NCBI GenBank assembly: GCA_963920525.1
Contig: OY986439.1
Coordinates: 208,909,406-208,973,405 of the forward strand
From: Dichetophora obliterata
Lineage: Eukaryota > Arthropoda > Insecta > Diptera > Sciomyzidae
Reading direction: 5' to 3'
Length of the DNA stretch: 64,000 nt
A program made the translations under genes and the position numbers. The notes under the pieces were generated by a model, which saw only the letters and a list, made by a program, of their open reading frames with translations, had not been told where the DNA came from and did not search any database. This document shows, one piece after another, positions 1 through 64,000 of this stretch; position 1 is the stretch's first letter, and each line of letters starts with the position of its first letter.

Positions 1-633
1 TTTCTAACAATATTTGCAGAAAAATCTAAACCTAACTTTGCTCGCTGAAAACAGATGTTTGGCTAAGCCTCACTATCTAAATGCAGCAATGTCCGGCACA
101 CAGTTTTCGCTAGTATCACAAGTGATAAATGACATCCTGGATTAAGTTGTTTTTAACATTGTCAACCTTAAAAAATAACCCCCTTTTGGTGCAAGATGCA
201 CCTATGTTTATCGAACGGTAAAACTTTTTAAAAGTAAACAATGGCTTAAGAGATTCAGTGTAAATAGTTTTTTACACATGTCACGCTCATTGAATTACAG
301 CATGTAATTGTTGCTGGTGTTGCAATTATTTCTGGGGTGCTTTTGATTTGGTGTTTCTTAAGGGTGCATTTTTTTAAGCGTTTTGCTATTATCTCTGTCT
401 CTTTTGACAATATCAGCATATTTTTTTAAGTTATTAATAAGCTTGGCGTGGATTTGAGCGGATTACAAACATATAAATTATGGTATTTAGACACAGATAT
501 CGGAATTAGGAACAGGTTGCACAATTTATAAACAAATACTATTTTTAATTCACAAATTTTCACAGCTGGTTTGCTGTCTATGTCAGTATTATTTGAAATG
601 ACTTTGTATTAAATATGTATTTCTCCTTAACAG
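1..633. other. AT-rich non-coding start of window
   Basis: I see no exon that can be supported here. The Flattop-type exon beginning at 634 is preceded by a pyrimidine-rich acceptor ending in cag, so this stretch is probably intron. The start-codon exon of that gene lies here unrecognised or before the window. Confidence 0.5.
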
Positions 634-1290
634 TTTGAAAAGGCATATTCTGCCAAGCGTCTCAACAACTGGGAGCTGCCCAAATGGTATCCACCAAGAC
701 CAAGGCAAACTAGATGCTTTACCAAATTTATTGCCAATGATGCTGGACATTTGTTGCCATTTGTAAAACGGTAATGACAACGTTAACGTTTTAATGCCAT
801 TTTAGACATGCAGATTTTGCGACGATTTCTTTTATCGGTTTAGAAAAAAATTACCGCAGCATCGCCGGTACAATAAGTACAATTTGGTCGCTTTAGTTTA
901 GTACATAAACAGAAAGTCAGTGAGCGAAATCGTTTTAATTTGGACATGTCTAAAATTGCACTTGAGATAAAAACGCTTAAATGTTTAAAATATCAATTCA
1001 ACGCCTTTTTTTACAGCGACAAGAATCCTTGGGGCGATTTTCGTAGCACCTATATGCTGCCCGATCGACTGACCCGTCGTTTTGGCGATGAATACAATGA
1101 ATGCTTGTTAAAACGCCATAAATGGAATAGTTTTCTTCAGAAAACGCCTCATAATATTTGTGAAAATAAAAATCAGGCCTCGTGCGCAGGTGTACCGGAT
1201 TGTCCTACCAAATGTGAGGCTGCACAGCGTCTGCTCAGCTTTACCAGAGACACAAATCGTCTTATTGACAACTGTGGACAAAAATCGAAG
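634..1290 (+). CDS. Flattop (CFAP126)-like protein, two internal exons carrying the Flattop domain
   Basis: Two exons, 634-770 (acceptor cag, donor gtaatg) and 1017-1290 (acceptor ttacag, donor gtattt), join in phase (CG|C, Arg). They encode about 136 residues. Landmarks are FEKAYSAKRLNNWELP, FIANDAGHLLPFVKR and then NPWGDFRSTYMLP. These match the vertebrate Flattop pattern of an F/Y-EK..S.K.L.NW stretch, IANDRGHLLP and PWG.F...W.MP. Flattop is a microtubule inner protein of ciliary and flagellar doublets that also affects basal-body positioning. After the core there is a cysteine-bearing stretch (ASCAGVPDCPTKCEAAQRLL) not typical of vertebrate Flattop. The first exon with the start codon was not found, so the model is 5'-partial. 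The second exon ends in phase 0 and can join the exon at 12191 across a 10.9-kb intron loaded with transposons. A role in the sperm tail or in sensory cilia is inference. Confidence 0.8.
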
Positions 1291-1777
1291 GTATTTTTTA
1301 TTATTTTTTTTTTGTCAAATCACTGCACTGCACTGTTTTTACTTTAAGAATTTTTCATAATTTTTATTTTATTTACCGAAAAACTTAATCATAAGGGAAG
1401 GGGTTACAAAACTCTACATTCAACCCAAAGTTTTACTAACTTACATAAGAAAAGTATAAACTTGCGAATGAATAGCATAAAATCTGTAGTAATATCATAT
1501 CTTTTTTTAGTTTCAACAAAGAGTAAAATTAAAAAACTATAGCAAAAAGTCATTCGAAAAGAAGTATTGTGGAGTTGGTGTCCTAGAGTTGGGTAAAAAC
1601 CTAGTAACATTGCAAATAAATTGATTATTTTCAATTGAGAAAAACGGTGTATGCTTCAGTAAGAATTCATCAAAGAATATTTTTAAAAATTTTGATGTAA
1701 TTCGAATTTCCAACAAAATTTCTATAATAATTTCTACAACAGACATTATTGTGTTATATTTTATAATTTTTTTTTTA

Positions 1778-2340
1778 ATTTATACAAAATAAAAAAAAAA
1801 CATGTTTACTAACTTAACTTTATTTTTATTTTACTTTGAGTTTTAAGCATAAAAAAAACAATTAAAAGTTATTTTCCAATAAAGAAATAATAATTATTTT
1901 AGCACGAATTTTTTATCTTTGATAATTTTTGATGGCTTTTCTTTTCAGATATTATTTTAGATTTCATAAATATTTTTGTAATTTATATAAAACAAAAAAA
2001 TTATATTTACTATCTTAACTTTATTTTTATTTTACTTTGAGTTTTAAGCAAAAAAAAACAATTAAAAGTTGTTTGCAAGTTAAAATAATAATTATTTTAG
2101 CACGAATTTTTTATCTTCGATAATTTTTGATGGATTTTCTTTTCAGATATTATTTTAGATTTCATAAATTTTTTGTCATTTATATAAAATAAAAAAAAAT
2201 ATATTTACTAACTTAATTTTATTTTTATTTTACTTTGAGTTTTAAGCAAAAAAAAAAACAATTGTAAGTTTTTTCCAAAAAGAAATCATTTTTTTATCGA
2301 TAATTTTTGATGGATTTTCTTTTTCAGATATAAAAAATTT
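1778..2340. repeat. Intronic minisatellite, about 2.8 copies of a ~200-bp unit
   Basis: Three successive units start at about 1778, 1981 and 2178. Each begins atttata(c/t)a and shares actttgagttttaagc, gataatttttgatgg and a cttttcagata segment. The third unit is shortened. It lies within the large intron of the Flattop-like gene, and each unit carries a pseudo-acceptor (cttttcag). Confidence 0.85.
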
Positions 2341-3712
2341 TTTTGATAAAATAACTAGAGTATGAAGATTAGGGTGGGCCGAATTCATAAAATTAAGTTT
2401 TTACATGGATTTTTTATTAGAGGACAAAAAACCATTGTCTGAGGGTCTGTTTTTTCTTTACGAAATTAAACGTTACTCTTCAATTTGACTTTTGTAATTT
2501 TTCCAAAATTTTGTACTGGTGCCGCCCAAATTGTTTGCACTTTTGTTAAATCTGATACCAAAAATAAGATCCTCTTCTCAAAAAACTTTACCATACAAGT
2601 TTTGATCGAAATCGGTCGATCGAAATTAATTTACAATTAGAGATGGGAAAAAAATTATAATTCGGTTAATCTATCAGGGATCGATTATTAACTGCAATTA
2701 ATTGCAGCAAAATTAACCGATTAACCGAATAATCGATTAATCGCTAAAATTTAAATTAAAAAAAAAACTACCTTAAAACCCTTACAAAGTAAAAAATAAT
2801 TTTTAATTAAATTTTTTTATCAATTTCTTTCTCTTCTTTAAGTTAATTATTTATTATTATGTAGAATATCTAATTATTTAAATGTTTCCTTATGTGTCTT
2901 ATTATAATAACTCATATCAATTTCTTTATGAATAAAGGCGTTAAAACGTTTTTATTTCGTCCTTATTAGTGAATATGCAAACGGCGAGCAAAAAGAAATA
3001 GTTTAGGATACAAAATCATTTTTGAATTTATTAATTTCTTCAAGTTTGGTTTGTTTTTAATTTCGATCTTTTTTAAAGTGATGTAAATTTTTGAAGTTTT
3101 GGTTTTTCTAAATAACTCCTATATTGCAAACAATTGCAATAATTCCTATATTGCAACTTCTTCTAAAATTATCAAGGTTTTCATTGAATATATTAAAAAG
3201 TCTAAACAGTTTTTATAAAACTGTAAAAATCCCACTACGAGATTTCACTTTAAAACAAAAATCACGCCAATCAGTCAAATATAGAGCGTTTGCCAATCAT
3301 GCAACTAGAAATAAATTTATTAAAAAAAAATTATTTCGTCTGGCCAGGGTTAATAATATTTGCAGATAATTGATGCAATGTGATACCACACAGATACACC
3401 CTACAACAACTCGTAAAAACTTATCGAAAAGAGATTTCCTACTCCTGTGCTTTTGTCTACAGCGAGACAGAACTGCCATTTCCGGCTATTGCAAAAGAGA
3501 TACTATACCGACTCCTGCTTTTCCTCATCCCTGCAGGTCCTATAAAAATCATTGACATGAACCCCGGCTTTTGAGTCATCAGTAAAACTGTGAACGCCGC
3601 TAAGTATTAGTGGTATTAATCTGCCCCATTCCTTTTAGTATGCAGCGGCAGAGAAAACCTTTCTTAGCTCAAGTGTTCTTTTGTGCTGATTCCTGAGAAG
3701 TCCAGTCCTGCA
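2341..3712. other. Intronic AT-rich DNA, no gene seen
   Basis: No convincing coding exon. The stretch 2640-2760 has short interleaved palindromes built on ATCGATTAA and TTAACCGA. Open frames near 3370-3570 have no recognisable domain and I do not call them. Some of it may be old unclassified repeat. Confidence 0.4.
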
Positions 3713-3903
3713 GTCTGTTTCGGAAATCGCTACATTTCCTGTTCAAATCGGCCACTTAATCATATGACAGTTAAACCAGTAGGCTATTTATAGATCACAG
3801 CAATCAACTCTACCAAGGTTGCCATTCTTATTTATTTCAGTATTCATTGGAATCACTCGAAGACTACTGAAGAGGTAATGTAGCAATTTCCGAAACAGAC
3901 TGT
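3713..3903. mobile_element. MITE-like element with ~26-bp terminal inverted repeats
   Basis: The left end, CAGTCTGTTTCGGAAATCGC at 3713 onward, is mirrored by GCAATTTCCGAAACAGACTG at about 3882-3901. The inverted arms of about 26 bp differ at one or two positions around a ~140-bp core. A diverged relative of its right half (GACTACTGAAGAGG followed by TTCCGAA.CAG) is at 42040-42115, so this is an interspersed family. No transposase. Superfamily not determined. Confidence 0.7.
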
Positions 3904-4206
3904 CTAGTCAGCTAAAGGTGCCCCCAGACTATATGTTTTATACAGATGACATGTCAAAAAAATTACATACCGAATTTCATCTGTGGTCAAAATTAAGTTT
4001 TTGCCAGACAGCTTTTTTCTTTTGTCTCCACACTATCTGGCATGCCATTTGAAAATAAAAACAGCTATTGAAATTTTTGTAAACCGTAAAGCTCTAAAGT
4101 GTCCTCCTTTGGTCATTCAAACTAAGAATAAGTTCATTATAAATAAATTCATTGAATAAATATCTTAAAATTTACCTTTTCTGTTGATATTGTTTCGGCC
4201 TTCTGT

Positions 4207-4330
4207 CGTTTGTTGCTATAATAAATTGGGTTGTGGCCGTATAAAGAGACAAAACTTTTTGAATTTTTGTTTTTTATTTTCCTATTTTCCGATATTTCGG
4301 CTCACTTTGTGGGGCTTCATCAGGGCATGA
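4207..4330. repeat. Diverged copy of the TIR-element left end also seen at 5747
   Basis: The order attggg, tgtggccgta, a T-rich stretch, atatttcggctcactttgtg and cttcatcagggcat recurs here and at 5747-5860. This copy is thus a related element or solo end. No matching opposite terminus was found close by. Confidence 0.65.
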
Positions 4331-4372
4331 AAGTCAAACACTGGTTGTTTTCTCTAAAACATTTAGAGGTTT

Positions 4373-4505
4373 AAATAAACATTAATTAAAGTTGATAAAG
4401 ACATATTATTTTATTTCTAACATTTGTTCGACGAGGCTTAATTAGGTGTATTTATAGTTAGAAATAAAATAATATGTGTTTATCAACTTTAATTAGTGTT
4501 TATTT
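4373..4505. repeat. Near-perfect 49-bp inverted repeat (hairpin)
   Basis: 4373-4421 is the reverse complement of 4457-4505 with only about two mismatches, around a 35-nt loop. It lies within the intron of the Flattop-like gene, just after the repeat fragment at 4207. It could be a hairpin-forming non-autonomous element. Confidence 0.8.
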
Positions 4506-5746
4506 AAAAAAAAATTAAAAACTCAAATTTGTAAAAAGTGCAATAAATTGCTCTTGAAATGTTTTCTGAAACGACATTTAATGCAAATAAATACAACAAA
4601 TGCGATTATGTGATTGAAGTGAAACATTTTGTAAATTTCCAGTTTGGGCATTTTTACGAAAAAAATTCCAAAAAATCCAAAAATTAAAATTTAAAAAATC
4701 GACTTCACGGCTGGCTATAGCATAGTCTTAAGCTATTTCGGGCAAAAAATAACAAAAACAAAAATTCGGATAAAAAAGTTATAGCTTTTTTTCCTTTTTT
4801 ATTTTCAAAAATGCTCATATTTTTTAATAGCAATTTATTGCAATTTTTACAAATTTTAATTTTTAAGATTGTACTTACTACAATAAAAAAAATTAAGTTT
4901 TTTCAAAATTTAAAATATCACAACTCAAATGAGTTGTATCCTATTTTTATATTTTATAGCTCATTTTTAGGGGAAAATTAAATAACAAACAAAGTGGATA
5001 CCAGTTTTATGCATAATATAAGGTTTTATGCCCAAAAAATCGACATATATGTAAAAAGTCAAAAAATTTTGATGTTTTTCAACTTATAACAAAACTATCA
5101 ACTCGCGGTCATTTGGCTTACTCCTATCGAACTAATATGAATACATGCTAGTTTTTATCCCAAACGTCACGTTTTTAACTAGTCATAATTTTCATTTCAT
5201 TTTCGAAAATTTCTTTAAAAAGGCCAGTGTAGTGTAAAGGCACTTTAAGTGATTGACTCTATACAGAGTTGTTGTTGTTGTTGCTGCCTTCTTAAAAATC
5301 TTACTTGATCTAAAGCTCACAATTAAATTATTGTAATAATTTAAATAATAGATCACAATTCATAAACTATTTCTTAAATTTTTAAACACATTTCTTTGGT
5401 ATTGCGAAAGGTTGCCTTTTTATAAAATAATCTAATAAAAAAATTAAAACTACAATAACATTTTATTATGAACAATATAATTAAGGTATAAATTAAGAAT
5501 AAGGATGAGAAAACTAGTAATGATATAAAATGTAGAAGTAAATAACTTTTTTATCAAAGCTCAGCTAGGTATTATAAATACTACTTGATGCACCATTTAA
5601 TCCAAAAAACTACTCAGCAATTAATTTTTTTAATAAATATTACCTTAAAGTATTATTGTCTTAAATATAAGTCAAGAGTCAATCCTGTAACTGGAATATT
5701 AAAAAAAGTATAAAGATTTAACAAAATATTTTTGAGAAAAAGTATT
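4506..5746. other. Intronic AT-rich DNA, no gene seen
   Basis: No coding signal. The stretch 5245-5290 contains a tatacagagttgttgttg block whose reverse complement recurs at 42008-42040, marking a diverged interspersed repeat. Confidence 0.4.
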
Positions 5747-6062
5747 AATGGGCTGTGGCCGTGTAAAAAAGACAAAAACTTTTATGTTTAGCTTTTTTGT
5801 TTTTTTATTCCTATATTTTTCCAATATTTCGGCTCACTTTGTGGGCCTTCATCAGGGCATAAAAAATAGAAATTAATTTCAGTCTCCGACTATCTCTCTT
5901 TGAGTGCGGTTGCTTTTCTTTAGTGCGATCTAGTTTCCTATTTGCTTTTGCCTTATACCGTTATACGTGTGTTTATACACCAGTTGTTCATTGTTAATTT
6001 TTACATACTTTCCCACGTGTTGCATATATTGTACACACTAGAACTTATTAAATTGTGTTAAT

Positions 6063-7328
6063 ATGCCCTCTGGGGCTCCCAATTTCGGGGACAATCGGTT
6101 CGCTCCGCTTGCCGTCAGTCCCCGTGCTAAAAAAAAACGTTCTCAAAAACCCCTATCTGAGTTTCCTGAACTCCCGATCCCCATAACTACCCTTCCAAAC
6201 CCAAAATATGTTGTGGTTTCTTCCGTGAACACTGACAAACCATTATCTAATTTTTCATGCTTTGCGGTGCAAAAATCGCTTTATCTCATAAGCAAAGATA
6301 TTGAAAGTATATCGGAACTCCGTGACGGCAGCTTACTGTTGCTCGTTAAAAACAAAATCATTGCTGACAAATTTATTTCTGCCAAGGAATTAGTTGGGTT
6401 ATGTCCGATTAAGTGCAAATTTCACGAAAACTTAAATTTTGTCAAAGGCACAGTATACGCACCCTTTCTCAAAAATGTCTCTGATGAAGAGATCGTGAAT
6501 GAATTAAGCTCCCAAGGTGTTGTGAGTATTCATAAATTTACCAGAATTGTTGATAGTAAACCTCAACCGAGTGGAGTGGTACTCCTAACATTTGATCTCT
6601 ATAACCTTCCCAAGACTATCCAGATCTCCTGGCACCAAGCTCAAGTAAGGGAATACATTCCAAACCCTATGCGTTGCAAGTCCTGCCAACTACTAGGGCA
6701 TACAATGAAACGCTGTAATAACAGCCCAGTCTGTGTAAACTGTAACCTCCCTCCCCACACTGGAGATAATTGCACTCGCATCCAATGCGCTAACTGCACA
6801 GAAAATCACCCATCTAACTCAAACAATTGCAAAAAATTCGTTCAGCAAAAAGAGATCTTAAAAATAAAAACCCAGAAGAAGTGTTCAATTCGTGAAGCCA
6901 GGCAAATCTATAAAACACAGCTTCCACAAAACCTCACCTCCTACTCTGAAGTTCTTTTACAAAGTTCTAATAATCAACCAACATCTAAAATTCAACCAAC
7001 ATCTAAAATTCAACCAACAATGAGCACACCCAAATCAAATTCAATACTACCACCAAAAACACAACCCTTGCATAACAACACTGATACGTTAAGTATCGGT
7101 AATTCTGTTTCATCCAACAACAACACAAATAGTAAAGTTATAACTGAAACCTCTGTCCCTTTGCCATGCACCTCATCTTCTACCTCAGATGTTTGTATGT
7201 CCAATTCATCAATTTACGTTTCTCCCATTGCCAAACTCACACAAACTTTGATTGAAAATAACGAATACTACATAACACCAAATAACTCGAACAACCTTGA
7301 TATTGACGACCTTTCTGATTCTTTTTAA
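6063..7328 (+). CDS. LINE ORF1 protein, Gag-like with three zinc knuckles
   Basis: An intact 421-residue frame starts at the ATG at 6063, about 180 nt into the element. Residues ~205-260 hold three consecutive CCHC-type knuckles: CKSCQLLGHTMKRC, CVNCNLPPHTGDNC and CANCTENHPSNSNNC. In I-type LINEs such ORF1 proteins bind element RNA and accompany it to the insertion site. The N terminus has a basic KKKR stretch. The C-terminal third is rich in Ser/Thr/Asn/Pro and looks disordered, with a short direct repeat (QPTSKI). The stop is 24 nt before the ORF2 ATG. Translation of ORF2 from the same RNA is known for the family, not shown here. Confidence 0.9.
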   Translation: MPSGAPNFGDNRFAPLAVSPRAKKKRSQKPLSEFPELPIPITTLPNPKYVVVSSVNTDKPLSNFSCFAVQKSLYLISKDIESISELRDGSLLLLVKNKIIADKFISAKELVGLCPIKCKFHENLNFVKGTVYAPFLKNVSDEEIVNELSSQGVVSIHKFTRIVDSKPQPSGVVLLTFDLYNLPKTIQISWHQAQVREYIPNPMRCKSCQLLGHTMKRCNNSPVCVNCNLPPHTGDNCTRIQCANCTENHPSNSNNCKKFVQQKEILKIKTQKKCSIREARQIYKTQLPQNLTSYSEVLLQSSNNQPTSKIQPTSKIQPTMSTPKSNSILPPKTQPLHNNTDTLSIGNSVSSNNNTNSKVITETSVPLPCTSSSTSDVCMSNSSIYVSPIAKLTQTLIENNEYYITPNNSNNLDIDDLSDSF

Positions 7329-7352
7329 CCTTTTCCTCATTTACTTTAATCA

Positions 7353-10300
7353 ATGACATTTGATATTCTCCAATGGAACATGAAAGGCTTCTTCAATAAC
7401 TACAATGATTTGCAGCTCATAATTAAACAGTTCTCCCCTTCTTTTATCTCCCTTCAGGAAACTCACCTTCCCTACAACACCCATGCACCTGTTCCAAAAC
7501 AATACAATAGTTATTTCCACAACTTGCGCCATAATATCTCTAAAAAGCAAGGCATTGCAGTATTGATAAAAAAGGACATATCGCACAAATTAATTCCCAT
7601 CCAATCCCCGATCGCTACCATAGCCATTGAAATCAATCTGGGCTTTACTTTCACAATCATTTCTCTCTATATACCACCGCAACAGTCTTTTAACCATAAA
7701 CACATTCTAGACATAACTTCAATGTTTTCTAACCCCCTTCTTCTTTTAGGAGATTTCAACGCCTGGAGTACCCTCTGGGGCTCTGAAACCACAAATCAAA
7801 GAGGGAGAATTCTCGAAGACCTAATCCTTTCCGAAAACTTAATTATTTTGAATGATGGCGCCCCAACACATTTTTCCTCTCATAAAACATTTACACACAT
7901 TGATCTCTCAATTTGCTCAGCTAACATTGCCCCAAAATTTTCCTGCTCAACAATTAATTATTTATACGGAAGCGATCATTTTCCACTTTTAACTAAAATG
8001 TCTACACCACTTTCCAAAAGTTGTTTACCTACCCCTAAGTTTGAAACTGAAAATGCAAACTGGTCTTCTTTTCAGAAATCATCTGAAGAGTACCTATTAA
8101 GTTTCCCACTATCCAATAATGTTAATAAGGAAACTGCAACCATACAGAAAATCATACGGTCTGCCGCACACGCGTCTATACCTCAAACCCACTACAAACC
8201 CCTTAAACACGTTGTGCCATATTGGAGCGCAGACTTATCTTCCCTAAATGAAGAGAGGAAACGTTTATGGTATAGTTTTAAAAGAAGTCGTTCCGAAGCC
8301 AATCTTATGTTATACAAAAAAGCCAATGCGCTTTTTAAAAAGAAATCAAAAGAAGCCAAAAGGAGATCTCTAGAAAAACTAACAGATTCAATAAATCCAA
8401 CATCCAACCCTAAAGAAATCTGGAGCAAAATTAAATTACTTGCTGGCAATTACAATCCACCCACAATTAAACTGTTAGAAACAAGCAACGGTCCCATTTA
8501 TTCCCCAGCGGAAATCAGTAATTTTCTGGCTTCTTCCTGGTCTTCATATTCCCATGACTCCAACTTTGATCCACTTTTTATTTCTCAAAAACTTCAAACA
8601 TTGAACGTTTGCATTGTAGATCACTCCCTCTCTAAATCTGCAAAACAAATTGAAGAACCTATCACTTCTTTCGAATTTGACCTGACCATTTCGTCTATGA
8701 CAGGCAAGACACCTGGAAAAGATAAAATTTCGTACCCAATGCTGAAAAATTTATCGCCAGCATTAAAAAAAAGGCTCATCCTCCTTTACAACAATATCTT
8801 TGATAAAGGTATTTATCCTCAAATCCTAAAACATGCAACCGTTATCCCAATTCCAAAACCTAATCATTCGGCTACAGTCCTATCCGGTTATAGACCGATA
8901 TCGCTATTGCCTTGTGTAGGTAAAATAATGGAAAAAATCATAGCCAAGCGTATTATGTGGTTTGCACAATCAAACAACTTCATCAGTCCTCATCAAGTAG
9001 CTTTCAAACGTGGGCACAGCACTATGGATGCCCTCCTTTTTTTCGAAAACTATGCTGTCACGGCTCTTGCCACAAAAAACCACACTACCGTTCTAAGCCT
9101 AGATTTTGAAAAGGCCTTCGACAGAATTGGAGTCCATATCGTGCTTCGTCAATTATCGAAGTGGAAAGTTGGCATAAAAATTTATAACTTCGTCAAAGCT
9201 TTTTTAACAAACCGCACATTTTGTGTAAAAGCAAACCACATATTTTCTGAATTACACAACCTTTACAATGGCATACCGCAAGGTTCGCCTCTTTCTGTTA
9301 TTTTATTTGTAATAGCTTTTGAGGAATTAAATAACATATTTCTTAATTACAAATGCATATCCCACGTTATTTACGCTGATGACGTGCTCTTATTTACAAA
9401 ATGTAAGGATTTGGAACATGTACATGTCAAATTTAATGAAGTTCTATCAGATATTTCCACTTGGTCAAAAACGTCAGGAGCTAGTATTTCATATAGCAAG
9501 TGTAAAACTCTTCACATTTGTAACAAAAAACACTGTACTTCTATTAATTTATCATTTAATAATATTGTTATTGAAAATTGTGCTAATCTTAAGATCTTAG
9601 GACTTATTTTTGATAAAAAATTAACTTTTAAAGATCACTGTAAATATCTTAAAAGTAACTTAGCTCGTAGACTTAATGTAATTAAATATCTTTCTTCCAA
9701 GCACTGTCATATTCATATAGCAACTCTTATTAATATTACTAAGGCACTTATCTTGTCCAAAATTGATTACGGATTGGCGATTTACGGGCACTGTTCAAAA
9801 ACAAATTTAAAACTTTTACACTCATCTTACCACTGTGCTGCCAGGCGTAGCATCCGAGCGTTTCCTACATCGCCTACAAAATGTGTCCTAGCAGAATCGG
9901 GTCTACCAACTATCCAAGAAAGATCAATATTCAACACTTTGAGGCTTATTCCCAAGTTAACCTGCAGTGAAAACAACCTTACAAACAAAGTTGTAAATTC
10001 CCTGCTAATAAGGAAAAAAACGTTAAGGAAAAAATCAGCCATCAGCAGGTGCATTGAATATGCTACAAAACTCGACATCCCAATATCAACAGTGAAGTTA
10101 AAATCAAAATCAATTGTCCATCCACCGTGGGAATCTATCAAGTCCTCCTTCCTGCTTCAACTTACAAGACGCCCAAAGGAAACCACTCTGCCGATAGTTT
10201 TTCGACAACTTTTTAACGAATTTCGATCAAATCTTCAGTCCAGAAACTGGAACTTTCTATACACGGATGGGTCTAAATCTGACTCAGGTACATCATTTGC

Positions 10301-11065
10301 AGTTGTAAATGATCTGGGCAACACCATATCTGTCGGACGTCTGCACCAGTTTTGCGCGGTATTCACTGCAGAAGCCACTGCAATATTACAGGCAGCCCAA
10401 TTTGCAACCAGAAATAAGAACAAGTTTATCATCTGTACCGACAGTCTTAGTACAATTGAAGCCCTTCTGAAAACCAACTGTAACTCGCAGCTTCTGAACA
10501 TGATACGCAGTATACTAGCACAAAATAGAAAATCGCTGAAGATCATGTGGGTCCCTAGCCATATAGGAATAGAAGGCAATGAGGCAGCGGACCGTAGAGC
10601 AAAACTGGCAGCAAAAGAACCAATTTTGTCTTTTAACATCCTTGATAAAAAAGATATATTCCGTCTCATTACTAAGCAATTGTTCCTATCTAAACAGCTC
10701 GAATGGACAAACTTTCATCACCATTACAAAGTGTTTAATTCCGGTTGCAACAAAGTGTTTTTCCCACCATCTTCTTCCTGCAATGACTTACAAGCCTTTG
10801 TACGTTTACGTATTGGACACACCATACGTATTGCACGCACCAACATATTCTTGTAAAAGATTCCATCGCTCCACATTGCCCGTTCTGTAACGCCAACACG
10901 CTGTCCGTAATTCATCTACTAGACAACTGCCCTCAATTGACTGTAGTCAGAAATAGTGTTTTTCAAGATGTTACTCCTTCAACTCTTCTTAAATCTACTT
11001 CAGCAAATAATATTTTAAAAATCAACAATTTTTTGCTAAAATCGAATTTAAAAAAACTAATCTAA
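7353..11065 (+). pseudogene. LINE ORF2: endonuclease, reverse transcriptase, RNase H; frameshifted near the C terminus
   Basis: The frame is open for 1167 residues (7353-10856). An exonuclease/endonuclease/phosphatase-type endonuclease comes first (LQWNMKG, LQETHLP, GDFNAWS near residue 133, SDHFPL near 206). The reverse transcriptase follows (FEKAFDR near 585, GIPQGSPLS near 636, YADDVLLF near 673). RNase H comes last (YTDGSKSDSG near 969, CTDSLSTIEAL, WVPSHIGIEGNEAADRRAK). The expected C-terminal zinc motif (PHCPFCNAN, then H and C) is present but in another frame. That frame runs from about 10825 to a stop at 11063-11065, so one indel near 10815-10850 has cut the last ~80 residues off. RNase H after the RT places it in the I/R1/LOA group rather than jockey; the TAA tail and CAGT start favour I. 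Confidence 0.9.
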
Positions 11066-11771
11066 ACAATTCATTCTTTCCAAAATATGTATGTTTTATA
11101 ACTGCGGATTTGTAACCGATTTTATTATGTAAAATGTTCATCAAACCACATTTAGTTATACTATCATTTATATTTTTAAGATATTTTCTTAACCTGAGAG
11201 CCGAAGGTCCCAGTTACTAGTGCTCCTTTTCCTGTAAATTTGCGATTGATCGCTCTTTTTCATGTTTAATAATAATAATAATAATAATAGAAATTAATTT
11301 TAAAGCATTTAAAAAATTTTCAAACTAATTTATGATTTAAAATATTTAACATTTTTAATTTGCAAAAAATATAGGAATAAAAATAAAGTTAAACATAACC
11401 GTCTTTTTTACACGGCCACATCCCAATTTTTATCAACAACACACGAAGAAGGCCAAAAAAAAAAACAACAATAAAAAGTATTACTTTCATTAAATAGCTT
11501 TGGGAAGTAAGCCAATTGATCTATAATGCATAATAACCGAATATTAATGAAATTTTTTGTCTGATCAAGACGATAAAATATAACAGATATGCATTTTTTA
11601 ATAATTTTTTTTATATTTAGGGCTTCTATTTTCTAAGAACCCTCAAAATGGATTTTCCTCCATACAAATCGTATGGTAGTTTTTCCAAATCAAAACGTGC
11701 CCATTCAAGCTTTAACCGATTTTTTTAAGACTTATAACGTTGGGTCCTATGGTGATTCTAAGGAAGAATTA

Positions 11772-11953
11772 AAGCTGCGAAAAGGCAACTTAATTTTTAA
11801 AAGACCACATTAATATATATAAGGATCCTGCAAACCCCAGTAGGAAACTATCTGTATCTCAGTTTAAGCTGCGAAAAGGCAACTTAATTTTTAAAAAACC
11901 ACATTAATATATATATAAAAGGATCCTGCAACCCCCAGTAGGAAACTGCCTGC
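11772..11953. repeat. Tandem duplication, two ~94-bp units
   Basis: The blocks aagctgcgaaaaggcaactt, ccacattaatatatat, ggatcctgcaa and cagtaggaaact recur in the same order from 11772 and from 11866. The two units differ at only a few sites, suggesting a recent local duplication within the intron. Confidence 0.85.
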
Positions 11954-12190
11954 ATTTAAGTCTCAGGTTTGATTTCGTTTTGTTCTAATATTTATTTATT
12001 TTTGTTATTTAAGAATAAAATTGCTGCACCCAAAATTCGGCTGAACTCATTGAAATTCTTATTTGATTGTCATTGGAATGATTTTTTTTTTTTTTTTCGT
12101 TCTTCATAAACATAGCTCATTTTATTGATGAGACCCTAATAAAATTAACTGTTAAATCATTCATTTTTGTTTGGTATCCTTATGTCTTAG

Positions 12191-13750
12191 ATTTCAGAAT
12201 ATATACCGGGTGATTATACACCGTTTCAAAAACATCATCCTTCACGCCAATTATTGCTTGAACAGAAATTCGAACGAGACCATGGAATTGAGCCGGAATA
12301 CAAGCTAGATAAAAACTATCTTGGAGATCACGAGTGTAAATTAGAAGCACCCACTGAAACGGGAGGACTAAAAGCTTTATACTCTACCCATACGCCTGTA
12401 CCATTGACCAGGGGGCTTACACCGCCTGTAACACCGCCGCCACCACTGAAGGACCGCAGCTGTATAGACCTAGATATGAGCAATTATAACGAATTCGTTC
12501 CACAACGTTCGATAACCGGCAAGCCTAATGAGCGCTGTCCCTCTCCCATTGTACCAGCATATGCCAACTTCGAGCTAGCGAGGCGCATGCACAATGATAA
12601 TCTGGATCATCAACCGTTACCGGATTGCGTGGCCGATTTGGCGTATCGTAAATTACAGATAACTGGCGGCAACCCAGGAATGGCCTTAGATATAGATCCA
12701 ATTGCAACAGGTGTGGGTGTGAGAACGCATAATGCAGGTCCGACGCACTGCACCAAACTGAAGGTTTACCGCCCCAAGACATGCGGCGTTGTGCCGAAGG
12801 TCTATAAAGATACTGATTACCGTCCGTTTTCTTCCTCGCAGCACACGAAGAATGCTGGACCTATGGATTTAGCTATTTGTTGGGACTACAAGCCAATTAA
12901 TCCTGCCGATGAGCCACAACGCGCACCACATATTGACGGTTCGAGTGACTCCGCTGGTCCAGCTGTATTTACCTACGTCAAGACACCACGCGAAGATAAT
13001 AATCTTGCAACGGGTCGCTCAGCTGGTGTGTTTGGCAATACGCTGGGAGAACCCAGCTTTTTCGACAAGGACATAATGCGACGTAAAACCGATTTTACCG
13101 GACGTCGTATTGAAAGTGATGCGCTTGATTTTGATTGCGGCGTGGATGCCTACACTAGCGATTCGCCACCGCGCGCTCGTAGCATGTCGCGTCATTGTAG
13201 CGCCAGCGGCGGCATGCCAGACAAATGCTTCAAGCGTTATCAATCTTCGCCAAATGTTGTAAACGAGCACGAATACAAAGCGTGGCGCAAAAAAGTTTTG
13301 GGTAGTGATGCTGGACTCGCTGCAGTTGGTTGTAAGCACTCTAAGCCGGGTTTTTTCAGGCGCACACGTTCACGGCTCTGTCAAAAAGTCGCACCAGAGC
13401 CGACACCGTGCTGCATGCGACAAGACTTCGAGACACGCATGCCCTACAAACCCGCCTTTCGTGCAGGTCTGCCCAAATATAATGCCATGGGTGATTTTGT
13501 CAGCTCCGACAGTGGCTGCAGCATGGGCAGCTGCCATGCGAATCGCGTAGTTGTTGTACCACGCCAACGCAACCCATACAGGACAAAGAATTACGACATT
13601 GATACGCTGGTGCCACCCTTTCGCAGCCTTGGTGGGGGAGCTGGTCAATATGGATATCCCGAGCATTGGCGTCTATCGAGCGTTTATCAACATTCTTTCA
13701 AACCGATTGATCAGCGTAGAAGATCGCTGTTGCAAACGGTTTATAAATAG
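12191..13750 (+). CDS. Large last exon of the Flattop-like gene (C-terminal extension)
   Basis: The acceptor tatgtcttag precedes ATT TCA GAA TAT at 12191. The frame is open for 519 codons to TAG at 13748-13750. Phase 0 fits the exon ending at 1290 (AAG|ATT). Composition is normal coding, GC-richer than its surroundings. I recognise no catalytic domain. Visible features are a proline stretch (TPPVTPPPPL), a repeated NAGP motif (HNAGPTHC, HTKNAGPMD, then SAGPAVF), many Arg/Tyr/Asp-rich segments such as VYKDTDYRPF and TDFTGRRIE, and a cysteine-bearing C-terminal part. Short repeated motifs with aromatic and basic residues are common in microtubule inner proteins, which would fit Flattop, but this is inference. 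Vertebrate Flattop is under about 200 residues, so a joined protein of more than 650 residues would be unusually long. A separate gene is possible if the junction is wrong. Confidence 0.75.
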   Translation: MSEYIPGDYTPFQKHHPSRQLLLEQKFERDHGIEPEYKLDKNYLGDHECKLEAPTETGGLKALYSTHTPVPLTRGLTPPVTPPPPLKDRSCIDLDMSNYNEFVPQRSITGKPNERCPSPIVPAYANFELARRMHNDNLDHQPLPDCVADLAYRKLQITGGNPGMALDIDPIATGVGVRTHNAGPTHCTKLKVYRPKTCGVVPKVYKDTDYRPFSSSQHTKNAGPMDLAICWDYKPINPADEPQRAPHIDGSSDSAGPAVFTYVKTPREDNNLATGRSAGVFGNTLGEPSFFDKDIMRRKTDFTGRRIESDALDFDCGVDAYTSDSPPRARSMSRHCSASGGMPDKCFKRYQSSPNVVNEHEYKAWRKKVLGSDAGLAAVGCKHSKPGFFRRTRSRLCQKVAPEPTPCCMRQDFETRMPYKPAFRAGLPKYNAMGDFVSSDSGCSMGSCHANRVVVVPRQRNPYRTKNYDIDTLVPPFRSLGGGAGQYGYPEHWRLSSVYQHSFKPIDQRRRSLLQTVYK

Positions 13751-13812
13751 TTTATTGGGAGGGGGCAGGCAAGGTATGAATTTTTTTTAATATATAAACT
13801 AAATATAAGTGA

Positions 13813-13818
13813 AATAAA
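13813..13818 (+). terminator. Poly(A) signal AATAAA of the Flattop-like gene
   Basis: AATAAA lies 63 nt after the TAG stop at 13750 in AT-rich DNA. It is the first such hexamer downstream, so a short 3' UTR is likely. Confidence 0.5.
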
Positions 13819-14250
13819 GTTAAACTTAAAATGCCTCTGAATAATTAGATATTGTTAAAAATCATAAGACATAAGGCATAATAACACAGTGCAGGCAAAT
13901 TTGCACTTTGTGTTATATATTAATTAAATAAACTTATTAATAAAATTATTATTCACAAATTTCTGTGAAGCTGATCACGAATCCAAATTTCAATGGCTCG
14001 TTTTTACATTTACACCATTTTCAATTGCAATTCAGATTCGGATCAATCGAAATTCATAAATTTTCTCTGAAATTGAGAAAAGCTCAAACAAAATTCAGAA
14101 AAAAATAAATTAATGGGCTACATTGCTGATTCAGCGTGGAATGAATTCCGCTGCAAAAGTATTTTCGATAGACAAAATTATTTTCAATCTTGATTCCTGC
14201 GGAATGAACTGCTTTACCAATGATTTTTAACATTTGCCGCGGAAGGTGCC

Positions 14251-15680
14251 GTGATATAATCCCAAGTGGAACAATCCCAATTTTTAATTTTGGGATTATG
14301 TCACTCCTTATACAGTGACATAAACTCAATTTTTTTACTTGGGATTATGTCACTATGAAAGGGATGACATATTCCCAAATAAAAATAAGTCAAAATTCCA
14401 AATTTTTTTGGGATTATGTCACCCGTGTACTAGTGATATAATCCCAATACTTTTATAGTTTTTCAAGCAAGGCGTATGTTATTTGATATCAGTGTCAACT
14501 TTTTAAAAACTACATATATGAAATTCCGTTGTAAATTTTTACATTTTTAAGTCTTTGCAACAACGAAGCAGAGTGTTTCTAAAATATTAAATGATTACAA
14601 TTGAAGGTGTTACATATTCATATATTGCTGGAGCGCGTAAAAATAGTAATTTGGTCTATATCGAGAGTGAAAAACAAATTTATTCATATTAAAGTAATAA
14701 GGAAAACTAAAAAACAGTTACAAACGTTATCAGTGCTATCAAAAGGGATGCAAAGCTTCTGTGGATATAGACACCGTAACTCTTATTATAGTATAACTCT
14801 TGCATTATAGGAAAAAAGCCCCATGGTTATGATTACAATCAGGAGCGGCTGGCAAAAAAGTTTCAAGTAATGTTGAACATAAGAAATAAAGTTGCACAAC
14901 CAACTTTAGCTAAGCAAAAGTCGACTAAGGAATATATTTAATTCAGAAGTGGAAAAGGATAGAGAAGCTTGTAATCAGTTGACGTACGCAAAAATTAAAA
15001 GGAATCTATTTCAGATTATTTACGAATATATATATATAACATATACGAATATATATAACATATATTTTCAGAGATCCCAAAAATCGCGCGATTTTTTCTA
15101 AACATTTTTAATTTTTTGATACATTAGGCTGGAAGTGCAAATTAAAGAAAAAAACTAAAAAGATTTAGCTTATTGAAAAAAGTTGGGACTTACATATGTA
15201 ATAAAAGTGTTCTATCTTGAAAAGTAATGCATGGAATTTAATGGTTAATAGCTTATTGAATAGGTAATAGCATAAGTTTTCTTAAAATATTCTTGCTTAG
15301 TTTACAAAAGTATGCAATCAATAGAAAAATAGCAAGTTTTTCGAGCCCATTTTCTTTAATATGGACCCCTATAACTTCTAAACCAGATGAGAGCGGCACA
15401 TTAATTTGTACAGATTTGGAATTTAAAGCTCTTAATACATACATACGTTCCACGAAAAAATAGTCAAAAAAGTAATTTTAGCTAAAAACAAAATATTTCG
15501 AAATGTCTATAAAAATTTTCTCATTTTTAGGCTCAAAAGTGACATTATCCCAATTGGGGTTATGCCACTTTACAAGCAGTGACATTTCCCCAAGTAAAAA
15601 ATTTGGGTTTATGTCACTGTATAACGAGTGACTTAATCCCAAAATTAAAAATTGGGATTGTGTCACTTGGGGTTATGTCA
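14251..15680. mobile_element. Foldback-like element, ~120-bp imperfect TIRs made of GGGATTATGTCAC units
   Basis: The left end (GTGATATAATCCCAAGTGGA onward) and the reverse complement of the right end (TGACATAACCCCAAGTGACA onward) align for about 120-150 bp. Each arm consists of short alternating copies of GGGATTATGTCAC and its reverse complement, typical of foldback or complex-TIR DNA elements. The core carries a decayed zinc-finger remnant (14584-14900). A possible target duplication is GGTGCC left / GGTACC right, only five of six bases. The superfamily is uncertain; a Mutator-like (MULE) relative is one possibility because of the FLYWCH remnant. Confidence 0.75.
14584..14900 (+). pseudogene. 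FLYWCH-type zinc finger remnant inside the foldback-like element
   Basis: Pieces in shifting frames read LVYIESEKQIYSY, then YQCYQKGCKASVDIDTVT, then HGYDYNQERLAKK. The order of an aromatic-rich start, a C..(4)..C pair followed by basic and hydrophobic residues, then a distal H/N segment, matches the FLYWCH layout (YWRC....C.AR..T...H.H). In-frame stops and shifts separate the pieces, so it is a fossil. FLYWCH fingers occur in Mutator-like transposases and in host proteins such as mod(mdg4). The position inside a TIR element argues for a transposase origin. Confidence 0.5.
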
Positions 15681-16125
15681 GGGTACCTGTTTTGGTACTA
15701 GATAATGCACTCGAAAATTTATGCACCACCATGTTGTCCTTTTGGTCGGTTGTGAAAATTATTAAAAATTATAAAAAGCAGACCTAGAATCTAGAATTGA
15801 TTTAAAACAATTTTTAAATTTGAAGTCTTAGTTGCAAATATATAATAATAAAAAAAAGCAAATTTAAAATTTTATTTAAATTATTATGAACAAAGGTGCA
15901 TTAAAACTGAGACAAAATGTTAAGTCTGATGCACTTAACATTTTAATTAATATAAAAAACAATTGTGATTAATAAATTAAATACTTAAAAAAAACATTTC
16001 AAATCTTTGGATGTTTAAAAAATACGTTGTGCCTGTTAAAAACTATTCAATCGAAATTATGGAATAAATTATTATGTATTTAAAACATGATTTTTCCCAT
16101 ACCTTATGTGTGGAAACAACTTAAG

Positions 16126-17991
16126 CTATTTTTTAAAGGCGTAAACCTCCTGGTTCTTGTGAAAGACCGTCTTCATAAATTGTTGACGCACCTCGCGTGT
16201 CGATTTGCGTAGGCTGCTACGTATGGAGTGTTTCTTCTCGTTGGTCAACTCCTCGATTTTTGCATAATTTGTCTGCATCAAGTTAGATTTGAGTTTAAGA
16301 GTACGTTCACTGCTATCGATGATAGATATTTCAGCGGTTTTTTGTGTGTCCGATTCCTGCTCATCCTCCACCAGCTGCTTGTGTGGTTTTCGGCGCAGAC
16401 TGTGTCGTATTGATGACATAATGGATGTAGTCACCGTTGCTGGTTTTTCTGGGGCTACATTCTCTGTAGGCTTCTTCTCATCTTTTTCATTTGCATGCGA
16501 GTGCATTAGTTTACGTATTGAATTACGTATCATATTTTTAACATTATGTTTTTTTGGTGTTTCACTGGCATCGGATTTAGTATTGGATTTATTTAAGTTT
16601 AGGGATTCCTTGCTTAGCGTTAGTGTTGGTGGTTGTTCGGCACGTCGATAGGCGCGTACAAATGGAGCAGGTGCCTTGAAGTCCAAATCATCGTCCAGTT
16701 CCTCTTCTACATCATCGTCGGAGGCATACATGACATCGGGCTGTGATGTTGGCTCATTAACTACACTTAGAGGCTCATCTGCTGCCATCGCACCTATAGC
16801 TGCTAGAAGTGGCAATGATTCTGTTCCAGCTTTTTCCTCATTTTGAACTTTATTGGTAGTTTTTTGCTCGAACTCATCTGTATTAGTGGTCATTAATTGC
16901 TCCGCATTAAGCTGCTGTGAAGGTTCTTCCTCTTGTTCCACAATTTCAGTCAGTTTTTGTGTAAACGTTACCTTATGCTCCAATTGTTCTACTAGCAATA
17001 AGGCACCGCCGACTCCAGAGCTCTTACGCAACTTTGCCTCATTTATGCTATTCTCCAACTCCAGCTGATAGAGATCTAGTTCCTTGCCTATGTCCATAGT
17101 CTCCTCGCTGATTGAGGAGAGCGAACGTTTTGGTGTCTTATTGCTAGCCATTAGCACTGGCGAAAACACCAACTTTTCAGCAAACAGTTTGCTAGGTGTT
17201 AGCTGTGCTAGCGGCAAATTCTTGAAGTCAATGCGACATCCTAGCGTTGGCGTAAATGGCAGCCCTATTTGCCAGTTGCTGGGTTGAGTCAATGTTTCAA
17301 GAGCCAAATTTTCGACGCCATCAGGATTTGCAGCACTCAAGGACACAGCACTACAACGTGGTACCTCAAAGGGGTTACGCGAAGCTGGCACATCTTGACC
17401 ACGTAGATTGAGTGCTTCATTAGTAAAACACTTCGTTGCTGCTGACGCCTGTGTGGACTGCACTGGCTCGCGCTGCACCTAAATCACATAAATGAACTTG
17501 TAAATAGTAACAAATACAAAAAAATAACCTACCTCAAATGGATTAAACTGCTTCTCTGGCAGCTCAAGATTAAGCGCTGGATTCTCGAAGCATACCTCCT
17601 CGATTCCTATGTGTTTCTTTTTCTTCTTAGGCGGCTTACGCACCACCTCATATGGATTTTCGACAACAGACGTGGATTTTTTAGGCTCTACTTTAGTTAA
17701 ATCAGCTTGTTGCTGCTTCTGCACAATATCCAATATAGATTTGACTTCCAAGCAAGGATTCGTGATAAACGGATTGAGATTTTCACGATGCAGCAAACGT
17801 TTGGCGAGCAACTTCTTTGGTGTTGAGCTGAATGCGGCGTTTGTGAAGCAAGCTGTTACGGGCGCATCTATTATAGTCAGCTCATCCGACCTTGCAGGCA
17901 AATCTTGTTTGCCTCCAGACTCTCTCTTACGCTTCCGCGACGGCGTTATGGAAAGTTCGTACGCATTATTATCAATAACGCGACAGGACAT
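16126..17991 (-). CDS. Unrecognised 603-residue basic, motif-repeat protein (two exons)
   Basis: Exon 1 is 17991-17533 (ATG at 17991). A 54-bp GT-AG intron spans 17532-17479. Exon 2 is 17478-16126 and ends TAA. The junction is in phase (NPFE|VQRE). I do not recognise the family. The N-terminal third has nuclear-localisation-like clusters (PSRKRKRE, RKPPKKKKKH) and a recurring module: CFTNAAF, CFENPALNL and CFTNEALNL, the last two followed 8-12 residues later by NPFEV. Related NPYEV and NPFITNP also occur. The middle is acidic (DDDVEEELDDDLDF). The C terminus has three related basic motifs, IRNSIRKL near 469, IRHSLRRK near 508 and IRSSLRKS near 570, possibly phosphorylated or membrane- or DNA-contacting. 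A nuclear or cell-cycle scaffold role is only a guess. It is divergent from the methyltransferase gene at 21289. Confidence 0.85.
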
Positions 17992-17999
17992 TGTTTTTC

Positions 18000-19410
18000 A
18001 CTGTTTTCTTCTATTATTTTGCAACTCTCTACATAACACATATATAATATATACGTTACAATATAATACTGCCCTTATCTTGTTAATAATACTTTTATGA
18101 AGCTATTAAATTATTGATAATTGGAATTTATTTCGTAAACAGCAACAACTGCCATTTTGAAACGAAGTTTTGTAACTAGAACACCTGCTAGCACACAACT
18201 TTTAATACGTACTGTACAGTAAACTAAACACAGCTGAGGTGAATATAAACTGAAATGATTGACTTAGCTATGTGCTAATTTAGAGAAAACTAAAAAATTG
18301 AAAGAAATCTTTTCAAATGGCATTACGACACGAAATTTTAGAACGAATTTTTCATAAAACATCGTAACCTGATAATGAGATAAAACGATTTGAAAAGCAA
18401 AGTTTTGAATTTCCATCCAAATATCTCCGCTATTTTTATATATATTTAATATAAATGCTTTTTCAGGAGTCCAATAAATGTACTTAACAAAAATGTTTTG
18501 AACTTTACCGTTAGGTCAGTCTATATATATTGTATCTGTTTTCAAAAATGGTCAGAAATATTGGCTTTTCACTCAAAACTTACTCAAAAGTTGCTTTTGT
18601 TAAAACAAAAACATGTAAACCTTTCATTTCTGAATACTTTTAATATGACATAACATTTATTTGCAAAAACTCTTTTAGTTCTTTGATATATATAAAAAAA
18701 ACTTATAAGCAGCTAAACTGAAAAATTACTTGTTGTTTTGCTTAAATTTAATTTTGATCGAAATTTTTTCGGAAAAATATTAAACTTTTATGCAATTTTT
18801 ATGACCTTATATTTTTCGTTGAAAAGTTCTCCATTGAGACGGTAGTTTTTCCCTCAGAAAAGCTCATTTGCGTAAAAAACCTTTTTTGATATATTATTAC
18901 TTTTTCGTAGTACTACTGGTACTACAAAGCAAGCTACATATCTCAACGTGCGTCTAAAAAACGATTAGTAATCATTAGTAATTCGACTATTTTTTTAAAA
19001 AGGTAAAATAACTGCTTCAGTACAATTCTTTTCTTATTATCGTAATCTCATAATAACGATTACACATAATAAAAAATAATTAGGATTACTTGATATTGCA
19101 AAAATATAAAAAAAGAATCAAAAGAAGTTAATACAAAATAAACCGGCAATGTTTAGAAATCATTCTTGATCCTGTTTTATTATTTAAGAAATTTCTAAAA
19201 GTAGTCGTAATTATTTTTTGATTATTTGCAGTCGTAATAAATTAGTAATCATAAACTTATCTCTTAAGGATTCTATAATGAATTTAACAATTATTTAACA
19301 GCTATAGTGTAAATGAACTGTGTTTGATTGTATTGGTGTAGGCAGACGCTTAATAAAATATGACGACTTCGATTATGTGTGCGTGTCAGTCAACAGGTTT
19401 TTAGGTGCGT
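18000..19410. other. Intergenic AT-rich DNA, no gene seen
   Basis: This is the upstream region shared by the minus-strand gene at 17991 and the plus-strand gene at 21289. I see no coding exon or RNA gene. Promoters presumably lie here, but no motif is convincing. Confidence 0.4.
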
Positions 19411-19425
19411 TAAAATTCATTATCC

Positions 19426-20565
19426 TCAAGAAAAACAAGCTGTCACCCATCATCTTTTTGTCGACTACAAAGCCGCCTTCGATAGCCCAATAAGGAAGCA
19501 CCTGTACTCCACCATGTCTGAATTTGGTATTCCTGCAAAATTAATACGACTTTGCAGGATGACACGGAGCAACACCAGCAGCGCAGTTAAAATCGGGAAG
19601 GACCTCTCCCCACCATTTATTACCAAACGAGGTTTCAGACAAGGTGATTCCTTATCGTGCGACTTTTTCAACCTAATGATGGAAAAGATCATCCGAGCTG
19701 CTGATCTGAGACGTAGTGGCACAATATTCTACACGAGTGTTATGCTGCTTGCGTATGCTGATGACATCGATATCATTGGCCATAATACGCGCGATGTCAG
19801 TGCAGCATTCTCCAGATTAGAAAGAGAGTCAGTCGAATGGGTCTGGCAGTGAATGCAGATAAGACGAAATACTAAGTGTCAACAAACAAACAGTCCCAGC
19901 GTCTCGGAACCCACGTTACCGTTGACAATACCTCATTCGAGGTTGTGTAGAACTTCGTTTATCTGGGATCCAGCATTAACTCAACCAACGACATCAGCAT
20001 TGAGATCAAACGAAGAATAACTCTTGCCAACAGGTGTTACTTTGGGTTCAGTAGGCAATTGAGAAGCAGAGCCCTCTCTCGACTAACGAAAATCATGCTC
20101 TATAAATCGCTCATCATGTCCTACTATATGCATTACAAACCTGGACGCTGAGCAGTTTAGATGAAAAGAATTTAGGAGCATTCGAGAGAAAGATTCTTCG
20201 TAAGACCTACGGACCAATCTGCGTCAATGGTGAGTACCGAATACGGTGGAATGATGAACTGAATGAGCTGTAAGCTGACATCGACATAGTCAAGCGCATT
20301 AAAATCGAGCGGCTTCGCTGGCTTGGTCATGTTCAGCGCATGAAAGACGATGCTCCAGTGAAGAAAACATTCGATTCGGTACCCAGCGGCGGTCAACGCA
20401 GAAGAGGACGACCGCATCTTCGTTGGAAAGACCAAGGAGAGGACAACCTGACGAAGCTTGGCATTTCCAACTGGCGCCAGCAAGCGAAAGACAGAAATGG
20501 CTAGCGCAAATTCTTAGATGAGGCCAAGACCGACATACGGTTTTAGCGCCAACTAAGTAAGTAAG
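19426..20565 (+). pseudogene. 5'-truncated, decayed RTE-like LINE fragment (RT and C-terminal part)
   Basis: The first part reads as reverse transcriptase: FVDYKAAFDS, GIPAKLIRL, GFRQGDSLSCDFFN and AYADDIDIIG. Further on, broken pieces read ERLRWLGHVQRM and RRRGRPHLRWKDQ, a C-terminal signature familiar from RTE-type LINEs of insects. Several stops and frameshifts are present (for example after VEWVWQ at 19852). A TAAG-type short repeat ends the element. A 15-bp target duplication (TAAAATTCATTATCC) at 19411-19425 and 20566-20580 delimits the insertion precisely and shows 5' truncation at integration. It lies between two divergent genes. Confidence 0.85.
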
Positions 20566-20645
20566 TAAAATTCATTATCCACACGTTGCCTGCCTCACCT
20601 CCCTTGCCTTTTAAAACCGGTTTCCCGCAGACTGAGCACTGCATA

Positions 20646-20924
20646 AGGGGTACTCACGATTCAGTGCACTCCTGTGCAATTGAGGACTTGAGGACTTGTG
20701 CAGTTGTGCAGTTAGGTTTTCGTGAATACACCATTTTAACTTTTTCAGAGCTGTAAAAATGTTCAATGTGCACTAGTACACAACTGCTCAAGTCCTCAAA
20801 AGCTCAAGTTTTAGGCTAAAGTAGGAAGACCTTGAGCAGATTTTAAACGTACGTGTATTTTGGTTTTGTGAAGTGCACAAGTCGTCAACTGCACTGGCAA
20901 GTGCATTAAATCGTGAATACCCCT
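20646..20924. mobile_element. MITE with ~40-bp terminal inverted repeats (AGGGGTAYTCACGATT)
   Basis: AGGGGTACTCACGATTCAGT at the left is mirrored by AAATCGTGAATACCCCT at the right. The inverted similarity continues inward through GTGCACT, CTGTGCA and GAGGACTTG blocks. The core has further short direct and inverted repeats of CTCAAGTCCTCAA. No coding capacity. It sits about 360 bp upstream of the methyltransferase start codon. No clear target duplication. Confidence 0.7.
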
Positions 20925-21288
20925 ATTGTATTTTGGGCCATTTTATGGAAGTCAGCGGTCTAGGCTCACGGTCATGTGCAAGCTGCATCAAATTGGTAAG
21001 TTAAAGGTGGCAGCTTTGCTTTTGTGGTGAGTTTTATTTCTCGACCTCAGCCACTATTGCGAATACTTTTAATGTACAAACTAAAATTTTTATTCTGCAA
21101 GTGTGAAGGCTGTTGTTGATTGGTGCTTAGTTTCCTTAAATTTTTTTTAAGTTCGTAAAATATTCTAGTGCAAAAGTTAAATAAAGTTAAGCTAGCAGCT
21201 TAATTTGTGCTGCATAAAATTAAAATCAGGATTTCAACTTAGACCGCTAAGCTTCAACAAGTAATCTTTTTAAAAAACGTGCATAAAC

Positions 21289-23669
21289 ATGAATGACCAC
21301 CAGCCGCAACAACAACAACAGCAACGACAGCAAAAACCCGCATGTTCGCGCAAACAATCTACTTCTTCAATAAACTCTGCGCATAGCTTAACGTCCACCG
21401 ATCCACCAATGTTGAATCCAGAAGAAGAGGAAATGGAACGCAAGAATTTGGAGAAGATAATAACCGCTTTTCGCTTTTACAGGTGAGAGTTTTTCCTTGC
21501 TTCTGCGATTTCATTACCCAGGCTTATCAGCCAGCTGTAATTGTTGGAGCTCAATGAAGCTGCTGATTATAATTATCTCGTCGTCAACAATGAACTGTAA
21601 TGAGCTGTCCCGCCGACACTGTTTCGATAATTTATGAAATAAAAGCAGCTGTTTGATTTCATTGTTTGTGCTTATCTTGGTTGATTTAATACAAATAGTT
21701 GAAACAATTTCTGCTGATAACAAAAGCCGAAATTGATTTTTGTTTTGACTAACTAACTATTGAGAGAAATTCAAAACAAACTCAGCCGTTTTTTTGTTAT
21801 TTTTGTTACAGAAAATATTCTTACGCTCGCGTTATTAAATCGGAAAGCTATCTCAATAGCCTTCCACAGCATCATCAGCATATGCTGGTTCAATATCGTA
21901 AAAACCTGAGCATCATTCGTGATTGTATTGATGAGAATCAAACGGTAATCAAGAAGATGCTGCGTGATCATGAAAACATTTTTGATCGTTCTCCAGGTGA
22001 CATTATTATTACGCAGCAAGATGTTGAAGGCCATGCCACCAAAATGCGTCACCAGGACATGGAAAATGTTAGTAAAATTTGTAAATTTAATTTTGAACAC
22101 TGCAAAATACACAGAGCTGCGGCATGCTTTTGTGAGCTCAAGAGCTTTGTTTGGCTTATAACTAACATTTAAAATTAAATACTTGACGCCTGTTAAGCTT
22201 GAGACGAACGGAAAAAACACGATTGAAAAATTGGTGATAAATAAGCAAAAAAAAATTTTAGACCATAACCAAGTTTGTTTACAACCGACAAAAGCTGTCT
22301 TCAAAATCCTTGACAGCACTTTTTGACCTAATTCAAGCTTGCAGCACAGTGTATTATGTATTTGCTTAAACTTTTATCTCTACCACAACTTTTTTGTTAC
22401 TTTTCTTTTAAGTAGTTTGTTCGTCTTCTTTTCGTTATTAGTATTTGCTATAACATTTTAGCGTATTAAAAATTTAATTCTTGATCTATTGTGTAAATTG
22501 TGTCTTGCATAAAAAAAAATATTTCAAAAATTCCAAAATGCAACAAAACTGCATGAAACCTCAGCCAGAGAATGTAGTTGAACCTTTTAAATTATTAAAG
22601 GTCCAATCGACACTGAAACAACTGGCACGCGATTGGAGCGAGGAATGTGCGGAGGAACGTGAACAATCTTACAAACCCATCATAGATGTCATCGAACAGT
22701 ACTTTAATCCAGATGAATTGTAAGTCTTCATATTACTTTGCATTCAGTTTTTTTAAAATTATTTTTTCCCTCTCCCTAAATACAGGCAATTAAATGAGAT
22801 AAAGATATTGGTACCTGGAGCTGGTTTGGGACGTCTTTCTTATGAGCTTGCTTGTCGTGGCTATGATTGCGAAGGCAATGAATACTCCTACTTCATGATG
22901 TTTGCTTCAAATTTCGTCTTAAATCAGTGAGTTTTATTCGAATACTGTTTAAATAAATTTTATTTACTGCTTTGTCTTAAGATGTGCGGAGGAGAACCAA
23001 TGCACCATCTATCCATGGGTACATCAGTATGTAAATAATTTGCGCCGTGCCGATCAAATTGCGCCTATACGCTTTCCCGATGTTTGTCCCGTGAAGCACA
23101 AGCCGAAAGGCAATATTATGATGTCAGCAGGCGATTTCTTAGAGGTTTGTTTGATTAATTTGTAATTACAAATTTAAAATTTACATGCTTTTATTAAAGG
23201 TTTATAGAATACCGGATTTCTATGATTGTGTGGCCACTTGCTTCTTCATAGATTGTGCAAATAATGTTATCGAATTTATTGAAACTATTTATCGGTATCT
23301 TATTTAATTCTAACTTTTAAACATTGTGCCCCTTGTTTAACTTCTTTTCTCTATCTCATTCTTAGAATTCTTGTGCCTGGTGGTATTTGGGTTAATCTAG
23401 GACCTTTACTCTATCATTTTGCCGATGTGCGTGGCGAAAATAGTATTGAGCCTACATTTGAGGATCTAATGGATATAGTTGCGACCGTGGGCTTTGAAAT
23501 TCTACGCAGTGAAACTGGACTGCGCACAAAATATGCGCAAAATCCTCGTTCCATGCTCAAGAGCGAGTATGAGAGCTTGTTTTGGGTCTGCCGAAAACCG
23601 GCTTTAAAGCAGCATGAGGCCAATGGCAGCCGTGAACACAATGGCTATGAGATTGACATGAAAGTGTAG
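21289..23669 (+). CDS. CARNMT1: Carnosine N-methyltransferase (CARNMT1/N2227 family), seven exons
   Basis: Exons: 21289-21482, 21812-22067, 22601-22719, 22786-22926, 22982-23144, 23200-23294, 23366-23669. All junctions are GT-AG and in phase, giving 423 residues. Exon 1 has a polyglutamine stretch typical of flies. The body follows the human enzyme closely: [13 protein letters not shown], the SAM-binding motif [10 protein letters not shown] near residue 198, [55 protein letters not shown] near 299 and [15 protein letters not shown] near 330. The family methylates the imidazole of carnosine (beta-alanyl-His) to anserine using S-adenosylmethionine. The true substrate in insects is less clear. 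Start chosen at the first ATG in an open upstream context. It is convergent with the KTI12 gene. Confidence 0.93.
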
Positions 23670-24104
23670 AATAGTTTGAGTATTTTTTTAAAATCAAATT
23701 TAAAACTAAATCAATAGAACTTAATTTAATTAAGACTATTTTGTTGAACTGAATGAATTTTAATTTTATATATATTTTTTCCCACTTTTCCTTTGAAATT
23801 TTTATAATTTTTGTCCCTTTGACAAGTTTTCATTTAAGAATTTTTGTTTTTTTTTTTTTCATTTTTGCATTAAGTTGTTTTTACCCACAACAATATGAAT
23901 ACATAATTGATATAGTACAATTTAATTCTATTAAGTTTACGTATTGACTAACATAACTAGACACTAATAAAAATCAATTATTTTTCGCTGATCTAAAACT
24001 ATAAACAACACAAACAAAAAAAAAACCATGTTATTTAGTGATTTTAAAAATTTTGTTTTCATTTAAAGATCAATCTTTAAAGTAGACATAGTTTTATGTT
24101 TTAA

Positions 24105-24121
24105 AATAAAGTTATTTTATT
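24105..24121. terminator. Back-to-back poly(A) signals of two convergent genes
   Basis: AATAAA at 24105-24110 on + serves the methyltransferase (stop at 23669). TTTATT at 24116-24121 is AATAAA on - and lies 61 nt after the KTI12 stop. Only 5 bp separate them, so the two 3' ends should overlap. Confidence 0.5.
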
Positions 24122-24181
24122 ACAAAAGAAAAATTATGTAAATAAAAAATTTAATAAATAAACTTTAAAAAACCCGAACAC

Positions 24182-25184
24182 TCAAGTTTTACAATTTGAG
24201 TTGAGAAACTGCACAAAGAGCTGCGGTATCTTATCTAAACTGCTCGTGGTGGCATGATGCAATTTGCTGTAGTTGAGAAACTGTCTACGCAGACGATTTA
24301 ATTGTATGGCATTCATGTTGGCAGGAACATCGATTTTCGTTTCACAACCCTTGGTTGGTACAGGGCCCAGAATGCCAATTTTACGTGCTGCCAATACGTC
24401 GGCTACTATCGCCTTTGTTAAACGATCTAATTCGAATAAGTAGTTGTTGGAGCTGAGCGGCGGCTAAAAGTAAACAAAAAAGATAGTTTTAAATCAAAAC
24501 AATGTTGTTTTTTTACATTTTGCGTGCTTTGATTGGGTGGCAACGGCTTAGACTCAAAGAGTGCGCTAAAAACAGCATCGAAGTTGAGCTCATCGCCTGG
24601 AAAGCAAACAAACAGTGGACTATCCCAACGACAGTTCCCATGCGGCTCCTCGAAACGCATACACAACGCATCAAATATTTCACGTGTATAAGCAACATTT
24701 GAATTGTTAAGTGTTGCTTGATCCGACGTGCTTGTCAAGTCCTGTTCTTCAACCGCACAGCGTTGTTGATTAAAGTCCCAGGCTTTTGCTTCTTGTATGC
24801 CACAAAATACAGTGCATTGAGTACTACGTGCTGCTTTGCTGGCGCAAAACAGCTCATAGCGATAGCCTGTAAATTAATCTCCATCATTCGCGTGATAATA
24901 AAATATGGAAAATGCTCACCTTTGATATAGTTGCCTGCATCTAGTATGATAACGTCGTCCTTGTTCAATAGTCTAACTGCCTCCGATTTAAGATCACTGC
25001 GCACAATTTTCTCCTTCTGTGAATCGGCATAGTAAACATTCTTTAGGAAACCCGCTTTGGGTATTGCTTCGTTCTCCGATATAAAATGTACCTTTTTGTC
25101 TTTGCCTTTAAAGTAAGTTTGCAATTCTTTAGCACGCGTTGATTTGCCACTGGCAGGCAAACCCGAGATAACTATTAGCGGCAT
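24182..25184 (-). CDS. Kti12: KTI12 homologue (Elongator-associated P-loop protein), three exons
   Basis: Exons on the minus strand: 25184-24920, 24866-24517, 24463-24182 (stop TGA), all GT-AG and in phase, 298 residues. It starts MPLIVISGLPASGKST, a Walker A P-loop at residues 8-16. DDVIILDAGNYIKG (Walker B-like) and YRYELFCASKAARSTQC follow, all close to KTI12 proteins. The middle has the RFEEPHGNCRWDSPLF segment and the C terminus ends with LNRLRRQFLNY, both family features. KTI12 binds ATP and tRNA and supports Elongator in making mcm5/ncm5 modifications at wobble uridine. It resembles PSTK, the selenocysteine kinase, but the central and C-terminal segments fit KTI12 better. Yeast and human proteins are about 313 and 354 residues, so the length is normal. 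Confidence 0.92.
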
Positions 25185-25199
25185 TTTGTATAATTTTGT

Positions 25200-25849
25200 A
25201 ATTTGAAGTATGCAATTTACTTTATCAAAATTGTTTACTTTTTACTGCTTGTGTTCTAACAAAACGTGCCTAAAACAGCTGTTAACAAAGAATCAAGAAG
25301 TTCACCTCTTCATTATCCATCCATTCACAATAGCAGCGCAAGCTGAAACGCAACCAATGTTGCACGAGTACGTACTTTCGTACCATTTTGTACACTTTTT
25401 TATTCACGTACGAAGTACAGCATTTTTCATACTTGCACAATAGCTGCATTCCCGTGGTCGTTGATCTAGAGCGCAGCTCTATTTTATTAAACAAACAAAA
25501 GCAAAAATTAGAACCAGCTCAATTCTTCAATTATGCCAAATGCATCTTATGTTTGGTACGGCTTCAAACTTTATCAGAGTTGTGTATGTTTAAAAGCTTT
25601 AAATTTCACGATAAAAATATTTCTAATTGATATGCATTTTTTATATGTATGTTCTGTTCTACGTTAAGTGAGGATGAATGTCATACGAAGGAAGAATAGG
25701 AAATTTTAAGAAAGAAACTTCGTCGTAGTACACAAGTATGTTTTAAAGTTTTTTATTGCGCCCTTTTTATGGTTTGTCAAACTTGTATCTGTGTTTAGAA
25801 AATCTCCACATTTACATTATCAGTTTGGACCTTTTTATATTTTTTTTTA
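25200..25849. other. Upstream region of the KTI12 gene, no gene seen
   Basis: No supported gene. Short palindromic blocks on cgtacgaagtac and gtacgtactttcgtac occur at 25367-25417 and form an imperfect inverted repeat. Their role is unknown. Confidence 0.35.
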
Positions 25850-28490
25850 TTTTATTTTATTTCATTCATTCATCATTCAGAGTACAAGGCTCTTATAGAC
25901 TACGTAAATAAAATATAGTAACAGTAAATATTTAATAACTTAGTTACAATTATATACAAAATTAAAACTAAAAAATTAAATAATCTTAATAAATAGATTA
26001 GAATTTATTTGTTACTAACAGAACATGTAATAAAAAAGACCATATTATCGTGTGGATACTAGTATTTCACATTGAGTATCACGTGCCATAATGCTAAGAA
26101 TGAGATGATCTTTAAAGGATTTACGAGAGACCTCTCTAAAGATGTCAGACATATTTAAGATTTTATTTGTATCATTAATGCAACGAGTTATTGGCTTATT
26201 TAAATTGTAGTTTGTCCTTTGGACTGACTCTCTAAAATAAAATTTGCTACGGACATGTCGAACTGGAGTGTAAAAATTTAGCATAGCCAGAAGTTCTTCA
26301 CAGTTTATATTGTGATGGATTAGATCCCATATAAACAGAGCTGAGAAAACTTTTCGTCTTATTTCAAGAGGATGAAGATTAATAAGGGCACAACGAGTCT
26401 CATAGGAGGGAGTTATTGGCAGATTCCAGTTGAGCTTTATCCACACGTATCTTGTAAAATTTCTTTGAACAGATTCGATTCTTTTTGATGGTTGGAGAGA
26501 GAATGGGTTCCAAATGGTGGAGCAGTACTCCAATTGGGGCCTTACAAGGGATGAATAAAGGGTTTTCAGGGTATAAGGGTCTGAAAATTCCTTTGAGTTG
26601 CGTTTTAGGAATCCTAACATTGAATTCGCTTTGGTTACAATGAAATCGATGTGATCCTTAAAGTTCAACCTATGATCTAAGAGAACGCCTAAATCCTTTT
26701 TGATGTTGTTCTACCTAGAGTAATTGAATTTATAGTATAATTCCAGATATTAGGAAAGGGAAATCTAGAAAATGAAAGAATCTGACACTTAGAAATATTT
26801 AGTGGAAGGACATTAAGAGTACACCAGTTAGCTATAGAGTCAAGGTCTAACTGTAGTAGGTTAAAGTCATTAACATCCTTTACAGACAATCGCGTCGGAA
26901 GCGAATTTCATCTGGGGGGGCAGTACAAATGGGGGGGCAGTACAAATGGTGGTGCAAAAAAAGTTCACCAAAATTTCTTCACATGAAACATGAAGAAGAG
27001 AGAAAGAAGAGGAAAATATATAATACAAAAATATTATCGTTGTAAAAAAACTGATATTTTGAATAACTTTTCCTTTTAAATTGTTTATCTAGCTAAAAAA
27101 GTGGGGGGGCAACTGCCCACCTTGCCCCCCCGCTTCCGACACCAATGTTTACAGATCGAAACAACTTCAGATCGTCTGCAAAGAGAAGACACTGACTATG
27201 CTTTATACATGTAGGGATATCATTAATGAAGATTAAAAATAATAGGGGACCTAGGTGGCTGCCTTGAGGGACGCCTGATGTTACATGTATAATTTCGGAA
27301 AATTTTTTATTTATTTTAACCTGTTGTTGTCGATCCAAAAGATAGGATTCAATCCACTTTAGTAGGTTAGAGTGGAAACCCAACTCTGAGAGTTTAGCGA
27401 GAAGTGTTTTATGGTTAACTTTGTCAAACGCCTTTGCGAAGTCGGTAAAAATAACATCAGTTTGGAATCCTTTTGAGAAATTGTTGATTATATAAGTACA
27501 GAATATATTTAGATTTGTGGCCGTCGATCCGCCTGAAACAAAGCCATGTTGATTTATCGATATAACATTTTTCAAATCAAAAGATAGTTTTTCGTATACA
27601 ATCTTTTCGAAGATTTTGGGGATAGTTAAGAGTTTACTAATCGGTCTATAGTTGCATACATCGTGCTTAGGACCTGACTTGTGGATGGGTTGCAGATATG
27701 ACACTTTCCATTCCTCCAGAAAGGTGCCAGTGTTTAAAGATGCATTGAAAATTTTAGTAAGTGGAATGGAAACCTGTGTAGCACAGGCTTTCAGCAGAAT
27801 AGGAGCAATACCATCTGGACCTTCGCAAGTTTGGGATTTGAGATTAATCAGGGTTGATTCAACCTCTAATACACCTAAACAGAGGTCACCGCAATCGAGG
27901 CAGGTGTCGGTGTTAGAAAACGTGTTAGATGGAGGCATTGAGGTGGTGTATACAGATTTGAAATAATCTGCAAAAAAATTACAAATAGTAGTAACGTCCT
28001 CAGAAGATGAACCCTTATAGTGAATAGAGTTTGGAAGACCATTCGATTTTCTTTTATCGTTGATGTACGTCCAGAAAAACTTACAATTTTCCTTGAGTTT
28101 GCCCTCGATAGTTGCTAAATGTGACTTAAATAGAAATTTATTGAGAGTTTTAAAGTCTTTCAAGCTGGCTAGATAATGAGATTTTAGTTCATGATTTTCT
28201 TTATCGATTCTAAACTTTTTGTAGGATTTGTTCATTTTATTTTTTAAGTTAATTAATCTTCTATTAAATCACACTGGGTTTTTTGAGTTTCGTATTCGCT
28301 TTTTTGGGACAAATCTGTCAACTACTTCGTTAAGAATAGCCAGGAAAACTGAATACATCTCCGTTAAATCTAGGCCATAGAAGACACTATCCCAATAGAT
28401 TGATTCCAAATATGAATTTATTTGAATGTAATTTGCACGGTTGTAGTCTCTTTTAAACTGCATTGTATTAGTATTTTTTGTATTTTTCAT
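25850..28490 (-). pseudogene. Broken CR1/jockey-group LINE, 5'-truncated
   Basis: On the minus strand, 28490-28269 gives the tail of the linker before the RT (DRFVPKKRIRNSKNPV). It then hits TGA where W is expected (NPV*FNRRL). 28235-27140 gives the reverse transcriptase: YRPISKLLTIPKIFEK, FTDFAKAFDKVNH, SGVPQGSHLGP and LFADDLKLFRSVN. A foreign TIR element (26894-27140) interrupts it right after this. The frame resumes at 26889 (VKDVNDFNLLQLDLDS) and shifts near 26690 (KDLGVLLDHRLNFKDHI). The thumb/C-terminal region to 26045 includes LVRPQLEYCSTIWNP and RHVRSKFYFRES. No RNase H is visible, arguing for CR1 or jockey type. The 3' end is probably near 25850, where the minus strand reads TGAATGAATGAAA. 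A fossil copy. Confidence 0.87.
26894..27140. mobile_element. Small TIR element inserted into the LINE's RT coding region
   Basis: The termini are GTCGGAAGCG at 26894-26903 and CGCTTCCGAC at 27131-27140, perfectly inverted over 10 bp, each followed inward by a run of seven G/C. The left end has a 19-bp direct duplication (CAGTACAAATGG followed by G's). It separates the LINE frames FRSVNI and LSVKDVND, so its insertion post-dates the LINE. No coding capacity. Confidence 0.75.
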
Positions 28491-28515
28491 ATATATTTTA
28501 TTATTTTAAGAGTAC

Positions 28516-29968
28516 CCCACCGGGAAACAAGAATCAATTGTGTATGAAAAAAGAATCAATTCACTTTTCCAATTATTGATTCTAGAACTGATTATTTTTA
28601 ACATTGTGATGTCCTACAAAAAGTAGTACATTCTTTTCTGCCTTCTACTTGAATCACTGCTGAAATCGATTCTATTATTCGCTTATAAAATGGATTCTTT
28701 TAAATGAATAAAGTATGCATTTTTTTAATATGAGAAAAGTAAGAATCGCTAAGAAGCCCTTTTGGAATAGATATACATGAATGAATTCCATAATGCATAG
28801 GTTTGAATGGCAGAATTGAAAATCTTTTATTCTTTTTTAAATAATTAATAAAAAATTACATAAGAATAATTCAAATTAATACAGATAATTATTAGGTAAT
28901 TAGAAAGAATAAATAATATTTAGATTAGGGCGGGTCAATTTGTATGGACGAATTTTTTGGAGGTCTGGCTCAGCGAAATTCGTAAAATACATGTAATTTC
29001 AAGACTTTTTCTCCACTACAGCATATACAAATTCTGAAAAAAAGCTGTGCGGACTTTCGTAAATAGATTTTGTTCTCAATTATAAAATATGAATGTATGA
29101 ATGTATGTGTATGAATCTATTTACGAAAGTCCGCACAGCTTTTTTTCAGAATTTGTATATGCTGTAGTGGAGAAAAAGTCTTGAAATTACATGTATTTTA
29201 CGAATTTCGCTGAGCCAGAATTTGACCCGCCCTAATTTAGATAGACGACCAAGCAATTATACCATTACCACAATTATAACCACATTTAATGCAAAAATAT
29301 TGATGTTTATGATGTAGGTTGTTCCTTCCGTTTTTCTTCAAATTTCCTTATAGTATATAGATTTTGACTTGCTTATAGCTTCCTTGATATCTTTTTGGGA
29401 CTGTTCCTGGTTGTACCCTTCCGTGTAAAGGCACTCTGCATTTAAAAAAAAAACTTTAAAAAATGATTTAAACAAGTAAAGAGCGATGGTTTTTCATAAC
29501 TTACCAAACAATACATTATTAAAATTTTCGGGTCTTCTGAAGCAGTTTGTTCCTTCAATGCTGACAAATCAAACAGTAAAATTTTTAAGAAACACGTGAA
29601 AGGAAAGCAATAGAACAACCGTTTTTCAAAAATATCTGAAAAAACAAAAGTAACAACAACAAACAGAAAATATAAATCATAACAGATTGATTCTTTTTTC
29701 GCTTATAGCAGAATTTGTTTCAGAATCAATTCGTTTTTCACTTACCATAAAAGCAAGAAAAGAATCTAACAACATTTACTTTATTATATACATCATAATC
29801 GATTCCTGCAGCAATAAACACGAATCGGTAAAATTTTTGTTTATTGATTCTAATTCATAGGTCTTGCTTTAAATTTATATATTCTTTGGAATACATTCTA
29901 AAATGCAAGCACAAGAATCCATTCAATTCCCGATTTTTTTTAGAATTAATTCTCATTTTCCCGGTGGG
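28516..29968. mobile_element. ~1.45-kb TIR element rich in GAATCNATT repeats
   Basis: CCCACCGGGAAA at 28516-28527 is mirrored by TTTCCCGGTGGG at 29957-29968. The interior, especially both ends, is packed with short inverted and direct copies of AGAATCAATTC / GATTCTTTT, i.e. subterminal repeats like those bound by transposases. There is no transposase frame. A hAT-type hairpin (28926-29234) sits inside. Flanking target duplication not resolved. Confidence 0.7.
28926..29234. mobile_element. hAT-type MITE with a perfect 106-bp inverted repeat
   Basis: The termini TAGGGCGGGTCAA and TTGACCCGCCCTA are flanked by a perfect 8-bp target duplication ATTTAGAT (28918-28925 and 29235-29242), the duplication length of hAT elements. 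Inside, 28964-29069 is an exact reverse complement of 29114-29219 (106 bp) around a 44-nt loop. It has no coding capacity and the whole unit folds into one long hairpin. Confidence 0.92.
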
Positions 29969-30754
29969 ACCTTTTATATTTTCTGCCGATGTGACTTTTT
30001 TTTTTTTGCTGGTTCATTGTATTTGTGGCTACAAAAGAGCAAGATATACGAACATGCATAGGTTAACTTTGTTTTATTAAATTTTTGAATTCCGCTGAAA
30101 AGCCAATTAATGTGCTTAGTGGAAAATCCGAATTGCCAATAGGGGGTATGTTTTAGTACGTTGGTGCATTCTGTCTGTCCCGGCTGATCCGGGCAGGATC
30201 TAGAATGTAAATCGTTCCTGAATATAGGACGGGTATACGTATCTTTGGAAGATTTCATATCTCCGGGCGAATAAAAAAAAAAGAAGGTATGAATGTGTTA
30301 CTGAAAACCAACTTTTGTTTCATTGTGTTCGTAAACTCGTTAGACCTGTCAAGCTGAGTTGCTATAATAACCTTGTGAAGGGATGCTGCATTGAATTTTT
30401 GTCTGATTTTGTATTAGATTGTATTAATTACAAGCTTCTTAAATCTTGAACTTGTATAAAAATCCATTATTTGTATGTAGATTCAACGAAATTTCACAAA
30501 ATATCAAAATAAACTGCCCATTTCAGCCCTTGTAAGGACTTTGACCTAGCTTCTTTTGATCAATTGTGTTGTTTGTGTTATTAAATGTTTGATCACAAAT
30601 GACTGAGAACTGGAACTACGTGTCTTATGCCAACTCCGAACGGCTTATGTTCTCAAGAAGCTTTACATGTCAATTTTTACTCTCTGAGGTTTGCTATTGT
30701 CTGCAGAGAGGTGACGAATAAACAGAAAAATTAATTCAATTGAAAAACTTTATG
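29969..30754. other. Intergenic, no gene seen
   Basis: No supported gene or RNA. The open frame at 29974-30258 on the minus strand has no recognisable domain and its context is transposon-dense. Confidence 0.4.
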
Positions 30755-30830
30755 TCTGAGCTGGAATTGAACCCGGGCCACCGCTGTTCTTTAGCATAGG
30801 GGCTACGCACTCTAATTAAGAGTATAATAA
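30755..30830 (-). repeat. tRNA-like B-box sequence, possible SINE remnant
   Basis: On the minus strand the sequence GGCCCGGGTTCAATTCCAGC contains GGTTCAATTCC, which fits the RNA polymerase III B-box consensus GGTTCRANNCC. It is preceded by a loosely tRNA-like TTAGAGTGCGTAGC segment. The cloverleaf is not intact, so this is more likely a tRNA-derived SINE fragment than a tRNA gene. Confidence 0.35.
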
Positions 30831-30894
30831 CATATAAAAGATTAAATATACCTAAATAAATGAGTTTTTCAAAACTAAAATACTCGTTACATAA

Positions 30895-31565
30895 CGTCTC
30901 CATGAGGCATATCACATGCCATCATATACATCAAGGCATGAGCACCAACTGTCAAAAATGCCATAGTATTTGTATGGTGGGCATTCTATGCCATGGCATG
31001 TTACAGTCCACCCTAAACAAGTGCGCGTGCGTGGTTTAACTGTCAAAATCGGCTCATGCACATACATTTTGTATGAAGCCTACCGAAACACGCACTGGAC
31101 TACCGCAACATGAATCGAATTTCCAATTTTGACAGTGCGTTCGGATGTGAAGTTGGCTGCATAAAACCAAAGTATTAGAACAAAGAGCAATTAGCTGCTT
31201 TTAATTAATTAATCCCAATTGCAAATGGAAGTATTTGCTATATTAATAGATTTTTACACAATTCTAAAAGTTTCCTTAAGATTTTTAAACCATCAGACTG
31301 AGCTGGTTCGAGAGCAGCAGTTCTTTCCGCAGCGCACTTGTTTAGGTTAAGCGTAAAATAAAATTGCGTGGCGTTTGGATACGCAGCGCAACGCGCACTT
31401 GTTTAGGGTGCACTGTTAGTTAAAATACTTCAGTTCCATTGAAATTCAGGTATGCAATCGTGGCATTTATCGCAGGGCATAAGATAAGCCATGGCTTAGG
31501 TGTCTCCACGAGATATTTCAATGCCTTGATGTAAATGATGGCATATGCTATGCCTCGTGGAGACG
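30895..31565. mobile_element. TIR element, ~45-bp ends, containing a nested element
   Basis: The left end CGTCTCCATGAGGCATATCA at 30895 is mirrored by TGCTATGCCTCGTGGAGACG ending at 31565. Inverted similarity runs about 45-50 bp, through GCCATCAT.TACATCAAGGC. An extra internal copy of TGTCTCCACGAGATA lies at 31501. The CATGGCAT palindromic blocks are repeated inside. No coding capacity. It sits about 150 bp upstream of the SMG9 start codon. Confidence 0.75.
31004..31415. mobile_element. Nested MITE with CAGTSCACCCTAAACAAGTG termini
   Basis: CAGTCCACCCTAAACAAGTG at 31004 is the inverted counterpart of CACTTGTTTAGGGTGCACTG ending at 31415, with one mismatch in 20 bp, then GCGCG on both sides. 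A CAGTG-like start is common for hAT ends, but no identical 8-bp flank is visible. It lies wholly within the element 30895-31565. Confidence 0.75.
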
Positions 31566-31717
31566 GTATGTTTAAATCGAACATTAAAACTGTATTTAAA
31601 GTTTGTACTTAAAGTACAAAAAGGCAACACTGATCATCAGCTGAATTTAGCTGAGTTGGATTTTGCTAGTTTGCTTATGGCGTGGTGAATAGAAATTGTG
31701 AGGAAATAAGTATAAAA

Positions 31718-33374
31718 ATGTCTGATGGAAAAAGACGTCGTTATAGAAAAAATAAGGTACTCCTCAATTTAAAAAAATGCTGCGATCAGTTTTAACTATT
31801 AAGCTTTTCCTAACTCATAGCAGCAGGAAGAAAAACGGCCGGTGATTTTGGCAAAGCGGGAAGCTTCTGCTTTTCCCAGTTCGAGTGGCGGTCAAAGGCA
31901 AATGGAAGCGGACCTACATCCTAAAATATTGTTGAAAACCAAGGATGACTTCAAGACTACTAGCAGCTACTCAAGTAGTAGCAACGCTCTATCTACATCG
32001 CCACATAGTGAATTACTCGCCATGCAGCAGGCACCACAGAAAACTATCATAGTGACACGCAGTGAAGCAGTACCCAGTCCGTCAATGAATAGCATGAGTC
32101 CAAATACGAATAAAGAAATGCTATCTGGGGCTGGGGAAGCGACGGTAGCACAGCCGCATCAGCAGCTGCAACAGCCACAACTTGTCGAACCCACTCCTCA
32201 GATGACGCGGCCTGCTACGCTCATCTCATCCACAGGCTTCATTAATTCCAGCGTACGCAAGTTACTATTAAAATCTAACACAGATTTTCTGGTCGTAGGC
32301 GTGATTGGCATGCAGGTGCGTAGATTATATTTGCTTAATTTTATGTCTGCATAACATTTTCCTTGTATTTTCTTAGGGCGTGGGTAAGTCCACTATCATG
32401 AATTTGCTGGCAAATGAGCAACACGAATATGACTATTATAATAAGGTGTTCATTGAGGAAGACTCCATCTTTCCCACTAAGTTGAAGTTACACAAATGCT
32501 CGGCGCGCTCACGAACTGAATCCACACACATGTTCATTACCAAAGAACGCATAATTCTACTCGATAGTCCACCAGTACTGTGCAACTCGTACAAAAAGGA
32601 CATGGTAACCAATGAACTGGATGATATACGCAATATTATAACTTTTCTATCAGTTTGCCATCTGGTGATTGTGGTGCAGGACGATTATTTCAATATAAAC
32701 TTTATGCGGATGCTGCAGTTTGCCGAGCTCATGAAGCCGGCACAGGATAACAAACCTTTTGCTAGCGATTACTTTCCGAACATTCTGTACGTTAAAAATC
32801 GTGCTAAACGGCATGATTTTATGCCTGGACAGAAAGAACGCATGGACAGAATGCTCAAGTGTTTCTTCAAAGACTCGCAGTTGCGCATCTATTTGGGACA
32901 GACAGTAGAGCAACAGCGTCTGCGCAAATGGCGCGTACCAGAATCGGAACGTGTGGTCAACAGTATCTTGTTGCCGGAAGTAAAAAGTAAGTATACTAAT
33001 GGCAATAGAGTAAAACAATTGCAAAGAAATTTTTTTTTTTTTTTTTGCATTTTTAAATATAAATTTTCACATATTTTTAACAAGCTGCTGAAGCTACATC
33101 CTTTCATGCTGCTCTCAAGTGCATTGTTGAAGAACTGCGGAATCTGGTTTTTATGACGCCCCGCTCTGAAATGTATGCCGGCCCCAACGAGCTTACGGAA
33201 GCCATTTGGTTTGAGCTGCTCACCTTAGTGTCTGCAGATAATCAACAATTTTTGTTCAATACCTATGAAGAAATTCATCGCAAAAACTTGGATGTAGGCA
33301 ACAGCGCCAGCAACAGTACTGGCACCGGTGTTAACAGTAGCAAAGAAACTAATGATGTATGGTCGGATAAATAA
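31718..33374 (+). CDS. Smg9: SMG9 homologue (nonsense-mediated mRNA decay factor), four exons
   Basis: Exons: 31718-31756 (MSDGKRRRYRKNK), 31827-32315 (acceptor also possible at 31821 or 31824), 32377-32986, 33085-33374. All are GT-AG and in phase, about 475-477 residues. The N-terminal third is Ser/Gln/Pro-rich and disordered. The GTPase-like core begins SNTDFLVVGVIGMQ|GVGKST, with the P-loop split by an intron. FITKERIILLDSPPVL, VCHLVIVVQDDYFNINFMRML and YFPNILYVKNRAKRHDF follow, all matching SMG9. SMG9 pairs with SMG8 to restrain the SMG1 kinase that phosphorylates UPF1. The human protein is about 520 residues. The first exon follows 150 bp after a transposon cluster, so its promoter must be short or lie within repeat DNA. 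An AATAAA overlaps the stop codon, but the real 3' end is probably further downstream. Confidence 0.92.
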
Positions 33375-35384
33375 AGGAAATTTAAAAACAATTTCAGTAG
33401 TTTTTGTTTTAATTTTTTTTGTTTATTTTCATTATGTTTTGAAAAATTCACGTTTCAATGTTTACGCTTTCAAGTTATTAATACATAATTGCAACGTCTT
33501 AAAATGCATGCCCTTTTTAACTTACATGATTATTTTTTGTTTATTTGCTTGTATTAATTCTTAACATCATATATTGGAATCTTAATGGCTACAGCAAGTT
33601 GACGCGCCATAATACTATATGCGTACATGTAGTCCAATACTACATGTGTACTTATGTTATGCATGTATGTATGTATGAATTGATGTAATGCATTTATTGA
33701 TTCACTTTCTTTTAATATGTACCTAGAATAATTTTCAAATTGTTTATAACTTGTTAACAAATGTACAGACTTATGTTTCTATATTTAAAAAAAAAAAAAA
33801 CGGAAAAAACAGTTGAAACTGATAAATAATGCTTTGTCTGATAAATGCGTTTCGTTACGTTAAGCTTTAAAACTAGTTGAATTGATTTATCTTTTGGTTT
33901 GTTAATTTGTTATAAGTTTATTTATGTGAATAACTAGTTAAAGTATTGATTTGAGAAGTTGTTCGGTATAAGACAGCAGTTGTGACTTTTGCTGCTCCAA
34001 ACAAAGCAGTAATTTTCCATTAAACTCTCGTTACTTACTGCTACATTTATCGGTCTCAACCGGCTTTCGTTATGTGTAAATTTATTTAATTGTTTAAATT
34101 TCTTCGTCTATTTTTATAACATCACTAACAATTTGTTGTTAATTAATTTTCTTTACTTGATTTTGAAATATTTAACTATTAACTATATTAATAATAATTA
34201 TAATATTTTGATCTAATTGTTAATCATAATTGTTGCATCTTAACTGCTAATAATTAATGCTTGCTTTGTTCCATTCATTCATACACTTTGTCTTACATTT
34301 AATTAATAATTAATTTGGTTTTGTTTTAATTTAAACTATTCATTGTTTTCATATTATATATTACCTATAAATATGCTTATGTAGTTAGATAAATTGAGTT
34401 TGGCTTAAACATAATTTAAGTGTAACGTTTAACATTTAAATATGCGTGTGTGTGTATGTTGTATACATTGTCTACACATGAGTTTGTTTTACGTATAATG
34501 CTTAAAAATAACTTTTAACATTTAGGGTGTATTTACATGTTTTGAGTATAAAAAAGTATTTGAAGAAAGTTTGTTACAAAAATTGTATAAAACAAGCTTA
34601 AAGCAGGCGATATTGAGGATTTGCATACTTGAAATTATTTAATTTTGATATTTTAACGAGCTAACTCATGTAAAATGCTTGCCTTGCAGCAGTAATATGA
34701 AAATAGTTGGGGTCATCTTATGTTTAGTCAAGTTTTAATGTTGATTATTTAAGCATATTAACAGAATTAAATTTAATGTGAAAATCATTGGACCTCTTGA
34801 CTAATAAAGCATAATTGAATAGAGAAGACAGAGATAGTGTCAAAAATTATGTTATGATTTAAAAAGTAACCACATTTAACTTTAGTGTGTATTAACATTT
34901 TGTTTTTGTATTTACAGACACAATTTTTGAAATGTAAATATGCAGAGATACCTACAATAATTCGTCAGAAATCGTAAATATGCTGAAATACACAATACTT
35001 CAAATCCAATTTAAATTGATAAACACTAATCTTAAGAAATTTGCACATGCAGACAAACACAATAATTTACACAGGTATGCTTTAACTCTTGAAAATTTGA
35101 AATGATATATCGTCGCCCTAATTCTAATAGAATGTAAGTCAAAATTGTACAAAGTAACGTTTATTAGCGGTTTAGGAAGATTGGTCAAAACTACATCTAT
35201 GTCCTTTTTAGTTTTTAATGTTTGTATGAAAAAAAGGGAGGTAGAACGTTTGAAACAATACATTATCGTATGAACTTCATACAAATAATAAACAGTTTTC
35301 TTTGCCTCCTGAACAATAGATAATTTTGACTTACGTCATGTTAGAATTCGGCCAACGACATGTAGAACATAAAATAGTTTTTTC
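33375..35384. other. 3' flank of SMG9 and intergenic DNA, no gene seen
   Basis: AT-rich, with many TAAT/ATTA tracts and a short GTATGTATGTATG block near 33662. No exon could be supported on either strand. Confidence 0.4.
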
Positions 35385-35560
35385 CATGGTGTAAGAAATG
35401 GAGGTGTAAATGACGTCGTTTGCTAAAGCTGTCAAACTTGTGAATGAGTGAAAGAGACAAAAAAGTTGATTTTGTATGGTTTGACAACTTAAGTGTTGGA
35501 ATCTTACAACAAAAATTAAAATTCGCTGTCACCTTGTTTTCTTACACCAAGGTTGTAGCA
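35385..35560. repeat. Short inverted-repeat element (CCWTGGTGTAAGAAA ends)
   Basis: CCATGGTGTAAGAAA near 35385 is mirrored by TTTCTTACACCAAGG near 35540-35555. The similarity extends inward through GAGGTG and CACCTTG. The size is about 175 bp and there is no coding capacity. Probably a MITE. Confidence 0.5.
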
Positions 35561-37197
35561 AAGTTTAGACAAATTACACTAATACAATGTGGGCTTAAAC
35601 TCTTTGAATTAGTAATAGCTCCTAGTTGTGGAACAATAAATCATTACTCAAAACACACAAGATAAATCAATGCGAGAAATGTGCAAATGTTGTACGACGT
35701 CGTATAAAATATCAGTGTACTGTTAATATTATTGTAAGCAAAATTCAAAATGTGTTTAATGAGAAGTGTTAAACCAAAAAAAAAAAAAAAGTCAACTAGT
35801 ATCTTCGCTTTTAAAAAAATCTTGTAAATGATAAGTTACAGGCAGGTAGCGTTGAACAGAAGGACTTGAGTAGATAATAATTTCGTTGTCACAAAGCTGC
35901 AGAATGCCTTTAATGGTAAATGTTAAGCAAAAAATGGAAAAAAAGACTCAAATATTTTTGTAGAAGCTTTGTATAATATGCAGTGTATATTTCGATTTAA
36001 GCAATCAAAAGATGTTTGGAAAACAAAAATGTTGTTCTTTGAACCTAATTTAGGAAACAAATTCGTGCAAAATAGCACTAACATTTTAGATGCTTTTTTT
36101 TAAGTGCGGGAATTTGATTTTGTTTAAATGAACTCAAAAAAAGAAAACATGGTTTTGGATAAAATGATTGTTTGGGGGATTCCATACAAAACGGTATTAT
36201 TTTTGAGAAATACAAAGTACACACTAATAATTTTTAATACGGGATAGTGAACCTATATGAGTTCAGTACCTTATAATAATTTTTTTTTGTTTTCTGGTTC
36301 ATCACTGCAATGATAAAAATATTTAAAGCGTTATGATAACGAAAATGAATTAACAATGCTTAAAATTAACTCAAAGTTTTTCTAAATATTTTCTGTTATG
36401 TACATATCAAATTATCATGTAATTGGTATTTTTCATAACATCACATCTCGCTATTGTTGCCATCACCTTTATTTCTCCAATGAATAGTGACATTTATAAA
36501 AAATCGATTAAAATATAATTGGCAAATCGATGCCGAGTGGATCACGCTTAAAGGACATATTTTGTCACCACTACTTAAAGAGTGAAGGAGGAACTATTTC
36601 ACATCACTTCTGAACAGGCAAAGTCTCAACTAGTGTTAATCTGCTAAACCTTAAAACTTTTGCGTCTTTAATATGTAACAATATACTAGTTTTTGTTTGT
36701 CACGTGCGTCACAGAATTAGTGTGGGTTTTTGTGTAATGATAATTGATAGGCTTTTTAATAATAATTGATAGGCCAGAATTTAGAAAAGTGTAAATGAAA
36801 GAGCAAAAGAATTCAAAACAAGAATAAGGGAAGGCACGTCCAGAATAGACGCAGAAGAATTAAGAAAGTAAAAAAGGGATCCAAAACGTTAGCAGAGAGA
36901 AAAGAAAAAGTTACAAAATTCAGGTACATTACTATCTACGTCTCAAAATGACCCAGCCGTCGTTGTCTCAAAAATTCAACCGTTCAAATAAGAATTCTTC
37001 AAGCTTGATCGGAATAAAAAAATGTGTTATCGCTGGTGTGGCGGAACGTATAGGACAAAAATAATTTACAGACATGGAAACAAGTTTTGCAATTTAATAG
37101 AGCTCCTTCCGAAGGAGTACAATTGGTAACTTAATTTTATTACAGATCTGATATTGTTTACACTATCCGGGCTTAAAGGACAGTATGGCAATCTGAA
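35561..37197. other. AT-rich intergenic DNA, no gene seen
   Basis: No domain-bearing frame and no RNA gene recognised. Confidence 0.4.
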
Positions 37198-37646
37198 TTG
37201 ACTTAATTTTACATTAATTTATTTATAATTTTTAATGTCAAAGTGGAGTCCTCGAAAGCTGTTTCGGGGAAGCACGGTCTCCAAAGTATTCAACCGATTT
37301 GGCTAAAAATATCACTAGTTATTCAAGATACACATAGTTAAATAACTAACCTTTAAAATATGTAATTTTTTAATAATAAATTCATTTTTTTAAACATTTT
37401 ATCAACAGAAAAAAAATTAGATTTCGAGTACCTTCTTTTCACAAGTCCGCCATTATGTTTTTAATATGCATATTATTGGTTAGTTCATTAGATTTAGGTC
37501 TACACAATAATAATCTCTTCGATTTTTTTATTTCAGATGACTACGGAAAGCTGTGTGCTTCCCCGAAACAGCTCACCATTCTTTCGAGGACTCCATCCAC
37601 TTTGACATTAAAAATTATAAATAAATTAATGTAAAATTAAGTCAAA
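37198..37646. mobile_element. TIR element, ~80-bp inverted ends
   Basis: TTGACTTAATTTTACATTAA at about 37198 and its mirror ending at about 37646 continue inward for about 80 bp, through AATTTTTAATGTCAAAGTGG, GGAGTCCTCGAAAG and AGCTGTTTCGGGGAAGCAC. Two small indels separate the arms (TGGA and ATGGTG). A diverged direct relative of the core follows at about 37830-38040 (shared GGGAAGCAC, TTTTGCT.AAAAT.ATCAC and TAACCTTTAAAAAT), so the region holds at least two related copies. Confidence 0.65.
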
Positions 37647-38499
37647 AAAGTTTTTTTGTATACGTTCAAATACTAATACAAACATGTTAAAATTACAAAA
37701 CGATCGCATATTATTTTCTTGTTAAAAAAATTATCGAAAAAAACTTAAAAATTTCGGCTGTCACACCGGACTACTACCTTAAAGTGCTGTAAAAACTTTA
37801 AACACGTTTTTCTCGAAACTAAGTTTTCAAAACTGCAGGGAAGCACTGACTAAAAACTATTTAATCAATTTTGCTTAAAATTATCACATTATTTTAGACA
37901 TATGTAGCTAAGTCCGGAACCTTTAAAAATAAGCCAATAATATTTTTTAATAATAAGCCAATTCTTTAAGCAAATACAAAAAAGTTCGATTTTAACAACT
38001 TCTTTTTTTACAAGTCCTCTATTTTTTGTATTCTTTCGTATCTTTGTAAATGAAAACGTTCGTATTTAATTTCTCATTTGAAAAAAATTATGAAAAACTG
38101 TCACAATATTGGTTGTGACTGGGCTACTACCTTAAACGATTTGAGAAAAATAACAACGTAAGAACGTAGTAGCTCTTTTAGGCTAAATCTACTGGCCTGA
38201 TACAGTTTTATAAAAATCAACTGAAATGCTGATTTTATATCGACGTAAATTTTTTGAATGCGCAAATGAATTTGAGTCTGGAAAATAAAAAAAATTAATA
38301 ATGTTTTAATATTTATTAGTTTTGTAAGCGTTTAAAATAACACAAACAAAAAATTATGCGTGCAATCTTCTTTGAAAAAACTGTTAATAAGTTAACATCA
38401 AGGTTACATAAAGTAATTAAATTCTGATAATTGATTTAACCAAGAACTCAATTTCTTTTTTAAAATTTTAATTAATTTTGTAATAACCAGGGAGCGTAA

Positions 38500-39465
38500 C
38501 GGTCATGATTTTTTTTTAAAAAAATCAACAATAATAAAACAAATAATCGTTATTTTTTAACTGATTTCATATCGTTTTAAAAAAAAGTTAAATTTGGCTT
38601 TTAGTTTTTCGATCAAAAATAAAAGCTAAAAATTACTTTTATTTTTTCGATCAAAAATATGAGTTAAAATTTGACTTTTATTTTTTATCAAAAATAAAAG
38701 TTAAAATTTTCGGTCAAAAATATAAGTTAAAATTTGACTTTAATTTTTTCGATCAAAATTAAAAGTTAAAATTTTACTTTTATTTGTTTGATAAAAAATA
38801 AAAGTTAAAAGTTAATAAAAATTAAAATTTAATTTTTATTTTTCCGATAAAAAATAGAGATTAAAAATTGGTCAGATCTATTTCCTATAAACTATTATAA
38901 TAGTTTGAATTTTCAAAACAATTAATAGAGTACATTTCTTATTCTTTACACATATATTCGTAACATTTTTGCACAGAGATAAAAACATTGCTATCGATCT
39001 TCATATCATTGCATTGCATCGCTTAGTTGCTTATCATTGCACATTCTGTTTTCATTTATTTCGCAAACGACTAGAAAAGCGACTGCAAGCAGATGATATA
39101 AGAATTAAAATATGACTTTTACTTTTGATCGAAAAAATAAAAGTCAAGCTTCAACTGTTATTTTTGATCGAAAAATAAAAGTCAAATTTTAACTTTTATA
39201 TTTGATCCAAAAAATAAAAGTCAAGCTTTAACTGTTATTTTTGATCGAAAAAATAAAAGTCAAATTTTAACTTTTATATTTGATTAAAAAAATAAAAGTA
39301 AAATTTTAACCATAATTTTGGATCAAAATAAAAAATCAAATTCTAACTCTTATATATTATGAAAAAATATAAGTCAAATTATAACTTTTATTTTTGATCG
39401 AAATAAAATTGGTCAAAAAATAACAATTATTTATTGACTTTTTTAAAAAAATCAAAAAAATTCAA
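38500..39465. repeat. Foldback element with tandem-array arms (TTTTATTTTTCGATCAAAAATAAAAG units)
   Basis: 38570-38870 and 39100-39430 each carry about seven tandem ~35-40-bp units of the form TTTTATTTTTCGATCAAAAA plus TAAAAGTTAAAATTTGAC. The two arrays run in opposite orientation around a ~230-bp unique centre. Outer flanks 38505-38570 and 39400-39460 are also inverted to each other. Each unit is itself palindromic around CGATC/GATCG. No coding capacity. Confidence 0.75.
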
Positions 39466-42007
39466 AACATTAAAGATTATTATTCCTCAGCTAACAAGCA
39501 TCACATTGCTATATTCAAATATCGAATAGACTTACTCTTTCCATTTAAATTTTTTAATAGAAATTTCGGAAATAACTGTTATTTTCAGTCTCTGGTAATA
39601 ACATATTTTTAATTATAACATTTGAATCATAACGCACTCTTAGTCTTGAAATTTGTTAAAGCCTTTTCTACTAAGCGGCAAAAATTATTTTATAAAAAGC
39701 TATTGTTAATATGCTAATGAAAGTTTACTGGTTTAAACTAAATGATTGCAAGAAAAAAAAATTCAATCCTTAATCAATTCAAATATTGGCTTTGATAATA
39801 TTGCAAAATTACTAGCATCCATTTTGTTCGGTCTGGAATGTGTGATTGATTTTAAATTACGTATGTTTTGTTATATGTAGACAATGTTTGGTGTTTTTTT
39901 TTTAAATAATTTTTAATTTTTTGAGTTAATTTTATTTTTTTTTATTTTTTTTACGATTTTTTAAGTGTTGTTGTTTATTTCCAACTATGTGACAATTATG
40001 TTTTTCTTCCTTTCTACGCTTCTTTTTTCTTACGTACCGCTTAAAACTCTAAACAGTTCATTAAGACTAATTTTAAAATTGAAAATTTAACTAGTTTTTT
40101 TTTGTAATTTCTTTAATTTGATTTAAACTTTTATTTTGAAACATTTGAGTTGCTTTTGCATCCATCTACTGTAATAATTGTTGCGTTTAGAGTAAATTTT
40201 CTTTCGCTTATGTTTTGGCTTGCAAATATTTTTCTGCTTTAAATTTGTTACGTTACGTTTATGTTATATTTTAAATGATATTAATAACATTTTAATTTTT
40301 GTTTTTTTTTTATATCGCTAACTTCTTATTTGCATCTGCACAGCAGAAAGTACAATAAAAGTTTTTAATTTTATTTATTTTCTTAAATTTTTATTATGCA
40401 CTTTTAACATTAAAGTAATTTTTCTTCCATTGTCTGAATGTGTAAGTTTTGTTGTTGTCGTTTTTCGCTAGTTATAAATGTTTATTTGAGCAAAGTGTTT
40501 AAACTACGTGTGCTGTTGGAAAATAGCGTTGTTTATAACTGCTCCTCTTTTTCCACGGCTACACTCATTTATATGTAAAAAATAGTAGTACTTAAAATAT
40601 TTACAAAAACAATTATAAAATTTATTTAAAATATTGCAAAATTTAAAAATTTTTAGTTATAGTTAAGGAAACAAAAAAACAAATATATCTCGCCTTAAAT
40701 GCATTTATAGACCTGAATATTTAGTTGAAAATTGTTGCACTACTTTTTTTGCTATTTTGTTTTTATTTTTTAAAAAAATTCATCTGGTTTTTCATAAGTT
40801 TTGTCTACAAAATTTGTTTACATTTAACTTTTCGTGAATTTTTTTTAACTATTATTTGAATCATTTCTTAGTTTGGTGTACTAGGTGTTTTTCATTTTTT
40901 TTGTTTTTTTCTATTGACGTCACAAAAATTTGAGTTCGCTTTTCATTTCGGAATTCATAATAATAATTATTATCCAGAGTTGTTGTAACAAACAAGAGCG
41001 TGAACGTAAATTATTTTAAAAATAAATACTAAGACTAAAGCCTTAAGTTTAAACAAATGCCATATAAGCTAAAAAAAATTAGGAAAACTCGGTGTTAATT
41101 TGTATTGTGAGAATGTTTGTGAAATGCTACGAATGTCTTTTGTTGTTATTGTTTCTAAGCTACGCTAAGTAAGTGCGCGAGAAAGAGCTTTTTTTAATGA
41201 GTAAAAAATTAGTTCAAAAATAGACCAACATTAACTTTTTTCTATTATTAGGATTTCGTTCATTCCTTGATTTTTTGAAAACTGCTATTAGTTTTCCAAG
41301 CTTTTATAATATATTGATAAAATGAATTCGTGCTGACACTTTTTGAATTAAAATATTTGCCTGAAATAAAATTAATTTTTTTCAACTTTTTATTAAAACA
41401 CTTTAAAGATTTCTCAAATCTTTTCAATCAAAATTTTACTAAAAAATTCATACAAAGTTTCTCAAATGTAACTTTTGGCAGCTTGCAATAAGTTTCAGAA
41501 AAATTTTCCTGAACTTTCCTATGGAACTATGTTTTAAATTTTTATCGTTAAATATTTATGTCTTAATATCATTTTTACCATATGAATTCTGTCGAATTTT
41601 GAATTAATGTTGTGCTTTTCGAGAAGTTTTAAAAATTTCCCAAAAATTTCCCAAAAAATTCCCTTGTGGGAAATTTTGACGTGCTTACAATTTTTTGTTT
41701 AACACACATATAAAAAAGTTCCAAGTGTAAATAATGCTTTTATTATGTATTAATTGAATTCGTATTGGCTTTTTGAAGTGTTTTAAAATATTTGATGAAA
41801 TTTAATAGTTTATTTTTTTTAAATATTTAAAAAATGATGCATAATAATAAGTTGCATTTATAACAACTTTTTGAGATGTTTAAAAAATTTCCCCAAAATT
41901 TTCCTCATGGGAAATTTGATTTTTTGAGATTTATATAATGAATTGTGACCTCTGATGATTTTACGAGATTATAATTTGGAACTTTAGGTCAAGTAATTTA
42001 TGAAATA
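39466..42007. other. AT-rich DNA, no gene seen; possible long 3' UTR of the tweety-family gene
   Basis: No coding exon. Homopolymer T tracts are common. Copies of the AAATTTCCC/GGGAAATTT motif appear at 41636-41680 and 41886-41915. Minus-strand transcripts of the downstream gene could extend into this stretch, but no processing site is identified with confidence. Confidence 0.35.
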
Positions 42008-42120
42008 AGGCAACAACAACAACAACTCTGTATAAAGTCAATCCCGCCGCAGACTAGAGAAGCCTGCTTCGGAAGTAGCTGCACTTCCTCTTCAGTAGTC
42101 TTGGGTGATTCAGCTGTGAC
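42008..42120. repeat. Diverged interspersed repeat related to 3713-3903 and 5245-5290
   Basis: A (CAA)n block with CTCTGTATA is followed by GTCAATCC and AGACTAGAGAAGCCTGCTTC, then TTCAGTAGTCTTGGGTGATTC. The reverse complement matches the right half of the 3713-3903 element and the block at 5245-5290. Confidence 0.6.
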
Positions 42121-42695
42121 CAGCCCATTGCTTAAGTTTTATATGATTTGACACTTGTTCGAATAAACTCATCTGAATAATATGACGGTAAATGCAAGTG
42201 GATCTTATTTTTTGTGTTAAGCCTTAAACTTTATTAGAGTTGTGCATGCAAAAAAGTTGCTTTTCTCTCTTTTCTACGATCCCCCCTCACTTTTTTCTAC
42301 CCCTTTTTTTTACTTGTTTTACTTATCACATTTGAAAACTTCATTGAATTTTATTTTTGTTCATTAAAAAGCTCTTTCTCCCTCACTCCTCGTCTTGATT
42401 TCATATAAATTTCTCCGTAAGCTTTATCTAAATTTCTTTAGTTTTTACTTTTATTTTCGCCTCGTTTTTGGTTTTTTTTTTAATTTACTCTTCGTCCAAT
42501 TTCGAAAATCAACTAAAATATGCTTAATAATGCCGCCAAACCTTCGCTTTGAATCGCTTACAATTATTATTACAAATCCACGTTAAAATGCCGCCTCCTC
42601 TCACTCAGAAACTAGCCAGCAACTGTTGCTGTTGTTGTTCGTGCTGCTGCTGTTCTACGCGGAGTGGTGGAATATTTTTATGACGTCTCTAAAAA

Positions 42696-45120
42696 TCATA
42701 CTTTGAATGTCTTTTCGCGTCGCTGTTGACGTTGTTGTGGCACGCTGCCGTTGGGCATGTTGCTGCTACTGCTGCCACCAGCATGTGGTGCATCGCTGTC
42801 AACAATATACGATGACATGCGATGATCGCTGCGTGAACGCTCACGATCATGTGTTCGATGGTCACGATGTTCGCTGCGATGTTCACGATGCTTGTTGTTG
42901 CTGAGGCTAACAGCATGTTGCAGCTGCTGTTGCTGTTGTGCACGTCGATTACCCAGTCGTTGCAGCTCATAGTCACGTGCATCGGCCACATCAATTGTGG
43001 CTGAGCGCTGCTGATGTTTACGCGAGCCGTGTTGCTGATGCGCACGTGGCTGCTGCTCTCGTTGCTGCTGCTGCTGCTGTTGGGGTTTGTGCTGCGGATA
43101 GTATTCGTCGTATTCGTGCTCATCGCACACGTTCGCATTCGGACTGGGCCCGTGGTAGGAGGCGGAACGGTTCTGCTTCGTTGTCTTTGGTGGCAGTGGA
43201 GCGGGCGGTGCGACAGTTACTGTTGCCGCTGCTGTGGTCGATGTTGTTGATGTTGCTTTTGTGGCGCAATTGGCACGCCGCACAACATCAACGCCACCGC
43301 CACAGCAGGCACACTCCTACAACTCGGTGACTGAGTAGAGATCGTTGTTGGCATGTGAGCCGCCGCGTTTAAGCGAGCGATAGTAAAGATGTTGTTGATC
43401 GGTATATTGCTGCTGCTGCTGTTGTTGCTGTTGCTTGCTGCTGGAGTGAGCATGATGGTAGTTGTTGTTATCGCTACGCTGTTGCCCGGTTGTGGTGAGC
43501 ACGCTGCTGGCGTGGCGCTGCGGTGGTGGCGGTTGATGTTGTTGTTGCTGATAATATTGTTGTGGATATGCAGGGTCGTATGAGTGTTGCTTTTTCAGGC
43601 CGCTGCTGTATTGATCCATGTACGACATGCGTCCATTATCGAGCGTTTCGGAACGTCGGGGACGCTCGGAAGAGCGCTCACGATTGCGCTCGTAGCCAAA
43701 TGTGGAGGACGACTGCTGTTGACGCAAGCTGGCGGATTTTGGTGGCAACGTTTGCATGTGGTTGGCATTTGTAGCAGAGGAGGAGGAGGAGTTGGTGCGC
43801 CCATCTTTATGGCGATTTTTAGGTGGCAGGGACGGTGGTTGTTGTTGTTGTTGCTGCTGATACTGCTGCTGAGCTACAACTTGCATTTTTTGTGTTGGCC
43901 GCTGAAGAGAACGATACTGATTTAAATTAGCGGCACACAGCGGTTGCGGCGATATCTTTGACTGCTGCTGTGGTTGTGGTTGTTGTGGTTGCTGCTGTTG
44001 CGGTATTTCGGGCAGCGGTTGATTAACAATGGATGCCGGATTTAGCGATCGCTGCTGGCGCATCGGCTCACGCGACGACGTGACTGAAGACTCGCGAGTG
44101 GGCACAGTTTGCACTGCAATGGTTGGAGCGTGCTGTGGCTGTTGTTGTTGCTGCTGCTGCTGCTGCTGCTGGTAGCCGGATGTCTCGATGCTGTAAACAG
44201 CTGATGGAGGCAGAATGTGTGTGGTGGGAGGATGAAGTGGCTGCTGTGGCTGTGGAGGTGGTGGTGGCGGGGGTTGCGACTCCTGCTGTTGTTGCTGCTG
44301 CTGTTGCTGCAGTTGTTGGAAGTGCTGCTGTTGCAGCTGCAACTGCTGCTGTTCCTTGGCATAACAGCTGCCTACACCCGTGGTGCCAGGTATATCCGTG
44401 AACGTGTTCGTATTCTTTGGCTTCAGGGGCGGTGCGGGTGGTGGTGGTTGAGGTTGCTGTTGCGGTACTATCTGTTCGGTTGTGTACGTTTGTGGAATGC
44501 AGTCCGGCTGTTGACAATAGTCCTTGCTGACTGTGGCAATCGAGGGCGTCTTGGCGCTGCGCAGATTGGGTGAAGGACTGGCACCTTTTAGAGAACCGCC
44601 ATAGCGGCCAACATGCCGCAGAGTCGCACATTTGTTGGCAGTAGCAGCGGCAACAACGTTGAGGTTGTTATTGCCACGAACCGCCTTCGGACCGATGCTA
44701 ATGTACTTGGGATCGAAGCGGTTGAAGCTGTTGTTGCTGACATCACGCGGGTCCTTATCGTCGTCGAGTAAGCTATTTGGGTTGTCGAGACCACCGCCGA
44801 TGGACTTGCAGATGCTATGCGATGTTTGTGCCGAAAGCACCGACTTGATGGAGGAACCAGATGAGCGCGGTAGTGTGGCTGAGGCGAATATATTCTTAAG
44901 GGAGGTGTTGGTTTTGGCGTTAGCATTGACATTGATGTTAAAGTTGTTATTGATGCCTGCAGCGGTGTTGCAGGCAAGCGATTCTCAGTAGAAGTCGTTG
45001 GATTCGAGCGTTTTACACTGTTTGCTGAGCGTGGCGTACTTGCCGTTATTGGGACCGGAGAGATACGCCGACGAGTGCTGATGATGCGAAGGCAGACGAC
45101 CTAGTGTGTGGTGGCCAGAT
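42696..45120 (-). CDS. Terminal exon of the tweety-family gene: C terminus, in-frame TGA, then a 555-codon and a 206-codon extension
   Basis: The acceptor acccatag at 45121 opens a frame on the minus strand. 44 codons (GRLPSHHQHSSAYLSGPNNG to LESNDFY) run to TGA at 44987-44985. The same frame then continues for 555 sense codons to TAG at 43319-43317 and for 206 more to TGA at 42698-42696. The first extension is glutamine/proline-rich (Q runs, PPPPAPPLKPK), with non-repetitive parts such as RFDPKYISIGPKAVRGNNN and serine/arginine segments. The second has PLPPKTTKQNRSASYHG, DEHEYDEYY and an acidic-basic HREHRSEHRDHR stretch. The pattern suggests a tail produced by stop-codon readthrough, or by a splice form avoiding the stops. 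The base protein is a tweety-family membrane protein whose core exons are at 55.8-56.8 kb; the joining codon phase (2) fits. Confidence 0.75.
44954..44987 (-). promoter_or_regulatory. Stem-loop right after the TGA stop, candidate readthrough element
   Basis: After TGA (44987-44985) and an 8-nt spacer, TGCCTGCA (44976-44969) pairs perfectly with TGCAGGCA (44961-44954) around the 7-nt loop ACACCGC. Stem-loops just 3' of a leaky stop promote readthrough in some fly genes, headcase being the classic case. Function here is inference. Confidence 0.55.
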
Positions 45121-46564
45121 CTATGGGTTGATTTGAAAAGCAGCAGAGTAGATAGATAGAAAGAGAAGAACAGAAAGCAGACAATTTTGTTAGAAATACG
45201 AAAAGAGCATAAAAAAGAATGGAAATAATGGAAAATCCTAACATTTCAAAGCTGTGTAAAGGAGAAAAAAATGCTCCCACTTTAAAAGAGATTTTTTAAA
45301 GAAATTTTAATGAGTTCATAAAGTTTTTTGCAATCTTTTAGCTTGGGCAGAATTTTTCCCCTTTTCAGGCTTGGCTTCAAAGCAGTGATGTACGCATGGA
45401 GCTAGTTAATTAAATTTCTATCTGCTATAAAACACTTAAAACCAACATTTGGCCTTTGTTAAGACTCAGATATGAGCACAAACATGCAAACATGCACACA
45501 CATACAAACACGCACACGCGAGCACACTCACACACATGTATAGCAGCTGTTGCCAGCCCTTTTATTTGCATTTTCTTAACAACTTCTGCAAGCTTGTCCC
45601 ATTTCAAAGAAGTTTTTCAGCTGCCAGTGTTGCATTTGTAACAACTTTGAAAGGTGTCAAAAACAGCAAACAATTTTAATTGCTCGTAGACAGCTGAGAC
45701 AGTTTTTTGTTGTATGTTATTATGTATGTTCAGTTGTACAGCTAATTAAGGCTTGAATTGCATAAAATGCAGCAACTTGAAGTCAGCAGAATCTTAAGGG
45801 TTAAGGAAAAAGGGCTTTTGAGGGGGACGGAGGCGTAGAAAGCCTTAGAGCTAACAAGTTGATTAAATTGAAAGAAATTTTTTTTTCGCTGACAGCTAAC
45901 TGTTGACGTTTAACTGTTTTGAATTACAACGGTTTTTAGTCCTTAGCTTTGAAAAGAGGAGCTAGTAAAAAAAGGGAAATTTTGAGGGAAGTTATGAAAG
46001 CAGTTGAAAGTTTTCTATGACCTTTATTAACAAAAAAGGTAGTAGCTCAAAATAGCTAAGCTCGAAAAGGGAAATTTTAATGGCAATTTTGATGGGAAAT
46101 TTTGACAATTTTGTGGAAAATTTTTAGAAAAAACTATGGGAAATCAGTTAGCGAGAATTTTAATAAAAGCTTGGTGGAAATATTTATAAAAAATTTGATG
46201 AGAAATTTTTATAGAAAAATGAAAAATCTTAGTTCATAGAAGTTAATCTGAATTTAGAAAAAAAATTTCAGATAACAATTCAGCTTGATTTTTTTTTTTA
46301 CTAAAAATAAAATAATATTTTATGAAAAAGTCTAAAAAGTGCCTTAATCTATAACGCACATAAAATGCTATATTTTTATGATAAATTTTCGTGTAAGAGT
46401 TTTTAAAGAAACAGCTGTGAATTGTTGCTTAGTTGAGACAATTTAGACATAGTTGAGATATTAATACAATGGCTAAAAAAAGGCGTAAAAACAAAACATT
46501 TGGAAATACATATACTTGAACACTATTCTACAAATTCTATAAAATTTTTTTATCTAGAGACCTT
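45121..46564. other. Part of the 10.7-kb tweety intron, no gene seen
   Basis: It includes an imperfect CA/TG-rich stretch at 45470-45540 and several GGGAAATTTT motifs at 45972, 46068 and 46102. No exon recognised. Confidence 0.45.
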
Positions 46565-47313
46565 AAATACTTTTCTAGAAGTACTTTTTACGCTGATTCT
46601 ACGCCTATACTCAGTTTTTCTCTGATATGTCGAATTTTTGAAATACAGGGCGATTTGCATATTGTAGACTTTGTCACAGTTTTTCTACTCTAGAAACTAA
46701 ACTGTTTCATTGAAAGCAAACATTTGTGTGTCATCTGACAGATAACTATATAAGCTATTTAATACTGTATTAACAATTTGTATGTCATGTTTGTTCTTTG
46801 AAATATTTAAGTCTAAAGTTCAAATTTCAAGTTTTTGGTAAAACATTTGTAACTTTGAACGTCTTTTCCATAATTTTTTAAGCTATTCTTCAAATACATT
46901 TTAATTTGATGTTTTCTATAAATTATTCTCTTTATTACTATGCCAATAATAATAGGATAGAGTTAGGAAAAAAATTAAAAAAAGTTTTAAAGCTATTTTG
47001 CTCAATCAATTTATATGTAATTTTTTAAGTACATATTAAGAGTAAATTTAAAAAAAAATATATATATAATAGCATTTCATTATTTAATTGAAAATGAAGT
47101 CACGTGGCAAATCCTGGATGCTTGGATCTTGGGGCTGAAGAGCTAAGAGGAGGTCTTAAAGCGGAGATTGACGATAAAAAATTTCTAAAGTAGAAAAACT
47201 GGATCAAAGTCTAAAAAATGCAAATCACCGTGTATCTTAAAAATTCGACCTATTAGGAAAAAACCGAGTATAGGCGTAGAATCGGCGTAAAAAGTTCTTC
47301 TAGAACAGTATTT
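46565..47313. mobile_element. TIR element with ~120-135-bp diverged inverted ends
   Basis: The left arm (TTTTCTAGAAGTACTTTTTA, then CTGATTCTACGCCTATACTC, TCGAATTTTT, GATTTGCAT, TAGACTTTG, CAGTTTTTCTACT) recurs inverted at 47175-47313 with about 80-85% match by eye. The core has no coding frame. Superfamily unknown. It lies within the tweety intron. Confidence 0.7.
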
Positions 47314-50164
47314 TTTAATTTTTTTTTTGGAGCGTACACTATTTATTTTTTATTTATTTATTTGAACATAAATTAGTACAGTAAAATACAAAAATATCTT
47401 TAATTAGTACAACGCATAAGAATATATAATCAACTAATATATATAATGTGTGAGTGCTATTTCAGGTCTCTGGATAAAAAACCTTGTAGACTAGTGTTAT
47501 TAAATGACTAAAAGTAAAACATGAAAAAAAGACACAGAAAAAAAGGAACTCTATGAACAACTATTTAATTAATGGCAGAACATGAAAGCTTAATTTTCAC
47601 TTCATTACATTCAAGCCGTCATTTCCGCTATGCCAATAACAAGAAGCTATTAACGCATCAACAATCAACACACACACACACACGCACATATTTAAACAAT
47701 TAAATCAATAGACTCACACAAACACACCAACACTCGCGCACACTCACGCACCTACTAAAATAAAACAAAAAATATATAAATGTTGTATTAAATTTAATAA
47801 AATATTATTATTAAATAAAACAAATATTTAAAACGAATGGCAGCCAAATATTTCAAATAATATTTTTACATTGTTATTGTTTTAAAAAATAATAGTTTAC
47901 ATTAAGGCATGTTTGCTGATACAAGTCATTGCTTGTGTGTGAGTGTTATTCAATTGTTAATATGTATGCAATGATAAAAATGTAATTATTTTACAATAAT
48001 TTAAATCAAATGATAAATTTTTATTTTAAGTGAAAACAAATATTCATACAATAAATAAAGCACACAGTTTCATATGCATGTGAGTGTTTAAGTGCCTTTT
48101 AAATGTGTGCAGGCGTGCCAAACTTAAAAAGTTGAAATTTTATATTAAAACACGTCTATAAAAAGAAAAAATAAACAAGGCTAACATAGTTTTAACCAAA
48201 TTTTAATTAAAAAAAAATAGTTGTTGCGTTCAGCGTTGTTGAAGGTAATTGCTCTCTAAAAGTAATATTTTAAAGTAATTGTGTTTAATTGAAAATGAAA
48301 TTAATGCATGATTTTTGATATGCAAAGTGTGCTGTTTTCTTTGTTAATGTAGATTTTTTGTTAGAATCAAGTCAAGAAACATTTCTATGAGTGGAGCAGT
48401 AAAAAAATACAAAAAATTCTGGCAACTTGGCAGATTTGAAAAATCTCAAAAAAGAATAAGTGCTATTGTCTATTAACCTCTAACCTCCAAAAACCACCAT
48501 TTTGGCAAGTCTGTTATTTCGACATGTTCATTTCATTTCAAATAAACAGATTTAAATAACGGTATTTTTTTGTGAGGCTAATTTTTTCAGTGGTGAGATT
48601 TTATACTCAAAATAAATGTTGTTTTTTTTCTAATTTTTCTCATGCTTGGTCACTATCTTAAAATAACAAGAAATGTGCTGTATATTACTGTTTTTTTAAG
48701 GCTAATGCTTTTATCAAATTTTCTTTTTTACTCGTAAAGTATTTACGCAGAGCCAAAAACTGCCTCATTAAACCAATACGATCAGCTAACTTATTATTTC
48801 TTTAAAGAAAATCTTGTTAAAAGTATAAAGAATTCTTAAAAAGATTTCTTTTTGAATAAAAAAAAAAGTGTGTGGAAATTTTATAAAAACTGATCTTTAA
48901 TAAGAATATCTTTTAAAAATAATAAGAAATGTTGTTTTTATATGATTTAAATACAAATTCTAAATGTTTTATAGTTTAAATCATTCTTGATTTTAAATAC
49001 AAATTCTAGTTGTTTGATAGTTTAAAATCGTTTATTGAGCTTTAGAAACACTTTAATAATAATACACTTTCTTTAATAATAAGAAATATTTTTGTTATTG
49101 TTATAATATTATTAAGTTATTTATTTTTAAAAACAAAGTAGTAAACATTTTAAAAGTAATAAGGTTTTTGATTAAAAGAGTTAAAAAACTTTTAAAATGA
49201 ATGAGCTTTCTTTTAAAAAATGATAAAAACTCTTTCGAAACTAATAAGTTTTCTTATTAAAACAATAATATTTTTTCTTAAAATATGTAGTTTTCCCAAT
49301 TTAAATGCACATCCTTTGTTTTTTTCTCTCTATGGTTTTAATAAGTTTTCCTTATGGATGAAAATCATAGCGACATCATTTGATTCTGTTCTATTTTGTA
49401 TAGTTTTTGGCTCTGTGCAAAAAATTGATAAAAAAATTGTCACGCATTTGACTTAACTAATATAAAAAAAACAAGTGCGTTTAAGAATTCAATGACCATT
49501 TTTACACGCTATGTAAGTTAAAAAATTGTGTACATAATACATAATAATAATCAACAAAAGTAAAAAAAGAATTAAAATTAATTTTGAACATAATTTTAAT
49601 AAATATTAAGGAAGCACAAAATAGCAACAGTTTGGCAAAAACAGAAACTCTGAAGAGCTTTAAAAGCGATGCATAAAAATAAGCTTTACAGTTTGAGAAG
49701 TACTGCAACGCAGTTTGTAATATACAATTTTAGTTGAAATGGAAGATGTTATTAGAAACTCTGAGCACTACTGCAATAATTTGACATTTACAACTTTTGG
49801 AACAAACAGTTGTGAAATCAGCTAGTAAATTGGACAGTTTGATAGCCACTGTAGTATGGAAAATTTTTAAGCCATGCCTTCGCATTTGAGTAGTAGTGGG
49901 TTTCGTTCGAATTCATGAAAGAATGTAATAAAAAATGTTAAGAAACAATGGCTCTCGTAGAGTTCTGTTAAATTTCGCTAAAATAAAGTTTTCTTATTTA
50001 GTAGGTTATGCCTAAAAAAATTTATTTTTCTATTCAATAATTAATGTTTGCAAATATCTCTTTCATATTTGAAAAAATTTGATAAAATATCAAAGTAAAT
50101 TTTTTCTTATATTAAAAAATCTCCAATACAAAAACAAAAAATTGAAAATAAAGTATGTATTAAA
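47314..50164. other. Intronic AT-rich DNA, no gene seen
   Basis: It contains short CA-dinucleotide tracts near 47675-47730 and many A/T homopolymers. No domain-bearing frame found. Confidence 0.45.
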
Positions 50165-51127
50165 ACTGCAACGGGGTCAAAGTGGTGGCTTATGCAGATG
50201 ATGTGGTTGTGATGGTATCAAGACTGTTCCCTCCTACGCTCAGTGAGCTAATGGAGGCACCTTTGGGAAAACTCAGTCTCTGGGCTACCAGGTGCGGCCT
50301 ATTAGTTAACCCTAGCAAGACGGAACTGATGGTATTCACCACAAAAACCAAAGTGCCACACTTTGTCCTTCCAAAGCTAAACAATCCTATTGTACAATGT
50401 ACAAAACTATCCAGCAGCACCAAGTATCTTGGAGTCATTATAGATTCTAAGCTCAGCTGGAAAACCAACATTAAAAAGAGGGTCAAAAAGCTCTGCATAG
50501 CCTTTTATGCCTGTAACAAGACTTTCGGCAAAAAATGGGGTCTTCAACCAAAAATGCTGCTATGGCAACATATAGCAGCAGTGCGTCCTATCATGTCATA
50601 TGGTAGGTCAAAACTAGCCAGGATTCAGCGAGCAGCATGTACAGGCATAGGTAATCACTCATGCCCCACCGATGCCTTAATGTCCTTATAAACCTATTTG
50701 CTTTAGATATACACACCAAGCTTACCGCAACCAACAGTGCATTTAGACTCAAAGAGTCCTACAACTGGCGAAACAGACCATATGGACACAGAAACATTCA
50801 ATCCGTTACCTTAGAAACGGGATTCTGATAACACGGACTATGACACTCCAAAACTCGACTTCACGAAATCCTTTACGATCAAGATCCCCAAAAGGATAGA
50901 GTAGTAAGATCCCCAATGGGGAGGACCTGACTTAGTCTTCGATGTTTCCTTCTATACTGACGGCTCCAAGATGGAGTGCAGAGTGGGAGCTGGTATATAC
51001 TCAGAGAAACTGGGAGTGGCGGAAGCTTTTCGCTAAGATAAGAGAAGATGTAGTAAGAGTAAGAAGTAAGAAGAAGTAGATCCAGAAACAACCACCCCAA
51101 TGCAGCTATTTTAACGGATAGCAAATT

Positions 51128-52140
51128 ATGAATAGTGAACTACGAAATAAGAATGCATTCAATGAATGCAAAATTGATTTATAAATAAAATTTTGAATTC
51201 ACATTCATTTTGAAAAAAAATTAATAATTATACATTTCAATTATTTATTTTCGCTATTCAGAATAATGAATAAATTTTTTTATTCTATGAATGTGAATGC
51301 TAATCACAAAGAATGCAATTTACAAAGAATTTCAGAATTTTCAATTATTCTTTTTTTGTTCGTTATTAATTTTTTGTTCATTATTCATTTGTTATTCACT
51401 ATTCATTATTAATTTTTTGTTCATTATTCATTTTTTATTCATTATTTTTTTCATTATTAATTTTTTATTCATTATTAATTTTTTATTCATTATTAATTTT
51501 TTTTTTCATTATTAATTTTTTATTGATTGTTAATTTTTTCATTATTAATTTTTTATTCATTATTAATTTTTTATTCATTATTCTTTTTTATTCATTATTC
51601 ATTTTTTATTCATTTTGGTCCTAAGCCATAGTTAAAGAATTAATAACAAATGAATAATAAATAAAAAATTAATAACGAATAACAAGTGAATAATGTATAA
51701 AAAGTGAATAATGAATAAAAAAATAATAATGAATAACAAATGAATAATGAATAAAAAATTAATAATGAATAAGAAATGATTAATGAATAAAAAATTAATA
51801 ATGAATAAAAAATTAATAATGAAAAAAATTAACAATCAATAAAAAATTAATAATGAAAAAAAAAATAAAAATGATATTCAAATGAATAAAAAATAAATAA
51901 CGAATAAAAAATGAATAAGGAAAGAATAATTAAAAATTCTGAAATTCATTGCGAATTGTATTCTTTGTGAATATCATTCAAATGAATTGAAAATTTATTC
52001 ATTATTCCGAATAGCCAAAATAAATAGTAGAAATGAATAACTAATAATTTTTTTAAAAATGAATGTGAATTAAAAATTTTATTTATAAATCAATTCTGCA
52101 TTCATTGAATGCATTCTTTCGTCGTTATTCAGTTGTACGT
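51128..52140. mobile_element. ~1-kb foldback element, tandem-array arms (TTATTAATTTTTTATTCA units)
   Basis: The outer ~120 bp of each end are inverted copies (GAATGCATTCAATGAATGCA, then TTGATTTATAAATAAAATTT on both). Inside, 51365-51615 is an array of ~17-bp TTATTAATTTTTTATTCA-like units and 51640-51930 the same array inverted, around a short TTTTGGTCCTAAGCC centre. The whole can form a ~480-bp imperfect hairpin. It is inserted in the RNase H part of a LINE remnant. Confidence 0.82.
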
Positions 52141-52193
52141 AAAATTCTGAATATGAATGTCGATTTTACAGCTCTGCTACTTAGCTGGTCTTA

Positions 52194-53064
52194 GGCCGCG
52201 TTCATAGTGGACGCTTTGGCTGAAGCTGATGCATAAAGCTGCTTTGTCAAGCTTTTTTTGTTCATAGTGAACGCTTATATTCAACGCTGCATAAAGTAGC
52301 TTATTGAGCTTATTGGTGTTCATACTGCCGGCTTTATGCTTGTGGCTGAGATGCTATGTTTTCATTTGCCTCTTTGAAAAATAATACCCACAATTGCGTT
52401 TTGCAAAGTAAATGAAAGATTTTTGTTTAACGAGTATGTAGATTCGCGATGATCACCAACAAAAAATCAAAGCAATAACAAACAAAAGTTTAAAGGAACT
52501 TGAAAACACAAAGCACAACAACGGTGGAAAGTTCAGCACAAAAAGTACCCAGGAAGTACGCAAGAACAACTATGTAAACAAACGAAATAAAATACACAAG
52601 TGCATAAAACTTAAAAGCACCAAAAGCACAAAGCGAAGAAAGATGGCGAAACAAGAACGCAACAACGGTTAAAATTTCAGCACAAAAAAATATATACAAA
52701 AAATAAAACAAAATCAACGAAAATATTGTTAATAGGCAAAATAGATAAACAAGAGCCAAAATCCATTTATAAATGCAGTACGACGCAATAAATAATAAAA
52801 CTAAACAAAAAATTGAAACTATGTTATCAAATAAGAATAAAGCGTCGAAAAGCATTTTAAGAATGCTCTACAACAAAGCATAAAAAACAAAATTATTTTG
52901 CTGTGTGAGCAAGCGAGATGGAGATATAAGCGCTAAAAAGCATTTGAAAATAAGCTTTATGCTGGCACTATGAACACTTTCAGGTTTTTCCATATAGTTA
53001 TACACAAAGCGTTTTTCAGCTAAACCTCTCGGCTAAGATAAAAGCGTTTACTCTGAACGCGGAC
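52194..53064. mobile_element. PIF/Harbinger-like non-autonomous element (TTA target duplication)
   Basis: The termini are GGCCGCGTTCATAGTGGACG on the left and, inverted, GTCCGCGTTCAGAGTAAACG on the right. TTA flanks both ends (52191-52193 and 53065-53067). A three-base TTA/TAA duplication is a hallmark of PIF/Harbinger. The interior has further AGTGAACGC and CTTTATGC blocks repeated in inverted orientation. No transposase frame. Confidence 0.75.
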
Positions 53065-53628
53065 TTAGGTGAAGAGTCTTGACACATTAAAAAAAATTAT
53101 GACCCCTTTATAACCTAGGCCGAACTCAGGACATGCTCTCAAGATCCCGGAGCTAAATAGCCAGAATCACGGCTATTACTACGGGTCACTGGTGCATCGG
53201 AGTACACGTTGAAAAAAATCGGAGCAGCTGTGACGACCTTAAAAAAAAGGAAACACTAACTCACTTTCTGTGCACCTGCCCAGCCCTGGCAAAGTCTAGA
53301 TTAAGAGCGCTAGGCAAGCTCTTATTTAACAATGTAGAGGAACTCTCAATAGCAAAAATCAGCAACATTCATCAACTGCACTGGATAGCTATAAACTAAC
53401 AGCGCGATACTCATTTTACTTACAGAAACACGAAGCTATGGTATCAAAATGGCTCACTAGAGCTACTTAGTTATAGAATCACCATCTAAACCAAACGATA
53501 TATCAACCCGAAAACTTTTATTTTACGCCAAAGTTTTTTAGTAATAAGGTAATGTGAGATATATTTGAATAGGATATACCCGAATAACCCTTACTTGTCT
53601 CTGATGTCATTTTGATAGCTTTGAATTA

Positions 53629-55183
53629 GGGCGTATTTATAGTGGCGACTTGTTACTTTGCCAAGCCGAATCGAGAGGGAAAGCTGAAAAGCGCTGCACA
53701 TACAATCATACGAAATAAGCTCTAACAGCCCTATTCTGGTTGTTAGCTTAACAAGAAATAGTTAAGGAGCTCTTGTTAAGCTGATTGTTATGTTATGTAA
53801 ATGTTGGTATTCTTAAAAATCATTAACAACATAAAAGCTTAAAAAGCTTTTAAAGTTCACCATGCATGGTGAAAATCGATATGCCTATTGAAAGAAGAGA
53901 TGCGCTATATAAACATATGCTTCGAGTGCAGCTTGTGACTTTGCAAGCGCTTGAAAAATTTGCCATGGCTACTGAAAGATTTCATTATCAACACTTAAAA
54001 TAAGTAAAAAATTCTTCCATTTTTCAGTTTAATGTATTTAAACTCAATATGATATAATTTGTATTTTTTTATTATTTTGATAACAATTTTCTATCTAAGC
54101 ACATACATTTCATTCGTTGTTAAGACTCTTTCTGTTATTAACAAAATTGTAAGGAAAAGAGCTTTTAAATTTGCAGCAGAATACGAAACCTTAAAAAATT
54201 GCTAATTTTAACTATTTTGTTAATGTGGTGAGCTTAGTTAAGCTGCCAGAATAGGGCTGTAAGTGTGTAAAGTGCCAGCCGAACAAGCAGCTTAAAGTGA
54301 CTTGTGCGCTGGTATTCAGAGTGCCGATTTTTGCTTTCTCGATAGCTCGCACGGTTAGCATGTGTTAAGTTTTATTTTACACGATGCTTACTTATTATTT
54401 TCATTAAATAACATAATAAAGGGTAGATCAACAAACAAACAAAAAAACTCCAATAATATCCATACATCTTTTTTATTTATTTTGGCTGACGCGCTTTTTT
54501 TATTTTTTCGTGGTATCAAATGCAAGTGGGTGAAAAAAAAAATCAATATTAGCGGTTATAGTAGCTTTTTGTTGTCTTCCAAATTTTCTTCTAAATTTTT
54601 TTTCAGCCGATTGACCTTTTTCCTTACTATTTTTTATGTTACTATTTTTTCTGATATGTCTAAAACAACAATTTGAAATAAAAACGAAGCAATAAGGCAA
54701 CAAAAACAGAACAAAACAACCGCAAAAAAGTCGAAACAAGCTGTAACATCAAGTGACTTAAAGCGACTTACAGTAGCTAAAAGTGCATTTCAGCATAGTT
54801 TTTCGCATTTGCGCATCTCTTGACTTTTTGTCCGCTTGTTTAAGGAAAGTAAAAAACAAACACAAAATCACGTGACTTATTTTGAAAAAAAACCTAATAT
54901 ATACAAAAAAACTCAAAATAGTCAAAAACCAGCTGCAACAAGGTGCTGTTTTTAGGAAAGCGAAAAGCTCACACGAAATCACGTGACTTTTTTTAAGCTT
55001 CGATTGCAAAAATAAACAAAAAAAGAAACGTAATATATATTCAAACAACACAAAGTAGTCAAAAACCCTTTGCAACAAGTCAGCGGCGGCAAGCGCATAC
55101 TATACGCACTTTCAGCTGCTTTAAGCTTGACGCGCTTTCAGCTTTGCTCGGCAAAGCAACAAGTCGCCGCTATAAACGCGTCC
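53629..55183. mobile_element. Second PIF/Harbinger-like element, ~60-bp TIRs, containing a nested MITE
   Basis: GGGCGTATTTATAGTGGCGA, then CTTGTTACTTTGCC, is mirrored at 55120-55183 (GGACGCGTTTATAGCGGCGA, then CTTGTTGCTTTGCC). TTA flanks it at 53626-53628 and 55184-55186. The ends resemble those of the element at 52194, suggesting one family. The interior has repeated CACGTGACTT blocks near 54870 and 54980. Open frames inside show no transposase motif. Confidence 0.75.
53726..54260. mobile_element. Nested MITE, CAGCCCTATTCTGG termini, TAA target duplication
   Basis: CAGCCCTATTCTGG at 53726-53739 is perfectly inverted at 54247-54260, and TAA flanks it at 53723-53725 and 54261-54263. Inner GTTAGCTTAAC and GAGCTTAGTTAAGC blocks extend the inverted similarity. 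It is PIF/Harbinger-like by duplication size and inserted into the element 53629-55183. Confidence 0.75.
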
Positions 55184-55778
55184 TTAGGCGTTAATGTTTT
55201 CTTTCGCTCGACTCGCGTCGGTACAATTAAAAACATTTTTGCTTCTTATAATATCTTGAATAAAATCGTTGAATCCTTAGAATCCGTTGGTTCTTTCAGA
55301 ACTTATAGTTTTTTCCGATACAAATGCGGAAATTTTTATTCCCTTATTCTCAGTTTTTATAGTATTCCTCTTTTGTTAAAATCTATTTTACTCTTTTTAT
55401 TACTAAAAAATTGTTCGTACTTTTTTATGCTTTTAATATTTTATTTCCTATTTAAAACCGAATGTTTTTAATTTTACATGACCTTCAGCTTTCAGTTCCC
55501 ATAATATTTTACCTGCCGACCCTCAATACTTTCGGCATTCAAATTTTTATATTAAATATTTTTCCAAAAGAGCTTTAAAAAGGACCATATTTTATACACT
55601 TGGACCCTATTTATAGCTTTGAAGCTTAAGTTTGATGCCACTAAAACAAAATGCATAAATTCGGTTAAAAAATCAATTTTAAATTAAATACAAAACGTTA
55701 TCAAGTAAGGAAAATGATGATGATGCAACAAATGCAATAAAAATAAAATAAAAAAAAATCAAATAAATTAAAAGAAAA

Positions 55779-56759
55779 TCAAACAAAGCCATGCCTTGTG
55801 CCATGCACCACAACATCATAACCAGGCGGTGGTGATGGTGAGGCTTTGCCATCACCGGCACCGCCACCGCTGCTAGGACTATTCTTATGATGAGCATGTT
55901 TGTTGTATGCCAACCCTTGTCTCATGCCAGCTGTGCCGTTACGATGCGGGCCCAAAGTGCCACCGCCGCTGCTGCCACTTCCAATGGCAGGGCCAATGCC
56001 CATGCCATGCGCCTGCTGATGATGATGCAGCAATGTACGATTGATGGTGCCGCCGCTTGTGATAGGTGCTGTAGGCGAGATGCTGGCGCTAGGCGCATTC
56101 GAGGGAAACAGCGGTGCAGTCTCCGATTTGTCAGCCTCCAATGGGGGACTGGATAGTAAGGGAGAGAGAAAAGAAAAATATAAAATATATTAAAATTATT
56201 ATTGAAGCAAGTTTTAATAAAGTACATCAGGGCGTATGAGTAACAATTTAAATGAATTTTATGTAACGCAAACGCAGTGTGGTCAAAAGCACTCTTACCG
56301 TTTTGTCAGATAAATCCACGCATGTGAGTCGGCATAAACAAGTATGGTGAGCAGGAAAGAGGTGAGCAGGCCAGCCACCATCATTAGACTGAGTCCTAGC
56401 AGACCACCGCCACAGAGACCACGTAAAGCTTCCGCATAATGTTTATCGATGGCGCGTCTATCCAAAGTAGCCGAGAGTACAGTCAAATTGCGTTTTGTCT
56501 CCTCCAAATCATTGTCCATGGCCTCCAGTGTACGATGCACATCGATGCGCGGATACGTTTCTTGACTCATTCTAGGTGAAAATAAAGTAATGAAAAAATG
56601 ATTTTAAGCTATTTAATGAAACTTTTCAATTGCCACCCACTTTTGTACTAAATACACTGATTCACGCGCACGTTCCACCAAGTCACGCGACTCATTTAAA
56701 CGTAGAATAAAACGATTACGTAGCGTGCCGCAGTTCAAGAAATATACATAAGGACTTCG
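55779..56759 (-). CDS. Tweety-family membrane protein (TTYH-like), three internal/3' exons
   Basis: Minus-strand exons: 56759-56641 (RSPYVYFLNCGTLRNRF to YLVQ), 56571-56299, and 56148 to either a GC-type donor after 55795 or the TGA at 55781-55779. Junctions are in phase (CAA AA|A; ACA AAA CG|T). Together they encode the last extracellular segment and the fifth membrane span: LNCGTLRNRFILRLNESRD, TLEAMDNDLEETKRNLTVL, HYAEALRGLC, then a hydrophobic LLGLSLMMVAGLLTSFLLTI. This matches TTYH proteins, which have a C..S.RNPF..RL pattern and then GL..LL.FS. Tweety proteins are linked to large-conductance or volume-regulated anion currents, though recent structures question a pore. The cytosolic tail is Gly/Ser/Pro/His-rich and ends PPPGYDVVVHGTR, a PPxY-like motif family members also have. 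Upstream exons lie beyond 56.8 kb and were not found; 5'-partial. It could be tweety or its fly paralogue. Confidence 0.85.

Positions 56760-64000
<7,241 letters not shown>

Follow-up and report, generated by a model that had tools for sequence, protein, structure and literature searches.

A tweety-family gene of Dichetophora obliterata with two candidate readthrough stop codons in its terminal exon

The terminal exon of a tweety-family gene in the fly Dichetophora obliterata carries a single reading frame that continues past two in-frame stop codons. The gene was analyzed within a window of 64,000 nucleotides (contig OY986439.1, positions 208,909,406 to 208,973,405). The frame runs from SGHHTLGR to LESNDFY at a first stop, TGA, is then open for 555 codons to a TAG, and is open again for 206 codons to a final TGA. 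Both extensions are conserved at the protein level in other insects, and the conserved blocks reach both stops. These findings are best explained by programmed readthrough of both stops, which on the sequence evidence we consider very probable. The initial annotation had proposed a candidate double readthrough here. Its coordinates and frame were confirmed, and the proposal itself is supported by protein conservation that extends up to each stop and appears to resume 1 to 3 residues after it.

The minus strand of the window contains the 3' part of the gene, in four exons with in-frame joins (Table 1). No exon 5' of 56759 was found within the window, and we take the remaining 5' part to lie outside, so that the gene is partial here. 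The gene part inside the window matches the Pfam Tweety domain, PF04906, with an E value of 1.7e-30 over positions 322-411 of the 431 in the profile. Judged by protein identity, the gene is of the CG3638 type and is the ortholog of Drosophila CG3638 (Motor, a tweety paralog), which we take to be FBgn0261444. The ORF 1 part is identical to D. melanogaster CG3638 at 234 of 291 residues, and the database form of CG3638 (isoform F, P0003) terminates at DFY. The junction VHGTR/SGHHTLGR agrees with CG3638 P0003 and with Episyrphus P0007. The intron preceding the terminal exon (55795-55794, minus strand) apparently uses the GC donor AAG/gcatgg. Since the Glossina model continues past the same site (RHGF), this donor may have been conserved. 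The terminal exon (45120-42696, minus strand) follows the acceptor ...cccatag/ATCTGG, has its first base at 45120, and extends to the last TGA.

Table 1 Features of the tweety-family gene and of its candidate readthrough region in window coordinates (a slash marks a splice junction).
Feature	Position	Strand	Evidence
Tweety exon	56641..56759	-	In-frame join to the following exon; residues shared with Glossina P0001 and D. melanogaster P0003
Tweety exon with end of Pfam domain	56299..56571	-	ORF 56298-56603 contains PF04906
Exon with likely GC-AG donor at its 3' end (AAG/gcatgg)	55795..56148	-	Junction VHGTR/SGHHTLGR
Terminal exon, end of ORF 1 (...CKTLESNDFY)	44988..45120	-	Identical or nearly identical C terminus in P0003, P0004, P0007-P0010
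First putative leaky stop TGA, context TAC TGA GAA	44985..44987	-	Reading frame
Predicted hairpin 1, 8-bp perfect stem, starting 8 nt past TGA	44954..44976	-	Fold prediction
Extension 1, 555 codons, end ...NNDLYSVTEL	43320..44984	-	At least 55 related proteins
Second putative leaky stop TAG, context TTG TAG GAG	43317..43319	-	Reading frame
Predicted long hairpin 2, core stem from 8 nt past TAG	43229..43308	-	Fold prediction
Extension 2, 206 codons, end ...RREKTFKV	42699..43316	-	14 related proteins
Final stop TGA, without significant structure after it	42696..42698	-	Fold z 0.12; composition shift at this point

The length of the open frames was compared with chance by phase-blind Markov sequences of orders 1, 2, 3, and 5, built from the same stretch, with 2000 sequences for each order. 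A directly open frame of at least 555 codons was found in 0/2000 sequences at each of the four orders. Even when the best run among the three forward frames of 2.5 kb was taken, 555 codons were reached in 0 to 0.05%. The length of extension 1 is not due to chance. A directly open run of at least 206 codons occurred in 0.6 to 1.6% of the Markov sequences; the length of extension 2 alone is not very remarkable, and its case depends on conservation. The residues of extension 1 are glutamine-rich and of low complexity. The initial annotation had considered that glutamine-repeat DNA could keep the frame open by chance and had judged this insufficient for the full length. This was borne out, with 0/8000 simulated sequences directly open for 555 codons; a chance frame from glutamine repeats is excluded for extension 1 by the simulation and for both extensions by conservation. 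Per codon position, the GC content ranged from 0.45 to 0.68 within the extensions, compared with 0.30 to 0.38 over the 600 bases past the final stop. The Pfam search gave no match in extension 1, and its single match in extension 2 (TFIIA, E 0.4) was below threshold.

Both extensions, in which protein-like segments had been noticed, proved to be conserved as protein in other insects. The query around the first stop retrieved 13 proteins, four extension-1 sequences retrieved at least 55, and extension 2 retrieved 14. Six of the 13 proteins terminate at DFY, matching the first TGA (D. melanogaster, D. grimshawi, Episyrphus, Nicrophorus, Anopheles epiroticus, and Ctenocephalides). The remaining seven comprise Glossina P0001, three Dendroctonus models, and P0002, P0005, and P0006, which contain an extension only. 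D. melanogaster is represented among these 13 by its short form, with no long form. Among the at least 55 matches to extension 1 are proteins of flies, mosquitoes, and sandflies. Species labels are carried by 11/55 of them: Glossina, Topomyia, Anopheles maculatus, Aedes aegypti, Ceratitis, Musca vetustissima, Lutzomyia, Sergentomyia, Pseudolycoriella, Teleopsis, and D. melanogaster (SD02285p). Similarly, 5/14 matches to extension 2 are labeled, and all are from flies (Haematobia, Teleopsis, Sarcophaga, Zeugodacus, and D. sechellia). Glossina P0001, which was found by the search around the first stop, also contains extension 2. The second step, into extension 2, looks younger than the first because the species-labeled matches of extension 1 include mosquitoes and sandflies, whereas those of extension 2 are restricted to higher flies; this age comparison is subject to database coverage, with 9/14 extension-2 matches carrying no species label.

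Identity to Glossina was 196/237 in the ORF 1 part, 274/404 in extension 1, and 96/172 in extension 2. Extension 1 was identical to D. melanogaster SD02285p at 295/411 residues and to Ceratitis at 354/483 residues, and extension 2 to Haematobia at 115/193 residues. The Glossina protein scored 1493 in the claimed frame and no more than 81 in any of the other five, and the Topomyia protein scored 511 in the claimed frame and at most 86 elsewhere. Scans of viral and prokaryote contigs for nucleotide relatives returned 81 and 95 pattern matches, none of which was a relative. Several relatives (P0036, P0038, P0039, P0044, P0051-P0053, P0057, and P0059) show by eye unrelated, intron-like leaders before DKDPRD. 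In P0050, P0056, P0062, and P0063, an intron-like divergence after NNDLYSV was seen by eye; the corresponding region of the window is one exon.

The conserved residues lie on both sides of both stops. Positions right after a stop in the relatives were assigned by protein alignment. By this alignment, the mosquito protein Topomyia P0002 starts with ESPACN, which aligns with ESLACN of the window directly past the TGA, and it ends with NNDLYSVTEL, the last ten residues of the window ahead of the TAG. Lutzomyia P0024 begins with PAC, two residues further in after the TGA. At the second stop, the aligned Haematobia P0065 begins with CACCGGGVDVVRR, one residue past the TAG, and Glossina carries ECACCGGGVDVVRR by alignment, with 14/14 residues identical to the window after the TAG. 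At the second site, the Glossina model lacks only VTEL and the stop, a gap too short for an intron. With residues conserved on both sides of both stops, neither an intron over the stop nor an internal start would explain the data, and the search for an intron, an internal start, or a selenocysteine signal, in which splice sites were scored approximately, gave none that would serve as an explanation.

Splicing was considered as the main rival to readthrough. An intron could remove each stop in some transcripts, and the extensions would then come from alternative splicing. The Dendroctonus models P0011-P0013 give some support to this, as they join KYATLSKQ to another tail that ends in AVTEL (tail likeness by eye) and skip the DFY end. 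The unrelated leaders before DKDPRD in several relatives also resemble an upstream intron by eye. Splice-site scoring of frame-keeping pairs gave no convincing intron across either stop. Among the frame-keeping GT-AG pairs (127 around stop 1 and 877 around stop 2), no pair reached 4 bits at both of its sites, a two-site threshold that one of the two scored real introns also fails. The best pair sums were 2.5 for stop 1 and -0.5 for stop 2, compared with 9.1 and 8.2 for the two GT-AG introns of the gene. The scoring is crude: its weights are approximate, the terminal exon's own acceptor scored -0.7, and one real donor scored 2.6. The conserved residues that flank each stop on both sides would not be preserved by an intron there, and we regard removal of the stops by splicing as quite improbable in this gene. 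The Dendroctonus models suggest that splicing may serve the same purpose elsewhere, and they hint at a possible replacement of splicing by readthrough, or the reverse.

Internal starts on the same mRNA could yield the extensions as separate proteins. Annotation records and the D. melanogaster clone protein SD02285p do list extension 1 or extension 2 separately, and the gene models of Teleopsis, Haematobia, Aedes, and others keep the extension as a separate, often partial, protein. The first methionine is residue 308 in extension 1 and residue 167 in extension 2, whereas the conserved blocks start at the first residues, so a downstream AUG cannot produce the conserved starts; moreover, the ORF 1 frame continues through both stops. 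Internal initiation therefore has very little probability. These records suggest that a single gene is at present annotated as separate false genes in several insects, for example Teleopsis, Haematobia, and Aedes.

Both UGA and UAG could become UGG, the tryptophan codon, by A-to-I RNA editing, and the stops would then be passed without ribosomal misreading. Two relatives, P0021 and P0042, have W at the first stop, which is the sole W in each; either the codon is TGG, or TGA was translated as W by a gene caller. The leader of P0042 is unrelated, and P0021 begins within the exon. Both look like gene calls from genomic DNA, in which case the W does not come from editing, and the predicted core stems sit 3' of the stops. 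Editing is likewise very improbable. Selenocysteine insertion would fit the UGA at the first stop, but selenocysteine is not known to use UAG, the second stop, and the SECIS families gave no match in 40500-45200 up to E 1, which leaves this explanation next to no probability. The Rfam search up to E 1 gave two opposite-strand matches, far under the gathering scores, which were taken as chance.

Programmed readthrough can be assisted by RNA structure, and such structure is predicted close downstream of both stops, strong after stop 2 on 90 nt or more and weak after stop 1. Hairpin 1 had a folding energy of -13.3 kcal/mol on 66 nt (z -1.81, with 9/200 shuffles as stable); on 96 nt, z was -1.53, with 16/200 shuffles as stable. 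On 42 nt, 24/1000 synonymous-codon controls were as stable, and this level of stability was reached by 19/255 windows of 42 nt. Among 810 codon positions, hairpin 1 ranked 47 on 42 nt and 619 on 99 nt. The predicted hairpin 1 is thus weak evidence. Its arms encode AC...AG, a pattern with 1 to 4 intervening residues that is present in 5/5 compared sequences, counting that of the window; codon-aligned pairing of this kind is possible by chance at 188/2058 positions in four relatives. The conservation of AC...AG fits a kept stem but could be protein conservation.

Hairpin 2 is more stable on long folds, with -48.9 kcal/mol on 98 nt (z -4.66, with 0/200 shuffles as stable). The synonymous-codon controls as stable as hairpin 2 numbered 6/1000 on 90 nt, 8/1000 on 99 nt, and 461/1000 on 60 nt. 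On 68 nt, z was -0.41, with 59/200 shuffles as stable; hairpin 2 is unremarkable on 60 and 68 nt because its far arm is cut away. On 99 nt, it ranked 2/810, and a stronger synonymous z was reached by one further 99-nt window of extension 1. When 102 nt after the TAG were folded, additional pairs began closer to the stop. Since the longer folds pair nearer the stops, the equal eight-base spacing is valid for the core stems only. RNA structure is not a requirement for readthrough; according to part of PMC5100048, it is predicted close downstream in about 10% of readthrough candidates. In dfr, part of PMC13170385 places a stem-loop at +10 to +58, with distance and stability affecting efficiency. 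The base after both stops is G, unlike the ancient readthrough stops, which the same partial text of PMC5100048 describes as richer in TGA-C.

The ends of the extensions are conserved as well. Among the extension-1 matches listed, 36/55 end in TEL, as the window does at the second stop. Of the 19/55 without a TEL end, 4 diverge after NNDLYSV, Glossina P0001 runs into extension 2, P0033 is a spliced model, and the rest end elsewhere. With the three Dendroctonus models added to the 55 extension-1 matches, the combined TEL count is 39/58. Y is sixth from the end in 39/39 TEL-ending proteins, the three beetle models included; because these 39 were selected by the TEL ending, the counts of T, E, and L are circular and that of Y is not. 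Similarly, 14/14 extension-2 matches end in REKTFKV. Ends conserved in this way suggest that termination at each of the sites is important. A class I PDZ ligand is [ST]-x-hydrophobic at the C terminus; TEL fits class I, and FKV fits class II. By motif, the extension 1 tip VTEL is therefore a candidate class I ligand. TEL and FKV suggest two kinds of PDZ ligand, and with them a C terminus of three possible states. PDZ sites have been noted earlier among readthrough extensions, as part of PMC4999894 describes.

From these features we infer how the gene would work. Most ribosomes would terminate at the TGA and give the ordinary protein with the LESNDFY end, which is the short database form. Some ribosomes would insert an amino acid at the TGA and continue for 555 residues to the tip YSVTEL, and part of those would also pass the TAG and add 206 residues with the tip REKTFKV. 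The hairpins close behind the stops probably act by slowing the ribosome or by impeding release. With a distinct conserved tip on each longer form, readthrough would alter the set of scaffold proteins that anchor the membrane protein. More tentatively, and with the balance leaning somewhat against it, we propose a three-state switch, in which hairpin-equipped stops on one mRNA would select the tips DFY, TEL (class I PDZ), or FKV (class II). Its first step would date back at least to the divergence of flies and mosquitoes, and its second would have been added in higher flies, replacing a splicing choice that is still used in beetles.

Double readthrough is known in flies. The initial annotation had called two successive leaky stops and an extension of more than 500 residues exceptional, which is too strong: as given in part of PMC4528330, FlyBase in 2015 held 328 readthrough genes, 22 of them double and two triple, with extensions of 4 to more than 1000 residues. 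In Anopheles gambiae, part of PMC5100048 counts 35 double readthrough candidates, 13 of them with adjacent double stops. The present gene resembles the FlyBase and Anopheles double readthrough genes in having two successive leaky stops in one frame; here, in contrast, extension 1 has a wider species range than extension 2 among the labeled matches. It also resembles Drosophila headcase, kelch, Synapsin, traffic jam, and drifter in having an in-frame conserved extension past a putative leaky stop, and differs from them in having two distant stops, each with a predicted hairpin and its own conserved C-terminal tip. Although double readthrough and extensions of more than 1000 residues are already known in flies, the anatomy here looks unusually clear. 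Long readthrough extensions that mix low-complexity and conserved stretches are described in part of PMC4528330. The 8-mer CAGCAGCA, which codes for glutamine, is enriched among readthrough candidates by the partial text of PMC5100048; it was counted 18 times in extension 1 and 4 times in extension 2.

The literature search, confined to the texts of papers, found no report that joins tweety or CG3638 with readthrough, and the word readthrough is absent from the main texts, as available in part, of two papers mentioning CG3638, PMC8273234 and PMC11175612. It is quite possible that CG3638 is listed in the FlyBase readthrough catalogue. The fly ortholog affects embryonic movement (PMC11175612, in part), and its disruption was lethal in some studies (PMC8273234, in part). 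If the double readthrough is true, ribosomes that pass both stops would give a membrane protein a different docking end, and two predicted hairpins behind two leaky stops in one exon would offer a clean test of structure-driven readthrough.

Other elements were observed elsewhere in the window. Two open stretches at 31821-33156 (plus strand) resemble SMG9, a nonsense-mediated decay factor, and have no Pfam match. A perfect 50-nt inverted repeat at 37198-37645, with its copies 348 nt apart, resembles a small terminal-inverted-repeat element; by eye, more of the sequence inside matches as well. An AT-rich array of about 900 nt lies at 38541-39432, and its units match in both orientations, which gives many overlapping inverted repeats. 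At 62187-62532, the dinucleotide GT is repeated 173 times without interruption.
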